Source: Chryseobacterium geocarposphaerae (GTDB lineage Bacteria; Bacteroidota; Bacteroidia; Flavobacteriales; Weeksellaceae). Taken from it: 64,000 bases of DNA. The stretch spans positions 992,001 through 1,056,000 of the forward strand of contig NZ_PGFD01000001.1 of NCBI RefSeq assembly GCF_002797535.1, read 5' to 3'. Under the pieces are notes generated by a model. The model had not been told where the DNA came from. It saw only the letters and a list, made by a program, of their open reading frames with translations, and did not search any database. The position numbers and the translations under genes were made by a program. Positions 1 to 64,000 of this stretch are shown one piece after another. Every line of letters begins with the position of its first letter. The stretch's first letter is position 1.

Positions 1-397
1 CTGAACCTGTATTATGTTCTGTTAACCCCCAAGCTCCAATTACTTTACCTGAAGCCAACTGAGGAAGCCATTTATTTCTTTGCTCTTCATTTCCAAATTC
101 GTAGATATGATTGGTACAAAGAGAGTTGTGAGCCGCCACAGAAAGACCGATAGAAGGATCTACCTGAGAAATCTCATCAAGAATTGCAACATATTCATGA
201 TAACCAAGACCAGAACCTCCGTACTGCTCAGGAACAACAATCCCCATAAAACCCATCTCACCTAACTGATGAAACAAATCTTTAGGAAAAGTCTGGCTTT
301 CATCCCACTCCATAATATTAGGTCTGATATTCTTCTCAGCAAACTCTCTTGCTGTTTCCGCTATCATTTTAATGTTGTCAATAGTCTCTGTATTCAT
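1..397 (-). CDS. Acyl-CoA dehydrogenase, N-terminal part (gene runs off the window)
   Basis: Only the first 132 codons are present. Translating the minus strand from ATG at 397 gives a protein starting MNTETIDNIKMIAETAREF, followed by the helical N-terminal domain of acyl-CoA dehydrogenases and the family stretch GLGYHEYVAILDEIS and SVAAHNSLC, ending at the FAD-contacting WGLTEHNTGS motif at the window edge. The family oxidises acyl-CoA thioesters to enoyl-CoA with FAD, passing electrons to ETF. Which acyl chain is used cannot be told. It has its own textbook promoter (418-448). Confidence 0.9.
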   Translation of the reverse strand, partial: MNTETIDNIKMIAETAREFAEKNIRPNIMEWDESQTFPKDLFHQLGEMGFMGIVVPEQYGGSGLGYHEYVAILDEISQVDPSIGLSVAAHNSLCTNHIYEFGNEEQRNKWLPQLASGKVIGAWGLTEHNTGS

Positions 398-417
398 AAT
401 AGATAATAGTTAGTTCC

Positions 418-448
418 CAAAGATAAATAAATTGACGGAACGCCCAAA
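418..448 (-). promoter_or_regulatory. Promoter of the acyl-CoA dehydrogenase gene
   Basis: On the minus strand TTTG (445-448) is followed after 19 bases by TATCTTTG (418-425), matching the Bacteroidota -33 TTTG / -7 TAnnTTTG promoter. The -7 box lies 20 bases before the ATG. It is the cleanest two-part promoter in the window. Confidence 0.75.
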
Positions 449-563
449 AAAATTATTTCCTCCATAGTAATTTATAAACAAAGCTTTAGTTTTCAATTTT
501 TTACATTCTAATATTTAATGATTTTTTAATAAATTTTTCTTAAAAATAAGTTTAATAATTTAC

Positions 564-571
564 TAATTTTG
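564..571 (+). promoter_or_regulatory. -7 box of the secreted nuclease gene
   Basis: TAATTTTG fits TAnnTTTG and lies 17 bases before the ATG at 589. No clear -33 TTTG is seen. Confidence 0.55.
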
Positions 572-588
572 CTTCCCAATACTAAAAC

Positions 589-2457
589 ATGAAAAAACTT
601 CTACTTTCTGTAATTTTGATTTCATCATATCTTGCAGCGCAAGCTCCTGCAGGGTATTATGATGGTACAACCGGATTAACCGGCTACGCACTGAAATCAA
701 AGCTTCATGATATTATTTCTGCCAAGAATATCAACTGGCATTACAGTGATCTCACCAATTATTACAACCAGACTGATTTAGATAAATATTATGATTACGG
801 CCCAAGCAATACGACTATTTTATTAGATATCTACTCTGAAATCCCTACAGGACCGGATGCTTATGAATATACAACCGCAAATATTATCGGAAGTGCAAGT
901 GCAGAAGGACAGGGTTGGAACCGGGAACACATGATGCCCCAAAGTACATTTTACAGTAATTACCCAATGTATTCCGATTTATTCTATGTGGTTCCTACAG
1001 ATGCGAGAATAAACCAATTAAGAAGCAATTACCCTTATGGAATCGTGGGTTCCACTATATATTATACATTTACCAACACTTCAAAAATCGGGAACTGTGC
1101 CATTCCCGGAATAACTTATACAGGACGAGTTTATGAGCCTATTAATGAATTTAAAGGTGATGTAGCCAGAAGTTTACTGTATTTTGCCGTAAGGTACGAA
1201 GGTAAATTAGGAACTTTTAATTTCAACAACAATACAAATCCCGCTTCTGACACTAATCCTCTGGATGGGACGGAAGAAAGAGGTTATGATCCGGCTTATA
1301 TTGCCATGCTTCTTCAGTGGCATCAACAAGATCCGGTTTCTCAAAGGGAAATCGACAGAAACAATGCAGTATATGTTATACAGAAAAACAGAAATCCTTT
1401 TATTGATAATCCAGCTTGGGTAAATGCAATCTGGGGGCAAACTCCCGATACTGTGGCTCCGCAGGCTCCCACCAACTTAAGTGTAACACAAAACAGTGCT
1501 TATTTTACAACATTAAGCTGGGCTCCGAGTTCAAGTACGGATGTAATCGGTTATAAGATCTACCAGAACGGAACTTTGGTTGGAGCAACGAAAAACGCAA
1601 CCTTTAGTGTAGATCATCTGACACCTTCAACAGCTTATACTTTTACCGTTAAAGCTTATGACAACGGATACCTGCTTTCTTCCGACAGTAATATTGCCTC
1701 TACCACAACCTTAGCTTCAGATATCTATGCTAAAGATCTGATGGTTACAAAATACCTGGAAGGAACTTCAAATAATAAAGGATTAGAAATTACCAATAAA
1801 ACAGGACATCCTGTAAACCTGAGCGATTATAGATTATCTATTCAGTTTTCAAGCGGAAGCAACTATTATTTTCCCGACCCATACGAATTGGAAGGAATTG
1901 TTCAGAATAACGAAACATTCGTAGTGCTGCATCCTGAAGCTAATTTTTCCTGCTACAGCATCAATCAGGCAAAATTTGTAACAGCAGCTCCGCAAATGAC
2001 CTATTCAGGAAGCCAGTACTTGGAATTAAGATATAAATCGGCAACCGTAGACGCTATTGGAATTTCAGGCACCAGCAATTCTTCAACTTTAGGAAACGTT
2101 TCTTTATACAGAAAGGCAAGTGTAACCCAACCTACAACAAGCTTTACTCTTTCTGAATGGGATTCCTATGCAAGCAATTATTGCCAAAATCTAGGATCAT
2201 TATCAACTTCGGAACTCACTACTTCTCAAAAAGAAAATGAGTTTAAAATTTACCCAAATCCTGCCAATGAAAACATTTTTGTAAGCGGAAAAACTGAAGA
2301 TATACAGTCAGCACAGATTTTAGATTTTTCAGGGAAAGTAATTTCTACGGAAAAAGCTCCATTTAGAAACAAAAAGAATATTTCTGTTCAGCATTTATCT
2401 ACAGGCTCTTATTTATTAAAGCTTGACGAAAAAATATATCCGTTTATTAAAAAGTAG
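589..2457 (+). CDS. Secreted endonuclease I family nuclease with FN3, lamin-tail and T9SS domains
   Basis: 622 aa. Residues 1-18 are a signal peptide. Residues about 25-283 match the endonuclease I / extracellular ribonuclease family, with the catalytic-core motif NREHMMPQS at 111-119 (His114 is the expected general base) followed by the conserved SDLFYVVPTDARINQLRSN. A fibronectin type III domain covers about 290-376, a lamin-tail-like beta domain about 380-530, and the end (from about 553, KIYPNPANENIFVSG) is a type IX secretion type-A sorting domain. It is therefore probably exported by the T9SS and acts outside the cell on DNA or RNA, for nutrient use or biofilm turnover. It stands alone between a consensus -7 box and a strong hairpin terminator. 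Confidence 0.93.
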   Translation: MKKLLLSVILISSYLAAQAPAGYYDGTTGLTGYALKSKLHDIISAKNINWHYSDLTNYYNQTDLDKYYDYGPSNTTILLDIYSEIPTGPDAYEYTTANIIGSASAEGQGWNREHMMPQSTFYSNYPMYSDLFYVVPTDARINQLRSNYPYGIVGSTIYYTFTNTSKIGNCAIPGITYTGRVYEPINEFKGDVARSLLYFAVRYEGKLGTFNFNNNTNPASDTNPLDGTEERGYDPAYIAMLLQWHQQDPVSQREIDRNNAVYVIQKNRNPFIDNPAWVNAIWGQTPDTVAPQAPTNLSVTQNSAYFTTLSWAPSSSTDVIGYKIYQNGTLVGATKNATFSVDHLTPSTAYTFTVKAYDNGYLLSSDSNIASTTTLASDIYAKDLMVTKYLEGTSNNKGLEITNKTGHPVNLSDYRLSIQFSSGSNYYFPDPYELEGIVQNNETFVVLHPEANFSCYSINQAKFVTAAPQMTYSGSQYLELRYKSATVDAIGISGTSNSSTLGNVSLYRKASVTQPTTSFTLSEWDSYASNYCQNLGSLSTSELTTSQKENEFKIYPNPANENIFVSGKTEDIQSAQILDFSGKVISTEKAPFRNKKNISVQHLSTGSYLLKLDEKIYPFIKK

Positions 2458-2483
2458 ATTTATATTTTAATATATAACAATAA

Positions 2484-2512
2484 AAAAACGTCGGAGATCT
2501 TCCGACGTTTTT
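2484..2512. terminator. Bidirectional terminator between nuclease and TonB receptor genes
   Basis: Perfect stem ACGTCGGA / TCCGACGT (2488-2495 with 2501-2508) flanked by A and T runs on both sides. It serves the two converging genes. Confidence 0.85.
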
Positions 2513-2532
2513 CAATTTAAAAATATCTAATT

Positions 2533-4980
2533 TTAGAAATCTAAGGTAATTGAAGCTCTTACAGCAGCACCCATAATAGGTCTCGCCATTCTGATATCTC
2601 CTGTTCCTGTAAGCGGAGATCTTGGGTCACCTTCTGTAATCCCGATCGTGTTGAAGATATTGGTTCCGTCAACTGCAAATCTTATTTTTCCTAACTGATA
2701 AGAAGTTCCCGCTCCGAATTCAGAAAATGAAGGCAGAATATTTTTATCCGTATTGGCTTCATCCTGGAAACGTTTACCATAATAATTCATACTTACATAA
2801 GCTCTCCATTCTTTTGTGATATTTACTGCCGGAGAAATATTGAAATAGAATTTCGGCATTCTTCTTACCGTATTTCCGTCGTAATCAAAGAAATTACCTG
2901 CAGCATCCATTCCTGTGAAGTTTTTATATTTCGGATTCTGAATTGTTCCATTGAAAGTCACTTCTAGTAAATTGTTGAATAATCTTGCATATCCTTCCAA
3001 TTCTACCCCGAAGTTGGTGGTATTGGCGAATTTATTTTCAGAAGTTCCGTCAGAAAATACGTCTGTGAATGAAAGGTTTTTCAAAGTAGAGTAGAATGGA
3101 ATCACCGCTAGATCAAATGTTCTTGAATAATATTTATACCCAACTTCCAGCTGATTGGTCGTAACTGGTTTTATTGCGGACAAATTATTCATATTATTAT
3201 AGTACGCTTCTTCATTCGGAGATCTGAAACCATTAGAAAAACGGGCATAGACCGCATTTTCTCTATTGATCTTATAATTCAGAGCCGTTGTGAAAGATAC
3301 TCTGTCTACATCGTAGTACCAATAGGTATATTTATTTCCTAACACCGCCATATTATCATCTGCTGTAGTTGTTAAGAAGGAATGTGTTCCATCTGTTGTT
3401 AATCCTGAATTGTTCAGGTTCGAAGTTGTCGTATTTACGCCATATCCCTTATAAGAATCTTTACTGTACCGAATTCCTCCATTGAAGCTTAAATTATCAG
3501 TGATATTATAATCTAAATTTAAATAAAGATCATTTAAGCTACCCTGAATTTGAGAATCCCTAACCAGGAAAGACATATCTGTAACTCCATTGTACGTCTT
3601 TGAATATCCTGTACTTGCCGGAGTTAATGAAGTGTCAACTAGGTTTAGAAGTTCAGGTCTGTCCGTTGCCGTTGTCAAAATATTACTCCAGTTCCAGTAT
3701 TGATGAGATTTCCAGTTGGATTTATAAAAACCCGCCGTTACATTTCCTTTGTCAAACTTATAATTGAACTGTAAATCGTTGACAAAATTATTCATCTGTT
3801 TATCGATCGCCCAGAACCCTAATTTCTGAACATACGCAGGATTCACAATAGCTCCGTTGCTTACTAATGAATATTGATAATTATTTCCTGTAATTCCTTC
3901 TGACTTTGCAAAATCTGCCATTGCCTGAGGACCACCCGCCGGGAAAATCCCAGTGTAATTCATGTTAATATTCGTATATCGTGTTTTATTAATGACCGAG
4001 AAATTTCCTCCCAAGTCATATTTGAACTCGGCTCCTAACACATCAACTCTCGGATGAATTCCGTCTTCCAGATTTCTATTGAAAAATCCTCCTCCGGCTT
4101 GCGGAATATTCAATTGACTGATCGCTCTGTAGCTATATGTTCCATAGTTAGCATCAAAACCCGAGAACTCTTTCAGATCATTGCCATATTGCGACAAAGG
4201 AATAGGAAGGAAAAATGTATTTCGGTCATCAAGCTTTTTATAATACACTTTAGCATAACCTTTATCAAAAACATATTTAAGATTCATTCTGATTTGCCCG
4301 CCATTGTTTGCCTTAAAACCTGTTTTTCTGATTCCGTTGTCTGTTCTGTAAAAACCACCAACATTAAAGAATAGTTTATCCTGTACCAAAGCACCTCCCA
4401 GGTTGACATCAGTACGCATCAAACCATACGTACTGGTCTCCAGTTTTGCAGTTCCTTTAAAATCATTACCTCCTTCTTTTGTAATAAAGTTAATAAGACC
4501 TCCCGGAGAATTATTTGCATAAATAGATCCTGAACCGCCTCTCAATGCTTCCAGTCTGCTTACCGAATTATCTACACGGAAAAAGTTATCTGCATTGGCA
4601 AACTGCAAAGCCCCGTCTTCAAAAACAGGAAGTCCGTCTTCCTGAACCTGTACAAATTCATACGCTCCTGCAGAAGGAATCCCTCTCGCAAAAAGGTTGT
4701 TTCCGACTTCACCACCCGAAGTTTCCACAGCAAAACCTGGAACTCTCTGCAATAAAGCAGCCGCACTGATCGGATTTTGTTTCTGAATTTCCTTCGCTGT
4801 AAAAGTGGAAATTGCTGTACTGGATTCTATTTTCTTTTTGGGATTGGAGTTTCCTGTGATTACTACCTGATCAATAGATGCCGTTCTTGTAGAATCCTGT
4901 GGAGTCGTTTCCTGGGCATACGTATTATTAAAATAAAGTGTTGCAATGCCGGCAAGTAAGAAAATCGATCTTTTTTTCAT
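2533..4980 (-). CDS. TonB-dependent outer-membrane receptor, probably for trehalose or a related sugar
   Basis: 815 aa. Signal peptide to about residue 22 (ends NNTYAQ). A plug domain follows (STAISTFTAKEIQKQNP, then LLQRVPGF, GSIYANNSPGGLINFITK), then a 22-strand type barrel ending in the C-terminal aromatic signature ASITLDF. There is no N-terminal carboxypeptidase-like domain. It is the last gene of a minus-strand run MFS - trehalase - receptor, separated from the trehalase by 24 bases. The substrate assignment rests on these neighbours only; by sequence a siderophore receptor is also possible. Confidence 0.9.
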   Translation of the reverse strand: MKKRSIFLLAGIATLYFNNTYAQETTPQDSTRTASIDQVVITGNSNPKKKIESSTAISTFTAKEIQKQNPISAAALLQRVPGFAVETSGGEVGNNLFARGIPSAGAYEFVQVQEDGLPVFEDGALQFANADNFFRVDNSVSRLEALRGGSGSIYANNSPGGLINFITKEGGNDFKGTAKLETSTYGLMRTDVNLGGALVQDKLFFNVGGFYRTDNGIRKTGFKANNGGQIRMNLKYVFDKGYAKVYYKKLDDRNTFFLPIPLSQYGNDLKEFSGFDANYGTYSYRAISQLNIPQAGGGFFNRNLEDGIHPRVDVLGAEFKYDLGGNFSVINKTRYTNINMNYTGIFPAGGPQAMADFAKSEGITGNNYQYSLVSNGAIVNPAYVQKLGFWAIDKQMNNFVNDLQFNYKFDKGNVTAGFYKSNWKSHQYWNWSNILTTATDRPELLNLVDTSLTPASTGYSKTYNGVTDMSFLVRDSQIQGSLNDLYLNLDYNITDNLSFNGGIRYSKDSYKGYGVNTTTSNLNNSGLTTDGTHSFLTTTADDNMAVLGNKYTYWYYDVDRVSFTTALNYKINRENAVYARFSNGFRSPNEEAYYNNMNNLSAIKPVTTNQLEVGYKYYSRTFDLAVIPFYSTLKNLSFTDVFSDGTSENKFANTTNFGVELEGYARLFNNLLEVTFNGTIQNPKYKNFTGMDAAGNFFDYDGNTVRRMPKFYFNISPAVNITKEWRAYVSMNYYGKRFQDEANTDKNILPSFSEFGAGTSYQLGKIRFAVDGTNIFNTIGITEGDPRSPLTGTGDIRMARPIMGAAVRASITLDF

Positions 4981-5004
4981 AGCCTTTAATTTTTTATAGT
5001 TAGT

Positions 5005-6483
5005 TTAATTTTGATTCAATTTAAGATAAACACCATTCGTCCATCCGAAACCATCCTGATTAGGATATTCTCCACCTCCTGCAACAGTTTCTATATCTAA
5101 TGCATTGTATTTCTCCATCAGCTTTCCTGTGTTTTTATAAACTCTTTCCACATTGGCGCACCAGTTATTTTTAATCTTTTCCGCCAAGTCATCAAAACCA
5201 TAGTTTTTCATAGACTTAAAGCCAAGCCATTGATACGGTGCCCATGCATTCGGAAGATCCCATTGCTGTCCGGTTTTCTTCGTTGTGGTAACCAAACCGC
5301 CTTGATACAGAAATTTTTCTTCGATATTTTTTGCGACAGATTCTGCCTGCTTTTCATTGGCTAACCCAAGAAACAAAGGATAAAGAGTAGCAATATGTTC
5401 AGATGAGGTTGTTGCATGCTTTTTTGTATGATAATCTCTGTAAATACCAGAATTTGAATCCCAGAAATATTTGTCGATCATCTGTTTCTTGTTTTCTGCT
5501 TTTTCTTTAAAAACATTTTCCTTTTCTGATAAATTTTGAAGTGATGAAGATTTTGCCAATGTTGCTTCCAGATGCCACAACAGGCAATTCAGATCAACTT
5601 CAGCCAAGTTCAAAGTCTCAATCGTCTGTATATTTTCTCCATCTCCAAACCATCTGCTTGAAAAATCCCAACCCGATTCACAGGCGCTTCTTATATTTCT
5701 GTAAAATTCTTCGCCTGCATTTTCGGCATCCTCAATATCTATTAAATAACTTTCAGGACGGGGCTCATTCTCCGCGTCATAATACCTGTTTAAAATATCT
5801 CCGTTAATCGTTTTCAATACCCTTTTTGAACTTGACCCGTTTTCCAGTCTTTCAGCACCATTCATCCAGAAAGCATATTCTTTTTCTAAAGTATCATGAT
5901 ATTTGATATAAATATTTTTATCTTTTGTCGTTTCAAAAAGCAAATCCAGCATTAACGAAAAGTAGGGTGGCTGAGAACGGCTTAAAAAATGAGTCCGGCT
6001 CGCATTAGGTACAAATCCGACAGTCTGAATTAAATAAGAACAGTTTTCAATAATATTTTCCATCATTTCAATCCTTCCGGAAACCTGCAAGCCTAACATG
6101 ATAAAATAACTGTCCCAATAGAAAAATTCATTAAAACGACCTCCCGGAACGACATAAGGTTTGGGAAGTTTCAGCAATGTTCCTTTTTCTTCGTAAGCTG
6201 TTCTGGTCAATTCATCCCAGAGTTTTTCTATATGCTCTTCAATCGGCAAATGGTCTTCTCTCTGAATGGATATTTTTGCTCCTAAAAAATCAAAGTTATA
6301 TAGGACAAATTTTTTCAGATCAAAATTCTCAAGCTGCTTCTCTTCCTGATATTTTGCATTAATTTCAGCAATTGGAAATAACGGAACCGCATCGGTCATC
6401 ATCTTCTGATCTTCGAAGATCTTTGATCGCTGAACATCATCAAAAAGAGCCTGGATTTCGTTGATATATAATTGTTTGTTCAT
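5005..6483 (-). CDS. treF: Trehalase, glycoside hydrolase family 37
   Basis: 492 aa. Hydrolyses trehalose to two glucose. Both trehalase signatures are visible: PGGRFNEFFYWDSYF at 113-127 and QWDLPNAWAPYQW at 407-419 (the usual Gly of NGWAP is Ala here). The ESGWDFSSRW block at 269-278 holds the family's catalytic Asp (Asp273), and GGGEYPNQDGFGWTNG at 469-484 is the C-terminal family motif. No signal peptide is seen, so it should be cytoplasmic like E. coli TreF, which fits a sugar permease gene ending only 2 bases upstream. The gene name is by analogy with the cytoplasmic form. Confidence 0.93.
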   Translation of the reverse strand: MNKQLYINEIQALFDDVQRSKIFEDQKMMTDAVPLFPIAEINAKYQEEKQLENFDLKKFVLYNFDFLGAKISIQREDHLPIEEHIEKLWDELTRTAYEEKGTLLKLPKPYVVPGGRFNEFFYWDSYFIMLGLQVSGRIEMMENIIENCSYLIQTVGFVPNASRTHFLSRSQPPYFSLMLDLLFETTKDKNIYIKYHDTLEKEYAFWMNGAERLENGSSSKRVLKTINGDILNRYYDAENEPRPESYLIDIEDAENAGEEFYRNIRSACESGWDFSSRWFGDGENIQTIETLNLAEVDLNCLLWHLEATLAKSSSLQNLSEKENVFKEKAENKKQMIDKYFWDSNSGIYRDYHTKKHATTSSEHIATLYPLFLGLANEKQAESVAKNIEEKFLYQGGLVTTTKKTGQQWDLPNAWAPYQWLGFKSMKNYGFDDLAEKIKNNWCANVERVYKNTGKLMEKYNALDIETVAGGGEYPNQDGFGWTNGVYLKLNQN

Positions 6484-6485
6484 AT

Positions 6486-7715
6486 TTATTTTTTAGGATT
6501 TATTTTTAATTTATTCATAAAAACTGCCGAAATAATCAACAATGAAAGAGGAATTAATGATAGATAAAACGCCTTTTGTCCACTGAATTCCTGAAACACA
6601 AAGCCGGTAATAATTGACCCGATTGTTCCTCCGATTGCGGAGAAAACTACAATTAAACCTGACATTGCACTATGCAAATATTTTGGAATAGATGCTAAAA
6701 TCACCGAATTGATACTTGGATAAATTGGTGCTAACAAACCGCCCATTAACGGAAATAAATACACAACCAACGGTGCATTTAACCAAGTTGTTTCCGCATT
6801 GATATTAATATTATGAGTCAATGGAAGTACCAATAAAATACTGATCGCAAACCCCACGACACAAAAAGAAACTACGTAGATCCAGCTAAACTTTTTCGAA
6901 AAAAAGCCCGATAAAAACCTTCCCAATGCAAAAGCTCCTGCCAAAACAGCTCCCGCCTGAATGCTCATAGAGGTCGGAACTTTTAGAATTTCTTTGTAAA
7001 ATGTCGGTGTCCAAGTCTGGAAACTTTGTTCCACCAAAACGAAAAGAAAAGCACACAATAAAAAGAACAATACTTTTCTGTATCCAAACAAGCTCGCACT
7101 GTTTCTTAGATCTCCCAGCAAATCCGTCTTTTCGCTTTTCGCTTCCTTTTCATTCAGTTTCGTAAAGAACAAAAACAAAAAAGACAGTGTTGAAACTCCA
7201 CCTAATACCCAATAAACATTCAGCCAATGGGTAGATCTTGGATTATGGTCATCTATGAACAAACTGAATAAAACATTTCCCATTAATACGCCGATCATAA
7301 AAAAGCCTTCCAGATAACCCATAAAGCTTGAATGTTCCTTATCTGTATTTGTCACCAGTCCAATAGAAGTGAAGACTGAAATTTTAATTAAAGCGAACGA
7401 AACTCCGACAATAGTAAATAATAGTTTAAAAAACCAGAAATCACTGGCGAAAGGCATTACAAAACACATACAACTCACTAAAAGCAAAGCAATCAGCATA
7501 GAGTTTTTAATTCCTATTTTAGGCAGAAACGATGCTAATATGAATGAACAGATCGCAATAGGCAGATCTTTAAAACCTTCCAAAACACTGGCATGGGATT
7601 TTGAAATTCCGAAGTTTTGCTGAACCTGCAGAATCACTGTTCCTACAGAATTCAGGAGAATTGCAAAAACAAAATAGTTTAAAAATAAAACCGCCTTAAT
7701 ATTGAAATTTTTCAT
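6486..7715 (-). CDS. MFS sugar permease, probable trehalose uptake
   Basis: 409 aa, about 12 hydrophobic helices, major facilitator superfamily. The N-terminal part resembles fucose-permease/nitrate-type MFS proteins (LLNSVGTVILQVQQNFGIS; FALGRFLSGFFSKKF between helices). It is the first gene of the trehalase operon and is transcribed away from an AraC regulator. Its product should bring trehalose, or the sugar delivered by the TonB receptor, across the inner membrane. Substrate is inferred from context. Confidence 0.85.
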   Translation of the reverse strand: MKNFNIKAVLFLNYFVFAILLNSVGTVILQVQQNFGISKSHASVLEGFKDLPIAICSFILASFLPKIGIKNSMLIALLLVSCMCFVMPFASDFWFFKLLFTIVGVSFALIKISVFTSIGLVTNTDKEHSSFMGYLEGFFMIGVLMGNVLFSLFIDDHNPRSTHWLNVYWVLGGVSTLSFLFLFFTKLNEKEAKSEKTDLLGDLRNSASLFGYRKVLFFLLCAFLFVLVEQSFQTWTPTFYKEILKVPTSMSIQAGAVLAGAFALGRFLSGFFSKKFSWIYVVSFCVVGFAISILLVLPLTHNININAETTWLNAPLVVYLFPLMGGLLAPIYPSINSVILASIPKYLHSAMSGLIVVFSAIGGTIGSIITGFVFQEFSGQKAFYLSLIPLSLLIISAVFMNKLKINPKK

Positions 7716-7838
7716 TCATATAATTTCTTGTGGGCTAAGATAGAAGCATTTGACTTCACATTAATTTAACATTATAAATCAATATTTGAACTATATTAAT
7801 ATAATTATTATTTTAGGGGATAAAATTTGATTAACTAA
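7716..7838. promoter_or_regulatory. Divergent control region of the trehalose locus
   Basis: 123 bases separate the MFS start (minus) and the AraC start (plus). The stretch is AT-rich and must carry both promoters and the regulator's site. No exact TAnnTTTG box was found on either strand, which would fit promoters that need an activator. Confidence 0.45.
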
Positions 7839-8744
7839 ATGAAAGTTACCTTTGAAAGGGTGATTCCCGATGAAAAGAGCTCTTTTCGCACGATTCACAA
7901 CAATTCTCCCATTTCGGAATTTAAATGGGAATATCATTATCATCCTGAAATTGAGCTTGTATGTGTAATTTCCGGGAGCGGAACCCGACATGTCGGATAT
8001 CACAAAAGCAATTATACAAATGGCGATTTGGTATTAATCGGCTCAAATATTCCGCATTCAGGTTTTGGTTTAAACTCCATTGATCCGCATGAAGAAATTG
8101 TCCTTCAGTTCAAAGAAGAAATTTTACAGTTCCCACAACAGGAAGTAGAGGCGAGGTCTATTAAAAACCTTCTAGAGCTGTCTAAATATGGAATTCATTT
8201 TCATGATGAAGTGCATAAAACAATGCTTCCCAAACTGAAATTAATACTGAGTTCGAAAGGTTATAAAAGATACTTACTGTTATTGGAAATCTTGTTTGAA
8301 CTTTCAAAATGTGAAAACTATGAGCTTTTAAACAGGGAAATCATGCCTTATACCATTATTTCAAAAAACAAAACGCGTCTTGAAAATATTTTCACTTACG
8401 TTGAGCACAATTATGATAAAGAAATTAATATTGAAGATGTAGCAAAGCTGGCCAATCTCACATTACCTGCATTCTGTAATTTTTTCAAAAAAGCAACCCA
8501 GATCACCTTTACAGAATTTGTAAACCGGTATCGCATCAACAAAGCCTGCCTATTGATGGCACAGGATAAAAGCATTTCAGAATGCAGTTACAGCTGCGGC
8601 TTTAATAATGTGACCTATTTTAACAGAATGTTTAAAAAGTATACGGAGAAAACCCCTTCTGAGTTTATGAAGAACTTTGCTCCTAATAAAGTAAATGTAG
8701 ATGTAAAGGTAGAGGATGAAGTGAAAAGTAAAGTGCTGTTTTAA
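7839..8744 (+). CDS. AraC family regulator with cupin sensor domain, probable activator of the trehalose operon
   Basis: 301 aa. The N-terminal half is a cupin (YHYHPEIELVCVISGSGTRHVG at about 31-52, with HxH and a Glu for sugar or metal contact; SNIPHSGFG). The C-terminal about 100 residues carry the two helix-turn-helix units of AraC proteins (INIEDVAKLANLTLPAFCNFFKK, then the YFNRMFKKYTEKTPSEF signature). It is divergent from and 123 bases away from the trehalase operon, the usual position of a local sugar-responsive activator. The protein ends in a charged Val/Lys/Glu tail. Confidence 0.9.
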   Translation: MKVTFERVIPDEKSSFRTIHNNSPISEFKWEYHYHPEIELVCVISGSGTRHVGYHKSNYTNGDLVLIGSNIPHSGFGLNSIDPHEEIVLQFKEEILQFPQQEVEARSIKNLLELSKYGIHFHDEVHKTMLPKLKLILSSKGYKRYLLLLEILFELSKCENYELLNREIMPYTIISKNKTRLENIFTYVEHNYDKEINIEDVAKLANLTLPAFCNFFKKATQITFTEFVNRYRINKACLLMAQDKSISECSYSCGFNNVTYFNRMFKKYTEKTPSEFMKNFAPNKVNVDVKVEDEVKSKVLF

Positions 8745-8813
8745 GTATTTTAGGCATTTATAAATCAAAAAATCAGATTATTGATATAAGCAGATTCACT
8801 AATAATCAATATC

Positions 8814-8862
8814 TATAAGTGTTTCCGCTTATATTTTTTATTTATAAGTAATTATGCTTATA
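8814..8862. promoter_or_regulatory. Two palindromic operators before the satD-like gene
   Basis: TATAAGT-N6-GCTTATA occurs twice with identical arms, at 8814-8833 and 8843-8862, start to start 29 bases. The second copy overlaps the -7 box. A further half-site GATATAAGCAG lies at 8783-8793. This is the pattern expected for a repressor that blocks its own promoter; the helix-turn-helix protein encoded immediately downstream is the natural candidate. Confidence 0.7.
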
Positions 8863-8866
8863 TTTG
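8859..8866 (+). promoter_or_regulatory. -7 box of the satD-like gene
   Basis: TATATTTG fits TAnnTTTG and ends only four bases before the ATG at 8871, so transcription should start at or next to the start codon. The mRNA is probably leaderless. Confidence 0.6.
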
Positions 8867-8870
8867 CAAA

Positions 8871-9476
8871 ATGATAGCGGTCATTACCGGAGATATTATA
8901 AATTCACAGCACGCGGAAACAGAGGTTTGGATCACCAAGCTTAAAAATCTTCTCGAAAATTGGGGAAGTGCTCCTCACACATGGGAAATCTACAGAGGAG
9001 ATGAGTTTCAGTTCAAATGTAATATTGATGACGTTTTCTGGCGTTTCTTAGCCATAAAATCACTTATAAAAAGTCAGGAAAATTTAGATGTAAGAATAGC
9101 CATCGGAATCGGTGAAGAAAATTTTTCGTCTGAAAAAATTACCGAATCCAATGGAACTGCCTACGTACATTCCGGGAGATTGCTCAATGATCTGAAAAAT
9201 GATGGTCATACCGTTGCCATTAAAACCTCTAATGATTCTGTAAATAAAGATTTAAATATACTTCTCAAATGGTCGTCTAAGGATTTTGACAACTGGACCA
9301 TGGCAACCTCAGAAATCATTCACGAAATGATTATGAACCAAGATATTACACAAGAAGACCTGGCAAAAAGGTTTAATATATCACAGTCCTCGGTTAGCCA
9401 GCGACTGAAGCGTGCCAACTACGAGCTTATTGTGGAAACTAATCAATATTTTAGAAAGAAAATTTCAGAACTGTAA
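8871..9476 (+). CDS. SatD family protein with C-terminal helix-turn-helix
   Basis: 201 aa. The N-terminal about 130 residues match the SatD family: MIAVITGDIINSQ, then RGDEFQF at about 43-49 and VRIAIGIGE at about 77-85. This pattern of a GDI strand, a GDEFQ turn and a RIAIGIG strand recalls the nucleotide-cyclase/GGDEF fold, though I do not claim catalysis. The C-terminal about 60 residues form a helix-turn-helix (TQEDLAKRFNISQSSVSQRLKRA). The start is chosen because the conserved motif begins at residue 1 and the promoter box abuts it. The next gene begins one base after the stop. It probably regulates itself and the DUF3307 partner through the two palindromes upstream. Confidence 0.82.
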   Translation: MIAVITGDIINSQHAETEVWITKLKNLLENWGSAPHTWEIYRGDEFQFKCNIDDVFWRFLAIKSLIKSQENLDVRIAIGIGEENFSSEKITESNGTAYVHSGRLLNDLKNDGHTVAIKTSNDSVNKDLNILLKWSSKDFDNWTMATSEIIHEMIMNQDITQEDLAKRFNISQSSVSQRLKRANYELIVETNQYFRKKISEL

Positions 9477-9477
9477 G

Positions 9478-10173
9478 ATGATTTTTATTCAACTCATATT
9501 GGCACATTTACTTGGAGATTTTATTCTTCAGCCAAATTCTTGGGTTGCAGAGAAGGAAAATAAAAAACTAAACAGTAAATATTTGTACCTTCATGTTCTG
9601 ATTCACACTGCTTTAAGTTTTATTTTTCTTTGGAATGTAGAACTTTGGTGGGTAGCTGTTTTGGTAGGAATTTCACATTTTATTATTGATGCTGCGAAAC
9701 TCAGTTTTCAGACCATTAAAAATAAAAAAAGCTGGTTTTTCATCGATCAGGCTCTACATATTGCAGTGATTGCAGGAGTTTCTTTTTATTATAATGAATT
9801 CAATTTTGAATTTTTAAAAGATCAGGACTTCTTAAAAATACTGATGGCAGCCTTGTTTTTAACAACACCTGCTTCAATTTTTATTAAAATATTACTGTCT
9901 TCCTGGACACCCGTTCCGGAGACAGCAGGCAATATACAAACCGAATCTTTATCCAGCGCAGGAAAGTATATCGGGATTTTAGAACGTTTACTCGTTTTCA
10001 CTTTTATCATGGTGAATCACTGGGAAGGCGTAGGTTTTATGGTGGCTGCAAAATCTGTTTTCAGATTCAGCGACCTGGCACAGGCTAAACAAAGAAAACT
10101 GACAGAATATGTATTGATTGGTACATTACTGAGCTTTGGAATGGCTGTTTTAACAGGAATTTTAATTAAATAA
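9478..10173 (+). CDS. DUF3307 family inner-membrane protein
   Basis: 231 aa from ATG at 9478, one base after the satD-like stop; an upstream in-frame ATG at 9412 would overlap that gene by 65 bases and add a non-conserved tail, so it is not used. The start MIFIQLILAHLLGDFILQP is the DUF3307 signature, followed by about six or seven membrane helices. DUF3307 genes commonly sit next to satD-like genes; the function of the pair is not known. It is followed by purC after 20 bases, so read-through is likely. Confidence 0.82.
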   Translation: MIFIQLILAHLLGDFILQPNSWVAEKENKKLNSKYLYLHVLIHTALSFIFLWNVELWWVAVLVGISHFIIDAAKLSFQTIKNKKSWFFIDQALHIAVIAGVSFYYNEFNFEFLKDQDFLKILMAALFLTTPASIFIKILLSSWTPVPETAGNIQTESLSSAGKYIGILERLLVFTFIMVNHWEGVGFMVAAKSVFRFSDLAQAKQRKLTEYVLIGTLLSFGMAVLTGILIK

Positions 10174-10193
10174 TAAAATAAATCTAGTAAGAA

Positions 10194-10913
10194 ATGGAAA
10201 AGAAAGAAATGTTGTACGAAGGGAAAGCAAAACAAGTATTTGCTACCGATAATCCTGATCAAGTAATCGTACGTTTCAAAGACGATGCTACAGCATTCAA
10301 TGCTCAAAAAAGAGGTTCTGTTGATTTGAAAGGCGAAATGAACAACGCCATCACAACTTTGATTTTTGAATATTTAAATGAGAAAGGGATTAAGACTCAT
10401 TTCATTAAACAATTGAACGAAAGAGAACAATTGGTAAGAAAAGTATCTATCATTCCTTTGGAAATGGTGGTAAGAAATTATTCTGCAGGAAGCATGGCTC
10501 AAAGATTAGGAGTGGAAGAAGGAATTAAATCTCCGGTTACCATCTTCGATATCTGCTACAAGAAAGATGAGTTGGGAGATCCGTTAATCAACGATCACCA
10601 TGCAGTGTTCTTAGGAGCTGCAACGTATGAAGAGCTTGATGAAATGTATGAATTGACTTCAGACATCAACGAGATCCTGATCGATCTTTTCGATAAAATG
10701 AATATCATCTTAGTTGATTTCAAAATTGAATTGGGTAAAACTTCTGACGGTGAGATTATCTTGGCAGACGAAATTTCTCCTGATACTTGCAGACTTTGGG
10801 ATAAAGATACGATGAAGAAGTTAGATAAAGACAGATTCAGAAGAGATCTTGGTGAAGTTACAGAAGCTTATGTTGAGATCTATAACAGATTGAAAACTGT
10901 TCTTAACAAATAA
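10194..10913 (+). CDS. purC: SAICAR synthetase (phosphoribosylaminoimidazole-succinocarboxamide synthase)
   Basis: 239 aa, the usual bacterial length. Condenses CAIR with aspartate using ATP in purine synthesis. Motifs seen: [10 protein letters not shown] at the start, [29 protein letters not shown], and LVDFKIELG followed by [14 protein letters not shown]. It precedes purF by 103 bases and follows DUF3307 closely. Confidence 0.97.
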
Positions 10914-11016
10914 GATTTTAGATTTACATAAGATGCAATTCAATTTAACATAATATTAAAATTTGCATCCAAGTTAAAGATCTATCAAAATAAAATCTAG
11001 ATTAGAAAAAATAGAA
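10914..11016 (+). promoter_or_regulatory. purC-purF spacer with an imperfect hairpin
   Basis: GATGCAA (10932-10938) is matched by TTGCATC (10963-10969) around an AT-rich loop, with AGATTTTA / AAAATCT stretches outside it. This may be a processing or attenuation structure; no promoter box is evident. Confidence 0.35.
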
Positions 11017-12516
11017 ATGAAAAGTTTAGACGTTCATAAAAGTGAATATTTAAAACAGTTTGAAACTCAAACGTACGGAAGAAATCTTTTCAGAACGCAG
11101 GAAGAAGAAAGACTGGACGCTCCGAATGAGGAGTGTGGTATCTTCGGAATGTATTCTGACAATGATCTGGATACGTTTTCTCTTTCACAGTTCGGGCTTT
11201 TTGCATTACAGCACAGAGGCCAGGAAGCTTGTGGTATCTCAGTTTTAAAAGACGGGAAAATCACCAATATGAAAGATGAAGGTTTGGTTTTGGACGTTTA
11301 TAAAGAGATCCCTGATCCTGAAACTTTTATGGGAAATTCTGCAATCGGACACACTCGTTATACGACTGCAGGAGATAAGAAGAAGTATAATTTCCAGCCA
11401 TTTTTCGCGAAAAACGAATATGACCAGATTATTCTTTCGATTGCACATAATGGTAACCTTACCAACGCAAAAGAGCTGAAAGCTCAGTTGGAAGCTGAAG
11501 GTGTTGTTTTCAGAGCAACTTCGGATTCTGAGGTTATTTTAAGATTAATCCAAAAAAATCTTGACCTAGGACTTCGTGGAGCCATCAAAGCAACCATGGA
11601 GAAAATTGAAGGTGCCTATTCTGTGGTGGGAATGACAAGAAATAAATTCTTCGCATTCAGAGATTTCAACGGAATCAGACCTTTGGTTTTAGGAGCCATC
11701 AATGAAAATTCTTATGTTGTTGCCTCAGAATCTGTGGCCTTAGATGCTGTCGGAGCTCAGTATGTTCGTGATATTTTACCGGGAGAAATCATTTATACTA
11801 ATGAAAATGAGCCTGGAAAACTTCATTCAATTATGGTAGATGAGGAGAAAGCTAAGCAAAGAATCTGTTCTTTCGAGTACATTTATTTTGCAAGACCTGA
11901 CTCGGCTCTAGAAAATATTAATGTTTACGAAATCAGAGAAAAATCCGGAGAAAAGATCTGGGAACAGGCTCCTGTGGAAGCTGATTTGGTAATTGGAGTT
12001 CCTGATTCAGGAGTTCCTGCTGCCATTGGTTTTGCTAAAGCTTCCGGAATTCCTTTCCGCCCGGTGCTGATTAAGAACAGATATATCGGAAGAAGCTTCA
12101 TCGTACCGACTCAGGAAATGAGAGAAAGAGTAGTGAACCTTAAATTAAATCCGATCATTTCAGAAATCAAAGATAAGAGAGTAGTTATTATTGATGATTC
12201 TATCGTTCGTGGAACGACTTCTAAAAGATTGGTTAAAATCCTTAAAGATGCTGGTGTAAAAGAAATTCACTTCAGAAGTGTTTCTCCGCCAATCATTGCA
12301 CCTTGTTATTTAGGAATTGACACCCCGTCAAAAGATGATTTGATTTCTGCTAATATGACTACCGAAGAGCTTAGAAATTATTTAGGAGTAGATTCTTTAG
12401 AGTTCTTAAGCATAGATAATTTAAAGAGCATTTTAGGTTCTTCCAATCACTGCTTCGGATGTTTTACAGAAGAATACCCTGTAGGAAAAGGAGAAGAGAC
12501 AGAATTATTTAACTAA
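11017..12516 (+). CDS. purF: Amidophosphoribosyltransferase
   Basis: 499 aa. First committed step of purine synthesis: PRPP plus glutamine to phosphoribosylamine. The glutaminase nucleophile is Cys40 (EECGIFG), so a 39-residue propeptide must be removed, longer than the 11 residues of Bacillus. The PRPP loop is VVIIDDSIVRGTTSK. All four cysteines of the Fe-S type enzyme are present in the expected places: QRICSFEYIYFARPDS, APCYLGIDTP and HCFGCFTEE. It therefore belongs to the oxygen-sensitive [4Fe-4S] class of B. subtilis, not the E. coli class. Confidence 0.96.
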   Translation: MKSLDVHKSEYLKQFETQTYGRNLFRTQEEERLDAPNEECGIFGMYSDNDLDTFSLSQFGLFALQHRGQEACGISVLKDGKITNMKDEGLVLDVYKEIPDPETFMGNSAIGHTRYTTAGDKKKYNFQPFFAKNEYDQIILSIAHNGNLTNAKELKAQLEAEGVVFRATSDSEVILRLIQKNLDLGLRGAIKATMEKIEGAYSVVGMTRNKFFAFRDFNGIRPLVLGAINENSYVVASESVALDAVGAQYVRDILPGEIIYTNENEPGKLHSIMVDEEKAKQRICSFEYIYFARPDSALENINVYEIREKSGEKIWEQAPVEADLVIGVPDSGVPAAIGFAKASGIPFRPVLIKNRYIGRSFIVPTQEMRERVVNLKLNPIISEIKDKRVVIIDDSIVRGTTSKRLVKILKDAGVKEIHFRSVSPPIIAPCYLGIDTPSKDDLISANMTTEELRNYLGVDSLEFLSIDNLKSILGSSNHCFGCFTEEYPVGKGEETELFN

Positions 12517-12535
12517 AATAATTCAAAATAAAAAT

Positions 12536-12571
12536 GAAAGGTCAGGTTTCCATTACAAAACCTGACCTTTC
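12536..12571. terminator. Bidirectional terminator after purF
   Basis: Stem GAAAGGTCAGGTTT (12536-12549) pairs with AAACCTGACCTTTC (12558-12571) around a short loop. It separates purF from the convergent barrel gene. Confidence 0.85.
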
Positions 12572-12591
12572 TCTATTGAAATCAAAACTGT

Positions 12592-13179
12592 TTAGTTGAA
12601 TTTATATGCTAAACCTATTTGGAATACATTGTTTTTTCCTTCAGGTTGAACTCCTCCAGTCTTTTTAGCAACATCTGTTACACCAGCAACATATCTTGCT
12701 GTTACCCCAAAATTATCAGTAATATAGTATCCTGCACCAATACCGATTCCGAAATCAAAACCTTTGACATAATCGTTACCTTTTACTGATACAGACTGAT
12801 ATTTGAATTTAGAGTCTATTAAAAAACTGAATTGCGGTCCTGCCTCTAAATACAAGTTCGGAAGAGCATTATACTGAAACATTACAGGAACGGAAATGTA
12901 GCTTAAATTTACTTTTAAATCTTCCATTCCATCTGCTTTTGCACCTACTCCGTTGTATAAAACTTCTGGCTGAACACTAAAACTTGATGCAACAGGAATA
13001 TTCGCAAATGCACCTCCATAAAACCCTGCTTTAGCTTTAGAGTCTCCCCCAGAAATAGTTGAAATATTAAGACCTGCTTTTACACCAAATGATACCGGTG
13101 AAGCTGAAGATTTTGCTTTTTCTTGAGCAAACGTTAAAGAGCTGATTGCGATGGCAATTCCCAAAATTGTTTTTTTCAT
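12592..13179 (-). CDS. Outer-membrane beta-barrel protein (PorT-like family)
   Basis: 195 aa with a signal peptide (MKKTILGIAIAISSLTFAQ). The rest is a small eight-strand-type barrel of the outer-membrane protein beta-barrel family common in Bacteroidota: GVKAGLNISTISG, FANIPVASSFSVQPEVLYNGVG, LYLEAGPQFSFLI, GFDFGIGIGAGYYITDNFGVTARYVAG, ending in GLAYKFN. It is a paralogue of the next gene on the same strand, with the same block order. Role unknown. Confidence 0.88.
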   Translation of the reverse strand: MKKTILGIAIAISSLTFAQEKAKSSASPVSFGVKAGLNISTISGGDSKAKAGFYGGAFANIPVASSFSVQPEVLYNGVGAKADGMEDLKVNLSYISVPVMFQYNALPNLYLEAGPQFSFLIDSKFKYQSVSVKGNDYVKGFDFGIGIGAGYYITDNFGVTARYVAGVTDVAKKTGGVQPEGKNNVFQIGLAYKFN

Positions 13180-13336
13180 AATTATTATTTTTTTAATTAA
13201 TGATTTATATCATTTTCCAACTTCATTATACAAATATCCTGCCAAATTTTATTAATTTAATTTATTATTAATAATAAATGTGACATTTCCTATTCTAAAA
13301 TAAAATCAATATTGTTTTCAGGTAGATCATCATATG

Positions 13337-13370
13337 AAAAATGTCAGACTTAAATTAAGCCTGACATTTT
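13337..13370. terminator. Terminator of the upstream barrel gene
   Basis: AAAATGTCAG (13337-13346) pairs with CTGACATTTT (13361-13370), and the loop itself can extend the stem (CTTAA/TTAAG). Confidence 0.75.
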
Positions 13371-13404
13371 TTATTGAATTAAAATTTGTTTTAGATTACT
13401 TGAA

Positions 13405-14058
13405 TTAGAATTTAAATGCTAATCCCACTTGGAACACATTGTTTCTTACAGCATCTCCATTGTTATTCTTATAGATATCTGTCGCTCCGGCAACATATCT
13501 CGCAGTAAGACCAATATTGTCCGTAAAATAATATCCTGCTCCGATACCTATTCCAAAATTGAATGTGTTGAAATCATCCTTATTCAATTCTGCTGTTTGA
13601 GAACCGTTAGAGTTTCCGTTGGTAGAACTTTTGAATTTATCCTTCGCGCTTACTAAGAAACCAAACTCAGGACCTGCTTCTAAATAGAAGTTAGGAACAA
13701 ACTTATACTGGAACATTAAAGGTACTGTAATGTATCCTAAGTTTCTTGAAGATTCAGTGGTATAAGTATTTCCTAAAATAACATCTTTTGTAGTTACTTT
13801 AGCCCCTAAATCACTATACAAAACCTCTGGCTGAATGCTGAATGAACTAGCAACCGGAATATTAGCAAAAACACCTGCGTTAAAACCAATTTTAGATTTC
13901 TGATCATCCAATCCCTGATCTTTAGATAATGAAGCAACGTTCATTCCCGCTTTAATACCAAATTGAACCGGGCTAGATGAACCAGATGAAGATGAGGTCT
14001 GCTGTGCAAACGCCAATGAACTTGCCGTTACTGCTAATCCTAAAATTAACTTTTTCAT
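13405..14058 (-). CDS. Outer-membrane beta-barrel protein (PorT-like family), paralogue
   Basis: 217 aa, signal peptide MKKLILGLAVTASSLAFAQ. It shares the block order of the 12592-13179 protein: FGIKAGMNVASLS, FANIPVASSFSIQPEVLYSDLG, FYLEAGPEFGFLV, FNFGIGIGAGYYFTDNIGLTARYVAGATD, and ends in GLAFKF. It is longer because of Ser/Gly-rich and Asn/Ser-rich loops. The two genes are an old tandem duplication, each with its own terminator. Confidence 0.88.
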   Translation of the reverse strand: MKKLILGLAVTASSLAFAQQTSSSSGSSSPVQFGIKAGMNVASLSKDQGLDDQKSKIGFNAGVFANIPVASSFSIQPEVLYSDLGAKVTTKDVILGNTYTTESSRNLGYITVPLMFQYKFVPNFYLEAGPEFGFLVSAKDKFKSSTNGNSNGSQTAELNKDDFNTFNFGIGIGAGYYFTDNIGLTARYVAGATDIYKNNNGDAVRNNVFQVGLAFKF

Positions 14059-14104
14059 AATTTTAATTTTTTAATACTACTATTCTAATTTTAAATTTTA
14101 CTAC

Positions 14105-14126
14105 CGTCTGAGTTTTTCATCAGACG
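14105..14126. promoter_or_regulatory. Hairpin in the leader of the 13405-14058 gene
   Basis: CGTCTGA (14105-14111) pairs with TCAGACG (14120-14126). It lies 47 bases before the start codon and is not followed by a T run on the coding strand, so it is more likely a leader structure than a terminator of aroB. Confidence 0.35.
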
Positions 14127-14137
14127 CAGAGTATCTT

Positions 14138-14199
14138 TCAAATTGCTTGCCAAAAATGAAAACTGAAAAAATCCAATAAGAAAACCATCAAATTGCTTG
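14138..14199. repeat. Direct repeat TCAAATTGCTTG upstream of a barrel gene
   Basis: Two exact 12-base copies at 14138-14149 and 14188-14199, 50 bases apart (about five helical turns), between aroB and the barrel gene. Possible regulator sites. Confidence 0.45.
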
Positions 14200-14319
14200 A
14201 CGGTTAAAATGTATATCAAACTGATATTCAGAAAAATAAATTCAATACCACAACAATCTTTAGAACATTTCTAAATTATATTTTTCATTAAAAATGCCTT
14301 AAAAATCTAAAGAAAATAT

Positions 14320-15366
14320 CTAAGCATTGTTCAAATTTCTATAAAAATTCAAGGATTCTATTATATTTTTCTGGCTGGATTGATGATCAAAAATACAGGT
14401 TCCAATTCCGGAAAGTAAAGAGAAATTAATTTTACTGTCTACATTTTTCTTATCATTTAATAAGAGGGCAAAAATATCTTCATCTTTAAAATCACTGATA
14501 TCTAAGTACGGATAATATTTCTGAATGCTTTCAATAATGACTTTAGCATCTTCTCCTGATAACAACCCTTCGAGATAGGAGAGATGTGCTTCACAGATCA
14601 TTCCGGCTGCAACGGCTTCCCCATGAAGAATAGGATTTCCTTGGCTAAGACATAAACTTTCAATCGCGTGTCCGATCGTATGTCCAAAATTTAAGGTCTT
14701 TCGAATATTTTTTTCATGAAAATCCTGATCAACAACATTCTGCTTAATATTCATTGAAGTCTCAATATAAGGAGTCACACTTTCTGTATCCAGCTTATTG
14801 ATATGAACAAGGTTTTCCCAATGCGCTTGGTCTGCAATCAATCCGTGTTTCAGCATTTCGGCAAATCCGCTTCTTAATTCTTTGAAAGGAAGGGTTTCTA
14901 GAAATTTAGGATAGATAAAAATCTGTTCAGGGAAAGTGAAGGTTCCTACCATATTTTTAAAATGCATTAGATCTATACCGGTTTTTCCTCCTATAGATGC
15001 ATCACACATTGACAAAAGTGTTGTAGGAATATTGATAAACTGAATTCCTCTTTTATAGGTAGAAGCTACAAAACCTCCCATATCCGTAATTACACCACCT
15101 CCTAAATTGATAACCAATGCTTTTCTGTCGGCCTGCATTTCTGTCAGAATTTCCCACAGCTGATTGGCCGTCTGGATATTTTTCATTTCTTCACCTGCTT
15201 CTATCTCAAGAATTTCAAACCCTAAGTCTGTCTCCATATTTCCTAAAAGAACAGGAAGACAATATTCATGGGTATTTTCATCGACCAGAATAAAAATTTT
15301 ACTAAACGATTTTTCGTGTAAGAATTCGTTTAATTGAGAAAAATTATCATTTAATATTGTTATCAT
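14320..15366 (-). CDS. aroB: 3-dehydroquinate synthase
   Basis: 348 aa from ATG at 15366. Second step of the shikimate pathway. NAD-binding block NLGGGVITDMGGFVAST; metal ligands in RSGFAEMLKHGLIAD (Glu), NFGHTIGHAIE (His) and ILHGEAVAAGM (His). The longer reading frame begins at a TTG at 15408, but that TTG lies inside a perfect -7 box (TAACTTTG, 15406-15413), so transcription cannot include it; ATG at 15366 is the start. Confidence 0.95.
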   Translation of the reverse strand: MITILNDNFSQLNEFLHEKSFSKIFILVDENTHEYCLPVLLGNMETDLGFEILEIEAGEEMKNIQTANQLWEILTEMQADRKALVINLGGGVITDMGGFVASTYKRGIQFINIPTTLLSMCDASIGGKTGIDLMHFKNMVGTFTFPEQIFIYPKFLETLPFKELRSGFAEMLKHGLIADQAHWENLVHINKLDTESVTPYIETSMNIKQNVVDQDFHEKNIRKTLNFGHTIGHAIESLCLSQGNPILHGEAVAAGMICEAHLSYLEGLLSGEDAKVIIESIQKYYPYLDISDFKDEDIFALLLNDKKNVDSKINFSLLSGIGTCIFDHQSSQKNIIESLNFYRNLNNA

Positions 15367-15405
15367 TTTCAGATTTTCTGTAGGGTTAATTATAAATCTA
15401 TATTG

Positions 15406-15455
15406 CAAAGTTATGATTCTTAATTTTTAACTCGTAACTAAATTAACTATCTTTG
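15406..15455. promoter_or_regulatory. Back-to-back promoters for aroB and the pseudouridine synthase
   Basis: Minus strand: TAACTTTG at 15406-15413 for aroB (ATG 39 bases on). Plus strand: TATCTTTG at 15448-15455 for the pseudouridine synthase gene (ATG 14 bases on). Both fit TAnnTTTG exactly and are 34 bases apart. Confidence 0.65.
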
Positions 15456-15469
15456 CACAAATATTTAGA

Positions 15470-16624
15470 ATGAGCAGAGATAATAATAATTCAGAAAGAC
15501 CAAAAAGACCAAGAATTTCAACAAGAAAAAATTCTGATGATTCTCGTGCTTCTAGATCTGGAAACTCTTCAGGATCAAGACCTTCTAAGAAACCTTTTCC
15601 AAAAGCAGGAGAAAGAAATTCTGATTCCAAAAGGAGTGGTGGCACAAGTTACCAAGATAGAATGGATAAGAAATTTGGAAAAACTGAACAAAAAGATTTT
15701 ATTACCAATTCGAGTGAAGGGAAAAAATCGTTCGGAAAATCAGCTCCAAAAAGAGGCGGAAGCAGACCTAATACCTTTGATACGAGAGATAAGTATGAAA
15801 GAGGCAGCCTAAAATATGGCAGAAGACCGGGAAGTGGTGATGACAGAAACCAGGATGGTGCAAAATCTTTCGTACAAAAAAGAAGACTGAACAAAATTGA
15901 AAAAGATATCCACAAAGACACTATTCGTCTGAACAAATACATTGCAAATTCAGGAATCTGCAGCAGAAGAGAAGCTGATGAACTGATTACTCAAGGTTTA
16001 GTAGAAGTAAACGGAAAAGTGGTTACTGAAATGGGCTATCAGGTTCAGAAAACAGATAAAGTAGTTTTTGACGGACAAAATATTACTCCGGAAAAACCGG
16101 TTTATGTTCTTTTAAACAAACCGAAAGGATACATTTCTACTACAAAAGATGACAAAGCCAGAAAAACAGTAATGGATTTAGTAGCCAATGCTTCTCCATA
16201 TCGTGTTTTTCCTGTGGGAAGATTGGACAGATCAACTACAGGTGTTATTTTGTTGACAAATGACGGACACATGACGAAGAAATTAACTCACCCTTCATTT
16301 GATGCTAAAAAAATCTATCATGTAACGTTAGACAAGAAACTCACCCATGAAGATATGAAGTTAATTGCAGAAGGAATTCGTCTGGATGAAGGAGTAGCGG
16401 TTGTAGATCAGATCTCTTTCATTGAAGGGAAGCCTAAAAATGAAGTGGGTATTGAAATCCACATAGGTTGGAATCGTGTGATCAGAAGAATTTTCCAACG
16501 ATTAGGATATGAAGTGGAAGCTCTTGACAGAGTAATGTTTGCCGGATTAACGAAGAAAAATATCAAAAGAGGACACTGGAGAATCCTTACAGAACAGGAA
16601 GTAAATAATCTTAAAATGCTTTAA
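15470..16624 (+). CDS. rRNA pseudouridine synthase (RsuA/RluB family) with a long charged N-terminal extension
   Basis: 384 aa. Residues 1 to about 145 are low-complexity Ser/Arg/Lys/Asp/Gly-rich sequence, likely disordered and RNA-binding. An S4 RNA-binding domain follows (IRLNKYIANSGICSRREAD at 152-170), then the catalytic domain with GRLDRSTTG around the catalytic Asp253. Enzymes of this family modify one uridine in 16S or 23S rRNA; the catalytic domain reads closer to RluB than RsuA but this is not certain. Own promoter and own terminator. Confidence 0.92.
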   Translation: MSRDNNNSERPKRPRISTRKNSDDSRASRSGNSSGSRPSKKPFPKAGERNSDSKRSGGTSYQDRMDKKFGKTEQKDFITNSSEGKKSFGKSAPKRGGSRPNTFDTRDKYERGSLKYGRRPGSGDDRNQDGAKSFVQKRRLNKIEKDIHKDTIRLNKYIANSGICSRREADELITQGLVEVNGKVVTEMGYQVQKTDKVVFDGQNITPEKPVYVLLNKPKGYISTTKDDKARKTVMDLVANASPYRVFPVGRLDRSTTGVILLTNDGHMTKKLTHPSFDAKKIYHVTLDKKLTHEDMKLIAEGIRLDEGVAVVDQISFIEGKPKNEVGIEIHIGWNRVIRRIFQRLGYEVEALDRVMFAGLTKKNIKRGHWRILTEQEVNNLKML

Positions 16625-16644
16625 AATTTTAAGTTTAAAAATAC

Positions 16645-16678
16645 AAAAAGACGTTGAAAAAATATTCAACGTCTTTTT
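16645..16678 (+). terminator. Terminator of the pseudouridine synthase gene
   Basis: AAAAAGACGTTGAA pairs perfectly with TTCAACGTCTTTTT, followed by more T. Confidence 0.85.
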
Positions 16679-16680
16679 TT

Positions 16681-16749
16681 TGTCATTCTGACGAAGGAAG
16701 AATCTATAATTAAGATCTTCACTACATTATTGCTCCGTTCTGAATGACA
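16681..16749. repeat. Interspersed inverted repeat, GTCATT family, copy A
   Basis: Begins TGTCATTCTGA and ends TCTGAATGACA, 69 bases, with GAAGAATCT inside. Same end sequence and layout as 42771-42842, 54557-54627 and 58688-58751. Lies between convergent genes. Confidence 0.65.
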
Positions 16750-16765
16750 TTGGGTATTATTATAA

Positions 16766-17371
16766 TTATCCCAAAACAGTCACACCTTTTTGGATCATTT
16801 CATAAATAGCATCTCTTCCGTTTTCAGGTTTTACATTAACGGCCTTAGTTCCGTTAAAATGTAAGCAGGTAACATATCCGTTAGCTACAGCATCCAAACA
16901 GGTAAACTTCACACAATAATCCATCGCTAATCCTACAATTTCCAATAATTGAATTTCATGGTATTTCAGAAAGTCATCCAAACCAGTTTTCATGAAGTGA
17001 TTATTATCCTGAAAACCGCTGTAGCTGTCAATTTCAGTATTTTTACCTTTCTGAACGATATGAGTTACTTTATCTCTGTTTAAATCTTTATGGAATTCCG
17101 CTCCAAAAGTGCCCTGTACACAATGATCCGGCCACATAAACTGAGGAATACCATTGAGAATAATACTTTCACCCACTTTTCTGCCATTATTGCTGGCAAA
17201 ACTTTTGTGATTGGCAGGATGCCAGTCCTGTGTCAGTACAATCTGATCGTACTCATTTTCTTCCATCAGAAGATTGATATAAGGAATTATTTCATTTGCT
17301 CCCGGAACAGCCAACGCACCACCTTCACAAAAATCATTCTGTACATCGACTATTATTAATGCTTTTTTCAT
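16766..17371 (-). CDS. pncA: Nicotinamidase
   Basis: 201 aa from ATG at 17371; the open frame extends upstream to 17449 but the isochorismatase fold begins MKKALIIVDVQNDF, so the internal ATG is used. Converts nicotinamide to nicotinate in NAD salvage. The catalytic triad is Asp9, Lys108 and Cys153 (GLAMDYCVKFTCLDA); metal ligands are Asp49 and His51 (DWHPANH) and His83 (WPDHCVQGT). All are present, so it should be active on nicotinamide. Confidence 0.94.
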   Translation of the reverse strand: MKKALIIVDVQNDFCEGGALAVPGANEIIPYINLLMEENEYDQIVLTQDWHPANHKSFASNNGRKVGESIILNGIPQFMWPDHCVQGTFGAEFHKDLNRDKVTHIVQKGKNTEIDSYSGFQDNNHFMKTGLDDFLKYHEIQLLEIVGLAMDYCVKFTCLDAVANGYVTCLHFNGTKAVNVKPENGRDAIYEMIQKGVTVLG

Positions 17372-17386
17372 ATTTAGAATTCTCGA

Positions 17387-17412
17387 ATTTTTGATAAATT
17401 TACAAAAACTAA
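17387..17412. repeat. Duplicated intergenic sequence, copy 1 (upstream of helicase gene)
   Basis: A 26-base sequence centred on GATAAATTTACA, matching 18738-18763 at 25 of 26 positions, with weaker similarity continuing on both sides (TTGTCC). The two copies bracket the DEAD-box gene in the same orientation. Confidence 0.55.
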
Positions 17413-17499
17413 TCTTCAAAAATTTGTCCAAATCTGAATTTTCGGCCAAATCGGCATTTAGCTACGAAGACAATCAATTAAGATCCCACTTCAATAGCG

Positions 17500-17507
17500 T
17501 ATCTTTG
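17500..17507 (+). promoter_or_regulatory. -7 box of the DEAD-box helicase gene
   Basis: TATCTTTG, exact TAnnTTTG, 16 bases before the ATG. Confidence 0.6.
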
Positions 17508-17523
17508 TACGAAATCAATTTTT

Positions 17524-18666
17524 ATGTCATTTGAATCTCTGGGATTATCATCCAATATTATCCGTTCTGTTAAAAAATTAGGATATTTAAAGCCGTTCCC
17601 TATTCAGGAGCAAGCCGTTCCGGTTATTTTGCAAGGTAAAGATCTGATGGGAATTGCACAGACAGGTTCCGGAAAAACGGCTTGTTTTGTGATGCCGATC
17701 TTAGAAAAACTACAAAATACCGAAGTTAAAAAAGACAGAAATGTTCAGGTTTTAATTTTGGTTCCTACAAGAGAATTAGCGATTCAGATTGATGAAGTTT
17801 TCAGAGCTTTTACAGAAAACTTAAAACGTGAAGTCCGTACCATGGCTGTTTATGGAGGTGTTTCCATCAATCCGCAAATGAAGGGTACATTTGGAGTAGA
17901 AGTTCTTATTGCCACACCAGGTCGTTTACTGGATCTTATTGAGCACAATGCATTGAGTATTTCCAGAATCCAGCATTTAGTGATTGACGAAGCTGATAAG
18001 ATGTTTCAATTAGGTTTTGGTGAAGAAATGAATAAGCTTTTTGCCATGATGCCTGTAGCAAAGCAAGTAACGTTGTTTTCCGCAACATTAAATGATAAGA
18101 TTTCTGAAATGAAGGAGCGATTGTCCATCAACCCTACGATTATTGAAATCAAAAAGCAGGAAGTTGAATTGGATAATATCGAGCAGTTGGCTTATCATGT
18201 TGCTCCGGAAAATAAAGGTCCTTTTTTACGGTATTTAATTAAAGAAAGAAACGTTGAAAAAGCTTTAATTTTTGTTTCCTCTACAAGGTCTGCAGATAAC
18301 CTGGTAGAAAAGCTGAAAAAGAATAAAATAAAAGCGGTGGCCATTCACAGTCAGAAATCTCAGGGTGCCCGTAGAAATAATCTAGAAGAATTTAAAGGAA
18401 AAGGAGCTCAGATTCTGGTTGCTACAGATTTAATCGGCCGTGGAATCCATATTGATTCTTTACCTTATGTTATCAATTATGAACTGCCACGTTCACCTTT
18501 AGACTACGTTCACCGTATCGGTAGAACAGGACGTGCCAATGAAAAAGGAACAGCAATTAGCATTCTTACTGATGAAGAATTACAGCATTTTCGTGTGATC
18601 CAGAAAAAAATGGGGAAAAAAGTGACCTTGCAAAGAACAGAGGACATTAATCTACATGGTTATTAG
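17524..18666 (+). CDS. DEAD-box RNA helicase, short form
   Basis: 380 aa. ATP-dependent RNA unwinding. Q-motif region FPIQEQAVP, motif I AQTGSGKT (45-52), PTRELA, DEAD box in VIDEADKMF, SAT in TLFSATLND, and motif VI HRIGRTGRA are all intact. The protein stops soon after the helicase core, without the basic RhlE-type C-terminal tail, so substrate targeting is not obvious. It has its own promoter and terminator and is bracketed by a duplicated 26-base intergenic sequence. Confidence 0.94.
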   Translation: MSFESLGLSSNIIRSVKKLGYLKPFPIQEQAVPVILQGKDLMGIAQTGSGKTACFVMPILEKLQNTEVKKDRNVQVLILVPTRELAIQIDEVFRAFTENLKREVRTMAVYGGVSINPQMKGTFGVEVLIATPGRLLDLIEHNALSISRIQHLVIDEADKMFQLGFGEEMNKLFAMMPVAKQVTLFSATLNDKISEMKERLSINPTIIEIKKQEVELDNIEQLAYHVAPENKGPFLRYLIKERNVEKALIFVSSTRSADNLVEKLKKNKIKAVAIHSQKSQGARRNNLEEFKGKGAQILVATDLIGRGIHIDSLPYVINYELPRSPLDYVHRIGRTGRANEKGTAISILTDEELQHFRVIQKKMGKKVTLQRTEDINLHGY

Positions 18667-18681
18667 TCTTTCAGATTAAAT

Positions 18682-18719
18682 AAAAAAAGCTTCAGTTTTT
18701 ATAGAATTGAAGCTTTTTT
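18682..18719 (+). terminator. Terminator of the helicase gene
   Basis: AAAAAAGCTTCA pairs with TGAAGCTTTTTT around a 13-base loop. Confidence 0.85.
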
Positions 18720-18737
18720 CATAGGTGAAGTTCTTGG

Positions 18738-18763
18738 ATTTTTGATAAATTTACAGAAACTAA
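18738..18763. repeat. Duplicated intergenic sequence, copy 2 (downstream of helicase gene)
   Basis: Pairs with 17387-17412 (25 of 26 identical). Here it lies about 55 bases before the YfiT-like gene. Its core TAAATTTA is palindromic. Confidence 0.55.
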
Positions 18764-18817
18764 ATTGTCCTAAATTATCGTATTTAAGAGACATTTTTTT
18801 TAATCAACAGAGTATTT

Positions 18818-19354
18818 ATGAATGATTTAAATTTAAAAAAATTTCCAATAGGAGAGTTTCTTCAGCCTGAAAACATTAGCCGAGAAGAATTATCCGATGC
18901 TATAGATGTTATCAGCGATTTCCCTAAAAGATTAAAAAAACTGGTAGAAAACTGGTCAGATGAGCAATTAGATACTCCTTACAGAGAAGGAGGATGGACA
19001 GTCCGACAGCTTATTAATCATATTGCAGACAGCCATATCAACAGCTTTACAAGATTTAAATTGGCATTAACAGAAGATAATCCTACCATAAAACCTTATG
19101 AAGAAGCAAAATGGGCTGAATTGGCAGACAGTGTAACGATGACTATAAAACCGGCTCTAAGAATGATTAAAGGAACTCACCAAAGATGGTCTGTTTTATT
19201 AAAAAGTTTGTCCGAAGAACAATTTAACAGAACATTTCATCATCCGGAACAAAATATCAATTATACTCTAAAAAACTGTACTGCTTTATACGCATGGCAT
19301 TGTAATCACCATTTTGCTCATATCGAAAATCTGAAGATCGAAAAAGGTTGGTAA
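18818..19354 (+). CDS. YfiT/BstA-like DinB-fold protein, probable bacillithiol transferase
   Basis: 178 aa. The start FPIGEFLQPENISREEL and the core YREGGWTVRQLINHIADSHINSF are typical of the YfiT branch of the DinB superfamily. The three metal-binding histidines are visible: one in LINHIADSH and two in the C-terminal AWHCNHHFAH. Members of this branch (BstA) conjugate bacillithiol to electrophiles. The genes that follow overlap, and one is the bacillithiol-associated YtxJ, which supports that role. Substrate unknown. Confidence 0.87.
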   Translation: MNDLNLKKFPIGEFLQPENISREELSDAIDVISDFPKRLKKLVENWSDEQLDTPYREGGWTVRQLINHIADSHINSFTRFKLALTEDNPTIKPYEEAKWAELADSVTMTIKPALRMIKGTHQRWSVLLKSLSEEQFNRTFHHPEQNINYTLKNCTALYAWHCNHHFAHIENLKIEKGW

Positions 19355-19809
19355 AAAAAACGCTTCATAACAAAGTTTTTTTTGATGAAATTAAGTCAAG
19401 AATCAGCAATCTGTCAGCTGATTCCGAAAAAAAATGGGGTAAGATGAATGCTGCTCAAATGCTGTATCACTGCGATTTGGTATTGCAAATTCCTCTTCAG
19501 AAAATTGAACTTCAAAAGATTAATTATATTTTCAGAGCGATAGGAATTATCACAAAAAAAGAAATGCACATTTTTAATAACGGAATTCCTCACAATATGC
19601 CTACTTTTCAAAAACTAATCGTTAATTTTGAATGTAGTTTTGAGGAAGCCCGAAACAATCTTTTAAAAACATTGGATTTTTACTGGGATTCCTTTGAAAA
19701 ACAGAGTTTACCCAAAGAACATATTCTTTTTGGAGCCATGAAGGAAAAGGATTGGGGTTTTTTGGAATATAAACACCTCGACCATCATCTTAAACAATTT
19801 AATGTATGA
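19348..19809 (+). CDS. DUF1569 family protein (DinB-like fold)
   Basis: 153 aa. The frame opens with TTG at 19348, overlapping the previous stop by seven bases; no ATG occurs before residue 33, and the family needs about 30 residues before its WGKMNAAQMLYHCDLV motif, so TTG is the likely start. A conserved His occurs in YHCD and others at the end (YKHLDHHLKQF). DUF1569 proteins are small relatives of DinB; reaction unknown. It overlaps the next gene by four bases (ATGA), so the products are likely made together. Confidence 0.8.
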   Translation: MVKKTLHNKVFFDEIKSRISNLSADSEKKWGKMNAAQMLYHCDLVLQIPLQKIELQKINYIFRAIGIITKKEMHIFNNGIPHNMPTFQKLIVNFECSFEEARNNLLKTLDFYWDSFEKQSLPKEHILFGAMKEKDWGFLEYKHLDHHLKQFNV

Positions 19810-20192
19810 GTTTTTTTGATAAAATATTCGGAGGAAAAGAGGAAGCGAAAGAGCAAAAATCATTTTGGAAACCAATAGAATCCGAGGATGATCTGAAAAT
19901 TGCCATTGACAATTCTTATGCCTATAAAGTTGCCATATTTAAACATTCAACAAGTTGTTTTATCAGCAAAACAGTGTTGAGGAATTTTGAAAAAGAGATA
20001 GAAAGTCTTGAAAATACAGATGATATAGCAGAACTTTATTTTTTAGATTTACTGGCCTACAGACCTCTTTCCAATAAGATTGCAGAAGATCTTGGAGTAA
20101 GACATGAAAGTCCACAATTACTTGTCGTAGAGAACGGAAAAGTAATTAACAACGCTTCGCATCAAAATATATCTATAAATCAGTTATCATAA
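19806..20192 (+). CDS. ytxJ: YtxJ, bacillithiol-system redox protein
   Basis: 128 aa. Thioredoxin-like fold with one active-site cysteine in KHSTSCFISK (about residue 51), the YtxJ signature, and the cis-Pro region ESPQLLVVENGKV. YtxJ proteins are monothiol bacilliredoxin-like proteins found in bacteria that make bacillithiol. It lies in an overlapping cluster with a BstA-like transferase and a Crp/Fnr regulator. Confidence 0.86.
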   Translation: MSFFDKIFGGKEEAKEQKSFWKPIESEDDLKIAIDNSYAYKVAIFKHSTSCFISKTVLRNFEKEIESLENTDDIAELYFLDLLAYRPLSNKIAEDLGVRHESPQLLVVENGKVINNASHQNISINQLS

Positions 20193-20785
20193 TGAAAAAT
20201 ATTAATACTTATTTAGCAAACATTCTCGAAGTTCCCGTAGAAAATGTAAGCGCATGCAGCCTTCATTATGAAGTAAAAAAAGTAGCTAAAAACGATTTCC
20301 TTTTGCGATACGGAGAAGTCTGCAGATATAACTTCTTTGTAGAAAAAGGCCTGCTTAAGATGTATTCTATCGATAAAAATGGAAAAGAGCACATCATACA
20401 GTTTGCACCGGAAAGTTGGCTGATTTCGGACAGAAGCAGTCTTTATTTCAATGAAAAATCAGTCTATTATATTGAAGCGGTGGAAGATTCCGAAGTGCTT
20501 TTATTACAGCCTGATTTCTTCAAAAAACTGGTAGAACAATTCCCTAATATTGCTCCGAAGAATGATATTTTGCTTCAAAAACATGTAAGAAGCCTTCAAA
20601 ACAGAATCAATTCTTTACTGGGGGAGACCGCAGAAGAAAGATATCTGAGCTTTATTAAAATGTACCCGGATTTACTGTTAAGAGTTCCGCAGTGGATGAT
20701 TGCTTCTTATCTAGGCATTACTCCTGAAAGTTTGAGCCGTGTAAGAAAAGAACTGGCAAAAAAGAATTTTGTAACGAACAAATAA
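20192..20785 (+). CDS. Crp/Fnr family transcription regulator
   Basis: 197 aa. N-terminal cyclic-nucleotide-binding-type beta roll (LRYGEVCRYNFFVEKGLLKMYSID, QFAPESWLISD) and C-terminal helix-turn-helix (VPQWMIASYLGITPESLSRVRKEL). No Fnr-type cysteine cluster is seen, and the cAMP-binding Arg of Crp is not evident. Its ATG shares one base with the ytxJ stop, so it is probably co-transcribed with the bacillithiol-linked genes. Confidence 0.9.
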   Translation: MKNINTYLANILEVPVENVSACSLHYEVKKVAKNDFLLRYGEVCRYNFFVEKGLLKMYSIDKNGKEHIIQFAPESWLISDRSSLYFNEKSVYYIEAVEDSEVLLLQPDFFKKLVEQFPNIAPKNDILLQKHVRSLQNRINSLLGETAEERYLSFIKMYPDLLLRVPQWMIASYLGITPESLSRVRKELAKKNFVTNK

Positions 20786-20840
20786 AGCATGATGCTTTAT
20801 TCGAAATATAAAATCATTTTCTTTTAGAGAATGATTTTTT
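20781..20840. terminator. Paired hairpins between convergent Crp/Fnr and AraC genes
   Basis: A perfect 21-base palindrome AATAAAGCAT-G-ATGCTTTATT at 20781-20801 overlaps the Crp stop. A second stem, AAAATCATT (20810-20818) with AATGATTTTT, ends in a T run. Confidence 0.7.
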
Positions 20841-21991
20841 TATGCACTGATTTCAAAACCAGAATGTTGCTTGTTTTCACTCACAAGGCTTTTGTAATAT
20901 TCTGACGGTGTTTTTCCAATTATTTCTTTAAAATATCGGTTAAAGGACGATTTAGATTTAAAGCCGGCTTCATAAGCAAAGGATAAAAAATTAATATTTT
21001 CACCTTTCTCAATAGCCTTATCAACAATATTTTTGAAATATTCAATACGATACTCGTTGATATAGCGGTAGAATGGTTTATGCTTATAAGCGTTCAGCAT
21101 TTCGCTGATCTGGTATTTGTTAATTTCGGTTTTCAGTGCCAATTGATCGAGATTCAGATCACAATCCCTGTACAATTGTTTTTGCCTTACCGACTGATCC
21201 ATCTTTTGCCAAAGCTCACTGAATTTTATTTCATAATCAACCGTATTTAATATTATATCATTATTACTAAAGCTATGATTGACAAATAGTTGTTCTGCCT
21301 CATTTGAATCAGTTTGCTGAATAGCAACATGCTCGGTCTTTAAACTCTTTCTTACAATTAAAAGACAGATCACCAATAACAAAAAATATGCGGTAGCCCG
21401 TATTGACAGATTGATTATCTGAGCTTCTTCAGGATAGATATAAAGCATTGTTTTGGAAAGTATGACTCCGAATTCCATAAAAAGAATACAATAGGAAATT
21501 CTGGTAATTACATCATATTCAGCCTTTTCAATCTTAGTTTTTCTGACCATTAAAATACTTTTTAAAGGATAATACAGATTAATTGCAAATATTAAATACA
21601 GACTGAAATTATTGTATACATCAAGAAGCCTTTGATCTACATGGTTGAGAATAACAAATACACAGGAAATGGTAAAATAAGCGATCATGAGTACAAAGAG
21701 CGGAATGAAAATAAACCACTTACAGGCAACGGAAAACTCCCTTTTTGTTTTACTCAGAGTATATAGATAAATCAAAGGACCGTAACAAACCCCAATGAAC
21801 GTATTCATCTGCTGTCTGATACTTTCATCAAGAATAAAATTAAAGATGACAAACTTAATCGTCAAATGAACAGCAATCGCTGAAAGCAGAAAAATAAACA
21901 GATAATTCGATACTGATTTTCTCTCTTTGAACTGTAAAAGCCAAAGCGCCACAACTGCCTGAAAAGCCCCAATAATAACTATATATTGCAT
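20840..21991 (-). CDS. Membrane-bound AraC-type regulator (multi-helix N-terminus)
   Basis: 383 aa. The first about 220 residues form six or seven hydrophobic helices (VIIGAFQAVVALWLLQF, FIPLFVLMIAYFTISCVFVIL, AYFLLLVICLLIV). The C-terminus is an AraC helix-turn-helix pair (LNLDQLALKTEINKYQISEMLN, FNRYFKEIIGKTPSEYYKS). This architecture is frequent in Bacteroidota, where such proteins control nearby uptake genes. It is divergent from the TonB receptor/phosphatase pair. Confidence 0.88.
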   Translation of the reverse strand: MQYIVIIGAFQAVVALWLLQFKERKSVSNYLFIFLLSAIAVHLTIKFVIFNFILDESIRQQMNTFIGVCYGPLIYLYTLSKTKREFSVACKWFIFIPLFVLMIAYFTISCVFVILNHVDQRLLDVYNNFSLYLIFAINLYYPLKSILMVRKTKIEKAEYDVITRISYCILFMEFGVILSKTMLYIYPEEAQIINLSIRATAYFLLLVICLLIVRKSLKTEHVAIQQTDSNEAEQLFVNHSFSNNDIILNTVDYEIKFSELWQKMDQSVRQKQLYRDCDLNLDQLALKTEINKYQISEMLNAYKHKPFYRYINEYRIEYFKNIVDKAIEKGENINFLSFAYEAGFKSKSSFNRYFKEIIGKTPSEYYKSLVSENKQHSGFEISA

Positions 21992-22247
21992 TCTTCCTTA
22001 GGTTTTCACAAAATAAATACAAAATCTTTATTTCATCATTCGTAAGTCTGTTATTTATCTATTAAAAATCCTATTTACAATTTAATATTGAGTTCATAAA
22101 TAAATAACAAACAGTTAAACAAATTTAAAATACTGTAAATCAAATATATAAAAGTACAATTCCAACGAGTGACACTTTACAGGAACTGATTTTTTCCCTC
22201 GGACGAAAACAAGTGATTGACATCCCAAATTTGCAACAAAAAAATCT

Positions 22248-25163
22248 ATGAACAATTCAATTGGTTTTTCAAAACAAAAGTCAAGAATCATTCAGATATC
22301 TGCATTTTTCCTGATGGCTTCTTTGGGAACCATTCATGCACAGTCAATCAAAGGAACCATAGTAGGAAAAACAAACGGAGCACTTCCGGGGGCCAATATT
22401 TCAATTGTAGATGCAGATGCAAAAGCAATTTCATCATTAGACGGAGATTTTAACCTTCTTTCTCCAAGATTAGGAGAAATAAATCTGAAAGTTGAATATA
22501 TCGGATATGAAACAAAAATTTTTCCTATTATCATAAAAGAAGGAACAAACGATATTGGCTACATTACGATTGCTCCTGAAGAGAAAAAGAATAAAGAAAA
22601 GGTAAGCGATATTCAGCAGGTGGTTATTTCAAGACCGAATGCTTTAACTCAGGCGAAAGCATACGAGATCAAGAAAAACAATAACGCGATCATGGAAGTC
22701 ATTGCAGCCGATGCCATCGGAAAGCTTCCGGACAGAAATGCAGCTGAAGCCGTACAAAGAGTTCAGGGAGTTGCGGTTGCAAGATATCACGGTGAAGCAG
22801 ATCAGGCTACAGTAAGAGGAACTCCTTTTGCATGGACTTCAGCACTATTCAACGGAAACAGGCTTCCCAGCGCGAATGTTTTAGGAAACAGATCTTTTGT
22901 TTTGGATGTTATTCCTTCTGAACTGATTCAGTTTGTACAGGTTTCAAAAGCAGTGACTCCTGACATGGATGGCGATGCTATTGGCGGAAGCATTAACTTT
23001 ATTACAAGAACAGCACCGACAAAGAAAACTCTTAGCGTAAGTGGTGCAGGAGGCTACAATACTTTTTCACAGAATGCCACTTATAACGGATCTATTGTTT
23101 ATGGTGACCGTTTTTTCAAAAATAAACTGGGAGTTATCCTTTCAGGGGCTATCTGGGACAGACAATGGGGAGCCGATTCATTTGATGTGACTTATAATAC
23201 AGCCTCTTCCAACATTGTTCAAAAAAATTCTATCAGTACCATTATGATGAAACGATATATGGGAACAAGAAGAACAATCGGCTTAAATGGAGGTTTAGAG
23301 TATAAATTGAATGCGAATAATAAAATCTATTTCCGCGGAATGTTTAATAAATTTGACGATATCCGTCCGGTTTATGAATCTTATGTAGACTATAACAACA
23401 GCCGTTATCAGTATAATTTCAGATATTCTCATTATCAAACCGAATTATACGGAATGGAATTAGGAGGCGAGCACTCAGTTTCTAAAAAACTAAACTTAGA
23501 TTGGATGTTAAGTGATTATCAGGCTAAATATTTCCTTGATACGCCTCCGACAAACGATATAAAAGGGCTTCCAATTGCTACTTTCAGACAAAAAATTACC
23601 GGAGGTTTTGCTAATCTTTCGAATGACGGAAAACGCTATTGGAGCTTTGATTCACCGAATGGAGTTGGTGGAGAATATTTGGATTATAGTTCAGATACTG
23701 CCAATCCGAATGAAGTGATGAATGCAGATAAATTATTGCTTTCCCAGCTGGTTATTGCGAAACTTGATAACAATGAGAGAGACAAAATAGCAAGACTGAA
23801 CTTAAAATATGATATGAATTCAAATATCACATTAAAAATTGGAGCAAAATACCGTGAAAAGGATAGAAACAGTACCTATGGTTACAATGCTGTTTATATA
23901 CCCAATGCGGCATTGGGAGTCCCAAATTCTCCGGCGCTATTGGCATTATCTCAGTTATCAACAGATGAACCGCCAAAAGGAACCGCCTTTCTGAACGGAA
24001 TGAACGGAAATTACAGCTCATACATTATGAATGCACCAACTAAGGATCAGCTTTTCCAGATGTATTCTCCTGCATTCTTACAACAATATGGTTTCAGGGA
24101 CCTTTCAAGCGCAGATGCCAATGCTACAAGTGTTTACAACGGAGAAGAAAACGTTTTTACTGCTTACGCCATGGCAGAAATTAAAGCCAGCGATAAATTT
24201 AAGATTGTCGGAGGCTTTAGAAATGAAACAACAAGGCTTACTTTATACGGCTCAAAAGCGACTAAAGAAAATGCGACTTCCACAGTAATCAGTCCGTCAA
24301 CTGTAGAGAGTAATTATAATGCTTTTCTTCCGATGCTTCATTTACGGTATACTATTTCGCCCAAATCAAACATCAGGTTTGCCTATACAAGATCATTCAT
24401 CAGACCGAATTTCGGAGATATGTCTCCGGGGTCGAGTATTGACAATACAACAAGCCCAAATAAAATCACCAGAGGAAACCCGGATCTGAAGCCTACTTTC
24501 AGTCACAATTTTGATTTGATGGGGGAGTATTATTTTGACAATATTGGTATTCTTTCAGGAGGTGTCTTTTATAAAAAGATCTCAGACATCGTTTTTCAGG
24601 ACACCTCCATTATAAATATTAGCGGAACAGATTATATGGTAACCCAGGCTAAAAATCTTAAAGATTCCAATCTCCTTGGTTTTGAAATGGGAATCAATAA
24701 ACGTTTTGATTTTTTACCCGGCTTTTGGAATGGTTTCGGGCTAGAGTTTAACTATACCTATATCGATTCTAAAGTAGATGTTTCAAGGAATGACACCAAC
24801 GGAGCATTGATTACGACAGACCGCACATCGCTTCCGAATCAGTCAAAAAATTTATTTAATACAATTCTTTATTATGAGGGCAATAAAGTCATGATCCGTC
24901 TTGCCGGAAACTTCAGAGGAAAGTCTTTAGAAACAATAAATAAAGATCTTGGCCCTCAATATTATATCTGGTCGGATAAAAACTTCACCGTAGATTTTTC
25001 AGCAAGCTATGACATCAGCAAAAAAGTTAAATTATTTATTGAGTTAAATAATCTAAGTAATGAAAGCTTAAGGCTTTATATGGGGGATAATAAAAAGAGA
25101 ATCACTTCCAATGAATGGTACGGAAGCAGAGGACAATTGGGAATTCGTTGGCAAATATTTTAA
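22248..25163 (+). CDS. TonB-dependent receptor with N-terminal carboxypeptidase-like domain
   Basis: 971 aa. Signal peptide to about residue 32 (ends GTIHAQ). A carboxypeptidase-regulatory-like beta domain covers about 33-115, then the plug (AIGKLPDRNAAEAVQRVQGVAVARYHGEADQATVRGTPF), whose wording matches the subfamily first described in Xanthomonas and Caulobacter, often used for carbohydrates or organic ligands rather than siderophores. The barrel ends in GIRWQIF. Only six bases separate it from an exported phosphatase gene, so the pair probably acts on one phosphorylated substrate. The ligand is unknown. Confidence 0.9.
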   Translation: MNNSIGFSKQKSRIIQISAFFLMASLGTIHAQSIKGTIVGKTNGALPGANISIVDADAKAISSLDGDFNLLSPRLGEINLKVEYIGYETKIFPIIIKEGTNDIGYITIAPEEKKNKEKVSDIQQVVISRPNALTQAKAYEIKKNNNAIMEVIAADAIGKLPDRNAAEAVQRVQGVAVARYHGEADQATVRGTPFAWTSALFNGNRLPSANVLGNRSFVLDVIPSELIQFVQVSKAVTPDMDGDAIGGSINFITRTAPTKKTLSVSGAGGYNTFSQNATYNGSIVYGDRFFKNKLGVILSGAIWDRQWGADSFDVTYNTASSNIVQKNSISTIMMKRYMGTRRTIGLNGGLEYKLNANNKIYFRGMFNKFDDIRPVYESYVDYNNSRYQYNFRYSHYQTELYGMELGGEHSVSKKLNLDWMLSDYQAKYFLDTPPTNDIKGLPIATFRQKITGGFANLSNDGKRYWSFDSPNGVGGEYLDYSSDTANPNEVMNADKLLLSQLVIAKLDNNERDKIARLNLKYDMNSNITLKIGAKYREKDRNSTYGYNAVYIPNAALGVPNSPALLALSQLSTDEPPKGTAFLNGMNGNYSSYIMNAPTKDQLFQMYSPAFLQQYGFRDLSSADANATSVYNGEENVFTAYAMAEIKASDKFKIVGGFRNETTRLTLYGSKATKENATSTVISPSTVESNYNAFLPMLHLRYTISPKSNIRFAYTRSFIRPNFGDMSPGSSIDNTTSPNKITRGNPDLKPTFSHNFDLMGEYYFDNIGILSGGVFYKKISDIVFQDTSIINISGTDYMVTQAKNLKDSNLLGFEMGINKRFDFLPGFWNGFGLEFNYTYIDSKVDVSRNDTNGALITTDRTSLPNQSKNLFNTILYYEGNKVMIRLAGNFRGKSLETINKDLGPQYYIWSDKNFTVDFSASYDISKKVKLFIELNNLSNESLRLYMGDNKKRITSNEWYGSRGQLGIRWQIF

Positions 25164-25169
25164 AATCAT

Positions 25170-25994
25170 ATGAGAAAATTAATCGTGACAATGGCTATTA
25201 CAGCTTTAGGAACAGCATCAAATGCACAAATTAAAGACAGTCTTCGCAGAGTCGTAAAGATGGAAGGAGCATACAATTTCAGAGATACAGGAGGATATAA
25301 AACCTCGGACGGAAAAGAAGTAACATTGGGAAGAGTATTCAGAAGTGATGCTATCGATAAATTATCGGATAAAGATCTGAAAACTTTTAAAGATAAAAAG
25401 ATCGTAACCGTAATAGATTTCAGAGGAATAGAAGAGGCTAAAAAAGCTCCGGACAGGCTTCCTCAGAATACCAATTATCTTATTTGCCCCGCGGGAAGCA
25501 ATAATCTTCCTACAGCACAGGATATGGCAAAGTTTTTAAAAGACAAGAATTTCCTGTTTGATATGTATGGAGAAGGAGGACTCCCTTATTTTGGAGAAAG
25601 ATACAGAGCTTTATTTGTGCAGCTATTGACTTTAAAACCGGATGAAGCCCTGCTTTTCCATTGTACGGGAGGTCGTGACAGAACCGGAATGGCATCAGCT
25701 TTATTCTTATATATTTTAGGAGTTCCTCAAGACATTATTGAAAGTGATTATGTAGCTTCAAATTATTATCTGGCAAAAAATCCAACGATGAGAGGAATGT
25801 ATTCGGGGCTTTCAAAAATGTCGGGACTGACGGAAGCAGAAATCAAGCAGCAGATGGAGTTAAGACCGGAACTAATCAGAAACTTTTTTACAGCCATCAA
25901 TAAGAAATACGGAAGCGTAGAAAATTTCTTCCAGGTTGAAATGGGGATGGGACCGAGAGAAATTGCCGTTTTAAAACAGAAATATCTTAAGTAA
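25170..25994 (+). CDS. Exported tyrosine-phosphatase-family enzyme (LptA type)
   Basis: 274 aa with a signal peptide (MRKLIVTMAITALGTASNAQ). The P-loop is HCTGGRDRTG with nucleophile Cys165 and Arg171 (CX5R), in the Tyr_phosphatase_3 / Listeria LptA style. The N-terminal NFRDTGGYKTSDGKEVTLGRVFRSDA is a family hallmark. Such enzymes act on phosphotyrosine, phosphoserine or phosphoinositides. Secretion and the adjoining TonB receptor argue for removing phosphate from an imported ester in the periplasm rather than signalling. Confidence 0.88.
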   Translation: MRKLIVTMAITALGTASNAQIKDSLRRVVKMEGAYNFRDTGGYKTSDGKEVTLGRVFRSDAIDKLSDKDLKTFKDKKIVTVIDFRGIEEAKKAPDRLPQNTNYLICPAGSNNLPTAQDMAKFLKDKNFLFDMYGEGGLPYFGERYRALFVQLLTLKPDEALLFHCTGGRDRTGMASALFLYILGVPQDIIESDYVASNYYLAKNPTMRGMYSGLSKMSGLTEAEIKQQMELRPELIRNFFTAINKKYGSVENFFQVEMGMGPREIAVLKQKYLK

Positions 25995-26106
25995 TCGATT
26001 GTGAATTATCAATTCGCTTCGCTTGTTAATTTAAACTTGCTTTAAATCTATTCTTGACTTGCATTAGCAATTTACTATAAAAAATACTTAGTTAGATTTT
26101 TTATTA

Positions 26107-26141
26107 AAATAAGCCGTGCAGAATGTTCTCACGGCTTATTT
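26107..26141. terminator. Terminator shared by phosphatase and rhodanese genes
   Basis: AAATAAGCCGTG (26107-26118) pairs perfectly with CACGGCTTATTT (26130-26141). The TAA stop codon of the rhodanese gene (26136-26138 on the minus strand) lies inside the stem. Confidence 0.8.
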
Positions 26142-26510
26142 ATTTTCTGAAACTTTTAAATTAAAACTTTTCTGAAGATCACTCCATGCTCCGCCGTTAT
26201 ACACGTGTTTAAAGCCTTTTTCCTTTAAAATAGTTTCCACTTTTACACTTCTCAAACCATGTGAACAAACTGTGATATACGTTTTATTGGGATCAAGTTC
26301 AGTATATCTTTCTCTGATCGTTCCTAAAGAAATATTTTTTGATCCTTCAATATGACCGGTTTCATATTCTTTTTCAGTTCTTACATCCAGAATAATGGCT
26401 CCTTTTTTAATTAATCGATCCAAACCATCATCCAGCGTCTGGTATTTGTATACGCGATACACAATATAGATCAGTAAAGCGATTCCACAGAAAATCAACG
26501 TATTTTTCAT
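26136..26510 (-). CDS. Membrane-anchored rhodanese-like protein
   Basis: 124 aa. One N-terminal membrane helix (LIFCGIALLIYIVYRVY), then a rhodanese domain (AIILDVRTEKEYETGHIEGSKNISLG) with active-site loop CSHGLRS carrying the sulfur-accepting Cys. It should hold persulfide sulfur at the membrane surface. Its ATG overlaps the stop of the DUF3817 gene by four bases. Last gene of the TetR operon. Confidence 0.88.
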   Translation of the reverse strand: MKNTLIFCGIALLIYIVYRVYKYQTLDDGLDRLIKKGAIILDVRTEKEYETGHIEGSKNISLGTIRERYTELDPNKTYITVCSHGLRSVKVETILKEKGFKHVYNGGAWSDLQKSFNLKVSENK

Positions 26511-26809
26511 AATCTGCTTAATATTTTTCTGTCAATATAAAATGTTCCGAACGGAATTATGCACGCTAAAAGCACTTTCCAGGTCGTTTCTTTAAACTTC
26601 CAGTTTTGTTCAACTCCAACACTTAAAGTATTGAATAAAAACAATAGAAACAGAGAACCGTGAATAGGTCCCATCATTTTCACAAAGGCAGGATTATCAA
26701 ATCCATACTTCATGGGAACCGCTATAAATACTAAGGTTAATAATGAAATTCCTTCAAGAATCGCAATAATTCTTAAACGTCCGATTTTGGTTTTCAATAA
26801 ATCAATCAT
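26507..26809 (-). CDS. DUF3817 family small membrane protein
   Basis: 100 aa, three hydrophobic helices. The pattern LEGISLLTLVFIAVPMKYG and GPIHGSLFLLFLFNTL is the DUF3817 signature. Function unknown. It sits two bases after the preceding membrane gene and overlaps the rhodanese gene. Confidence 0.82.
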   Translation of the reverse strand: MIDLLKTKIGRLRIIAILEGISLLTLVFIAVPMKYGFDNPAFVKMMGPIHGSLFLLFLFNTLSVGVEQNWKFKETTWKVLLACIIPFGTFYIDRKILSRL

Positions 26810-26811
26810 AA

Positions 26812-27273
26812 TTATCTGAAATAAGGTCTGTTAGCAAAAGGAGAGAACGGCCACGGAATGGCTATAAAAATGATGAATAAGGCAATAAGAAAGTAAATCA
26901 GCATCGTTTTAAACTTCTCTTTATCAGCTTCTTTTCTTTTCGAAATTGCAGATCCTACGGTAATTAAAATAATGGAAAGAAGCATCAGGAAAATATGAAT
27001 CAATCCAAAAAATAAAAGATCAAAAGATTCTTTTGCTTCGTCAAAATTTTTCCAAAAGTATTTAATGATCGGACTTTGAGAATATAATATGATTCCCAGG
27101 ACCAGTTGAATATGAGCAATAGTTGCGGTCCAATGTCTTACTCCATTATCGGTCTTTGAAAACACTTGTTGAGAAAAATATCCTTTGTAAGCCCTGAAAA
27201 CCGCATACAATAAGCTCAGTAGAAGCAGCCATCTGAAAGTGGAATGTAGAAAGGTGAGTGTCTGATACATCAT
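26812..27273 (-). CDS. Four-helix membrane protein of unknown function
   Basis: 153 aa from ATG at 27273 (the frame also allows a TTG one codon earlier). Four hydrophobic helices with polar His and Arg residues near their ends (LTFLHSTFRWLLLLSLLYAVF; RHWTATIAHIQLVLGIILY; FFGLIHIFLMLLSIILITVGSA). The spaced histidines recall small cytochrome-b-like proteins, but no family is claimed. First gene after the TetR operator. Confidence 0.72.
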   Translation of the reverse strand: MMYQTLTFLHSTFRWLLLLSLLYAVFRAYKGYFSQQVFSKTDNGVRHWTATIAHIQLVLGIILYSQSPIIKYFWKNFDEAKESFDLLFFGLIHIFLMLLSIILITVGSAISKRKEADKEKFKTMLIYFLIALFIIFIAIPWPFSPFANRPYFR

Positions 27274-27291
27274 CAATTTTTATGAACAGAA

Positions 27292-27328
27292 CAAAGGTAT
27301 AACAAAAACATACTAATTGGTATGTTTT
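27292..27328 (-). promoter_or_regulatory. Promoter and TetR operator of the membrane/rhodanese operon
   Basis: The minus strand has TACCTTTG (27292-27299, exact TAnnTTTG). Just upstream lies a 24-base near-palindrome (27305-27328, core ATACTAATTGGTAT at 27310-27323) that would cover the -33 region. A related sequence, ATACCAGTTAGTCT at 27934-27947, abuts the tetR start. Both are likely sites for the TetR protein. Confidence 0.65.
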
Positions 27329-27339
27329 TAATGAAAAAA

Positions 27340-27930
27340 TTATTTCAAAGTTTCAAAATAAGACTTAAGTCCTTTTAAATAAACAAGATAAACTCCTTTT
27401 GAATTTTCCAGTTTTCCCAGATTTCTTACTCCCCAATATCCTGATAAGACAAAAACGGCCACTTCTTTTGCATTCACATTAGCTTTTACAATACCGTTTT
27501 CTTTTCCCTTTTCAATAGATTCAATCATAGTGCTTTCCCATTGCTGAGAAAGAAGATTTAGTGCTTTTGTAAATTCGATATTCCAAGGAGCCATTTCCTG
27601 TGTAAAATTGGAAGCAGGACAGCCATATTCAACCTTTAAATTTTCATTCTCAATTAATAAACTGTACATTAAATTATAAATCGCATCCAATGGATTTACA
27701 ACATTTTGAAAGGGTTCAATAAAAGTATTTTTGAAGCTGGGAATCATAAGCTCGTTGATGATAGCCAGTCCCATTTCATCCTTTGTTTTGAAGTGATAAT
27801 AGAAAGCTCCTTTCGTTACCTGCGTTGTAGCAATAATATCATCCACACTGGTTGTTTGGTAACCATTGACATAGATCAGTTCAAATGCTTTCCGGAGAAT
27901 ATTAAGGCGTGTAGCTTCCGATTTTTTCAT
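27340..27930 (-). CDS. TetR family repressor
   Basis: 196 aa. N-terminal TetR helix-turn-helix (LRKAFELIYVNGYQTTSVDDIIATTQVTKGAFYYHFKTKDEM); the C-terminal ligand domain resembles the TetR_C_6-like group (EYGCPASNFTQEMAPW). It lies upstream of the membrane/DUF3817/rhodanese genes in the same direction with an operator between, so it probably represses both itself and that operon. Inducer unknown. Confidence 0.9.
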   Translation of the reverse strand: MKKSEATRLNILRKAFELIYVNGYQTTSVDDIIATTQVTKGAFYYHFKTKDEMGLAIINELMIPSFKNTFIEPFQNVVNPLDAIYNLMYSLLIENENLKVEYGCPASNFTQEMAPWNIEFTKALNLLSQQWESTMIESIEKGKENGIVKANVNAKEVAVFVLSGYWGVRNLGKLENSKGVYLVYLKGLKSYFETLK

Positions 27931-28095
27931 AAAATACCAGTTAGTCTTTTTTACAAAGGAACAAATATTTTAAGTAAGAAAAAAAAGAGTTGCATAAAAA
28001 CAACCCTTTGATTTAGTTAGTAAACTCTTAGTCATCATCTCAACCATAGTATTTTTATTTTTCACTTCTAAACTGACTTGGTGATTAAAATACTT

Positions 28096-28959
28096 TTAAC
28101 TTTTTACTTGGCTCTTTTTACTTAAAAACTGGATAATCCCTATCACATCATCTTTTCCCAAACCAGCGTCGTGTGCAGCCTGATAGGTTTCAATCAATGT
28201 TTTAGAGAGAGGAAAATCCGCACCTGCATTTTTTGCCAGTAAAATATCTTTCAGCATTAAATCCAACGCAAAAGCAGCAGGATAATTATCCTCAATCAGC
28301 AAAGGAGTCTTTACCTTTGTAGCACCGCTTCCACTTGCACTTTCATTGATGATTTCGAGCATATCTTTTCTTTCAATCCCCATTTTATCTGAAAACAGGA
28401 CTGTTTCTGCCAATCCCTGATAAATGGTAGAAATAAAATAGTTAACGGAAAGTTTTGCAGCAATTCCTTTTCCGTTCTCTCCCAAATGCTTGATTGTTTT
28501 TCCTAATTTCTCAAGATAAGGTTTGGCACGTTGAAGATCTTTTTCTTCACCACCCACCATAATTATTAATGTTCCTTCAGCGGCAGGTTTTGTACTTCCG
28601 GCAACAGGAGCATCAATAAATCCTGCTTCTTTTATTTTTACAGCGCTGGATATTCCGCTTGTTGCTTCCGGAGAAATGGTACTCATATCCACAAAAAGTT
28701 TTCCTGTAACATTCTGGGTTAAAATTTCTTCATAAACAGCTTTTACTGCCTCATCATTGGTAAGCATCGTGAAAATAATATCACTGTTCTTCACAACATC
28801 GGAAACAGTATTGTAAACGATAGATTTTTCATTAAAATCTTCCGTTTTTTCTATGGTCCGGTTAAAAACATAAAGCGGAAAACCTGCCTTTTCCAGATTT
28901 TTTGCCATCGGATGTCCCATATTTCCCAATCCTATAAAGCCTATTTTCTCAGTATCCAT
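28096..28959 (-). CDS. NAD(P)-dependent beta-hydroxyacid dehydrogenase (3-hydroxyisobutyrate dehydrogenase family)
   Basis: 287 aa. Rossmann start IGFIGLGNMGHPMAKNL, then the family block FVDMSTISPEAT, the substrate loop FIDAPVAGSTKPAAEGTLIIMVGG, and the catalytic Lys region in GKGIAAKLSVNYF. Could be 3-hydroxyisobutyrate dehydrogenase, tartronate-semialdehyde reductase or glyoxylate/succinic-semialdehyde reductase; the GLYR type reads closest but this is not settled. Downstream of DUF3861 across a 7-base tandem repeat. Confidence 0.88.
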   Translation of the reverse strand: MDTEKIGFIGLGNMGHPMAKNLEKAGFPLYVFNRTIEKTEDFNEKSIVYNTVSDVVKNSDIIFTMLTNDEAVKAVYEEILTQNVTGKLFVDMSTISPEATSGISSAVKIKEAGFIDAPVAGSTKPAAEGTLIIMVGGEEKDLQRAKPYLEKLGKTIKHLGENGKGIAAKLSVNYFISTIYQGLAETVLFSDKMGIERKDMLEIINESASGSGATKVKTPLLIEDNYPAAFALDLMLKDILLAKNAGADFPLSKTLIETYQAAHDAGLGKDDVIGIIQFLSKKSQVKS

Positions 28960-28970
28960 ATTCCGTTCTT

Positions 28971-29005
28971 ATTTAAGATTTAAGATTTAAGATTTAAGAT
29001 TTAAG
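28971..29005. repeat. Tandem repeat ATTTAAG x5
   Basis: Five perfect 7-base copies in the 59-base spacer between the DUF3861 gene and the dehydrogenase, just before the dehydrogenase start. Prone to slippage. Confidence 0.85.
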
Positions 29006-29018
29006 CTATAAAATTACA

Positions 29019-29309
29019 TTAAATACTCTTCAGTTTCTTCATAAATTCCACCATGGCAGGTCTGAATTCTTCAAATAAAGGATGCTTTTTGCTTTTGAGC
29101 ATCACCTCTGTAAAAAGCTTTAAACCTAAAGCAAATTCATTGGATGTATTTTCGTCTTCAAATAATTTCTTCGACTTTATGACTTCAAAAATGTGAAACA
29201 GATCGTCATGATTTTCGAAATTGAATTCTAATGTTTTGTTTCCTTCCGATCCATCTTTTAATGATAATTCTTTAAGCTCAAGATAGTATGCATTATTTCT
29301 TTTTTCCAT
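29019..29309 (-). CDS. DUF3861 family protein
   Basis: 96 aa. The opening NAYYLELKELSLKDGSEGNKTLEFNFENHDDLF is the DUF3861 pattern, and the end (HPLFEEFRPAMVEFMKKLK) matches too. Small, soluble, helical-rich; function unknown. Confidence 0.82.
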   Translation of the reverse strand: MEKRNNAYYLELKELSLKDGSEGNKTLEFNFENHDDLFHIFEVIKSKKLFEDENTSNEFALGLKLFTEVMLKSKKHPLFEEFRPAMVEFMKKLKSI

Positions 29310-29358
29310 AATTTTTAAAATTCGTAAAACTTACGGAGATTTGCAAGAAAATAAATCA

Positions 29359-29985
29359 ATGAAGGTAATAGATTTTGAAAGTTGGAACAGAAAAGAACAT
29401 TTTGAATTTTTCTCAGGGATGAAAAGTCCGTTTTTCGGATTTACAACAGAGGTTGACTGTACAAAAGCCTATGATGAAGCCAAAGAAAAAGGACATTCTT
29501 TTTATGCTGTTTATCTTTATAAATCGATGGTGGCGATTAATACCGTAGATGAATTAAAATTGAGAATTGTTGATGGAAAAGTCATTTTATTTGATGAAGT
29601 CCATGTAGGCGGAACAATTGGAAGATCGGACGGAACATTCGGGTTTTCATTTTTCCATTATTCTCCGGATTTTGAAACTTTTAATGCCAATTTGCAGGAA
29701 CAGATACAATCCGTTCACAATTCAACAGGTTTAGGGATCAGCAATGATGTTTTGCCGATTAATCATATCAGACATACAACAATTCCCTGGAATTCTTTCA
29801 GTGCATTATTACATCCGACAAACTTTGACCCGAAAGAATGTATCCCAAAGATTTCATTTGGAAAATTCAGTGTCAGAAACGGAAGAAAATTCATGCCTGT
29901 TTCCATAGAAGCACATCACGGATTGGCAGACGGACTTCATTTAGCGAAATATATCGAAGAGTTTCAAAGACAGCTTGATCTTTGA
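29359..29985 (+). CDS. Chloramphenicol acetyltransferase family protein
   Basis: 208 aa from ATG at 29359; the frame can be read from TTG at 29341 but MKVIDFESWNRKEHFEFF is the normal family start. The catalytic motif HHGLADGLHL near the C-terminus has the HHxxxDG signature, and the N-terminal region SPFFGFTTEVDCT is typical. The family transfers acetyl from acetyl-CoA to chloramphenicol or to other alcohols. Nothing around it suggests a recent mobile resistance gene, so it is most likely a resident homologue; actual resistance is not shown. Confidence 0.85.
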   Translation: MKVIDFESWNRKEHFEFFSGMKSPFFGFTTEVDCTKAYDEAKEKGHSFYAVYLYKSMVAINTVDELKLRIVDGKVILFDEVHVGGTIGRSDGTFGFSFFHYSPDFETFNANLQEQIQSVHNSTGLGISNDVLPINHIRHTTIPWNSFSALLHPTNFDPKECIPKISFGKFSVRNGRKFMPVSIEAHHGLADGLHLAKYIEEFQRQLDL

Positions 29986-29992
29986 TCAATAA

Positions 29993-30020
29993 AAAACGGG
30001 CAAATTTCTTTGTCCGTTTT
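29993..30020 (+). terminator. Terminator of the CAT-family gene
   Basis: AAAACGGGCAAA with TTTGTCCGTTTT, one G-T pair, four-base loop. Confidence 0.7.
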
Positions 30021-30051
30021 CTATTTTTAATGCATTCAGTCATTATACGTT

Positions 30052-31218
30052 TTAAGATTTTTCATTCTTAGGAATATTATATGCTTCATTGAATAAGTGA
30101 TTTGGCTTCAGATACACCACATTTTCCTGGAAGTCAATGATCGTATTGAAACGCTTCAGAACTTCACCACCTAAAAAATGAGTGCTAAAACCGGCTGGCT
30201 GACTGTAAGAATTGATTTGGGCAGGTACATTTTTCAAAACATACTTTCCAAAAATCAGTTTTTCATTAAGCACCGTTTCCACAGGGATTTCGTCTTTATT
30301 GGAATTGTACATCACAGTTTTTGCAATTACAGGTAATTCAGCTTTAGGATAACCGCTTTTCTTTATCAAAGCATTATCCAGCATCAGTGTTTTTTGAAAA
30401 CCGGAATCAAATAAGAATCTGCTCTTGAATTTTTTATTATTGACTTCCATTTCGGCATTGATACAGAAATGTTCCTTCATAAGCTCCATTTCAAACTTTT
30501 CATAATCTTTGCTTATTTCAGGACGTTGAGAATGAACAATGATCATGTTCTTATCATAATCAATCTCTACAACCTTACCGTCAAAAGTATCCCAGCCAAA
30601 CATTCCTTCGCATCCATGTCCGGTTGTTTCAATAGGATAGACCTGCTCATGTTGCCATTCCAGATTTCCTATTTTAAAGTCATTATCACTGATATCTTTC
30701 ATTGTTAATTGCAGTCCGTTAGGGTTCAGATATCTTTTTATTGCATCCTTTATGAGATAAAAACCGGAAGCTCCTGTATCAAACATCAGGTCAACATCAT
30801 ATTTTTTATTAAGCTTACCCTTAATTTTTATATTATTCTGTTCTGTAAGAATAAAAGGAATCGTATCTTTTCTGGCAGGTTTCATTTTAGAAAAATTTCT
30901 GATCTCGGGACTTTCAAATCTGGTAAGGCAAGAGTCTTTACCTTTATACAGTACTATAAAATCAAATTTTTCGGTAGGTTTAAGTTTAACTTCAATAGAG
31001 TCTATGTCGGTTTTTAATTTTACAGTTTTAAATTTTACATTTTTTCCTGTAGTATAAGTATCCGGTTTTACTTTAGAATTCAGGAACCAGCTTGTTTTTA
31101 TTTCATTGCTTTCAATAATTGTTACCTTTTCTGTATCAGACTTTATCACAGGTAAATTTTTCTGTGAGAAGAATAAGGTGGAGCTTAATATTAAAAGAGC
31201 GGATAATGACAGTTTCAT
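30052..31218 (-). CDS. Exported aspartyl-protease-like protein (two retropepsin-type motifs)
   Basis: 388 aa from ATG at 31218; the frame extends nine codons upstream, but that part lies over the -7 box and the signal peptide starts at MKLSLSALLILSSTLFFSQ. Two catalytic-type motifs occur: DLMFDTGASGFYL and RFLFDSGFQKTLML, as in single-chain aspartyl proteases. Bacteroidota have many such exported proteins without known substrates. Stands alone. Confidence 0.8.
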   Translation of the reverse strand: MKLSLSALLILSSTLFFSQKNLPVIKSDTEKVTIIESNEIKTSWFLNSKVKPDTYTTGKNVKFKTVKLKTDIDSIEVKLKPTEKFDFIVLYKGKDSCLTRFESPEIRNFSKMKPARKDTIPFILTEQNNIKIKGKLNKKYDVDLMFDTGASGFYLIKDAIKRYLNPNGLQLTMKDISDNDFKIGNLEWQHEQVYPIETTGHGCEGMFGWDTFDGKVVEIDYDKNMIIVHSQRPEISKDYEKFEMELMKEHFCINAEMEVNNKKFKSRFLFDSGFQKTLMLDNALIKKSGYPKAELPVIAKTVMYNSNKDEIPVETVLNEKLIFGKYVLKNVPAQINSYSQPAGFSTHFLGGEVLKRFNTIIDFQENVVYLKPNHLFNEAYNIPKNEKS

Positions 31219-31231
31219 ATATTTTTGTTTA

Positions 31232-31239
31232 CAAATATA
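31232..31239 (-). promoter_or_regulatory. -7 box of the aspartyl-protease-like gene
   Basis: Minus strand TATATTTG, exact TAnnTTTG, 13 bases before the ATG at 31218. It decides the start choice. Confidence 0.6.
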
Positions 31240-31379
31240 GAACACAACTCACCTGATAAAGAAATAAATAATGTAAAATATATTAAAACTAAATAATAAT
31301 TACAGATTTTTACAATAAAATTTCAACAAATTCAAATTTTATTCAAAATTTAATAGTTAATTTACGTTTTTTTAAAACT

Positions 31380-33362
31380 ATGTCCTCAAAAAGTATTTCA
31401 ACTCTAAACCAAAAGATTTTCAAAGGCAGATTTTCTGCTTTGTTCAGTATTTTAGCCTTATACATTTCATTATCGTTTTTAATAAGAACAGGCTTTCTTA
31501 TTGTTTCAATACATGATGTAGATTTCAGCATATTCTCTGTTTTAAGAGCTTTCCTAACTGGATTTCTGTTCGATTTTACAATAGGATCCCTGTTTCTGCT
31601 TTTATATGCGACCTACCTTTTTATTCTTCCCAAAAGATTTATCGGTTCCGTTTTTGATAAAATTTTCAGCTATTTCTATTTTACGCTTATTTTTATCATC
31701 ATTTACTTCAGCCTTTTGGCAGAGATTCCGTTTTGGGACGAATTTGGAGCAAGATTTAATTTTATTGCGGTAGATTACCTTATCTATACGTATGAGGTGG
31801 TAGAGAATATCAACCAGTCGTATCCTTTACCGCTTATTGCCGGAGTTTTGATCCTTTTAATCGTTCTTACCTTCGTTATATTTAAAAAACTAAAAGTTTT
31901 CAGAAATACTTTTGCAGATAAAAAACCATTTACCTCAAGATTAAAATATTACCTGCCACTTACAGTAGTAACCATTCTTTTAGCAGTTGTTTTGAAAAAC
32001 AAACAGGCAGAATTCAGCAACAACCTTATTGTTAATGAACTGGGAAAAAATGGTGCATTTTCTTTTGTAACGGCTTTCAAATCAAACGAACTGGATTATC
32101 TGACTTTTTACCCTAAAGTCTCTGATCAGGAAGCTTATAAAACATTAAAACAAAACCTTTTACAAAATAATCAAACGTATACTTCTGCTCAATATGATGA
32201 TATTTCAAGACTTACGAAAGGGGAAAATGAACAGAATCCCAATATCATCCTGATTGCTATTGAAAGCTTCAGTGCAGATTTTTTAACTGCTTTCGGAAAT
32301 AAAAATAATCTTACGCCGAATTACGATAAAATGGCCAATGAAAGTATATTCTTCACCAATTTATATTCAACCGGAACCAGAACGGTAAGAGGGATGGAAG
32401 CATTGACGCTTTGTGTTCCCCCTACTCCGGGAAACAGTATTGTAAGAAGACCTAACAATCAGAATTTATTTTCAATCTCTACGGTGCTGCAATCAAAAAA
32501 ATATCATCCTTATTTCATTTACGGAGGAGACGGCTATTTTGACAACATGAACAACTTTTTCGGAGGACAGGGTTTTGATATTGTAGACAGAGACAGAGGA
32601 AATCCTCTTTCTGATGAAATTAAAACCAAAAGATATGCTATCGAAGATAAAGAAGTTAATTTTGAAAATGCGTGGGGAATCTGTGATGAGGATCTTTATA
32701 AGCAGTCTATCAAATATGCTGATAAAAGCACTAATGAAAACAAGCCTTTCTTCCAGTTTGTGATGACAACGTCTAATCATAAACCTTATACTTTCCCTAA
32801 TGGTAAAATCGATCTTCCACAAGGTGAAAGAGATGCTGCAGTGAAATATACTGATTATGCTTTAGGACAGTTTATTGCTACTGCCAAAACAAAGCCATGG
32901 TTTAAGAATACGGTATTTTTAATTGTTGCTGACCATTGCGCAAGCAGTGCCGGAAAATGGGAGATCAATATTGCCAAACACCATATTCCAGCGATTATTT
33001 ACAACCTTAATCATATGCCGGAAAAAATAGATCGCCTGACTTCTCAAATCGATCTTATGCCTACATTATTCGGATATTTAAACTGGAACTACAAGACAAG
33101 CCTGTACGGAAAAGATATCAACCAGACAAAACCGGGAGAAGAAAGAGCTTTCTTAGGAAATTACAGAACGTTGGGATTATTAAAAAACAATGTTTTCACC
33201 CAGATCGATGACAAAAGAAAGGTAAAACAGTTCAATGTTACCGGAGCAGACCAGTCTTTATCAGAGGTAAAATCTAAGAACAACAATTTGGTTACGGAAA
33301 CAATTTCTTATTACCAGACTGCAAGCGAAAGATTTAAAAATGGAAAAATGAAGCAAAAATAA
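31380..33362 (+). CDS. LTA-synthase-like membrane sulfatase-fold enzyme
   Basis: 660 aa. About five N-terminal membrane helices (to about residue 210), then a large periplasmic alkaline-phosphatase/sulfatase-fold domain. Metal and nucleophile motifs: NIILIAIESFSADF (Glu), STGTRTVRGMEALTL (candidate catalytic Thr), and VADHCASSAGKW with IAKHHIPAI (Asp/His). In Gram-positives the family polymerises glycerol phosphate; in Gram-negatives it transfers phosphoglycerol or phosphoethanolamine to glycans or lipids. The substrate here is unknown. It stands alone with a strong terminator. Confidence 0.88.
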   Translation: MSSKSISTLNQKIFKGRFSALFSILALYISLSFLIRTGFLIVSIHDVDFSIFSVLRAFLTGFLFDFTIGSLFLLLYATYLFILPKRFIGSVFDKIFSYFYFTLIFIIIYFSLLAEIPFWDEFGARFNFIAVDYLIYTYEVVENINQSYPLPLIAGVLILLIVLTFVIFKKLKVFRNTFADKKPFTSRLKYYLPLTVVTILLAVVLKNKQAEFSNNLIVNELGKNGAFSFVTAFKSNELDYLTFYPKVSDQEAYKTLKQNLLQNNQTYTSAQYDDISRLTKGENEQNPNIILIAIESFSADFLTAFGNKNNLTPNYDKMANESIFFTNLYSTGTRTVRGMEALTLCVPPTPGNSIVRRPNNQNLFSISTVLQSKKYHPYFIYGGDGYFDNMNNFFGGQGFDIVDRDRGNPLSDEIKTKRYAIEDKEVNFENAWGICDEDLYKQSIKYADKSTNENKPFFQFVMTTSNHKPYTFPNGKIDLPQGERDAAVKYTDYALGQFIATAKTKPWFKNTVFLIVADHCASSAGKWEINIAKHHIPAIIYNLNHMPEKIDRLTSQIDLMPTLFGYLNWNYKTSLYGKDINQTKPGEERAFLGNYRTLGLLKNNVFTQIDDKRKVKQFNVTGADQSLSEVKSKNNNLVTETISYYQTASERFKNGKMKQK

Positions 33363-33380
33363 GCTGATTTTTAATTATAA

Positions 33381-33414
33381 AAAAACTCTTCTCTGTATTT
33401 AGAGAAGAGTTTTT
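33381..33414 (+). terminator. Terminator of the LTA-synthase-like gene
   Basis: AAAAACTCTTCTCT pairs perfectly with AGAGAAGAGTTTTT. Confidence 0.88.
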
Positions 33415-33443
33415 ATTTGGACCTATCTTGTTTCTTTTTATAA

Positions 33444-33539
33444 TAACCATCAAGGCATTAAGAAATTTAAGAGATACCTATAATGTTATAAAAATAGATA
33501 GTGCTTTTATCTTAATGATCCTTAATATCTTAATGGTTG
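33444..33539. repeat. Imperfect inverted repeat in intergenic region
   Basis: TAACCATCAAGGCATTAAG at one end and CTTAATATCTTAATGGTT at the other are degenerate inverted copies. It lies between convergent genes and looks like an old interspersed repeat. Confidence 0.4.
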
Positions 33540-33595
33540 AAATCTAAAAAATACCGTTCTTAATTTTAAACTTAAAGAAAACCAATTATATTAGG

Positions 33596-34327
33596 TTAAA
33601 ATTCTATAAAGGCTTTATTCAGATCATGATACAATAATATTTTCCAGTGATTTTCTATCGCTTCCTGCTGCCATTTTAATCGTAGTTCCATTGCCTTTCT
33701 GCCATCAAAATCACTTTTATAGGCAAGATGATATTTTAAATAAGATTCCTGTGGAAGGTCATCAGCTCCGTAAAAAACAGTTTCGTTATTTTCCTTGATC
33801 CAGAAAACCTGCATAAATGGAGTATGACCTCCTACCACTTCAAAAGAGATTTCCTCTGTAATATTCCCTTTATTTTCATCCATCCAGACAATATTGTCTA
33901 ATTCAACAAGTTTTTCCAGGGTATCAAAATCAAAAGAATGATTTCCTTTATTTTTCATTGCAAAATCAAGCTCACGTTTCTGAATATAGATTTCAGCGTT
34001 AGGAAAAGTAGCTTTAAATCCGTTTTCATTTCTGGTAATCACTGTTTCGATATGGTCTTTATGAAGATGTGATAATAAGACTTTAGTTACCTGATCCGGA
34101 TCAATGTTTTCTTTTTTGAGAATTTCAGAAATTACCGTTTCTCCATTTTCATTTCTCCATCCAATTCCTGCATCCAGCAGAATAACATCATTTTCTGTAA
34201 TAATTAAAAAAGCAGTGACCGACATTTTAATTCCTTTAACAGTGTCTTTGTTTTCATCTGTTAAAAGCGTAAAATCTTTGGTTTTATTGGTAGAAAAATT
34301 TCCTTCTTTTAATGGTATAATTTTCAT
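33596..34327 (-). CDS. MBL-fold metallo-hydrolase
   Basis: 243 aa from ATG at 34327. The open frame reaches 34447, but the first 40 codons are not family-like and the fold begins MKIIPLKEGNFS, just after a near-consensus box (GAACTTTG). The zinc motif LSHLHKDHIETV gives HxHxDH; further ligands are in VVGGHTPFMQVFW (His) and VFYGADDLP (Asp). Substrate unknown; quorum-type lactonases and general hydrolases share this layout. Divergent from an MFS exporter. Confidence 0.87.
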   Translation of the reverse strand: MKIIPLKEGNFSTNKTKDFTLLTDENKDTVKGIKMSVTAFLIITENDVILLDAGIGWRNENGETVISEILKKENIDPDQVTKVLLSHLHKDHIETVITRNENGFKATFPNAEIYIQKRELDFAMKNKGNHSFDFDTLEKLVELDNIVWMDENKGNITEEISFEVVGGHTPFMQVFWIKENNETVFYGADDLPQESYLKYHLAYKSDFDGRKAMELRLKWQQEAIENHWKILLYHDLNKAFIEF

Positions 34328-34431
34328 ACTGCAAAGTTCCTTATTATTTTTAAAACAGAAAAGCTTTTTCTCAATATGGATCATTGGTAAAACCGATGAA
34401 CTCCTAATGAAATGCTTAATCTTAAAATGAG

Positions 34432-34439
34432 TATTTTTG
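34432..34439 (+). promoter_or_regulatory. -7 box of the MFS gene at 34471
   Basis: TATTTTTG, exact TAnnTTTG, 31 bases before the ATG. Confidence 0.5.
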
Positions 34440-34470
34440 TGTTGCAAAATTCAAAACTTACACAAAATTT

Positions 34471-35655
34471 ATGCAGATGAATTCTACCAGCGGTATATCT
34501 CGTACTGTTATTTGGTTGATGTCCGTAATTTCCGGACTTGTAGTGGCAAATAATTATTATAACCAGCCTTTGCTGGCTCTTATTTCTGAAGATTTACAGA
34601 TTCCGGAAGCTGCTGCGAGTAAAATTTCGGTTCTTACACAATTGGGATATGCAGCAGGATTATTGCTCATTGTTCCTTTGGGAGACAAACTTTTCCGTAA
34701 AAAATTAATTTTAATCGATCTGGTTTTGGTTTTTGCTTCATTGCTATGGATGACTTTTGCTCAGGAATTATGGATGCTGTATGTAGCCAGTTTACTGATC
34801 GGAGCTACTTCGGTGATTCCTCAATTATTCGTTCCTATTGCCGCAGAATTATCTTCTGATAAAGAAAAGTCCTCCAATATCGGTATAGTCATGTCAGGAT
34901 TATTACTGGGGATCCTTTTATCCAGATTTGTAGGTGGAATTGTAGGAGAGATGTGGGGTTGGAGAGCCATGTTCGGAATTGCAGCCGGAATTATGGTTTT
35001 GGTATGGGTTGCAGTGTATAAAATGCTGCCTGATCTACAGCCTAATTTTAAAGGAACATACAGCGAATTGATGAAATCCGTATTCCATCTGGCAAAAACG
35101 CAGCCTGTTCTAAGACTGGCTTCTTTCCGTGGCGCCATGGCTTTCGGATCGATGTGTGCATTGTTTACAACCCTGGTTTTCCACATGGAAAAACCTCCTT
35201 TCAATGCAGGATCATCAGTGGTCGGAAGTTTCGGTTTGGCCGGGGCAGTCGGAGCTTTAGCCGCAGCAAAAGTGGGAAAACTTCAAAATTTTTTAGATCT
35301 AAACAGAATAATCTTTTATTCATTATTAGTGGTTTTAGGAAGTTGGGCATTTACTTACTTTGCAGGAGAAACTTACTGGGGATTAATTGTCGGGGTAATT
35401 TTAGTTGATTTAGGCGTTCAATCCAGCCATATTATGAATCAGACCAATTATTTTTTAATCAAATCCAATGCAGTTAACAGATTGAATACAGTTTATATGG
35501 TTTCTTATTTTATTGGTGGCTCTTTAGGAACATGGACAGCTTCGGTAGCATGGCAATATGCGCAATGGGATGGAGTTTGTCTGGTAGGTGCAGCCATGGG
35601 AGCATTAGCGTTAATAGTTCATATCATCTTTAGCAGAAAATTACGTTTAAACTAA
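34471..35655 (+). CDS. MFS transporter
   Basis: 394 aa, 12 predicted helices. The start VISGLVVANNYYNQPLLALI and the loop GDKLFRKKLIL (motif A variant) resemble small drug or aromatic-compound exporters of the MFS. A second ATG lies two codons on. It is followed after 33 bases by a DsbA-family gene and a nucleosidase gene on the same strand, so the three may be one transcript. Substrate unknown. Confidence 0.85.
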   Translation: MQMNSTSGISRTVIWLMSVISGLVVANNYYNQPLLALISEDLQIPEAAASKISVLTQLGYAAGLLLIVPLGDKLFRKKLILIDLVLVFASLLWMTFAQELWMLYVASLLIGATSVIPQLFVPIAAELSSDKEKSSNIGIVMSGLLLGILLSRFVGGIVGEMWGWRAMFGIAAGIMVLVWVAVYKMLPDLQPNFKGTYSELMKSVFHLAKTQPVLRLASFRGAMAFGSMCALFTTLVFHMEKPPFNAGSSVVGSFGLAGAVGALAAAKVGKLQNFLDLNRIIFYSLLVVLGSWAFTYFAGETYWGLIVGVILVDLGVQSSHIMNQTNYFLIKSNAVNRLNTVYMVSYFIGGSLGTWTASVAWQYAQWDGVCLVGAAMGALALIVHIIFSRKLRLN

Positions 35656-35688
35656 TTATTAATATAAATTCAAATAAAAATAAATACA

Positions 35689-36387
35689 ATGAAAATAGAA
35701 ATCTGGTCGGATGTAATGTGTCCGTTTTGTTATATAGGAAAAAACAATTTTGAAAAGGCTTTGGAAAAACTGCCGTTCAAAGACGAAGTGGAAGTAGAGT
35801 GGAAGAGTTTTCAGCTTGATCCTACTTTAGACTCGAAAGAAACCAAAAATACTATGGAATATTTCAAAGAGAAAAAAGGTTTTCCTGAAGCTCAGGCACA
35901 GCAAATGATTGGCCAGGTTATGCAAATGGGAAAAGGAGCAGGAATTGATTTTAATTTTGAAAAAGCTTTAATTACGAATACCTTTTCGGCTCACAAGCTA
36001 TTGCATTTGGCAAAAAAATATAATAAAGCCAACGAAATGGAAGAAGCGCTCTTCATTGCTCATTTCATTGACGGGAAAAACGTGGGAGATCTTGAAACCT
36101 TAATTTCTTTAGCCGAATCTTTAGGTATTGACAAAGAAGAAGCACAACAGGCTTTAACCTCTGAAGACTTTGATTATGAGATCAACCAGGATATTCTGGA
36201 AGCAAGAAATAATGGCGTTTCTGGAGTTCCTTTCTTCGTCTTGAACGGTAAATATGCGGTTTCCGGAGCACAGCCTGTAGAACTTTTTGAAAATGCTCTT
36301 CAACAAACTTATAATGAAACAGTAAGTCCTCTAAAAAACCTTTCTGATAAAGGAGCTTCTTGTGATACAGACGGATGTGAAATTTAA
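35689..36387 (+). CDS. DsbA family oxidoreductase (FrnE-like)
   Basis: 232 aa, cytoplasmic (no signal peptide). Thioredoxin-type active site CPFC in DVMCPFCYIGKNNFEKAL at about 10-13, with cis-Pro in GVSGVPFFVLNGKY. The FrnE branch acts as a dithiol oxidoreductase or isomerase, often linked to oxidative stress. The tail CDTDGCEI has two extra cysteines. Confidence 0.88.
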   Translation: MKIEIWSDVMCPFCYIGKNNFEKALEKLPFKDEVEVEWKSFQLDPTLDSKETKNTMEYFKEKKGFPEAQAQQMIGQVMQMGKGAGIDFNFEKALITNTFSAHKLLHLAKKYNKANEMEEALFIAHFIDGKNVGDLETLISLAESLGIDKEEAQQALTSEDFDYEINQDILEARNNGVSGVPFFVLNGKYAVSGAQPVELFENALQQTYNETVSPLKNLSDKGASCDTDGCEI

Positions 36388-36391
36388 TTTT

Positions 36392-36397
36392 AGGAGG
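36392..36397 (+). promoter_or_regulatory. Perfect Shine-Dalgarno site
   Basis: AGGAGG five bases before the ATG at 36403. Full-length SD sites are rare in this phylum, whose ribosomes mostly ignore them, and rare in this window. Confidence 0.6.
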
Positions 36398-36402
36398 AAA
36401 AC

Positions 36403-36984
36403 ATGATAACAATAAATAAAGAACATCAATTTGCTCTTGAAGATATTCTTTTCGTTTTTGCCTTAGATTCTGAAGCGGGAAAGGTTTTTAACGATAAAAA
36501 TAAATTAATTACAGGCATTGGTAAAGTAAATGCTGCTATGGAGCTTACAAAAGAAATCCACAGGAGAAAACCGAAACTAATCGTAAACTTAGGTTCTGCA
36601 GGAAGCAAAAATTTTCACAAGGGAGAGGTTATTTGCTGCACAAAATTCATTCAGCGTGATATGGATGTAAGAGGTCTTGGATTTAAATTGTATGAAACTC
36701 CACTTTCCGGAATACCTCCCGTTTTGGAATATGGACTCAGAAAACATGACCTTCCCGAAGGGATTTGCGGAAGTGGCGACAGCTTTGAAATGAACCATTC
36801 TGAAACCGATTATAATATTGTAGATATGGAAGCTTATCCGTTAGCATTAATTGCCATGAAAGAGAATATTCCGTTTCTGTGCTTAAAGTATATTTCTGAC
36901 GACGCAGGAAGCGATGCAGCTGATGACTGGACGGTACAGGTTCATTTAGCTTCTGAAGCGTTTAACAAAATTCTATTTTCGTAA
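36403..36984 (+). CDS. Nucleoside phosphorylase superfamily protein (MTA/SAH nucleosidase-like)
   Basis: 193 aa. Phosphorylase-superfamily fold: ITGIGKVNAAMELT, VNLGSAGSKNFHKGEVICC, then the ribose/base part SGDSFE and NIVDMEAYPLALIA, and the catalytic Asp region YISDDAGSDAADDW. Shorter than MtnN (about 230 aa). It probably cleaves a nucleoside such as methylthioadenosine, but the substrate is not fixed by the motifs. Preceded by an AGGAGG site, followed by a strong terminator. Confidence 0.83.
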   Translation: MITINKEHQFALEDILFVFALDSEAGKVFNDKNKLITGIGKVNAAMELTKEIHRRKPKLIVNLGSAGSKNFHKGEVICCTKFIQRDMDVRGLGFKLYETPLSGIPPVLEYGLRKHDLPEGICGSGDSFEMNHSETDYNIVDMEAYPLALIAMKENIPFLCLKYISDDAGSDAADDWTVQVHLASEAFNKILFS

Positions 36985-36988
36985 ATTT

Positions 36989-37016
36989 AAAATCTGAAGA
37001 CTTTTCTTCAGATTTT
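36989..37016 (+). terminator. Terminator of the nucleosidase gene
   Basis: AAAATCTGAAGA pairs perfectly with TCTTCAGATTTT around CTTT. Confidence 0.88.
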
Positions 37017-37050
37017 ATTTTTAAATGATTTCTACAGTCCGGATTTTAAA

Positions 37051-37845
37051 ATGAAAGTTAATTTCTACAAACCTAATCACCCGGTTCTTGAAAAATATAT
37101 TGAAGGGTATTACTTTATTGCAAAAGATGATTCCAATGCAACATTGAATTATATCACATTTCCTGATAATTATTTTATTATTTCAGCTTGTGAAAATGTT
37201 TTGTTTTTTCGCGATCAAAACAAGGTGGAAATTTCTGCATCCAATGAGGAAAATATTTTTATTGACTTTGTTTCGCGTTGCAATTCTCCTGTGGAAATTC
37301 GTTACAAACAGCCCATCAATGAGATTACCGTTTATTTTAAGCCTTTAGGAATCTATCATTTTTTTAGTTCGGTTGAAAGCCGTTTTTTAAAACAGGAAAT
37401 CATTTCATCAGATTGTAAAGAAGTTATGAAAACTATCTTGACTAAACAAGACAGAAAAAATCAGACTGATATGCTGGAAAAATACTGGCTTTCAAAATAT
37501 CAAGAAAAGAACTTATCTACAATTCAATCCATTGTCAATGATTTGTATTCGGATTTAAAAATTGAGGAGATTGCGGAAAAACATACTATTTCAAGGCAAT
37601 ATGTAAATAAACTATGTACAAAATTTTTAGGTAAGTCAGCCTCTGAATTTAGAAAAATTCAACGGTTTAGAAATTCTGTTAGTTTAAATAAAAGTGTGAA
37701 AAATTTAACCGAGCTTTCTTATGAAAACCTCTTCTATGATCAATCACATTTCATTAAAAATTTTAAAAATTTAACGAAAATTCAGCCTCATAAATTTTTT
37801 GAAAATGTAAATACGGAAGATAAAAATCTTTGGTTTTTTATCTGA
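37051..37845 (+). CDS. AraC family regulator
   Basis: 264 aa. N-terminal beta-rich sensor (residues 1 to about 110, FYKPNHPVLEKYIEGYYF), C-terminal AraC-type helix-turn-helix (LKIEEIAEKHTISRQYVNKLC, then YDQSHFIKNFKNLTKIQPHKFF). The second HTH reads less canonical than in the other AraC proteins here. Followed 62 bases later by an S41 protease gene; target unknown. Confidence 0.83.
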   Translation: MKVNFYKPNHPVLEKYIEGYYFIAKDDSNATLNYITFPDNYFIISACENVLFFRDQNKVEISASNEENIFIDFVSRCNSPVEIRYKQPINEITVYFKPLGIYHFFSSVESRFLKQEIISSDCKEVMKTILTKQDRKNQTDMLEKYWLSKYQEKNLSTIQSIVNDLYSDLKIEEIAEKHTISRQYVNKLCTKFLGKSASEFRKIQRFRNSVSLNKSVKNLTELSYENLFYDQSHFIKNFKNLTKIQPHKFFENVNTEDKNLWFFI

Positions 37846-37907
37846 GTTTACATTTTTACAATTCTGACTTTACCCGTTCAGATATTTTTGTATCAAATTA
37901 ATCATCA

Positions 37908-38918
37908 ATGAAAAGAATAGGCTTATTAAGTTCGATCTTATTGTGTTCATTACTATTTGCACAAAATGATAAAACAAAAATACTCACTGAAATTTTGGAC
38001 AAAATCAAAGAGAATTATATTGACGAAAAGGTTTTTAAAAGTCTAGATTCATTATTTCAAAGCGAAATTAAATCCGGACAATTATCTTCTTCATTAAATG
38101 AAAAAGATTTTGCTGAAAACCTGACTCAAAAATTAAGAGCGGCAACAAAAGACAAACACTTCTTCGTTAAATATTTGGCCAATTACTCTCCTCAAAAGAA
38201 TATCAATGAAAAAGAACAGGAAAAGCAGAATAATTTCAGTAACAGCCTTGAGAATTTTGGATTTGAAAAAGTAGAAAGACTGAAAGGTAACATAGGATAC
38301 ATTAATTATAAAGGATTTGCCGAACTGAAATCCAGTAAAAAAGCTTTGGAAGCGGCCATGAATTTTGTTGAAAATACCAATTCTTTAATTATAGACCTAA
38401 GGGAAAACGGAGGCGCGGATAATGCGATGCTTGTTGAGTTTTGCAGTTATTTTTTTGATAAAAACATAAATTTGTATACCACTTATTTCCGGAATTCAGG
38501 AAAAACAGTAAAAAACAGAATACAATCAAACGTTGCAGGTAAAAAATATCTCAACAAAAACATTTATATTCTTACAAGCCCAAAAACATTTTCTGCCGGA
38601 GAGGCTTTGGCTTATTTTTTACAGGAAAGAAAATTAGCAAAAGTAATTGGTGAAAAAACCGGAGGAGCCGCTAATCCTGTCGATCCTTATTATATTCAGA
38701 ACAAGTATCTTTTATTGGTTCCGGACGGAAAAATAACATCTACTTATTCGGGGAAAAACTGGGAACATATCGGAATCATTCCGGACAAAATTGTAAGTCA
38801 GGAAAATGCCTTGAAAACAGCTTATTTATTAGCTTTGCAGGAAATTATAAATCATAAAGCAAAAACTGAACTTTCAGAAAACGATATCAGAAATCTTATT
38901 ATTAAATTAAACCAATAA
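37908..38918 (+). CDS. Exported S41 family peptidase
   Basis: 336 aa with a short signal peptide (MKRIGLLSSILLCSLLFAQ). An N-terminal helical part to about residue 105 is followed by the S41 core: GNIGYINYKGFAE, LIIDLRENGGADNAM, and SPKTFSAGEALAYF holding the catalytic Ser, with GEKTGGAANP after it. No PDZ domain is seen, so it is closer to the IRBP/tricorn-like branch than to CtpA. Overlaps the GNAT gene by one base. Confidence 0.87.
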   Translation: MKRIGLLSSILLCSLLFAQNDKTKILTEILDKIKENYIDEKVFKSLDSLFQSEIKSGQLSSSLNEKDFAENLTQKLRAATKDKHFFVKYLANYSPQKNINEKEQEKQNNFSNSLENFGFEKVERLKGNIGYINYKGFAELKSSKKALEAAMNFVENTNSLIIDLRENGGADNAMLVEFCSYFFDKNINLYTTYFRNSGKTVKNRIQSNVAGKKYLNKNIYILTSPKTFSAGEALAYFLQERKLAKVIGEKTGGAANPVDPYYIQNKYLLLVPDGKITSTYSGKNWEHIGIIPDKIVSQENALKTAYLLALQEIINHKAKTELSENDIRNLIIKLNQ

Positions 38919-39436
38919 TGTCAATACAAATCAAAAAAGCAATAATAAAAGATTTAGAAACCTTACAAAACCTGGGTAAGGAAACCTTTTATGAAACTTT
39001 TTCTGCTTATAACTCTGAAGAAGAAATGCAAAACTATCTGGATAAAAGCTTTGCGACGGAAAAACTAACCGCAGAAATCAATAATCCCGATTCCCAATTC
39101 TTTATTGCCTGGGAAGAAAGCCTTCCGGTTGGGTATTTAAAAGTAAATTCAGGAAAGGCGCAGACAGAATTACAGGATGAAACTTCTCTGGAAATTGAAA
39201 GAATATATGTGAAAAGCAGTCATCACGGTAAAAAAGTAGGACAGATCCTGTACGAAAAAGCATTGGAAATCGCTCAGGAAGAAAATAAAAAATACCTTTG
39301 GCTAGGAGTCTGGGAAGAAAACCTGAGAGCGGTTAATTTTTATAAAAAAAATGGCTTTGTGGAATTTGATAAACATATTTTCAGATTAGGAAATGATGAA
39401 CAGACCGATCTGATGATGAAAAAAACACTTTATTAA
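38918..39436 (+). CDS. GNAT family N-acetyltransferase
   Basis: 172 aa. Acetyl-CoA loop region IYVKSSHHGKKVGQILYEKAL fits the Q/RxxGxG/A pattern (HGKKVG), and LWLGVWEENLRAVNFYKKNGF is the usual C-terminal GNAT block. Substrate unknown. Its ATG shares a base with the S41 stop. Confidence 0.88.
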   Translation: MSIQIKKAIIKDLETLQNLGKETFYETFSAYNSEEEMQNYLDKSFATEKLTAEINNPDSQFFIAWEESLPVGYLKVNSGKAQTELQDETSLEIERIYVKSSHHGKKVGQILYEKALEIAQEENKKYLWLGVWEENLRAVNFYKKNGFVEFDKHIFRLGNDEQTDLMMKKTLY

Positions 39437-39448
39437 AAATATAAATTT

Positions 39449-39479
39449 AAAACCGTAAAAGTGCTTTTACGGTTTTTAA
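39449..39479. terminator. Bidirectional terminator between GNAT and MocR genes
   Basis: AAAACCGTAAAA pairs with TTTTACGGTTTT around a short loop, flanked by A and T runs. Confidence 0.85.
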
Positions 39480-39489
39480 ATGAAGCTGA

Positions 39490-40971
39490 TTATAGTAACT
39501 TCCTGAGATTTTCAGAAAGAATTCCCACGCTTTTTTCCATTTCATGGGTATTCAGATTACCAAATCCAAGCCTCATTGCCGTTAATTCCTGATTTTGATA
39601 TAAAAGAGTTTTAGGAATAAAAAGATTGTTCTGAATACAATTTCGGCTGAGCTGCATCAGATTAATTTTAATATTGAGTTCCATCCATATTGCAAGACCT
39701 CCCGCCGGTTTCTGAAAACGTACAAATTCCCCGAAGCTTTCCTGAATCAGGTGCGCAAAATGATCCCGCCTTTCCTGGTAAATTTTCAATGACTTCTTCA
39801 AATACCGGTTGATTTCTCCTTCTGCAATCATTTCTCCCAACACATGTTCCATCAGAATATCTCCCTGTCTATCGATAATTCCCAGATATTTCCTCATTTC
39901 AGTCATAAGATTTTCGGGAGCTACAATAAACCCGGTACGAAAACCCGGAGCCAGAGATTTCCCGAAAGAGCCTATATAAACAACCATTCCATTCGTATCT
40001 GCACTGGCAAGAGGAAGAATGGGGCTTTTGTCATAATGAAAGTCATAATCATAATCATCTTCCAGAATAATGAATCCAAATTCATGGGCAAGATTCAGCA
40101 ATTCCAATCTTCGCTGAGCGCTTAACGTAACTGTTGTAGGATAATGATGGTGCGGAGTAAGATACAGCATTCTTATTGTTTGCCGTTTGCATATTTCTCT
40201 TACTTTTTCCACATCAATTCCTTCATTATCAATCGGAATTGTAACAATTTTAACACCCGTTTTCTGGAAAATCATATTCACTGAGAAATAACTTAAAGCT
40301 CCCACCAAAACGGTATCTCCTTCTGACAACAAGATCTCGGAAGCAATATAAATACTCATTTCTGTGCTTCTGGTAATAAGCAGGTTATTGTTGGAAATCG
40401 GTAATCCTCTTGATAAATTGAGATATTGGGAAAGGTGTTTTTTGAAAAACTCACTTCCGTCCTGATTATAACGTCCCATTTTATGGGCTTTTCTCTTTAA
40501 AGTCGAGCTGTAAATTCTGGACTGCTGATCGATTTGGGTTAAACGGATGTCAGGAGAGCCATCATTTAAAATAAATTCACAATCTGAATGCTCAAAAGGA
40601 TTGTCTAAAATATTGGATGTTTTAAAACTAAATCCAGTGGATTTTGGATAGTTTTTGAGGTTTATTTTATCGAAATCATTAAAATCAATCGGTTTTTCAT
40701 CATTTTTACCGATAATGAAAGTTCCTTTATTGGGCAGGCTTTCTACCCAGCCTTGAGCAAAAAGCTCATCATATACTGCAACAATGGTATTCCTATGAAC
40801 TTCTAAAATCTGGCTTAACGTTCTGGTTCCCGGAAGTTTAGTTCCAAAAGGTAAAAAACCTCTCTGAATTGCATTGATTAACTGATTAGTGATCTGCATA
40901 TAAATGGCAGATTCGGAATCTCTGTCAATTTTAATAAAACTTTTATAAGGAATTTCAACCGGACTATTCAT
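39490..40971 (-). CDS. MocR-type regulator (GntR helix-turn-helix fused to aminotransferase fold)
   Basis: 493 aa. The N-terminal about 85 residues form a GntR winged helix (YMQITNQLINAIQRGFLPFG, LSQILEVHRNTIVAVYDEL). The rest is a fold-type I PLP-enzyme domain with the PLP Lys in YIGSFGKSLAPGFRTGF and the DDYDYDFHY block. MocR proteins use PLP as a sensor and usually regulate the divergent gene; here that is the biotin operon, two of whose enzymes (BioF, BioA) use PLP. Regulation of biotin genes is inferred. Confidence 0.9.
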   Translation of the reverse strand: MNSPVEIPYKSFIKIDRDSESAIYMQITNQLINAIQRGFLPFGTKLPGTRTLSQILEVHRNTIVAVYDELFAQGWVESLPNKGTFIIGKNDEKPIDFNDFDKINLKNYPKSTGFSFKTSNILDNPFEHSDCEFILNDGSPDIRLTQIDQQSRIYSSTLKRKAHKMGRYNQDGSEFFKKHLSQYLNLSRGLPISNNNLLITRSTEMSIYIASEILLSEGDTVLVGALSYFSVNMIFQKTGVKIVTIPIDNEGIDVEKVREICKRQTIRMLYLTPHHHYPTTVTLSAQRRLELLNLAHEFGFIILEDDYDYDFHYDKSPILPLASADTNGMVVYIGSFGKSLAPGFRTGFIVAPENLMTEMRKYLGIIDRQGDILMEHVLGEMIAEGEINRYLKKSLKIYQERRDHFAHLIQESFGEFVRFQKPAGGLAIWMELNIKINLMQLSRNCIQNNLFIPKTLLYQNQELTAMRLGFGNLNTHEMEKSVGILSENLRKLL

Positions 40972-41036
40972 AATATAAAAACTGGCACCAACTAACCATC
41001 CGGCAATATACTACTTTTGAACCAAAACAAAAAAGA
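40972..41036. promoter_or_regulatory. Divergent control region of MocR gene and biotin operon
   Basis: 65 bases. Plus strand TACTTTTG at 41012-41019 is an exact TAnnTTTG box 17 bases before the first biotin-operon gene. The stretch before it has short ACCA direct repeats (CACCAACTAACCA), the sort of site MocR proteins bind, though this is only suggestive. Confidence 0.5.
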
Positions 41037-41660
41037 ATGGAACTTTATAATCTTTTGGAAAAAATAGTTCAGCATGATGAGATTCATTCAAAATGGCTGA
41101 ACACACTTTCGTTCATTGAAAATGCCGGAGCAAGGAAAATTTCTGCTTGTGAACATCCGACAGAAGTTAGCTTAATTCAGCTAAAGCACGCCGCTGAAGA
41201 ACATCGCCATGCTTATTATCTGAAAAAGCAAATCCTGAAAATCAATCCTGAATATTGTAAAACATATAACAGCAATGAGCTTTTAGCTTCCATAGCAACC
41301 AGACAATACCTTCATTCTCTTGACATCAAAGCCTGTAAATATCTTCAGCAGGCATTCCAATTAACAAAAGAAGAACTAAAATATGCGGCTTATCTTTTTG
41401 TAACCTATGCCATTGAAGTTCGTGCTGATGAATTATATCCTGTTTACCAGGAAATTCTGTCCAAAACCTCTTCAAAAATCATGGTAAAATCCATTATCCT
41501 TGAAGAAGAGGGACATTTGGAGGAAATGATCAATCAATTGGATGAATTCTCAGAAGACTGGAAAACTCATGCTAATACTGTTTTAACTATTGAAAAAGAA
41601 CTTCATGAACAATGGATTAACGCTATTTCAAAAGAGATTTTACAGTTGAATTATGCTTAA
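41037..41660 (+). CDS. Ferritin-like (putative diiron) protein of the biotin operon
   Basis: 207 aa, all-helical, no signal peptide. It shows the ligand pattern of ferritin-like carboxylate-bridged diiron proteins: Glu55-x-x-His58 in EEHRHAYYL, a Glu/Asp helix at 127-132 (AIEVRADELY) and Glu157-x-x-His160 in LEEEGHLEEM, with early Glu residues in helix 1 to complete the set. I do not recognise the family by name. It is the first gene of the operon and overlaps bioF by eight bases, so it is very likely part of biotin synthesis or its supply of the pimeloyl precursor; no bioC, bioH, bioI or bioW is in the operon. A haem-oxygenase-like oxidase is the alternative fold. Confidence 0.6.
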   Translation: MELYNLLEKIVQHDEIHSKWLNTLSFIENAGARKISACEHPTEVSLIQLKHAAEEHRHAYYLKKQILKINPEYCKTYNSNELLASIATRQYLHSLDIKACKYLQQAFQLTKEELKYAAYLFVTYAIEVRADELYPVYQEILSKTSSKIMVKSIILEEEGHLEEMINQLDEFSEDWKTHANTVLTIEKELHEQWINAISKEILQLNYA

Positions 41661-42762
41661 TCAATTTCTTCATTTTCAGGAAGCTTTAGAAAAAAGAAAA
41701 GAACACGGGACTTTAAGAGTTTTAAAACCTCAGCAAAAGGGAACCGATTTCTATTCTAACGACTATTTGGGATTAGCGAGAAATACAGATTTCCAAAATA
41801 TCTTATTAAAAAATGTTCTAGAAAATCCTAATCTACTGAAAGGAAGTACCGGATCAAGGTTGATAAGCGGAAACAGTACGATTATACATGAAACTGAAGA
41901 ATATATTGCAAAAGAGCAAGGATACGAATCCGCTTTGCTTTTCCCTTCAGGATACAACGCCAATCTTGCTTTGTTCTCAACACTTCCGACACGCCATGAT
42001 ACCATTATTGTCGATGAAATGATTCATCGTTCGGTACATGATGCCTGTAAAATTTCAAATGCAAAAAAACTGAAATTCAAACACAATAATATTGAAGATT
42101 TAGAGCAGGTTTTAAGAAAACAAACCGGACTTTGTTATGTTGCGATTGAAAGTTTGTATTCAATGGACGGCGATATTGCTCCCATTAATGAAATTGTTGA
42201 AATCACAGAAAAATACAATGCTCACCTGATCGTGGATGAAGCGCATGCTTTTGGAGTTTTCGGATATGGCTTGGTTAGTGAATTTCAACTTCAAAACAAA
42301 GTTTTGGCAACGGTTACTACCTACGGAAAAGCTCTTGGAAGTCACGGCGCGGCTGTTTTAGCCAATGATATGATAAAATCTTACCTCATCAATTTTTCAT
42401 CTCCTTTTATTTATACAACTTCTGCCCATGACTTTCTCTGGAACAGCATTCGGGAAGGATATCAATTTTTAAATGAGAATAACGGATTACCCAATAAACT
42501 TCAGGAAAATATTAAAACTTTCCGGGATCAGAATTTAAGCAGTCCATCTTCAGAAAAAAGTCCAATTCAGGCGATCATCATTCCTGATAATCATCAATTG
42601 AGAAGTTTAAAGGAAACCTTATCTGAAAATAAATTTTTAACATACGCTGTTTTTAGTCCGACGGTAAAAGAAGGAACAGAGCGATTGAGAATTTGCCTGC
42701 ATAGCTTTAATACAGAACAGGAAATTATCGGATTGACAAAGATCATTAAAGACTTCATTTAA
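41653..42762 (+). CDS. bioF: 8-amino-7-oxononanoate synthase
   Basis: 369 aa. Condenses a pimeloyl thioester with alanine to give KAPA, PLP-dependent. Motifs: FYSNDYLGLA, GSTGSRLISGNS, IESLYSMDGDIAPI, IVDEAHAFGVFG and the PLP Lys in TYGKALGSHGAAV. About 15 residues shorter than the E. coli enzyme, mostly at the N-terminus. Overlaps the ferritin-like gene. Confidence 0.95.
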   Translation: MLNQFLHFQEALEKRKEHGTLRVLKPQQKGTDFYSNDYLGLARNTDFQNILLKNVLENPNLLKGSTGSRLISGNSTIIHETEEYIAKEQGYESALLFPSGYNANLALFSTLPTRHDTIIVDEMIHRSVHDACKISNAKKLKFKHNNIEDLEQVLRKQTGLCYVAIESLYSMDGDIAPINEIVEITEKYNAHLIVDEAHAFGVFGYGLVSEFQLQNKVLATVTTYGKALGSHGAAVLANDMIKSYLINFSSPFIYTTSAHDFLWNSIREGYQFLNENNGLPNKLQENIKTFRDQNLSSPSSEKSPIQAIIIPDNHQLRSLKETLSENKFLTYAVFSPTVKEGTERLRICLHSFNTEQEIIGLTKIIKDFI

Positions 42763-42770
42763 AAAAACTT

Positions 42771-42842
42771 ATCATTCCGAACGAAACATAGTGAAATGAA
42801 GAATCTATTCTTAAACAGATTTCTCCTTCGTGGAAATGACAA
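42771..42842. repeat. Interspersed inverted repeat, GTCATT family, copy B
   Basis: Starts ATCATTCCGAACGAA and ends TTCGTGGAAATGACA with GAAGAATCT inside; arms are degenerate. It sits inside the biotin operon between bioF and bioD, so it is transcribed. Confidence 0.55.
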
Positions 42843-42861
42843 AATGGAAAATTAAAAGCAG

Positions 42862-43527
42862 ATGAATATTAAAATCATGAATTTAGAAATTGAGACTAAA
42901 AACAATGGTCCAAAACGGCTTTTTGTTACCGGAATTGGAACCGAGATAGGAAAAACCGTTTGTTCAGCAGTTTTAACGAAATACTTCAATGCAGATTACT
43001 GGAAACCGGTACAGTCGGGAGATCTATACTTTTCTGACAGCCAAAAAATTAAAGAATGGGTAGGAGAGCATACCGTTTGCCATTCTGAAGCCTACCGTTT
43101 TCAGCTTGCCGCTTCACCTCATCAATCCGCAAAAGAAGAAGGAATCACCATTGATTTAAATGAATTTAAACTTCCTCATACCCCAAACAACTTCATCGTA
43201 GAAGGAGCGGGAGGATTGATGGTTCCTTTAAACGATAATGAATTTATCATTGATTTAATTGAAAAATTAAACATTCCTGCTGCATTAGTGGTAAGAAACT
43301 ACTTAGGCTGCATCAATCATACTTTATTATCAATTTTAACTTTAGCCCAAAGGAAAATAAAGCTAGATTATTTAATCCTTAACGGAGATTTCCCGCAAGA
43401 TACAAACAGAATTATCTGTAAAAACCTCCCAAAAGAAACAAAAATTATACGGATTCCCAACATAGAAAAAATAACAAAAGAAAGTATAAAAAACACGGTA
43501 CAACAATTAGAAAAAATAGACTCATGA
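42862..43527 (+). CDS. bioD: Dethiobiotin synthetase
   Basis: 221 aa. ATP-dependent carboxylation of DAPA. P-loop GIGTEIGKTVCSA at about 24-36, VEGAGGLMVPL, and KPVQSGD near residue 52. The protein has about 17 extra N-terminal residues against E. coli; a second ATG at 42877 is possible. Overlaps bioB by four bases. Confidence 0.94.
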   Translation: MNIKIMNLEIETKNNGPKRLFVTGIGTEIGKTVCSAVLTKYFNADYWKPVQSGDLYFSDSQKIKEWVGEHTVCHSEAYRFQLAASPHQSAKEEGITIDLNEFKLPHTPNNFIVEGAGGLMVPLNDNEFIIDLIEKLNIPAALVVRNYLGCINHTLLSILTLAQRKIKLDYLILNGDFPQDTNRIICKNLPKETKIIRIPNIEKITKESIKNTVQQLEKIDS

Positions 43528-44537
43528 ATAAAAAACAACTAAGAAACGACTGGACAAAGGAAGAAATAGAGGAAATTTACAATCTTCCGCTTCTTGAACT
43601 GATATATAAAGCAGCAACAATTCATCGCGAATGGCACAATCCTGAGGAAGTACAAATGTCCACTTTATTATCCATAAAAACAGGTGGATGTCCTGAAGAC
43701 TGCTCGTACTGCGGACAGGCCGCCCGTTATCATACAAATATTAAAGTTCAGGCATTACTTCCGACAGAACAGGTAATTGAGCACGCAAAAAAAGCGAAAG
43801 AAGGAGGATCATCCCGTTTCTGCATGGCTGCAGCCTGGAGAGAAGTTCGCAACAACCGTGATTTTGACCGCGTGATCGATATGGTTAAAGGCGTAAATGA
43901 TCTTGGAATGGAAGTTTGCTGTACTCTTGGAATGCTGACAGAAGAACAGGCAATTCGACTTCAGGAAGCCGGATTATACGCTTATAACCACAATTTGGAT
44001 ACCTCTGAACAATATTATGAAGAAATCATCTCTACAAGAACTTTTGATAACAGAATCAACACCATCAATAATGTAAGAAAAGCAGGAATTACAGTCTGTT
44101 CAGGAGGAATTATCGGATTGGGAGAAACTCATAAGGACAGAATTTCTATGCTCCTGACTTTATCAACAATGCCTAAGCATCCTGAGTCAGTTCCCATCAA
44201 TGCATTAGCCAGAGTAGCAGGAACCCCGCTTCAGGATAACGAAAAAACAAATACCTGGGAAATGGTAAGAATGATTGCCACAGCAAGAATCATCATGCCA
44301 TCATCTATGGTCCGTTTAAGTGCGGGAAGAATAGAAATGACAGAATTTGAGCAGGGATGGTGTTTTATGGCCGGAGCCAATTCCATTTTTACAGGAGAAA
44401 GAGAAACCCTATTGGTAACGCCAAACCCCGGAGTTTCGGAAGATATGCAACTGTTGCAGACATTAGGATTAAAGCCAATGAAAAGAGCAGCAGAAAAAGC
44501 AATGGATCAGTTTGAAACATGGAAATCAACTTGCTAA
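43524..44537 (+). CDS. bioB: Biotin synthase
   Basis: 337 aa. Radical SAM enzyme inserting sulfur into dethiobiotin. The [4Fe-4S] motif is CPEDCSYCGQAARYH (CxxxCxxC), with the second cluster's residues in RFCMAAAWR and VCCTLGML, and SAGRIEM near the end supplying the conserved Arg. Complete. Confidence 0.97.
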   Translation: MNKKQLRNDWTKEEIEEIYNLPLLELIYKAATIHREWHNPEEVQMSTLLSIKTGGCPEDCSYCGQAARYHTNIKVQALLPTEQVIEHAKKAKEGGSSRFCMAAAWREVRNNRDFDRVIDMVKGVNDLGMEVCCTLGMLTEEQAIRLQEAGLYAYNHNLDTSEQYYEEIISTRTFDNRINTINNVRKAGITVCSGGIIGLGETHKDRISMLLTLSTMPKHPESVPINALARVAGTPLQDNEKTNTWEMVRMIATARIIMPSSMVRLSAGRIEMTEFEQGWCFMAGANSIFTGERETLLVTPNPGVSEDMQLLQTLGLKPMKRAAEKAMDQFETWKSTC

Positions 44538-44558
44538 TTTTATTTTTAAGTTTTGATT

Positions 44559-45830
44559 ATGAATCTGCAACAACGTGATAAGCTTGTCAACTGGCATCCT
44601 TATACACAAATGAAGACAGCTGAAGATGCCATTCCCATTGTAAAGGGGAAAGGAGCTTATCTTTTTGACGATAAAGGAAAACAGTATATTGATGCGGTAT
44701 CTTCGTGGTGGGTCACCTTACATGGTCATGCTCATCCTTACATTGCTCAAAAAGTTTCTGAACAACTACAAACATTAGAACAGGTTATTTTTGCAGGTTT
44801 TACCCATCAGCCGGCCATTCAGCTTTCGGAAAATTTATTGAAACTCTTACCAGATAATCAGGAAAAAGTGTTTTACTCCGACAACGGTTCAACCGCAGTG
44901 GAAGTCGCTTTGAAAATGTGTATTCAATTTGCTCACAACCAAGGAAAGAAAAAAACAAAAATTCTTGCTTTTAAAGATGCATATCATGGAGATACCTTCG
45001 GAGCCATGTCTGTAAGCGGAAGAAGTGTATGGACAAAGCCTTTTGGGGATATGTTGTTTGATGTTGCCTTCATTGATACGCCAACTTCCGAGAACTTACG
45101 GGGTCTACAATCTCAAATCTCACATATCGCTGACGAAATTGCCTGTTTCATTTATGAACCATTAGTTCAGGGAGCGGCAGGAATGCTGACGCATAATCCG
45201 GAAGACTTATCCGAATTAATGAAATTCTGTAAAAAACAAAATATTTTACTGATCCAGGACGAGGTTTTCACAGGCTTTGGAAGAACAGGAAAACTATTCG
45301 CAGCCGATTATCTTACGGAAAAACCTGATATTATGTGCTTCTCAAAGGGATTAACCGGCGGAACCATGCCCATGGGAATTACCACATCCTCCAATGAAAT
45401 TTTCAATGCTTTTTTGTCGGAAGATAAGTACAAAACCTTATTTCACGGACATTCTTTCACAGCAAATCCATTAGCATGTACAGCAGCTTTGGCAAGCATG
45501 GAGCTTTTACTGAATAAAGAAACACAGGACAATATCCGTTTAATTACTGATAAGCATAAAGAATTTTCTCAAATTCTAAACCAACACCCGAAAGTTGAAA
45601 ATGTCCGTCAGACAGGAACTATTTTAGCATGGGATATTAAGACAGAACAAGGAACTTCATATTTCAATACGATCGGAAAATTCTTTTATAAGGAATTTTT
45701 AAACAAGGGAATTATTTTACGCCCATTAGGAAATATAATGTATCTCGTACCTCCTTATTGCATTACCACTGAAGATCTGGAATATATTTACCAGACTATC
45801 TTACAGGTCTTGCAGATGAAACCGAATTAA
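44559..45830 (+). CDS. bioA: Adenosylmethionine-8-amino-7-oxononanoate aminotransferase
   Basis: 423 aa from ATG at 44559 (the frame also has a TTG two codons earlier). Converts KAPA to DAPA with SAM as amino donor, PLP-dependent. Motifs: WHPYTQMK, SSWWVTLHGHAHP (SAM/KAPA pocket Trp residues), DNGSTAVEVALKM, IQDEVFTGFGRTG and PLP Lys in CFSKGLTGGTMPMG. Last gene of the biotin operon. Confidence 0.95.
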   Translation: MNLQQRDKLVNWHPYTQMKTAEDAIPIVKGKGAYLFDDKGKQYIDAVSSWWVTLHGHAHPYIAQKVSEQLQTLEQVIFAGFTHQPAIQLSENLLKLLPDNQEKVFYSDNGSTAVEVALKMCIQFAHNQGKKKTKILAFKDAYHGDTFGAMSVSGRSVWTKPFGDMLFDVAFIDTPTSENLRGLQSQISHIADEIACFIYEPLVQGAAGMLTHNPEDLSELMKFCKKQNILLIQDEVFTGFGRTGKLFAADYLTEKPDIMCFSKGLTGGTMPMGITTSSNEIFNAFLSEDKYKTLFHGHSFTANPLACTAALASMELLLNKETQDNIRLITDKHKEFSQILNQHPKVENVRQTGTILAWDIKTEQGTSYFNTIGKFFYKEFLNKGIILRPLGNIMYLVPPYCITTEDLEYIYQTILQVLQMKPN

Positions 45831-45840
45831 AAATCAATAC

Positions 45841-45871
45841 ATGTCTCCAACTATACCGGAGACATTTTTTA
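45841..45871. terminator. Terminator between bioA and the Lrp gene
   Basis: ATGTCTCC pairs with GGAGACAT followed by TTTTTT; it overlaps the stop of the convergent Lrp gene. Confidence 0.78.
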
Positions 45872-46339
45872 TATGATCTGATAGCTTTCTTTAATACTGT
45901 TCATCACAAAAATACTTTTCGTTTGGCCGATCCCTTCAATCTCGGAAAGTTTATTAATGAAAAACTCATGGAAATCATCCATATCTGCCGCCAGAATTTT
46001 AAGCATGAAATCAAACTCTCCGCTTATATTGTAAAATTCCACTACTTCCTTAAGCTTGCCAACCTGTTCAATAAAAGCACCTGCCGTTTTTTTGTTATGA
46101 ACATTTAAAGCCACCATACAAATAACCATCATGCCTTTATTGATCTTCTTCCGATCCACAACTGTTGTATATCCTTTAATGATTCCCATTTTCTCCAGTC
46201 GCTTTATACGTTCATGAGTTGGTGTAGGGCTTAAATTGATTCTTACCGCAATATCACGAATACTCAGTTTTGCATCTTTCTGCAGGATTCGCAAAATGGA
46301 CAGGTCTTTTTCATCCGGAGTGTATATTTCAGTTGCCAT
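45869..46339 (-). CDS. Lrp/AsnC family regulator
   Basis: 156 aa. N-terminal helix-turn-helix (DEKDLSILRILQKDAKLSIRDIAVRINLSPTPTHERIKRLEKMGII) and C-terminal RAM ligand domain (VVEFYNISGEFDFMLKI). Divergent from a DHA2-type exporter gene 145 bases away, so it may control efflux, perhaps of an amino acid. Target is inferred. Confidence 0.92.
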   Translation of the reverse strand: MATEIYTPDEKDLSILRILQKDAKLSIRDIAVRINLSPTPTHERIKRLEKMGIIKGYTTVVDRKKINKGMMVICMVALNVHNKKTAGAFIEQVGKLKEVVEFYNISGEFDFMLKILAADMDDFHEFFINKLSEIEGIGQTKSIFVMNSIKESYQII

Positions 46340-46457
46340 ACGTTCTGTATTATATTATAATCACACATTAAAAAGGACAATTATTCTTTTAAAAATATAA
46401 ATATAATAATACTGTTCTAAATTAATATTAAAATTTTATAAAAAGTTCTATTAAATT

Positions 46458-46465
46458 TAATTTTG
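46458..46465 (+). promoter_or_regulatory. -7 box of the DHA2 exporter gene
   Basis: TAATTTTG, exact TAnnTTTG, 19 bases before the ATG. Upstream, two GTTCTA copies (46415-46420 region and 46445-46450 region) could be Lrp contacts. Confidence 0.45.
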
Positions 46466-46484
46466 CAACACAAAAATAGTTATA

Positions 46485-47870
46485 ATGCAGCCTAGAAAAA
46501 ACCTGATTTTAATATTAGCATCTATCGGAACATTTGTTGAAGCTTTAGATATTGCGATTATTAATTTAACCATACCTTCTATTCAGTCACAGTTCAACAT
46601 CACCGCAAATACCGTACAATGGCTGCAGACCTTATACGTTCTTTTTTTTGGTGGTTTTTTAATTATTGGCGGAAAACTTTCAGACCAGATTGGACGTAAA
46701 AAGATTTTCATCATAGGAGGAGCAATCTTTATGCTCACATCTTTAGGAGCGGGAATGTCGGTTAATTTTCAGACTTTAACAGTATTCAGAGCACTGCAGG
46801 GATTAGGTGCCGCATTTATTATGCCTTCAGCATTATCCATTGTTACTCATACTTTCCAGAAAGATCAGGAGAGAAACCGTGCATTAGGTATTTTCAGTGC
46901 TTTTGCAGCCATCGGATCAGGAAGCGGTCTGTCGATTGGAGGGATTATTAGTACGTATCTAAGTTGGCACTGGGTGTTTTTAATTAATGTACCTATACTT
47001 TTTATTACCATTATATTGTCTTATAAGTTTCTTCCCTTGGATATACAAAACAAGAATCAGAAATCTACAGATATGATTTCAGGTATTCTTTTAGTTTCGG
47101 GATTATTACTAATGACTTATGGCACTCATGAATTCATTCACATTCAGGAAAAGCCCGTTTTAATTTTAGGTTCTGTTATTCTGTCTCTTGTCTTATTGAG
47201 TGCATTTATCTATCGTTTAAAAAATATTTCCAATCCGTTAATTGATCTTAAGCTGTTCTCTCACAGATCCCTGGTAATTTCTAATCTTGCTTTCTTTTCC
47301 CTGGGCGCTTTTTTCATCTCCTTTTTATTCCTCATTTCCCTGATGCTGCAAAAAGATATGGGCTACAGCGCTGCCGATTCAGGACTTATGCTTGTTCCTT
47401 TTAGTATTTTATCCGCTCTGATCGCCAAGTTTATTCTGCCAGCTCTCTCAAAAAAGCTAAATTCCGTACAAATTGGAATTTTAGGCTGGTCATTTATGCT
47501 TACAGGAGCATTATGTTTAATTTTTGCCATTTACCTTAATCACCCAACGGTTCTGGTCTTAACCGGAGCAGCCTGCATTTCCGGAGTCGGAATGACATTA
47601 TGCTTTACGAGCTTATCCGTATTGGGAATTCGCGATGCTGAACCCCAACAGTACGGAGTCGCATCCAGCTTAACCAGTACCAGTTATTTCCTAGGAGCGG
47701 GAATCGGTTTATCACTGATGACATTAATGACGCAGTTTTTTCCTTCCGAATGGGCAGTAAGTACTTTATCTTTATTTATTCTTTTTCTATATGGTTTTAT
47801 CGCTGTGGTTTTCCTACTGTTCTTTATTATAAAAGAGTATAAATCCGTACGAACATCTCTCCATTATTAA
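46485..47870 (+). CDS. MFS exporter of the DHA2 (14-helix, EmrB/QacA) family
   Basis: 461 aa with about 14 hydrophobic helices. Family motifs: ALDIAIINLTIPSIQ (motif D1), GGKLSDQIGRKKIFIIG (motif A), RALQGLGAAFIMPSALSIV (motif B) and GSGSGLSIGGIISTYLSWHWVFLINVPI (motif C, antiporter). Expected to export drugs or metabolites by proton antiport. Divergent from an Lrp-type regulator. Confidence 0.9.
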   Translation: MQPRKNLILILASIGTFVEALDIAIINLTIPSIQSQFNITANTVQWLQTLYVLFFGGFLIIGGKLSDQIGRKKIFIIGGAIFMLTSLGAGMSVNFQTLTVFRALQGLGAAFIMPSALSIVTHTFQKDQERNRALGIFSAFAAIGSGSGLSIGGIISTYLSWHWVFLINVPILFITIILSYKFLPLDIQNKNQKSTDMISGILLVSGLLLMTYGTHEFIHIQEKPVLILGSVILSLVLLSAFIYRLKNISNPLIDLKLFSHRSLVISNLAFFSLGAFFISFLFLISLMLQKDMGYSAADSGLMLVPFSILSALIAKFILPALSKKLNSVQIGILGWSFMLTGALCLIFAIYLNHPTVLVLTGAACISGVGMTLCFTSLSVLGIRDAEPQQYGVASSLTSTSYFLGAGIGLSLMTLMTQFFPSEWAVSTLSLFILFLYGFIAVVFLLFFIIKEYKSVRTSLHY

Positions 47871-47928
47871 CATAATTAATAACCAATAAGTGAAATAATA
47901 TTTTTAATTTTATAGAAATTAATAGACT

Positions 47929-48849
47929 ATGAAAAAGATTTTATTACCACTTAGTATTTCTTTGGGAGCACTTCTATCAGCTCAGGAAAAGTCTGAAGCC
48001 CCAATTATTGACACTACAAAAGCGTGGAGTATACAAGGTCAGAATACATTAATGCTTAATCAGGCTGCTTTCTCAAATTGGGTTGGTGGCGGAGCTAACA
48101 ATGTGGGCTGGCTTGCCGGAGTCAACTACAATCTCACTTATGAAAAAGGAAAAGATCTTTGGGAAAATATTATCATTTTAGGCTATGGACAAAACAATAC
48201 CAAAGGAGTAGGGACGAGAAAAACACAGGATGTTATCAATCTGTCCACCAATTATGGTAGAGAATTCGCAGAACACTGGTATATTTCCGCAGGAGCCAGT
48301 TTACAGACTCAGTTTGCAGCAGGTTATGAAGACGGCAATAATCCTGAAGCTCCAAAGATCTCCAACTTTATGGCTCCGGGTTACTTGAATTTGGGAGCAG
48401 GAGTTACCTATCGCCCGAATGACAATTTCACAATGACCCTAAGACCTGCAAATGCCAGATGGACTTTCGTACTGGATGAAGACTTACAATATGCAGGAAC
48501 TTATGGGCTTAAAAATGATGGAGATTCTTCATTATTTCAATTTGGTTTTCTAGGCACTGCTATATATAAGGTAAAAATCATGGAGAACATCAATCTGATC
48601 AATACAGGATCGGTTTTTTCTAATTACCTCGACCATCCTGAAAGATTAGTTCTTTCCTATAGTGGTGTTCTTAATATGAAGATCAATAAATTTATCTCTA
48701 CGAATGTTACTTTAGATTTACTGTATGATCATAACCAGATCGAGAAGACACAGCTGAAACAAACATTGGGAGTTGGGTTTGCTTACAATTTTGATAACGG
48801 AAAAAAGAGATCTGAGAACAAAGACAATCAATCCTGGCTCAAAAAGTAA
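47929..48849 (+). CDS. DUF3078 domain protein, exported
   Basis: 306 aa with signal peptide (MKKILLPLSISLGALLSAQ). The body WSIQGQNTLMLNQAAFSNWVGGGANNVGW and TLRPANARWTFVLDEDL is the DUF3078 pattern; the alternating strands and final VGFAYNFDNG suggest an outer-membrane barrel-like protein. Function unknown. Confidence 0.83.
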   Translation: MKKILLPLSISLGALLSAQEKSEAPIIDTTKAWSIQGQNTLMLNQAAFSNWVGGGANNVGWLAGVNYNLTYEKGKDLWENIIILGYGQNNTKGVGTRKTQDVINLSTNYGREFAEHWYISAGASLQTQFAAGYEDGNNPEAPKISNFMAPGYLNLGAGVTYRPNDNFTMTLRPANARWTFVLDEDLQYAGTYGLKNDGDSSLFQFGFLGTAIYKVKIMENINLINTGSVFSNYLDHPERLVLSYSGVLNMKINKFISTNVTLDLLYDHNQIEKTQLKQTLGVGFAYNFDNGKKRSENKDNQSWLKK

Positions 48850-49173
48850 AATAAACAGGCAACTAAAAGCTGTTAGATCTTCCCTGAAACAACACTTTTG
48901 TATCTATAAAAAGACGCTGTATTCCATTTATGAAATAGAAATTCAATTAGTAAAAAAAAATTAAACTTAAAAACAGCTCAAACTATACTTTCACATTTTT
49001 TAACATTTAGAAAATCAACGAAATAGCAAAAAAAGTGAAATTCACATAAAATATCAATTATATTAACGAAATATTAAATCATAAAAAAAAATAATTATTT
49101 TTTATAAAAAGATATAAACATATCATTATTATTCATATCTTAGTGATGTATTAATCATATAAATTACAATCAC
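48850..49173. other. 324-base AT-rich gap before the bacteriocin-like gene
   Basis: No gene seen. It holds a pure A/T palindrome (AAAAAATAATTATTTTTT around 49083-49103) and, at 49136-49143, TATCTTAG, one base off TAnnTTTG, as the only -7 candidate for the next gene. The sequence is much richer in AT than its surroundings. Confidence 0.5.
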
Positions 49174-49458
49174 ATGAAAAATTTGAAAAAATTAAACAGA
49201 AATGAGTTGAAAACTATTTCAGGAAACGGGCTACTAGACAACATTACTGGTGTTGTTACAGGTACTGTTGGTGCCGTAGGTGGTGCTATTGGTGGTCTAG
49301 GAGGAGTAGTTGGTGGTGTTGTAGGTGGCGTAGTAGGAACAGTTGGCGGTGCTGTTACAGGTACTGTTGGTGTTGTAGGAACTACATTATGCAATGTTCA
49401 GTGCGTTGTTAACGGTATTGTTACGATCAAAGTACTTGCTTGCGGATCTACTTGTTAA
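49174..49458 (+). CDS. Gly/Val-repeat peptide with bacteriocin-type leader
   Basis: 94 aa. The start MKNLKKLNRNELKTISGNG matches the leader of the 'bacteriocin-like' peptides common in Chryseobacterium, with GNG where most have GG. Residues 26-70 are almost wholly Gly, Val, Thr and Ala, with Gly pairs every four residues (VGGVVGGVVGGVVG), a glycine-zipper pattern suited to helix packing in membranes. The last 22 residues hold four cysteines (73, 77, 90, 94), able to form two disulfides or to be modified. No transporter, immunity or maturation gene lies next to it. A perfect terminator follows. Function as an antimicrobial is inferred. Confidence 0.72.
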   Translation: MKNLKKLNRNELKTISGNGLLDNITGVVTGTVGAVGGAIGGLGGVVGGVVGGVVGTVGGAVTGTVGVVGTTLCNVQCVVNGIVTIKVLACGSTC

Positions 49459-49483
49459 GAAAAAATTAAGTTTAGTATGGTAT

Positions 49484-49508
49484 AACCGCTCTTTAAAAGA
49501 GCGGTTTT
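49484..49508 (+). terminator. Terminator of the bacteriocin-like gene
   Basis: AACCGCTCTTT pairs perfectly with AAAGAGCGGTT, followed by a T run. Confidence 0.88.
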
Positions 49509-49570
49509 TTTATTATTAAAATTGGAGATGTCTGTTTTAGGAATAACCAGAATAAATTTTAAAAAAAATA

Positions 49571-49606
49571 AAAAACCTTCTTTAATGATTTTAAAGAAGG
49601 TTTTTG
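49571..49606 (-). terminator. Terminator of the alpha/beta hydrolase gene
   Basis: AAAAACCTTCTTTAA with TTAAAGAAGGTTTTT; strong in either direction. Confidence 0.85.
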
Positions 49607-49629
49607 CTTTCATGGAGATTGCCTTATTG

Positions 49630-50451
49630 TTAGCTTTCTATAAACTCCAACAAATCTTTATTAATAGTTTCGTGCTCTGTAGTCGGCATTCCGTGAGGGA
49701 AACCTGGGTAGGTAATCAGTTTTCCGTTCTTTAATAATTTAATTGATTTTAATGCCGCATTCGCAATAGGAACGATTTGGTCATCTTCACCATGCATAAC
49801 TAAAACAGGAATATCCACGGCTTTAAGATCTTCCGTTAGATCTGTTTCAGAGAAAGCTTTGATTCCGTCGTAATGAGCTACAATTCCTCCCATTAATCCT
49901 TGTCTCCACCAGTTTCTCTGAATTCCGTCTTTTATATTTGCTCCTTCTCTGTTATAACCGTAAAACGGGAAAGTCAAATCATAATAGAATTGATTCCTAT
50001 TATTCATCGTCTGGTCTCGGATGTTATCAAAAACTTCAATCGGAACACCGTCAGGATTCGTTTCACTTTTTACCATTACTGGAGGAATCGCACTGATTAG
50101 CACAGCTTTTTTCGCTCTTCCGTTAGCATATTTGTTCACATAACGGATCACTTCACCCCCCCCTGTAGAGTGACCGATATGAATTACATCTTTCAGACCT
50201 AAAAATTCAACCAGTTCTGCAGCGTCAGAAGCATATTGTTCAATCGTGTGGTTATAAATATTCTGACTGGATCTTCCGTGACCTCTTCTGTCGTGGGTAA
50301 CGACTCTGTAACCTCTCTGAAGGAAGAAAATAACCTGTGCGTCCCAATCGTCTGAAGATAATGGCCATCCGTGATGAAACATCAATACTGGTCCTTGGCC
50401 TTGGTCTTTGTAAAAAATCTCTGTTCCGTCTTTTAATTTTAGTGTGCTCAT
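49630..50451 (-). CDS. Alpha/beta hydrolase (non-haem chloroperoxidase/esterase-like)
   Basis: 273 aa. Nucleophile elbow GHSTGGGEV with Ser95; acid Asp in MHGEDDQIVPI; His in FPHGMPTT; oxyanion region HHGWPLSSDDWD. The set matches cofactor-free haloperoxidase-type esterases, which can also make peracids. It has its own TACATTTG promoter box and does not carry the 27-bp element found before three other genes of this island. Confidence 0.9.
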   Translation of the reverse strand: MSTLKLKDGTEIFYKDQGQGPVLMFHHGWPLSSDDWDAQVIFFLQRGYRVVTHDRRGHGRSSQNIYNHTIEQYASDAAELVEFLGLKDVIHIGHSTGGGEVIRYVNKYANGRAKKAVLISAIPPVMVKSETNPDGVPIEVFDNIRDQTMNNRNQFYYDLTFPFYGYNREGANIKDGIQRNWWRQGLMGGIVAHYDGIKAFSETDLTEDLKAVDIPVLVMHGEDDQIVPIANAALKSIKLLKNGKLITYPGFPHGMPTTEHETINKDLLEFIES

Positions 50452-50503
50452 AATTTACTTTTTTTATTGTTGTGATTAATATTTTGTTGTCTTAATTCTT
50501 TAG

Positions 50504-50511
50504 CAAATGTA
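50504..50511 (-). promoter_or_regulatory. -7 box of the alpha/beta hydrolase gene
   Basis: Minus strand TACATTTG, exact TAnnTTTG, 52 bases before the ATG at 50451. Confidence 0.5.
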
Positions 50512-50608
50512 GGTCGGCTAAATTCAATGTATCTTAACCTAAGTTAAAATCGTTCATTTGATATAAAATTATTTGGGCAGTACAAACTGCTTAAAAGTCC
50601 TTTTGTGG

Positions 50609-51127
50609 TTAATCAACCGCATTCTCACGTATCAGCTGAAACAAATCCATCGCACTGCCGTTGAATTTATTACCGTTAACGAAGAATGAAGGTGTTCCGT
50701 TCACACCGCTCATAATTCCGCTTTCAAAATCCGAATCTACTTTTTCTTCCAGCTCAGCTTTTCGAATATCTGTTTTGAACTGAGAAACATTTAATCCTAT
50801 TTTTTCTGCAAGCTCAAATAAGAATAGTTCATTCAGAGATCCCTGATTTTCGTAGATCGCATCGTGCATTTCCCAGAATTTTCCCTGAAGATTGGCGGCT
50901 TCAGCTGCGATTGCGGCAGGTCTTGCATATTGATGCATTTCCGACAAAGGAAAATTCCTGAAAACAAATTTTACCTGACTTCCGAATTCTTTCATTAATT
51001 CTTTCAAAATAGGATAAGCGGCTCCGCAATACGGACACTGATAATCGCCGTATTCTACAATCACAAGGTCGGCATTGTCGTTACCTTGGGCGTGGTCAGT
51101 TGTGCTGACTGATGGTTTTAGTGACAT
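50609..51127 (-). CDS. DsbA-like thiol oxidoreductase
   Basis: 172 aa without signal peptide. Active site Cys31-Pro-Tyr-Cys34 in GDYQCPYCGAAYPIL; cis-Pro in VNGTPSFFVNGNKF. Follows the peroxiredoxin gene by two bases, so it may reduce or protect that enzyme. Last gene of the bicupin operon. Confidence 0.9.
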   Translation of the reverse strand: MSLKPSVSTTDHAQGNDNADLVIVEYGDYQCPYCGAAYPILKELMKEFGSQVKFVFRNFPLSEMHQYARPAAIAAEAANLQGKFWEMHDAIYENQGSLNELFLFELAEKIGLNVSQFKTDIRKAELEEKVDSDFESGIMSGVNGTPSFFVNGNKFNGSAMDLFQLIRENAVD

Positions 51128-51129
51128 AA

Positions 51130-51591
51130 TTATTTTGTGTTAAGATTTTCTAAAGCTTCTAATATTCCGTCTGCGCCGGGATTGATGGCGGTAGGAGATA
51201 GGTAGCTCCATTCGATAATGCCATCTTTGTTAATGACGAATAATGCGCGTTTGCATTCTCCTTCCTCATCATCGTAAACGCCGTATTTTTTTGCTGTTTC
51301 TCCTTTCGCTTCAAAGTCAGCCAACAATGGAAAATGTAAGTTTCTGGATTGTGAAAAAGCAAGATGACACCATTTGCTGTCCACAGAGATTCCAAAGAGT
51401 TCTGCGTCATATTTATGGAAGAACTTCAAAGTTTCGTTGTATAAAGCCATCTGGTCGCTGCAAACCGGACTCCAGTCTGCGGGATAAAAAGCGAGGATGA
51501 CATTTCTTCCTTTAAATTCAGATAAAGTGACTTTCTGGTCTGGTGTTGCAAACAATGTAAAATCGGGAGCAACAGTGCCTTTTTGTAACAT
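51130..51591 (-). CDS. Peroxiredoxin (AhpC/TSA family)
   Basis: 153 aa. Reduces peroxides through Cys44 in FYPADWSPVCSDQ; the normal TxxC is SPVC, a known variant. A second Cys75 (SKWCHLAF) may resolve the sulfenate. Lies between a DUF1275 membrane protein gene and a DsbA-like gene, five and two bases away. Confidence 0.92.
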   Translation of the reverse strand: MLQKGTVAPDFTLFATPDQKVTLSEFKGRNVILAFYPADWSPVCSDQMALYNETLKFFHKYDAELFGISVDSKWCHLAFSQSRNLHFPLLADFEAKGETAKKYGVYDDEEGECKRALFVINKDGIIEWSYLSPTAINPGADGILEALENLNTK

Positions 51592-51596
51592 AATAT

Positions 51597-52289
51597 TTAG
51601 TTTTTGGGTGTTATTGAATTGAAAATTAATCCTCTACAAGTTAGCAATAAAACTGCAGGTAAAAGCAAAATCCAGTTTTTCAATATACTTAGTAAGAAGG
51701 GAGCCGTCACAGCGCCTGACAAAAAGCCCATCCACAAAAGCAAGAGATAGATTGCATTTTCCTTAGCCTCGTTCTTCTCATTTTCATCATTACTCATCGT
51801 GAATATTGCCATATTTTTAGCAAGGCTGTTCAATGTTCCGGTTACAAAATCTGTATTCACTTTCAGGGTTCCGACAGATGTTACAATCGTATTCATCATT
51901 CCCATTGCAAAACCGATGATGGCAATCGAAGGAATCACAGGAATTTGACAGTAATAATTAATAAAAGTATAAAGAATCAAAATTCCCGAAACAATATAAA
52001 AAACGATGCTTTTAACCTTGCATTTTTTCCATAATGATAAACAGGCTCCGGCATAAATTCCAATTAAAAAACTTCCAATTACCGTGACTGATGTAATGAT
52101 GACTCCGAATTTCTCACTGGAAAAAGCCGCTCCCAATTGCGTGGTATTTCCACTCATAAAGGAAACATAGGTCTTCCATTTGATCAATCCCGTTGCGTCG
52201 GTATATCCTGCGATGAATGCTAAAAAGATGGCCAATTTCTCCTGTACTTTGATTTCTTCGGAAGACAGAAGAGATTTTTCCGCAATCAA
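51597..52289 (-). CDS. DUF1275 (YoaK-like) membrane protein
   Basis: 230 aa, about six helices. Opening FLAFIAGYTDATGLIKWKTYVSFMSGNTTQLG is the DUF1275 hallmark; the second half has MGMMNTIVTSVGTLKVNTDFVTGTL. Unknown function; possibly a small transporter. Second gene of the bicupin operon. Confidence 0.88.
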   Translation of the reverse strand: MIAEKSLLSSEEIKVQEKLAIFLAFIAGYTDATGLIKWKTYVSFMSGNTTQLGAAFSSEKFGVIITSVTVIGSFLIGIYAGACLSLWKKCKVKSIVFYIVSGILILYTFINYYCQIPVIPSIAIIGFAMGMMNTIVTSVGTLKVNTDFVTGTLNSLAKNMAIFTMSNDENEKNEAKENAIYLLLLWMGFLSGAVTAPFLLSILKNWILLLPAVLLLTCRGLIFNSITPKN

Positions 52290-52294
52290 AATCG

Positions 52295-53341
52295 TTATTT
52301 TCTAGGTTGAATAAATATTTTTTCCGAAGGGAATTTCTCAATTTCGCCTTCCTTCAAACCAAAGTTCGTTACGACAACATCTTTCGGATTTCCGGCCAGC
52401 CATTCGCTTAGATCAATGGATTCATATGTTCCGCTGTTGAATCCAATCAATACTTTGCAGACCGTATCGCCTGTATTTTTGATGTAATGTCCGGCTCCCA
52501 TCGGAACATAACCGACATCACCAGCGTTAAACTGCTCCGTAACAATCGTACCTTCCGCTAAGAAAACCGACATCTCGGCCTGTCCGGAAATAAAGTACTG
52601 CCATTCATCAGCATTCGGATGCCAGTGCATTTCTCTTAAAGCACCGGGTTGAAGCTCCAGAACAGAACCAGCCATTGTTTTGCTGATGGGAAACTCTTTA
52701 CTCGTTACCAATCTCTGTAAACCTCCTCCGGGAATAATTCTTGGCTGCTGAGAATGCAGTGGATAACGGTGAAGATTGGTGAGTTGTATATCAGATTCTT
52801 CAGGTCTTGCTGTGGCCACAAATGACATTTCGTCCGGAACAATTCCTGCTGCGAAATAAACTTCTTTTTGTGGTAACGCTGCCACTTCTTCAAGGGTTAA
52901 TCCTAAATTCTGAGCGGCAATTTCCGGCGGTACGCTTGAAACAAAATCTGTAACGCTGAACGTATGGTCTTCGGAAAAATTACCGTTATCAAAGATCAGA
53001 ATGAAATGACATTCTTCCGTTCCTGTCGCCTGGATCGAGTGACCGTAACCTTTTGGGAAATACCATACATCTCCCGGTTCAAAATTATCGATATAACTTT
53101 TTCCGTCAGGATGAATGATGGTGGTACGCACTGTCCCCGAAATCACATACGCCCATTCTGCTGCGTTGGCGTGCCAGTGCAATTCTCTCATACTTCCGGG
53201 TTGCAGTCTCATAGAAACTCCGGCAATACCGATAGAAGCGGGGAAATCTTTTACAGAAGCACCTCTTGTAGTTCCACCGTCATTAGTACGGGGATTTTGT
53301 TTTTCCAACTCATATTTGAAGCTTAAAGTTGAAGTATTCAT
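52295..53341 (-). CDS. Bicupin (oxalate-decarboxylase-like) protein
   Basis: 348 aa, two cupin domains. First metal site: ELHWHANAAEWAYVISG and GYGHSIQ; second: EMHWHPNADEWQYFISG and GAGHYIK, each giving HxH-x4-E plus a later His, as in Mn-dependent oxalate decarboxylases. No signal peptide. Similarity to OxdC is clear in layout, but the lid Glu that decides decarboxylase activity was not identified, so the substrate is open. First gene of a four-gene operon (bicupin, DUF1275, peroxiredoxin, DsbA-like) driven from the 27-bp-element promoter at 53389-53454. Confidence 0.88.
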   Translation of the reverse strand: MNTSTLSFKYELEKQNPRTNDGGTTRGASVKDFPASIGIAGVSMRLQPGSMRELHWHANAAEWAYVISGTVRTTIIHPDGKSYIDNFEPGDVWYFPKGYGHSIQATGTEECHFILIFDNGNFSEDHTFSVTDFVSSVPPEIAAQNLGLTLEEVAALPQKEVYFAAGIVPDEMSFVATARPEESDIQLTNLHRYPLHSQQPRIIPGGGLQRLVTSKEFPISKTMAGSVLELQPGALREMHWHPNADEWQYFISGQAEMSVFLAEGTIVTEQFNAGDVGYVPMGAGHYIKNTGDTVCKVLIGFNSGTYESIDLSEWLAGNPKDVVVTNFGLKEGEIEKFPSEKIFIQPRK

Positions 53342-53388
53342 AATATTATTACTTTTTAGTGATTATCTCTTGTTCTTAATTTCTATAG

Positions 53389-53454
53389 TAAAGCTACTTC
53401 CAAATCTGGCTTTTTTCAGTTTCTATTCGGTGAACAGGCAAAATCAGTCGTTGA
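53389..53454 (-). promoter_or_regulatory. Promoter with 27-bp element, bicupin operon (site 1)
   Basis: The 27-bp element is at 53428-53454 (plus-strand ends CGGTGAACAGG and GTCGTTGA). A -7-like box TAGCTTTA is at 53389-53396 on the minus strand. The gap is exactly 31 bases, as at sites 2 and 3. The element is 25/27 identical to site 3. Confidence 0.75.
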
Positions 53455-53497
53455 GTTTTATGATGAGACAGATGGTGAATCGTTGCATAAGAAATTG

Positions 53498-53788
53498 AAA
53501 GTTGTCGGGTTACAAACAGGATTGTTTTAAACTAATGTAAAATGCATTTGGTTTAAAACAGATTGCAGGAGATAAAACACAAAGTTATTTGGTTACAAAA
53601 AGGGTTGTTTTAAACTAATGTAAAATGCATTTTGTTCCAAACAAGTTTGCGGGAAACAAAATGCAAAGTTGTCTGGTTACAAACAGGATTGTTTTAAACT
53701 AATGTAAAATGCATTTTATTCCAAACAAGTTTGCGGGAAACAAAATGCAAAGTTGTCTGGTTGCAAAACAGTTGTTTTTAAACTAAAA
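53498..53788. repeat. 84-bp tandem repeat, about 3.5 copies
   Basis: Units at 53498-53580 (83 bases), 53581-53664, 53665-53748 and a partial one from 53749. Each begins AAAGTTGTCTGGTTACAAA (with variants) and holds GTTTTAAAC, TGTAAAATGCAT and an inverted pair TGCATTTTGTT / AACAAAATGCA. Units 2 and 3 are nearly identical; unit 1 has drifted. It fills the space between the SRPBCC-like gene and the bicupin promoter. No open frame runs through it. Confidence 0.9.
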
Positions 53789-53818
53789 AAAATCACTGGA
53801 TGAACCCCAATGATTTTA
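53787..53818 (-). terminator. Terminator of the SRPBCC-like gene
   Basis: AAAATCACTGG pairs with CCAATGATTTT (one mismatch) just downstream of the 53839 stop on the minus strand. Confidence 0.65.
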
Positions 53819-53838
53819 ATTAATATATCATGTTGATT

Positions 53839-54396
53839 TTAAAAAGGCTGATTGTATTTGCCTGTCAATGCTTTGTTTTCGATACTTTTTGCAAAGTTAG
53901 GTGTTTCTTCGTGGTTATGAGCGTCGGAAGCAGCTTGTCTTGATGCGGCTGCATCAGCAAGATTTACATTGTGTTCTTTTAGATATTCAAACATTTCCGG
54001 CGTTGCCGTTGCGTGAATTTCGTTGGTGTACAAAGTCGTGCTGTCATCAATTTTTGTCGCTTTCAGTTCCCATAAAACCTGAACTTTCGTTCTTCCGTTT
54101 TTGGTAATGGAATCGGAGATTGATAACATTCTGCAGTAATCCGGGCGATAAGCTGTGGCTACATAATGCTGAACCATCAAAGCATCTCCGATTGTTTCAA
54201 CATTTAGCGAAACCGGTTCGCCGTCGAAAGTGGTAGAAATAGCTGCTCCTATGTGCTGGGTTGAGCATCTTTGATATTCGGCATCGGGTAAATTTAATAA
54301 CCAATCTGCGATGTTAACTTTTTCGAATGGTGTATTGATAATAGCGGTTACGCTTGAGTGAGACAATGCGTTTTCCGGTGTTTGTAGAATTTCCAT
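53839..54396 (-). CDS. Unrecognised protein, possibly SRPBCC (START-like) fold
   Basis: 185 aa, no signal peptide. The pattern of an N-terminal SVTAIINTPFEKVNIADWLLNLPDAEYQRCS, then alternating strands (SLNVETIGDALMVQHYV, KVQVLWELKATKIDD, STTLYTNEIHATATPEM) suggests an SRPBCC-like lipid or ligand binding fold, but I do not recognise the family. The C-terminus is polar and Ala/His/Asn-rich. It stands as a single gene with the 27-bp-element promoter (site 2), so it belongs with the bicupin operon and Dps in regulation. Confidence 0.65.
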   Translation of the reverse strand: MEILQTPENALSHSSVTAIINTPFEKVNIADWLLNLPDAEYQRCSTQHIGAAISTTFDGEPVSLNVETIGDALMVQHYVATAYRPDYCRMLSISDSITKNGRTKVQVLWELKATKIDDSTTLYTNEIHATATPEMFEYLKEHNVNLADAAASRQAASDAHNHEETPNFAKSIENKALTGKYNQPF

Positions 54397-54434
54397 AATG
54401 TTTTGGTTTTAATTGTTTGTATTAATTGATGATG

Positions 54435-54500
54435 TAAAGCTACAGGCAACTCAATGGAAAATCAACTGGAGTTCGATGAACAGGCGAAAACTGTCGTTGG
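54435..54500 (-). promoter_or_regulatory. Promoter with 27-bp element, SRPBCC-like gene (site 2)
   Basis: Element at 54474-54500 (plus-strand ends CGATGAACAGG and GTCGTTGG). TAGCTTTA at 54435-54442 on the minus strand. Gap 31 bases. Confidence 0.75.
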
Positions 54501-54556
54501 ATGCGTACTTATATTTATTAACGAATAGAAAGAAATAGTAACTTTAATATATATCA

Positions 54557-54627
54557 CTTTTGTCATTCCGTAGGAATCTAAATTATTATTTAAATACTTT
54601 GTTGAGATTCCTACGGAATGACAAAAG
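54557..54627. repeat. Interspersed inverted repeat, GTCATT family, copy C
   Basis: Perfect 23-base arms (54557-54579 and 54605-54627; outer ends CTTTTGTCATTCCG, inner ends AGGAATCT) around a 25-base A/T loop. The best-preserved copy. Confidence 0.85.
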
Positions 54628-54650
54628 CGAGAAGCCTTTATTATAAACAA

Positions 54651-54679
54651 AAAAATCACTGCATTTTACAGTGATTTTT
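54651..54679 (-). terminator. Terminator of the kinase/OYE/monooxygenase operon
   Basis: AAAAATCACTG pairs perfectly with CAGTGATTTTT around CATTTTA. Confidence 0.85.
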
Positions 54680-54691
54680 ATATGATTAATA

Positions 54692-55240
54692 CTATTTAAA
54701 AAGCCATTTTCTGATCAGCTTTGTATAATTAGGCATTACAACAAAAACCATCAGGAAGACAATACATCCTGAAATCAGAAGTCCGTCTGAATAATGATTA
54801 GCAGGAATTTTTAACAACCTTAAAAAGGGGAGAAGTACCAATGGAATCAGCAATGACAAAGGATAAATGGCTGACCAGGTTACTAGAAACTGCTTCCAAC
54901 GTACAGGAACCTTTGTTTCATTTTCGGTTTCAAAAAGAAAATCTAGCCCGGATTTTATTTTATAATAGTCATTTTTTCTGAACAGTGGTGCAGCTTTGTC
55001 AATGAGTCTTTTACGGGCATCAGAATCCATCCAGCTTCGGAGATTTTCAATCGTATCAAATCTGATAATAACAGTATAGACAAAGGTAAGACCTTTAATT
55101 GGACGTACAATCTGATGGTCTATGAAACCTTTTGAATCTCGGGTTAAAGGAACAATTTCATCCAGCCATTGTTCGTATTCCTGCTGTTTTCCATCCAGGA
55201 TATGATGTGAAATTACTACGGATGCACCTTGATTTTCCAT
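54692..55240 (-). CDS. Antibiotic-biosynthesis-monooxygenase-domain membrane protein
   Basis: 182 aa. The first about 100 residues form an ABM-type dimeric alpha/beta barrel (SVVISHHILDGKQQEYEQWLDEIVPLTRDSKGFIDHQIVRP, TIENLRSWMDSDARKRLI). Two membrane helices follow (LVTWSAIYPLSLLIPLVLLPF; GLLISGCIVFLMVFVVM). This ABM-plus-two-helices layout is a known family without a firm function; cofactor-free quinol oxidation is typical for the soluble domain. It is downstream of an old-yellow-enzyme gene by 21 bases. Confidence 0.85.
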   Translation of the reverse strand: MENQGASVVISHHILDGKQQEYEQWLDEIVPLTRDSKGFIDHQIVRPIKGLTFVYTVIIRFDTIENLRSWMDSDARKRLIDKAAPLFRKNDYYKIKSGLDFLFETENETKVPVRWKQFLVTWSAIYPLSLLIPLVLLPFLRLLKIPANHYSDGLLISGCIVFLMVFVVMPNYTKLIRKWLFK

Positions 55241-55261
55241 ATCATCAGTTTTTTTACAAAT

Positions 55262-56320
55262 TTAAAAGGCTCTTTTGTATTGCCAAGGGATTTCTGTATC
55301 AAGCTCCAGTTCGATTGCAGAGTGAATTGCAAAATAAGGATCTCTCAAATGCTCTCTTGCAATGATAACCAGGTCTGCTTTGTTGTCGCTGATAATTTCG
55401 TTAGCTTGTTTTGCAGACGTGATCATTCCGACAGCGCCTGTTAAAAGCCCTGTTTTTTCTTTAATAGCAGTAGCAAAAGGAATCTGATAACCCGGAAAAA
55501 CTCTGTCTTTGCTTACATTGGTAAAGCCACCGCCTGATGCGGTAATAAAATCTACACCTTCCTTTTTAAGGATTTCTGCAAGCCGGATGCTGTTATCAAG
55601 TGTCCAGCTTTCCTCGGTTTCTACATAATCTACAGCAGAGATTCTTACAAGTAAAGGCATTGTTTCAGGAATCACTTTTCTCACTTCCTGAACAGTTTCC
55701 ACTAAAAAGCGGATTCGGTTTTCAAAACTTCCACCGTATTCATCTGTTCTTTTATTGATTAATGCTGAATAAAACTGATGAAAAAGATAACCGTGTCCTG
55801 CGTGAAGCTCAATCGTATCAAAACCAGCTTCCACCGCTCTTACAGCAGCTTGGGCAAACTTATTTTTAAGCTCCTGAATTTCTGCAACGGATAACTCTTG
55901 AGGAATCACTCCGTTAATTTCTGTGGGTGAGGAACACTTTACAATCCATCCGCCTTCTTCTACAGTAAGAGGTTTCATTCTTTCGTTGGGATGCTTTAGG
56001 CTTCCTTTTCCTCCGGAATGCCAAAGCTGAATCCCTATTTTAGCATTCTGCTCGTGGACAAAACCCACAATGTTTTTCCAGGCATTTTGCTGCTCGTCGT
56101 TCCAGATTCCCACATCGCTTAAAGTGGCTAAACCCTCGGGAGAAACGGCGGTGCATTCGGTAAGGATAAGACCGGCGCCACCGACAGCACGGCTTCCTAA
56201 ATGGACAAGATGCCAGTTACCGGGAATTCCGTTTTTTGCGCTGTACTGCTGCATGGGAGATAATACAATCCTGTTTTTAAGTTCAAGACTGCGTAGTTGT
56301 ATAGGACTAAATAAATTCAT
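55262..56320 (-). CDS. NADH:flavin oxidoreductase, old yellow enzyme family (YqjM-like)
   Basis: 352 aa. FMN-dependent ene-reductase. Motifs: RIVLSPMQQYSAKNGIPGNWHLVHLGSRAVGGAGLILTE (thermophilic-like OYE start), the substrate-binding pair in ELHAGHGYLFHQFYS (His...), YGGSFENRIRF and IIAREHLRDPYFA. Where YqjM has the redox-tuning Cys in SPMCMYS, this protein has Gln. It may reduce reactive enones or nitro compounds under stress. Starts three bases after the kinase stop. Confidence 0.92.
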   Translation of the reverse strand: MNLFSPIQLRSLELKNRIVLSPMQQYSAKNGIPGNWHLVHLGSRAVGGAGLILTECTAVSPEGLATLSDVGIWNDEQQNAWKNIVGFVHEQNAKIGIQLWHSGGKGSLKHPNERMKPLTVEEGGWIVKCSSPTEINGVIPQELSVAEIQELKNKFAQAAVRAVEAGFDTIELHAGHGYLFHQFYSALINKRTDEYGGSFENRIRFLVETVQEVRKVIPETMPLLVRISAVDYVETEESWTLDNSIRLAEILKKEGVDFITASGGGFTNVSKDRVFPGYQIPFATAIKEKTGLLTGAVGMITSAKQANEIISDNKADLVIIAREHLRDPYFAIHSAIELELDTEIPWQYKRAF

Positions 56321-56323
56321 TGT

Positions 56324-58546
56324 TTAAGATTTAATATTTTGTAATTGATGTAAAAATTTTTCAGCTTCTGAAAGTGATGATGTGATAATACTCTGTACCA
56401 TTTTCAAAGCTTCTGCTGATTGCTGGTTTTGTGCGGAAGTCATTTCCAAAAACTCCAGTTTTTCTTCTAATAAAGGTAATAATCCCATGATGGCAACACT
56501 GGATTTCAGATCATGCGCTCTCAGTTTTACAATCGTAAAATCTGCGTTTTCATAAGCCGATTCCATTTCCTGAATATGATACGGAATTTTGTCTAAAAAC
56601 TGCTGTGTGACAGTTCTTTCAAAATCTTTGTCACCATTGCTGATAGACTTCATGTAAGTAAGATCAATATATTGATAAACAGTAACTTCTTCTTTAATTT
56701 CTGCTTCCTTATTTTTATCTTTTTTTAATCCGAAACCTGAAATTAATTTAAATAATTCATCTTCATTGACCGGTTTGGAAATATATTCGTTCATGCCTCG
56801 GCTCAGGCATTTTTCTCTTTCTCCAGCCAATGCGTGTGCGGTCATTGCAATAATTGGAAGGTTCAGGTTCAATTCTTCACGGATTTTTTGTGTTGCAGTA
56901 TAGCCGTCCATTTGTGGCATCTGAATGTCCATTAAAACCAGATCGCAATCATTATTTTTAAGATATTCTACTGCTTCCAGACCGTTGTTTGCAGTGTCAA
57001 AATCGATGTTCCATTGCGATAGTAGATGTTTCATCAGACTTTGATTGATCGCATTATCATCCACGACCAAAACTTTCAAAGGTGTATTGGATCTATCTTT
57101 AAAATATTGTGTATCCACTGCAGGAATTACGTTAATCTGTTCTCCCGCAATGGCATAAGGAATGTAAAAATGAAAAGTCGTGCCCTTTCCCTGTTCGCTC
57201 ATTACCTCAATGTCCCCATTTTGCAATTGAATTAAACTTTTCACAATGGATAAGCCAAGTCCGGTTCCGCCATAATTTCTTGTTGTAGAATCTTCGCCCT
57301 GGTTGAATCTTTCAAAGACTTCGCTAAGTTTTTCTTTATCGATTCCAATTCCTGTATCTGAGACTTTAAAACCTACAACAACTTCATTTTCAGTTTGATG
57401 CTTATTGTAGATCTCAATAGTAATGCGCCCCTGATGTGTAAATTTAATAGCATTTCCAATGAGGTTAACCAAAATCTGAGTGAGTCTCGTTGCATCACCA
57501 TTTAAAGTGTCGGGAATAGATGGATCTATTTTGCTGGAGATCGTTAATCCTTTTTCTTTGGCACGCTCCACAAAAAATGTTTCTACCGAATTCACCAACC
57601 CATTGATACTGAATATTCCTTTGGTGATACGCATCATTCCGGCTTCGATTTTTGATAAATCCAGGATATCATTGATAATGGCCATCAGATTTTCTCCTGA
57701 GCGTTGAATGGATGATACAAATTCTTTTGAAGTTTCATCCAATGGTCTTTTCTGCAAAAGGTTCGTAAAGCCCAAGATTCCGCTCAGAGGTGTTCTGATT
57801 TCGTGGCTCATATTGGCTAAAAAATTTTCTTTGGTCTGTGCGGCAACCGAAGCTTTTTTCTCCGCAACATCCAATTCCTGGATCAGCAATCTTTGACGTT
57901 TAAACTGGCGAAGAATATGATAGCCAACGATAGATCCGCTTAAGATCAAAAGAATCAGCAAGGAAATATCATACAATCTGGCTTTCTGTCCCATTTCCTC
58001 GTTTTTTTTGCTGAGATCTACCATATGAATTTTTCGACTTTCATAGATCTTTGCGGTAATAGAAGTGATTTCGTTCGATATTTTTCTGGCTCTTGGATTA
58101 GCAATGGAAGTCTGATCGTCCATATTTCCGAGGGTATGATAACGAAGCAATAATTTGTCCTTCGTTGTTTTCTTGTCCATCGCGAGAATACTCAATCGGT
58201 GAATTAATCTTTCTTCTTCCGCATCGGCATTGTCTTTGGAAAGGGAATCTAAAAAGTTTTCTATCTGATTGATCTTTTGGTCGATTCCTTCAAGGTGAGT
58301 GGTGTCATTGGTTGCAATGGAGGCTCTGATTCTGCTTTCAACGCCTAAAATATCACGGTCAATTTCACGCAAATGGTTGCTTGAACGTAATTCTTCGAGA
58401 AGTTTGTTATTGTTACGGATAAGTTCCTTCGTATTTTGGGCTGAATTGATCTGAACTGCAATCAATAGGAGAGACCCCGCAATAAATGTGAGGATGATAA
58501 AATAGCTGAAGCGCTTGTTGTTCATTACTGAGGATATCTTTTTCAT
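56324..58546 (-). CDS. Hybrid sensor histidine kinase with receiver and Hpt domains
   Basis: 740 aa. Membrane helices at about 13-32 and 191-211 enclose a 155-residue helical sensor. HisKA with His248 (ANMSHEIRTPLSG), HATPase (NAIKFTHQGR, DTGIGID, GGTGLGLSI), a receiver domain with Asp540 (LVLMDIQMPQMDGY), and a C-terminal Hpt with His678 (KLRAHDLKSSVAIMG). It is built for a His-Asp-His-Asp relay, and the LytTR response regulator upstream (58787-59482) is the likely final acceptor. It heads an operon with the old-yellow-enzyme and ABM-domain genes. Confidence 0.93.
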   Translation of the reverse strand: MKKISSVMNNKRFSYFIILTFIAGSLLLIAVQINSAQNTKELIRNNNKLLEELRSSNHLREIDRDILGVESRIRASIATNDTTHLEGIDQKINQIENFLDSLSKDNADAEEERLIHRLSILAMDKKTTKDKLLLRYHTLGNMDDQTSIANPRARKISNEITSITAKIYESRKIHMVDLSKKNEEMGQKARLYDISLLILLILSGSIVGYHILRQFKRQRLLIQELDVAEKKASVAAQTKENFLANMSHEIRTPLSGILGFTNLLQKRPLDETSKEFVSSIQRSGENLMAIINDILDLSKIEAGMMRITKGIFSINGLVNSVETFFVERAKEKGLTISSKIDPSIPDTLNGDATRLTQILVNLIGNAIKFTHQGRITIEIYNKHQTENEVVVGFKVSDTGIGIDKEKLSEVFERFNQGEDSTTRNYGGTGLGLSIVKSLIQLQNGDIEVMSEQGKGTTFHFYIPYAIAGEQINVIPAVDTQYFKDRSNTPLKVLVVDDNAINQSLMKHLLSQWNIDFDTANNGLEAVEYLKNNDCDLVLMDIQMPQMDGYTATQKIREELNLNLPIIAMTAHALAGEREKCLSRGMNEYISKPVNEDELFKLISGFGLKKDKNKEAEIKEEVTVYQYIDLTYMKSISNGDKDFERTVTQQFLDKIPYHIQEMESAYENADFTIVKLRAHDLKSSVAIMGLLPLLEEKLEFLEMTSAQNQQSAEALKMVQSIITSSLSEAEKFLHQLQNIKS

Positions 58547-58591
58547 AAGTCTGTTATATTGACTTTAAAATTATTGTTGACCACCCCGTCA

Positions 58592-58630
58592 AAAATTCTT
58601 CGAATTTTCGCCACCCCTCCAAAAGAGGGG
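58592..58630. repeat. Composite intergenic repeat with two hairpins
   Basis: AAAATTC-TTC-GAATTTT (58592-58608) and CCCCTC-CAAAA-GAGGGG (58614-58630) lie side by side; together with the following GC-richer stretch up to copy D they form a composite repeat block between the regulator and kinase genes. The wording resembles intergenic repeats I associate with Chryseobacterium genomes. Confidence 0.6.
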
Positions 58631-58687
58631 AATTTTTGCATTGCAATTGGAACGGCGAATTGTTTCAGCCCGGCTTGAGCGGAGCTC

Positions 58688-58751
58688 TTTTTGTCATTGC
58701 GATTGCTGAATAGTTCAACAGATTGCTTCACTTCGTTCGCAATGACAAAAA
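58688..58751. repeat. Interspersed inverted repeat, GTCATT family, copy D
   Basis: Perfect 15-base arms TTTTTGTCATTGCGA (58688-58702) and TCGCAATGACAAAAA (58737-58751). The arm differs from copy C after GTCATT, so it is a sub-family. Confidence 0.8.
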
Positions 58752-58786
58752 AGCGGGAGCGGAAGGCGGATTAAGCTGCCCAAATC

Positions 58787-59482
58787 CTAAAAAACATTCA
58801 TTCTCGTATTGAGTGCTTTTCTGTATGCATCTGCAACAGGAATGAATTTTCCGTTAATCATAATTCCGCCGTCCTGAAGCGTATCAATTTTACCGACAGA
58901 AACGATGTAAGATCGATGAACTCTGATGAAATAATCTTTCGGTAGACGTTCTTCCGCCGTTTTCATCTTGCCGTGGATAGCAAACATTTTTTCTCTTGTA
59001 TAGAACTTAACGTAGTCGCCCATTGCTTCTGCATACAAAATATCATCCAGTTTCAGGCGTCTTGTAATATTGGAATCCCGTACGAAAAGAAACTCGTCTT
59101 TTGTGATTTCTACATTTTCCTTTCGGCTTTCAAGAATAGCCTGTGCTTTGCTAACTGCCTGTAAAAATCTTGCCGGCATCACAGGTTTTAACAGGTAATC
59201 TGCGATATTAAGTTCAAAAGCTTCGAGTGCATATTCTTTATTAGATGTAGTGAAAATGATGATCGTTTCTTTTCCTGAGAGATTTTTGGTGAGTTCTATC
59301 CCTGACATTTCAGGCATTTCGATGTCTAAGAAAATTAGATCAACAGGATGGGTCTGCAGATAATTGTAAGCTTCAATCGCGTTGGAAAATTCATTGACAA
59401 TTGTAAGACTCGGAATTTGTTTTGCCAAATGTGATAATGTTGTTCTTGCAATGTCGTTGTCATCGACGATTAAAGCTTTCAT
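58787..59482 (-). CDS. LytTR family response regulator
   Basis: 231 aa. Receiver domain with Asp53 (LIFLDIEMPEMSG) and conserved Lys in DYLLKPV; C-terminal LytTR DNA-binding domain (LYAEAMGDYVKFYTREKMFAIHGKMKTAEERLPKDYFIRVHRSYIVS). LytTR domains bind repeated GTT-containing sites and usually activate. It lies directly upstream of the hybrid kinase gene (240 bases of repeat DNA between) and downstream of Dps. Confidence 0.93.
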   Translation of the reverse strand: MKALIVDDNDIARTTLSHLAKQIPSLTIVNEFSNAIEAYNYLQTHPVDLIFLDIEMPEMSGIELTKNLSGKETIIIFTTSNKEYALEAFELNIADYLLKPVMPARFLQAVSKAQAILESRKENVEITKDEFLFVRDSNITRRLKLDDILYAEAMGDYVKFYTREKMFAIHGKMKTAEERLPKDYFIRVHRSYIVSVGKIDTLQDGGIMINGKFIPVADAYRKALNTRMNVF

Positions 59483-59507
59483 AGGGATAGTTATTTATGA
59501 TTTTACA

Positions 59508-59539
59508 CAAATATAATTATTCCTTTTTTCTTTTCCCAA
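59508..59539 (-). promoter_or_regulatory. Promoter of the LytTR regulator gene
   Basis: Minus strand TTG (59537-59539), 21 bases, TATATTTG (59508-59515). Exact -7 box; -33 part is weak. It lacks the 27-bp element. Confidence 0.55.
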
Positions 59540-60013
59540 TTATCTGAAATATGAACGGATCATCCAGGCCATTTCTTCGTGGGTTTCCATCAATCCCGTA
59601 ATGAAATCGCTGGTTCCGTAATCTTTGAATTCTTCGGCAAAAGGGGTGATGTTTCCTCGTAGGAATTCAATGATGCTTTCGTGGTCGCTCAACAGGTCTT
59701 TCATATAGCCTAAACCGTCGTTGGTTCTGTCGCTGTATTCTGTAAGATGGGTTAATTCAAGATAGATTTTCATTGTTGCAGGGGCATAATGTCCTATTTT
59801 ACGCATACGTTCTGCAACGCTGTCAATCAGTTCATCCAATTGTTTGTATTGCTCTTCGAAAAAAATGTGATTGGCGTGGAAATTATCTCCGGTGACATTC
59901 CAGTGTGCGTTTCTTGTTTTGATATAAAGTACAGTTTCATCAGCTAAAAGTTTTGCCAATTGATCTGCAACAGCTTGTGTGTTTTTTTCTGTAATTCCGA
60001 TTTTTGTTTTCAT
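59540..60013 (-). CDS. dps: Dps family DNA-protection ferritin
   Basis: 157 aa. Iron storage and DNA protection under peroxide or starvation. Ferroxidase motif RNAHWNVTGDNFHANHIFFEEQYKQLDELIDSVAERMRKIG carries the His, Asp and Glu ligands at the dimer interface. The end AWMIRSYF is typical. Normal length; its promoter carries the 27-bp element (site 3). Confidence 0.95.
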   Translation of the reverse strand: MKTKIGITEKNTQAVADQLAKLLADETVLYIKTRNAHWNVTGDNFHANHIFFEEQYKQLDELIDSVAERMRKIGHYAPATMKIYLELTHLTEYSDRTNDGLGYMKDLLSDHESIIEFLRGNITPFAEEFKDYGTSDFITGLMETHEEMAWMIRSYFR

Positions 60014-60048
60014 AATAGTGAGATTTAAGTTGTTCTTTTTTGATGATA

Positions 60049-60114
60049 TAAAGTTCGGATGGAATGTTGCTGAATTGAGAGATTTTTCGGTGAACGGGCA
60101 AAATGAGTCGTTGA
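60049..60114 (-). promoter_or_regulatory. Promoter with 27-bp element, Dps gene (site 3)
   Basis: Element at 60088-60114 (plus-strand ends CGGTGAACGGG and GTCGTTGA). A weaker -7 box GAACTTTA at 60049-60056 on the minus strand. Gap 31 bases, as at sites 1 and 2. Confidence 0.72.
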
Positions 60115-60509
60115 ATGGGATATAAAGATGTTGAATTTATTATGTAGGCAATTTTAAATAGCAGTGCTATTATAGATTATGGGTCATAAATACAATTTAA
60201 CATAATATAAATTATAGGATTTTTATAATCTGAATATGGGAGAGTTTACTTTGCTATTTTCCGCACTTTTCTATTTTCGAGAAGCCCTCTTTTCTATTTG
60301 GTACAAACTTTATTTCCTCCAATCATTTTCTTCAATATTTTAAAAACTGCTGAGATTCCGCTGTACGATTTAAGCTCGGGAAAAACTCGGTATATTAAAA
60401 ACTGGATTACTTATAGTTTAGTTTTGAATAATATTATAGCATTGTGTAAACTCACAGCAATCTGTCAAAATTTAAAATTTAATAAAAAAAATCATCAATA
60501 AAATTTGCG
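60115..60509. other. AT-rich gap between Dps promoter and ArsR gene
   Basis: No convincing gene. A 67-codon open frame (60298-60501) has no recognisable domain, no promoter box, and biased AT-driven residues. A short palindrome TAGCAGTGCTA lies near 60162. Otherwise nothing seen. Confidence 0.5.
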
Positions 60510-60551
60510 TAGCCAAATAACTTCATTTAAATTTATAGTCAAATAACTACA
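60510..60551 (+). promoter_or_regulatory. Direct-repeat operator of the ArsR gene
   Basis: TAGCCAAATAACTTCA (60510-60525) and TAGTCAAATAACTACA (60536-60551) match at 14 of 16 positions and are 26 bases apart. The second also reads as an inverted TAGT-N6-ACTA and ends two bases before the ATG. Likely autoregulatory sites. Confidence 0.6.
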
Positions 60552-60553
60552 CA

Positions 60554-60877
60554 ATGAATTTAAGACGAGATGTATTTCAGGCCATTGCAGATCCTACCAG
60601 AAGATCCATATTGATGTTGGTTGCCACTCAATCTATGACAGCTGGTGCAATTGCTTCGAATTTTGATACTGCAAGACCTACTGTTTCAAAACATCTTCAA
60701 ATCCTTACAGAATGTGAATTATTAAGATCTGAACAAAACGGCCGTGAGATTATCTACCATTTAAGCCCTGCAAAAATGAAAGAAATTGCAGACTTTATCG
60801 AGCCCTTCCGCAAAATGTGGGACGACAGATTTAACAAGCTTGAAGACCTGATGAAAAGTTACCAATCAAAAAAATAG
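60554..60877 (+). CDS. ArsR family repressor
   Basis: 107 aa winged helix: [65 protein letters not shown]. No metal-binding cysteines of the classic ArsR box are present; this subgroup is typically paired with an SRPBCC protein, as here (next gene four bases on). Confidence 0.92.
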
Positions 60878-60881
60878 AAAT

Positions 60882-61340
60882 ATGGAACTGAGAACCAAAA
60901 TACACGCCGAAGATGGAAAACAGGAAATCTTCATCACCAGAGAATTTGACCTGCCCGTTGAATTATTGTTCAAAGCTTATACAGAAGCTGAACTTTTTGA
61001 ACAATGGATGGGAACAAAGGTGACAAAATTTGAAAATAAACAACACGGAAGCTACCGTTTTGAGACCTCAAATCCTCAAGGCGACGTAGTTTTCAGCGCC
61101 AATGGAACCATTCATGAAATTATTCAGAATGAGAAAATTATAAGAACTTTTCAAATGGAAAATACGCCTTTTCCAGTTCAGCTTGAATTTTTAGAATTTG
61201 AAAAAATTACGGATGATATCAGCAAAATAACCATTCAGACGATTTATAAATCAGTGGATTTCAGAGATCAGATGTTGAAATTACCTTTCGCACAAGGCAT
61301 CAATATGGCCCATAACCGTCTGCAAGAATTATTTAAATAA
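60882..61340 (+). CDS. SRPBCC (AHSA1-like) domain protein
   Basis: 152 aa. Pattern ITREFDLPVELLFKAYTEAELFEQWMG, then GSYRFETSNPQGDVVFSANGTIHEI and the C-terminal helix QGINMAHNRLQELF is the activator-of-Hsp90-homologue / START-like family. Usually a ligand-binding partner of the upstream ArsR protein. Ligand unknown. Confidence 0.9.
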   Translation: MELRTKIHAEDGKQEIFITREFDLPVELLFKAYTEAELFEQWMGTKVTKFENKQHGSYRFETSNPQGDVVFSANGTIHEIIQNEKIIRTFQMENTPFPVQLEFLEFEKITDDISKITIQTIYKSVDFRDQMLKLPFAQGINMAHNRLQELFK

Positions 61341-61347
61341 CAAGATG

Positions 61348-61402
61348 CGGGATACGAGATTCGAGGTTGGAACCATTAAATAATATAGCAACTTGTATCC
61401 CG
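61348..61402. repeat. Inverted repeat between SRPBCC and YdeI genes
   Basis: CGGGATACGAG (61348-61358) and CTTGTATCCCG (61392-61402), one G-T pair. It lies within a transcribed spacer and looks like a degenerate intergenic repeat. Confidence 0.5.
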
Positions 61403-61423
61403 GAACACCATAAACCAAAATAT

Positions 61424-62002
61424 ATGAACCCAAAAGTTGATTTCTTCTTTGATAAGGCCACACAATGGCAAAAAGAATTCGAAAAATTAAGAGCAATTGC
61501 ATTAGAAACCGAGCTTGTAGAAGATTTGAAATGGGGATGTCCATGTTATACTTATGAGGGAAAAAATATATTCTTAATTCACGGTTTTAAAGAATATTGT
61601 GCACTACTCTTTTTCAAAGGTGCTTTAATGAAAGATCCTGAAAACATCTTAATCCAACAAACTGAAAACGTGCAGGCTGCAAGACAAATCCGCTTTACTA
61701 ATTTACAGCAAATTATTGATTTAAAAGAAGTTATTAAATCATATCTATTTGAAGCTGTTGAAATTGAAGAATCAGGTGCAAAAGTCGAGATGAAGAAGAC
61801 CAAGGAGTTTGAAATGCCTGAAGAATTTCAACAGAAACTGAATGAAAACTCAGCATTAAAAGAAGCTTTTGAAGCTTTAACACCAGGAAGGCAACGTGCT
61901 TACCTACTCTATTTTTCTTCCGCCAAACAATCCAAAACCAGAGCAGCCAGAATTGAAAAATACATTCCGGAAATTCTTAATGGAAATGGGTTGAATGATT
62001 AA
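61424..62002 (+). CDS. YdeI/OmdA family protein with DUF1801 domain
   Basis: 192 aa from ATG at 61424; the frame continues upstream to a TTG at 61367, but that part lies in the inverted repeat and MNPKVDFFFDK is the family start. An N-terminal DUF1801 domain (WGCPCYTYEGKNIFLIHGFKEYCALLFFKGAL) is followed by the OmdA tail LTPGRQRAYLLYFSSAKQSKTRAARIEK. In B. subtilis YdeI protects against antimicrobial peptides; the mechanism here is unknown. Same operon as ArsR and SRPBCC. Confidence 0.88.
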   Translation: MNPKVDFFFDKATQWQKEFEKLRAIALETELVEDLKWGCPCYTYEGKNIFLIHGFKEYCALLFFKGALMKDPENILIQQTENVQAARQIRFTNLQQIIDLKEVIKSYLFEAVEIEESGAKVEMKKTKEFEMPEEFQQKLNENSALKEAFEALTPGRQRAYLLYFSSAKQSKTRAARIEKYIPEILNGNGLND

Positions 62003-62020
62003 ATTTAAAAACAGATAAAA

Positions 62021-62419
62021 ATGGAAACACAAAATAAATTTCAGAAAAGAAATAAAATCATCTATTGGGTTTTTACGCTTTGGATGGCTCTGGGAATGGT
62101 TTCAACAGCCATTGTGCAGCTCATGAAAAATAAGGACGAACTAGCCAATTTTACAAATCTGGGCTATCCTTCTTATCTAATGACTATCATTGGAGTATGG
62201 AAAATCTTAGGCGTTATTGCAATTTTAATTCCGAAATTTCCTTTATTAAAAGAATGGGCTTACTCAGGGTTTTTCTTTGTAATGTCGGGAGCTGTCATTT
62301 CGCATATTATTGTCAATGATCCGGTCAGCAAGACATTTCCTGCAGTTTTATTGCTTATATTAGTTGTTATTTCCTGGTATTTTAGACCTGTCGATAGGAA
62401 AATTTCCGTAAATCATTAA
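62021..62419 (+). CDS. DoxX family membrane protein
   Basis: 132 aa, four hydrophobic helices: IIYWVFTLWMALGMVSTAIVQL, YLMTIIGVWKILGVIAILIP, YSGFFFVMSGAVISHII, VLLLILVVISWYF. DoxX-like family of small quinone- or stress-related membrane proteins; exact role unknown. 18 bases after the YdeI gene. Confidence 0.86.
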   Translation: METQNKFQKRNKIIYWVFTLWMALGMVSTAIVQLMKNKDELANFTNLGYPSYLMTIIGVWKILGVIAILIPKFPLLKEWAYSGFFFVMSGAVISHIIVNDPVSKTFPAVLLLILVVISWYFRPVDRKISVNH

Positions 62420-62436
62420 ACACTTAAACTAAAGAT

Positions 62437-62991
62437 ATGAAAAAGAAACTGACCTCGGAACAAGCCGAAGAACTTTTGAAGATTTTGAAAACCCGTTTTG
62501 AGAAAAATATGCATCGTCATAAAAATTTGGATTGGGAAAAAATTCAATCAAAACTGCAGAAAAATCCGGACAAACTTTGGTCTTTAAACGAAATGGAAGA
62601 AACCGAAGGTGAACCTGATGTTGTCGGTTATGATAAAAAAGCAGATGAATATTTCTTCTTTGATTGTTCACCAGAAAGCCCTAAACGCAGAAGCCTGTGT
62701 TATGATTATCCTGCATGGGAAAGCAGAAAAGCCAACAAACCGGAAAGTAATGCAGTCGATAAAGCTTCTGAAATGGGCATCGAATTGTTAACAGAAGAAC
62801 AGTACCGTCAGCTTCAGGAATTAGGAAAATTTGATCTGAAAACTTCGAGCTGGGTAAAAACTCCTGTATTAATAAGAGAATTGGGAGGAGCTATTTTCTG
62901 TGACCGACGTTACAACACTGTTTTCACCTATCACAACGGAGCTGATTCTTATTATGCAGCCAGGGGTTTCCGGGGATGTTTGAAGGTATAA
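62437..62991 (+). CDS. DUF4256 family protein
   Basis: 184 aa. The body DWEKIQSKLQKNPDKLWSLNEMEETEGEPDVVGYDKKADEYFFFDCSPESP and the C-terminal YHNGADSYYAARGFRG are the DUF4256 pattern. Soluble, function unknown. Last gene of the ArsR run (17-base spacing). Confidence 0.85.
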   Translation: MKKKLTSEQAEELLKILKTRFEKNMHRHKNLDWEKIQSKLQKNPDKLWSLNEMEETEGEPDVVGYDKKADEYFFFDCSPESPKRRSLCYDYPAWESRKANKPESNAVDKASEMGIELLTEEQYRQLQELGKFDLKTSSWVKTPVLIRELGGAIFCDRRYNTVFTYHNGADSYYAARGFRGCLKV

Positions 62992-63064
62992 CTTTTAATA
63001 CCAATTCAATAATAAAATGATTATTTTAGCAACTTCGAAATTTAGCTAATACAACAAAAGGAAT

Positions 63065-63568
63065 ATGAAAAAGTTAATCTTACTAAGTACACTATCTGTT
63101 TTTTTAATGAATTGTAATAAAAAAACAGAAACAGCAGCTCCAAAAGCAGAAACAGATTCTACTGCAACTACTGAAAAAGTAGTTGATACTTTAGGACCAA
63201 AATCGTTCTGCTACATGGGAGTTACCGGAAAAGATTCTGTATTTGCAAGTATTGATGATAATCTGGGAACCATTACTGGAAAAATGTCTTACAAAAACTT
63301 CGAAAAAGACAGCAATAAAGGAGATATTTCCGGCTATAAATCGGGAGATACCTTAAAACTGACGTATGAATTCGAATCTGAAGGCAAAAAAAGCGCAAGA
63401 GATATTTTCTTTATTCAAAAAGATGATAATACTTTGGTAGAAGGTATCGGAGCTCACAAAGAAGAAAACGGACAGATAAAATATGCCAGTGAAAAAAACA
63501 TCAGCTATAAAGATGGCCAAAAACTGGAAACTGCTGATTGCAATCTTGTTAATAAAGCTTTGAAATAA
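63065..63568 (+). CDS. Small lipoprotein
   Basis: 167 aa. Signal peptide ending in a lipobox LMNC (Cys17), then a Lys/Thr/Ala/Glu linker and a domain with FCYMGVTGKDSVFASI, SYKNFEKDSNKGDISGYKSGDTLKLTYEF. This resembles the exported lipoproteins of unknown function common in Flavobacteriia. Single gene with its own terminator. Confidence 0.82.
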   Translation: MKKLILLSTLSVFLMNCNKKTETAAPKAETDSTATTEKVVDTLGPKSFCYMGVTGKDSVFASIDDNLGTITGKMSYKNFEKDSNKGDISGYKSGDTLKLTYEFESEGKKSARDIFFIQKDDNTLVEGIGAHKEENGQIKYASEKNISYKDGQKLETADCNLVNKALK

Positions 63569-63571
63569 ATT

Positions 63572-63601
63572 AAAAATGCAACTTTATCAAGTTGCATTTT
63601 T
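63572..63601. terminator. Bidirectional terminator after the lipoprotein gene
   Basis: AAAAATGCAACTT pairs perfectly with AAGTTGCATTTTT around TATC; it also ends the converging aldolase gene. Confidence 0.88.
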
Positions 63602-64000
63602 TTATAGTTCCGTTTTAATAATTTCAATAAATTCATTAACGGGCTCATCATCAGTATTCCAGGAAGTAATAAGACGGATAGCCGAAAAATTCTCATCTAT
63701 TTTCTTCCAGACATAAAATTCAAATTTCTCTGAGAGCTTTTGAATTACATCATTACTTAGAATCGGGAAAATCTGATTGGTATAGGTGTCGGATAAAAAC
63801 TGTACTCCCCTTTCCTGCATTGCATTTTTGATTTTCATGGCTTGCTGATTGGCATGCTTTGCCAACTCAAAATAAAGATCATTTTTCATCAGTTCTAAAA
63901 ACTGAATTCCTAATAGTCTTCCTTTTGCCAATAAAGCTCCTTTTTGTTTAATATTAAAAGCAAAATCCTGTTGGAGCTCTTTATTATTAATTACAATTGC
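63602..64000 (-). CDS. Threonine-aldolase-like (beta-eliminating lyase) protein, C-terminal part
   Basis: The last 132 codons of a PLP-enzyme gene that runs off the window; the frame is open to position 64000. The pattern GRLLGIQFLELMKNDLYFELAKHANQQAMKIKNAM and RLITSWNTDDEPVNEFI is the C-terminal domain of low-specificity threonine aldolases. The PLP lysine lies outside the window. Confidence 0.8.
   Translation of the reverse strand, partial: AIVINNKELQQDFAFNIKQKGALLAKGRLLGIQFLELMKNDLYFELAKHANQQAMKIKNAMQERGVQFLSDTYTNQIFPILSNDVIQKLSEKFEFYVWKKIDENFSAIRLITSWNTDDEPVNEFIEIIKTEL

Follow-up and report, generated by a model that had tools for sequence, protein, structure and literature searches.

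A predicted LytTR operator with a 21-bp direct-repeat period at fixed distance from the -7 box of dps, bicupin and SRPBCC-like gene promoters in flavobacteria

Promoters of Bacteroidota differ from those of E. coli and, to our knowledge, few operators have been worked out in this phylum. Flavobacterial sigma-A promoters carry TAnnTTTG at -12 to -5, according to the available text of PMC9723704. Among the LytTR operators described in the available text of PMC6193735, the known sites are 9-bp direct repeats, mostly with 12 bp between them and often located 10 bp upstream of the -35 box. In the HdrR/BrsR-type systems treated there, control is positive and the regulator gene often belongs to the controlled set, two properties that we propose for the system described here. 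The element analyzed in this study resembles the operators of HdrR, BrsR and other LytTR regulators (PMC6193735) in that a pair of short direct repeats of 21-bp period lies just upstream of a promoter. It differs from the HdrR/BrsR type in its extra conserved TTTTGCC block, in the third phased repeats found at some promoters, and in its association with a Bacteroidota sigma-A promoter that lacks a conserved -33 TTTG; moreover, a response regulator and a hybrid kinase are encoded here in place of a regulator and an inhibitor membrane protein (PMC6193735). By eye, the half-site YCAnCGA agrees with the published loose LytTR consensus ACCACTTAC at about 3 of 9 positions (PMC6193735). The initial annotation considered the element to be of undescribed form; its layout is instead that of a LytTR operator, a direct repeat phased at 21 bp. 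A limited literature search, covering titles and the starts of abstracts of open-access journal papers, returned no description of this element or its regulon, and the available text of a study of a LytTR mutation (PMC10197871) contains nothing on this regulon.

Within the window, the 64-kb stretch of DNA analyzed here, the element stands before three promoters on the minus strand at one fixed distance, just as the initial annotation had stated. As 27-mers, the sites occupy 53428-53454 (site 1), 54474-54500 (site 2) and 60088-60114 (site 3). The reported identity of sites 1 and 3 at 25 of 27 bases holds, and 31 bases separate the 27-mer from its -7 box at every site. The next base is A in all three cases, and a 28-mer followed by a 30-base gap is an equivalent description. 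In this form, pattern scans place site 1 (TCAACGA-N14-TCACCGA) at 53427-53454, site 2 (CCAACGA-N14-TCATCGA) at 54473-54500 and site 3 (TCAACGA-N14-TCACCGA) at 60087-60114, and a composite scan places their boxes at 53389-53396 (TAGCTTTA), 54435-54442 (TAGCTTTA) and 60049-60056 (GAACTTTA). The start-site frame at site 1 is inferred from that of F. psychrophilum in the available text of PMC9723704.

All of the genes concerned lie on the minus strand. Site 1 precedes a bicupin gene of the oxalate decarboxylase family (52295-53341; TIGR03404 above cut-off). This is the first gene of an operon whose remainder, judging from intergenic gaps of 2-5 bases, appears to comprise genes for a DUF1275 membrane protein (PF06912; yoaK-like), an AhpC/TSA peroxiredoxin and a DsbA-like thioredoxin (50609-52289). 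Site 2 precedes an SRPBCC-like gene (53839-54396) whose 185-aa product has no Pfam or NCBIfam match; source annotations of some relatives read SRPBCC family or polyketide cyclase. Site 3 precedes dps (59540-60013), encoding a ferritin-like DNA-protection protein (PF00210; the match to the NCBIfam Dps model is below cut-off). Downstream of dps lie the genes for a LytTR response regulator (58787-59482), the proposed binder of the element, and for a hybrid histidine kinase (56324-58546; HisKA, HATPase and REC, with Hpt below cut-off), its proposed partner. The kinase gene is followed by genes for an ABM-domain protein (PF03992) and an old-yellow-enzyme oxidoreductase (PF00724) at 54692-56320.

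The arrangement is not a product of chance. A scan of the window with the composite YCAnCGA-N14-TCAnCGA-N30-KAnnTTTA, allowing up to 2 mismatches, returned exactly the three sites, each with 0 mismatches, while 100 dinucleotide shuffles of the window gave a mean of 0.02 matches and a maximum of 1. Searching the 4.11-Mb genome with the 28-mer pattern at up to 3 mismatches gave four matches, sites 1-3 and one more, against none for the reversed-pattern control. Together with 3 exact matches in a separate search and the genus scan below, these results exclude a chance origin. The fourth match (C3:65115 in the source genome, L006) precedes what by eye is a decayed start of dps, with a spacer 1 base longer, and we read it as a remnant; an alpha/beta hydrolase gene lies downstream of it and an AraC-type gene (PF12833) adjoins the decayed copy. 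Recent duplication of a single promoter was rejected, as sites 1-3 share no evident similarity by eye beyond the element and box. No Rfam family reached its gathering threshold in 49000-61500, and an RNA element is further disfavored because the element is expected to lie upstream of the transcript.

The element is a direct repeat, YCAnCGA-N14-TCAnCGA. Column similarity at a lag of 21 is 11.2, where shuffled columns have their 95% point at 8.5, and is surpassed by the rare shuffle (the largest of 500 scored 12.1); the best inverted repeat scores 1.6, and that architecture was discarded. YCAnCGA and TCAnCGA thus form the two direct repeats of about 9 bp that characterize LytTR operators. N14 between 7-mers equals N12 between 9-mers, which falls within the 11-13 bp spacing rule for such operators in the available text of PMC6193735. 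Their position just upstream of a promoter, here a predicted one, is fixed as well, at a single -7 box distance in 142 of 144 genus sites. A third repeat matching at 6-7 of 7 positions lies exactly 21 bp further upstream in 62 of 276 distinct sites, against a 2% background, in a count that includes related sites and some arrays more than once. Between the repeats lies the TTTTGCC block, conserved to the same degree as they are, which counts against a plain 9-12-9 LytTR site, since such a site does not require the block.

In the genus Chryseobacterium, 49 of 148 genomes contain the element, and a close ortholog of the regulator is present in exactly those 49; the reversed pattern occurs in none of the 148. 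In the genome scan that the initial annotation had named as a possible refutation, matches are not scattered; they recur before the same genes, at their promoters and with the distance unchanged. From 147 matches, one in L087 (3 mismatches, no box in place) and two others of 16.6 and 18.5 bits were dropped before spacing was counted; the spacing was exact in 142 of the remaining 144. In the same stretches, only one match to the reversed matrix reached 8 bits, with 12.8. At named srpbcc loci, from species that partly overlap the genus set, 149 of 154 sites have the same spacing. Every one of the 49 clusters contains dps and the hybrid kinase, 45 contain the ABM-domain gene and 27 the old-yellow-enzyme gene. 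Counting open frames of 80 aa or more, 14 families recur in 8 or more of the clusters, and only that of the regulator is a DNA-binding family. Because element, regulator and targets sit in one cluster, co-occurrence within the genus does not by itself tell the regulator apart from other causes linked to it. In the genus, srpbcc is confined to regulator-bearing genomes (41 of 41). It is distant from the regulator in two genomes, on another contig in L093 and, in L113, either on another contig or 110 kb or more away; there it retains the element, and both genomes hold the regulator. In L103 the two genes are 12 kb apart on the same contig.

The element promoters share the -7 box frame of the flavobacterial sigma-A promoters in the available text of PMC9723704 but differ from them in having a TTTA-type box and a predicted operator upstream. 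Boxes in the genus are mostly TAGCTTTAC, GAACTTTAC or GACCTTTAC. TTTA occupies the fixed position in 142 of 144 sites and is displaced one base onward in the other two; TTTG occurs in none. The proposed lack of a conserved -33 TTTG stands genus-wide, with TTTG near that place in 1 of 144 sites (a hydrolase promoter), but is less clear-cut at site 2, where TTG rather than TTTG lies 20 bases upstream of the box. TTG at this offset is found in 24 of 40 SRPBCC promoters of the genus, compared with 0 of 47 dps and 0 of 45 bicupin promoters; three dps promoters have it at a neighboring offset.

The regulator has a receiver domain (PF00072), in which D7, D8, D53 and K99 are invariant in 21 sequences, and a LytTR DNA-binding domain (PF04397, E 9.6e-20, residues 142-228). 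ComE is a competence regulator. Its Streptococcus pneumoniae structure (PDB 4cbv, REC + LytTR) is the nearest full-length solved fold to our model of the regulator, at 20% identity and a full-length TM-score of about 0.45, a level at which domain arrangement is not comparable; the likeness is one of fold. Altogether, we consider it very probable that the element is the activator operator of this LytTR two-component system and drives dps, the bicupin operon and the SRPBCC-like gene. We envision a scenario in which the hybrid kinase senses a signal, perhaps one of stress, and phosphate passes to D53 of the regulator. Two monomers would then sit on the same face of the helix, one on each of the 7-9-bp direct repeats, which are 21 bp or two helical turns apart, with a third repeat in phase upstream at some promoters. 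From its site at about -70 to -43, the bound protein would bring sigma-A RNA polymerase to promoters that have a -7 box ending in TTTA instead of TTTG and no conserved -33 TTTG. Expression of the SRPBCC-like gene, dps and the bicupin-yoaK-peroxiredoxin-dsbA operon would thereby be turned on, and read-through from dps would supply more regulator. What is supported of the earlier reading is a conserved element linked to promoters, its fixed place ahead of an off-consensus -7 box, a local regulon and a geometry like that of an activator site. A stress role for the regulon is suggested by its gene content.

In a sample of 395 genomes from the phylum, 7 have a regulator of 82% identity or more, and all 7 carry the element; of the 388 others, 7 carry it, and each of these, which lack a close regulator, has a single match. 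The two genomes of this sample with a 50-52% identical regulator have no element at up to 3 mismatches. Where the regulator is 50-71% identical, element-like sites lie near it or the kinase in 14 of 19 loci, mostly with the same spacing. Extending the range to 50-82% gives forward matches of at least 11 bits in 15 of 20 loci, with 25 matches in total versus 1 for the reversed matrix; the other 5 loci have no site near the regulator. A TAnnTTTR box stands at exactly 30 bases in 13 of 19 sites examined at distant loci; in 3 others the 30 bases are counted from a third unit. The srpbcc gene itself carries the element in 0 of 10 genomes without a regulator homolog at E<=1e-55. In 16 genomes with a 49-71% identical regulator away from srpbcc, 6 have an srpbcc site of 15-25 bits and 10 have none (1.7 bits or less); where the regulator is 82% identical, the srpbcc site of one genome is weak, at 6.3 bits, and one adjacent pair scores 9.8.

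These distributions bear on an alternative model, in which an unlinked regulator, for example of the AraC type, binds the element and the LytTR gene is merely another member of the cluster. AraC-type half-sites consist of two boxes with a 21-bp tandem period, and TTTTGCC between the repeats creates an A-box/B-box/A-box order that resembles them; an AraC-type gene also sits beside the decayed copy of L006. Yet LytTR is the one DNA-binding family of the 14 that the clusters conserve, with no AraC-type regulator among them, element-like sites accompany distant homologs of the LytTR regulator and kinase in other families, and the far-placed srpbcc genes of L093 and L113 keep the element in genomes that hold the regulator. 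We regard an unlinked regulator as unlikely. Repression by the same LytTR regulator, or repression combined with activation, is rather less likely still: sequence alone does not fix the sign of regulation, but no part of the site reaches into the promoter core, upstream of which it lies in one fixed phase, and an off-consensus -7 box without a conserved -33 TTTG fits a promoter in need of help. We give very little credence to the idea that the element is no operator at all and forms part of an extended promoter for an alternative sigma factor, or a DNA-structure signal. Element and box do behave as one rigid unit across species, and alternative sigma motifs are known in flavobacteria (available text of PMC9723704), but sigma could not make contact as far off as -70 to -43, phased repeats in twos or threes are what protein dimers or oligomers typically bind, and the families conserved in the clusters include no sigma factor.

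The LytTR activator model jointly predicts an operator, its promoter geometry, a probable regulator and kinase, and targets, in an arrangement conserved over several families. If correct, it would place Dps, a peroxiredoxin and a bicupin of flavobacteria under a defined two-component system, and its promoters could serve directly in studies of how activators cooperate with Bacteroidota sigma-A. We also raise a broader conjecture, which we hold only tentatively: that LytTR regulator and hybrid kinase form a horizontally shared, phylum-wide protection module, in which a 21-bp-phased array 30 bases from a TTTA-ending box replaces the missing -33 element and makes sigma-A promoters two-component-dependent, two or three repeats tuning their strength.

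The initial annotation also held that the regulator and the alpha/beta hydrolase lack the element, and in this window they do. The regulator gene has no element of its own and may be driven from site 3, since it starts 57 bases after dps; read-through from dps probably makes it a further target. A candidate separate promoter, TTG-N21-TATATTTG, was recognized by eye in the dps-regulator gap (59508-59539). The hydrolase gene (49630-50451) has no element upstream here, but its orthologs carry one in some relatives, accounting for 4 of the 144 genus sites, compared with 45 that have a bicupin gene behind them.

Three copies of the element lie on the minus strand of the window where the initial annotation had placed them, at 53428-53454 in the promoter of the bicupin operon (site 1), at 54474-54500 before the SRPBCC-like gene (site 2) and at 60088-60114 before dps (site 3). 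Sites 1 and 3 share 25 of 27 bases, and exactly 31 bases separate each 27-mer from its box (TAGCTTTA, TAGCTTTA and GAACTTTA, respectively). A composite of two YCAnCGA-like repeats spaced by 14 bases, followed after 30 more by KAnnTTTA, matches the window three times when at most two mismatches are allowed in the whole, compared with a mean of 0.02 in 100 shuffles of the window. With one base added, the element is the 28-mer YCAnCGA-N14-TCAnCGA; allowing three mismatches, this pattern occurs four times in the 4.11-Mb genome, at sites 1-3 and in L006, a stretch of contig C3. The L006 copy (1900-2143) stands before a decayed dps beginning with a spacer one base longer; it now has an alpha/beta hydrolase gene downstream and a gene for an AraC-type regulator next to it.

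Among 148 Chryseobacterium genomes drawn evenly from a larger group, 49 carry the pattern (at most three mismatches), mostly in two to four clustered copies, and none carries the reversed pattern. A matrix scan covering the window together with L006 and 52 other stretches yielded 147 matches of at least 12 bits, and the reversed matrix found one match of at least 8 bits over the same stretches. Removing two low matches and one that lacked a box at the expected position left 144 sites, which precede dps (47), bicupin (45), SRPBCC-like (40), hydrolase (4) and peroxiredoxin (3) genes, with five unassigned. The fixed spacing and the lack of a conserved -33 TTTG, both originally proposed from the window, extend to these related genomes: TTTA occupies the identical offset in 142 of the 144 sites and lies one base further in the other two, no box ends in TTTG, and TTTG occurs near -33 only once, in a hydrolase promoter. 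Among the 40 SRPBCC promoters, 24 have TTG 20 bases ahead of the box, a position where no dps or bicupin promoter has it; three dps promoters have TTG at a neighbouring offset. In the frame of the F. psychrophilum -7 box, placed at -12 to -5 in PMC9723704, the element would sit at about -70 to -43. One exactly spaced element (L086, position 3113, minus strand) lies about 500 kb from that genome's cluster of regulator, kinase, dps and other genes, and precedes a gene for a 244-aa protein resembling, by eye, the N-terminal part of leucyl aminopeptidases.

From alignment column counts, the sense-strand element approximates YCAMCGACTCWTTTTGCCYRTTCAYCGA, and its ends form a direct repeat, YCAnCGA and TCAnCGA, with a 21-bp period. 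At a lag of 21 the columns reach a similarity of 11.2, versus 8.5 at the 95% point of column shuffles, the largest of 500 shuffles reaching 12.1; an inverted repeat was rejected, its best score being only 1.6. Three same-phase units are present in Flavobacterium and Pedobacter SRPBCC promoters and in Chitinophaga sites beside regulators. In a count where sites are related and some arrays enter twice, 62 of 276 distinct sites match 6-7 of 7 positions of the 7-mer exactly 21 bp upstream, against a 2% background. These third units in relatives further support the direct-repeat reading. Across the 144 aligned genus sites, conservation stops one base upstream of the 28-mer, farther columns all holding at most 0.41 bits.

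The proposed binder is a response regulator with receiver and LytTR domains (58787-59482). Its phospho-acceptor residues are invariant in 21 sequences, its predicted structure is confident (pLDDT 87.6, pTM 0.61), and the LytTR regulator ComE is the best full-length structural match of the model. Orthologs of at least 81% identity occur in 49 of the 148 genus genomes, the same 49 that contain the element; the next among the matches listed reach at most 42%. Fourteen gene families recur in 8 or more of the 49 clusters, including the kinase (49), dps (49) and the regulator (48), and L082, a cluster stretch without an open frame for the regulator, does encode it by ortholog search. In a phylum sample of 395 genomes, the seven whose regulator is at least 82% identical all have the element; seven of the other 388 have one match each, four of these being versions of a single sequence, while two matches came from the reversed control. 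The two genomes of this sample with a 50-52% regulator had no element match.

Targets and regulator are linked within the genus, where the SRPBCC gene is confined to regulator-bearing genomes (41/41), and naming the binder thus leans mostly on distant loci and two far-off SRPBCC genes. We analysed the best 80 of 151 loci named in an SRPBCC gene scan: regulator and element occur together in 50, both are missing from 25, and in five the element is present but the stretch contains no regulator; the regulator never occurs in these loci without the element. For those five, regulators of 85 and 94% identity are encoded far away (L093 and L113), a 90% regulator lies 12 kb away (L103), or the regulator is 63-65% identical (L124 and L131). 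The 30 genomes among these 80 loci that lack a regulator in the SRPBCC stretch include 10 with no homolog at E<=1e-55, and none of the 10 has the element at the SRPBCC gene (best score -12.8 or lower). Another 16 have a 49-71% regulator; six of them, all at 61-65%, keep a weaker SRPBCC site (15-25 bits), and the other ten have none. Around regulators of 50-82% identity, 15 of 20 stretches contain matches of at least 11 bits (25, versus one with the reversed matrix) and five contain none. A TAnnTTTR box stands at exactly 30 bases in 13 of 19 inspected sites near such regulators, and sites so spaced precede dps, bicupin, hydrolase and other genes; in three more the box follows a third unit by 30 bases, two directly between regulator and kinase. 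In the Chitinophaga loci L216, L218 and L222, and less clearly L217, TTCCC or ATCCC replaces the genus TTGCC in the operator block and the LytTR domain is divergent, possibly reflecting a joint change in the specificity of regulator and operator.

LytTR operators, as described in PMC6193735, consist of two direct repeats of 9 bp, in most cases with 12 bp between them, and often lie 10 bp upstream of -35. The element matches this arrangement but resembles the sequence only loosely. The simplest reading, drawn from sequence, is that the phosphorylated regulator would bind the repeats along one DNA face and bring RNA polymerase to a promoter that is too weak to function unaided. The plain two-repeat model does not explain the conserved TTTTGCC block of the element, which leaves room for an AraC-like protein as its reader. 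However, the gene content of the clusters speaks against such a reader: by Pfam, representatives of the 14 families (frames of at least 80 aa) contain no other DNA-binding domain, the SRPBCC-like representative having no Pfam match. In the LytTR reading, the hybrid histidine kinase would be the partner of the regulator; the kinase carries phosphorelay domains, with Hpt below its cut-off. The regulator gene follows dps by 57 bases in the site 3 unit, and read-through could provide positive feedback; by eye, there is also a candidate promoter for the regulator gene alone. The Dps, peroxiredoxin and DsbA-like products suggest a role in stress.

The region from the SRPBCC-like gene to site 1 contains an 84-bp unit in 3.5 tandem copies (53498-53786), and two intergenic inverted repeats (54554-54630 and 58688-58751) with related TTTTGTCATTSCG arms are like a dispersed palindromic repeat family. 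At 49174-49458 on the plus strand, a 94-aa glycine-rich peptide containing a 33-bp tandem repeat has a leader (MKNLKKLNRNELKTISG) that we take to resemble bacteriocin precursors.
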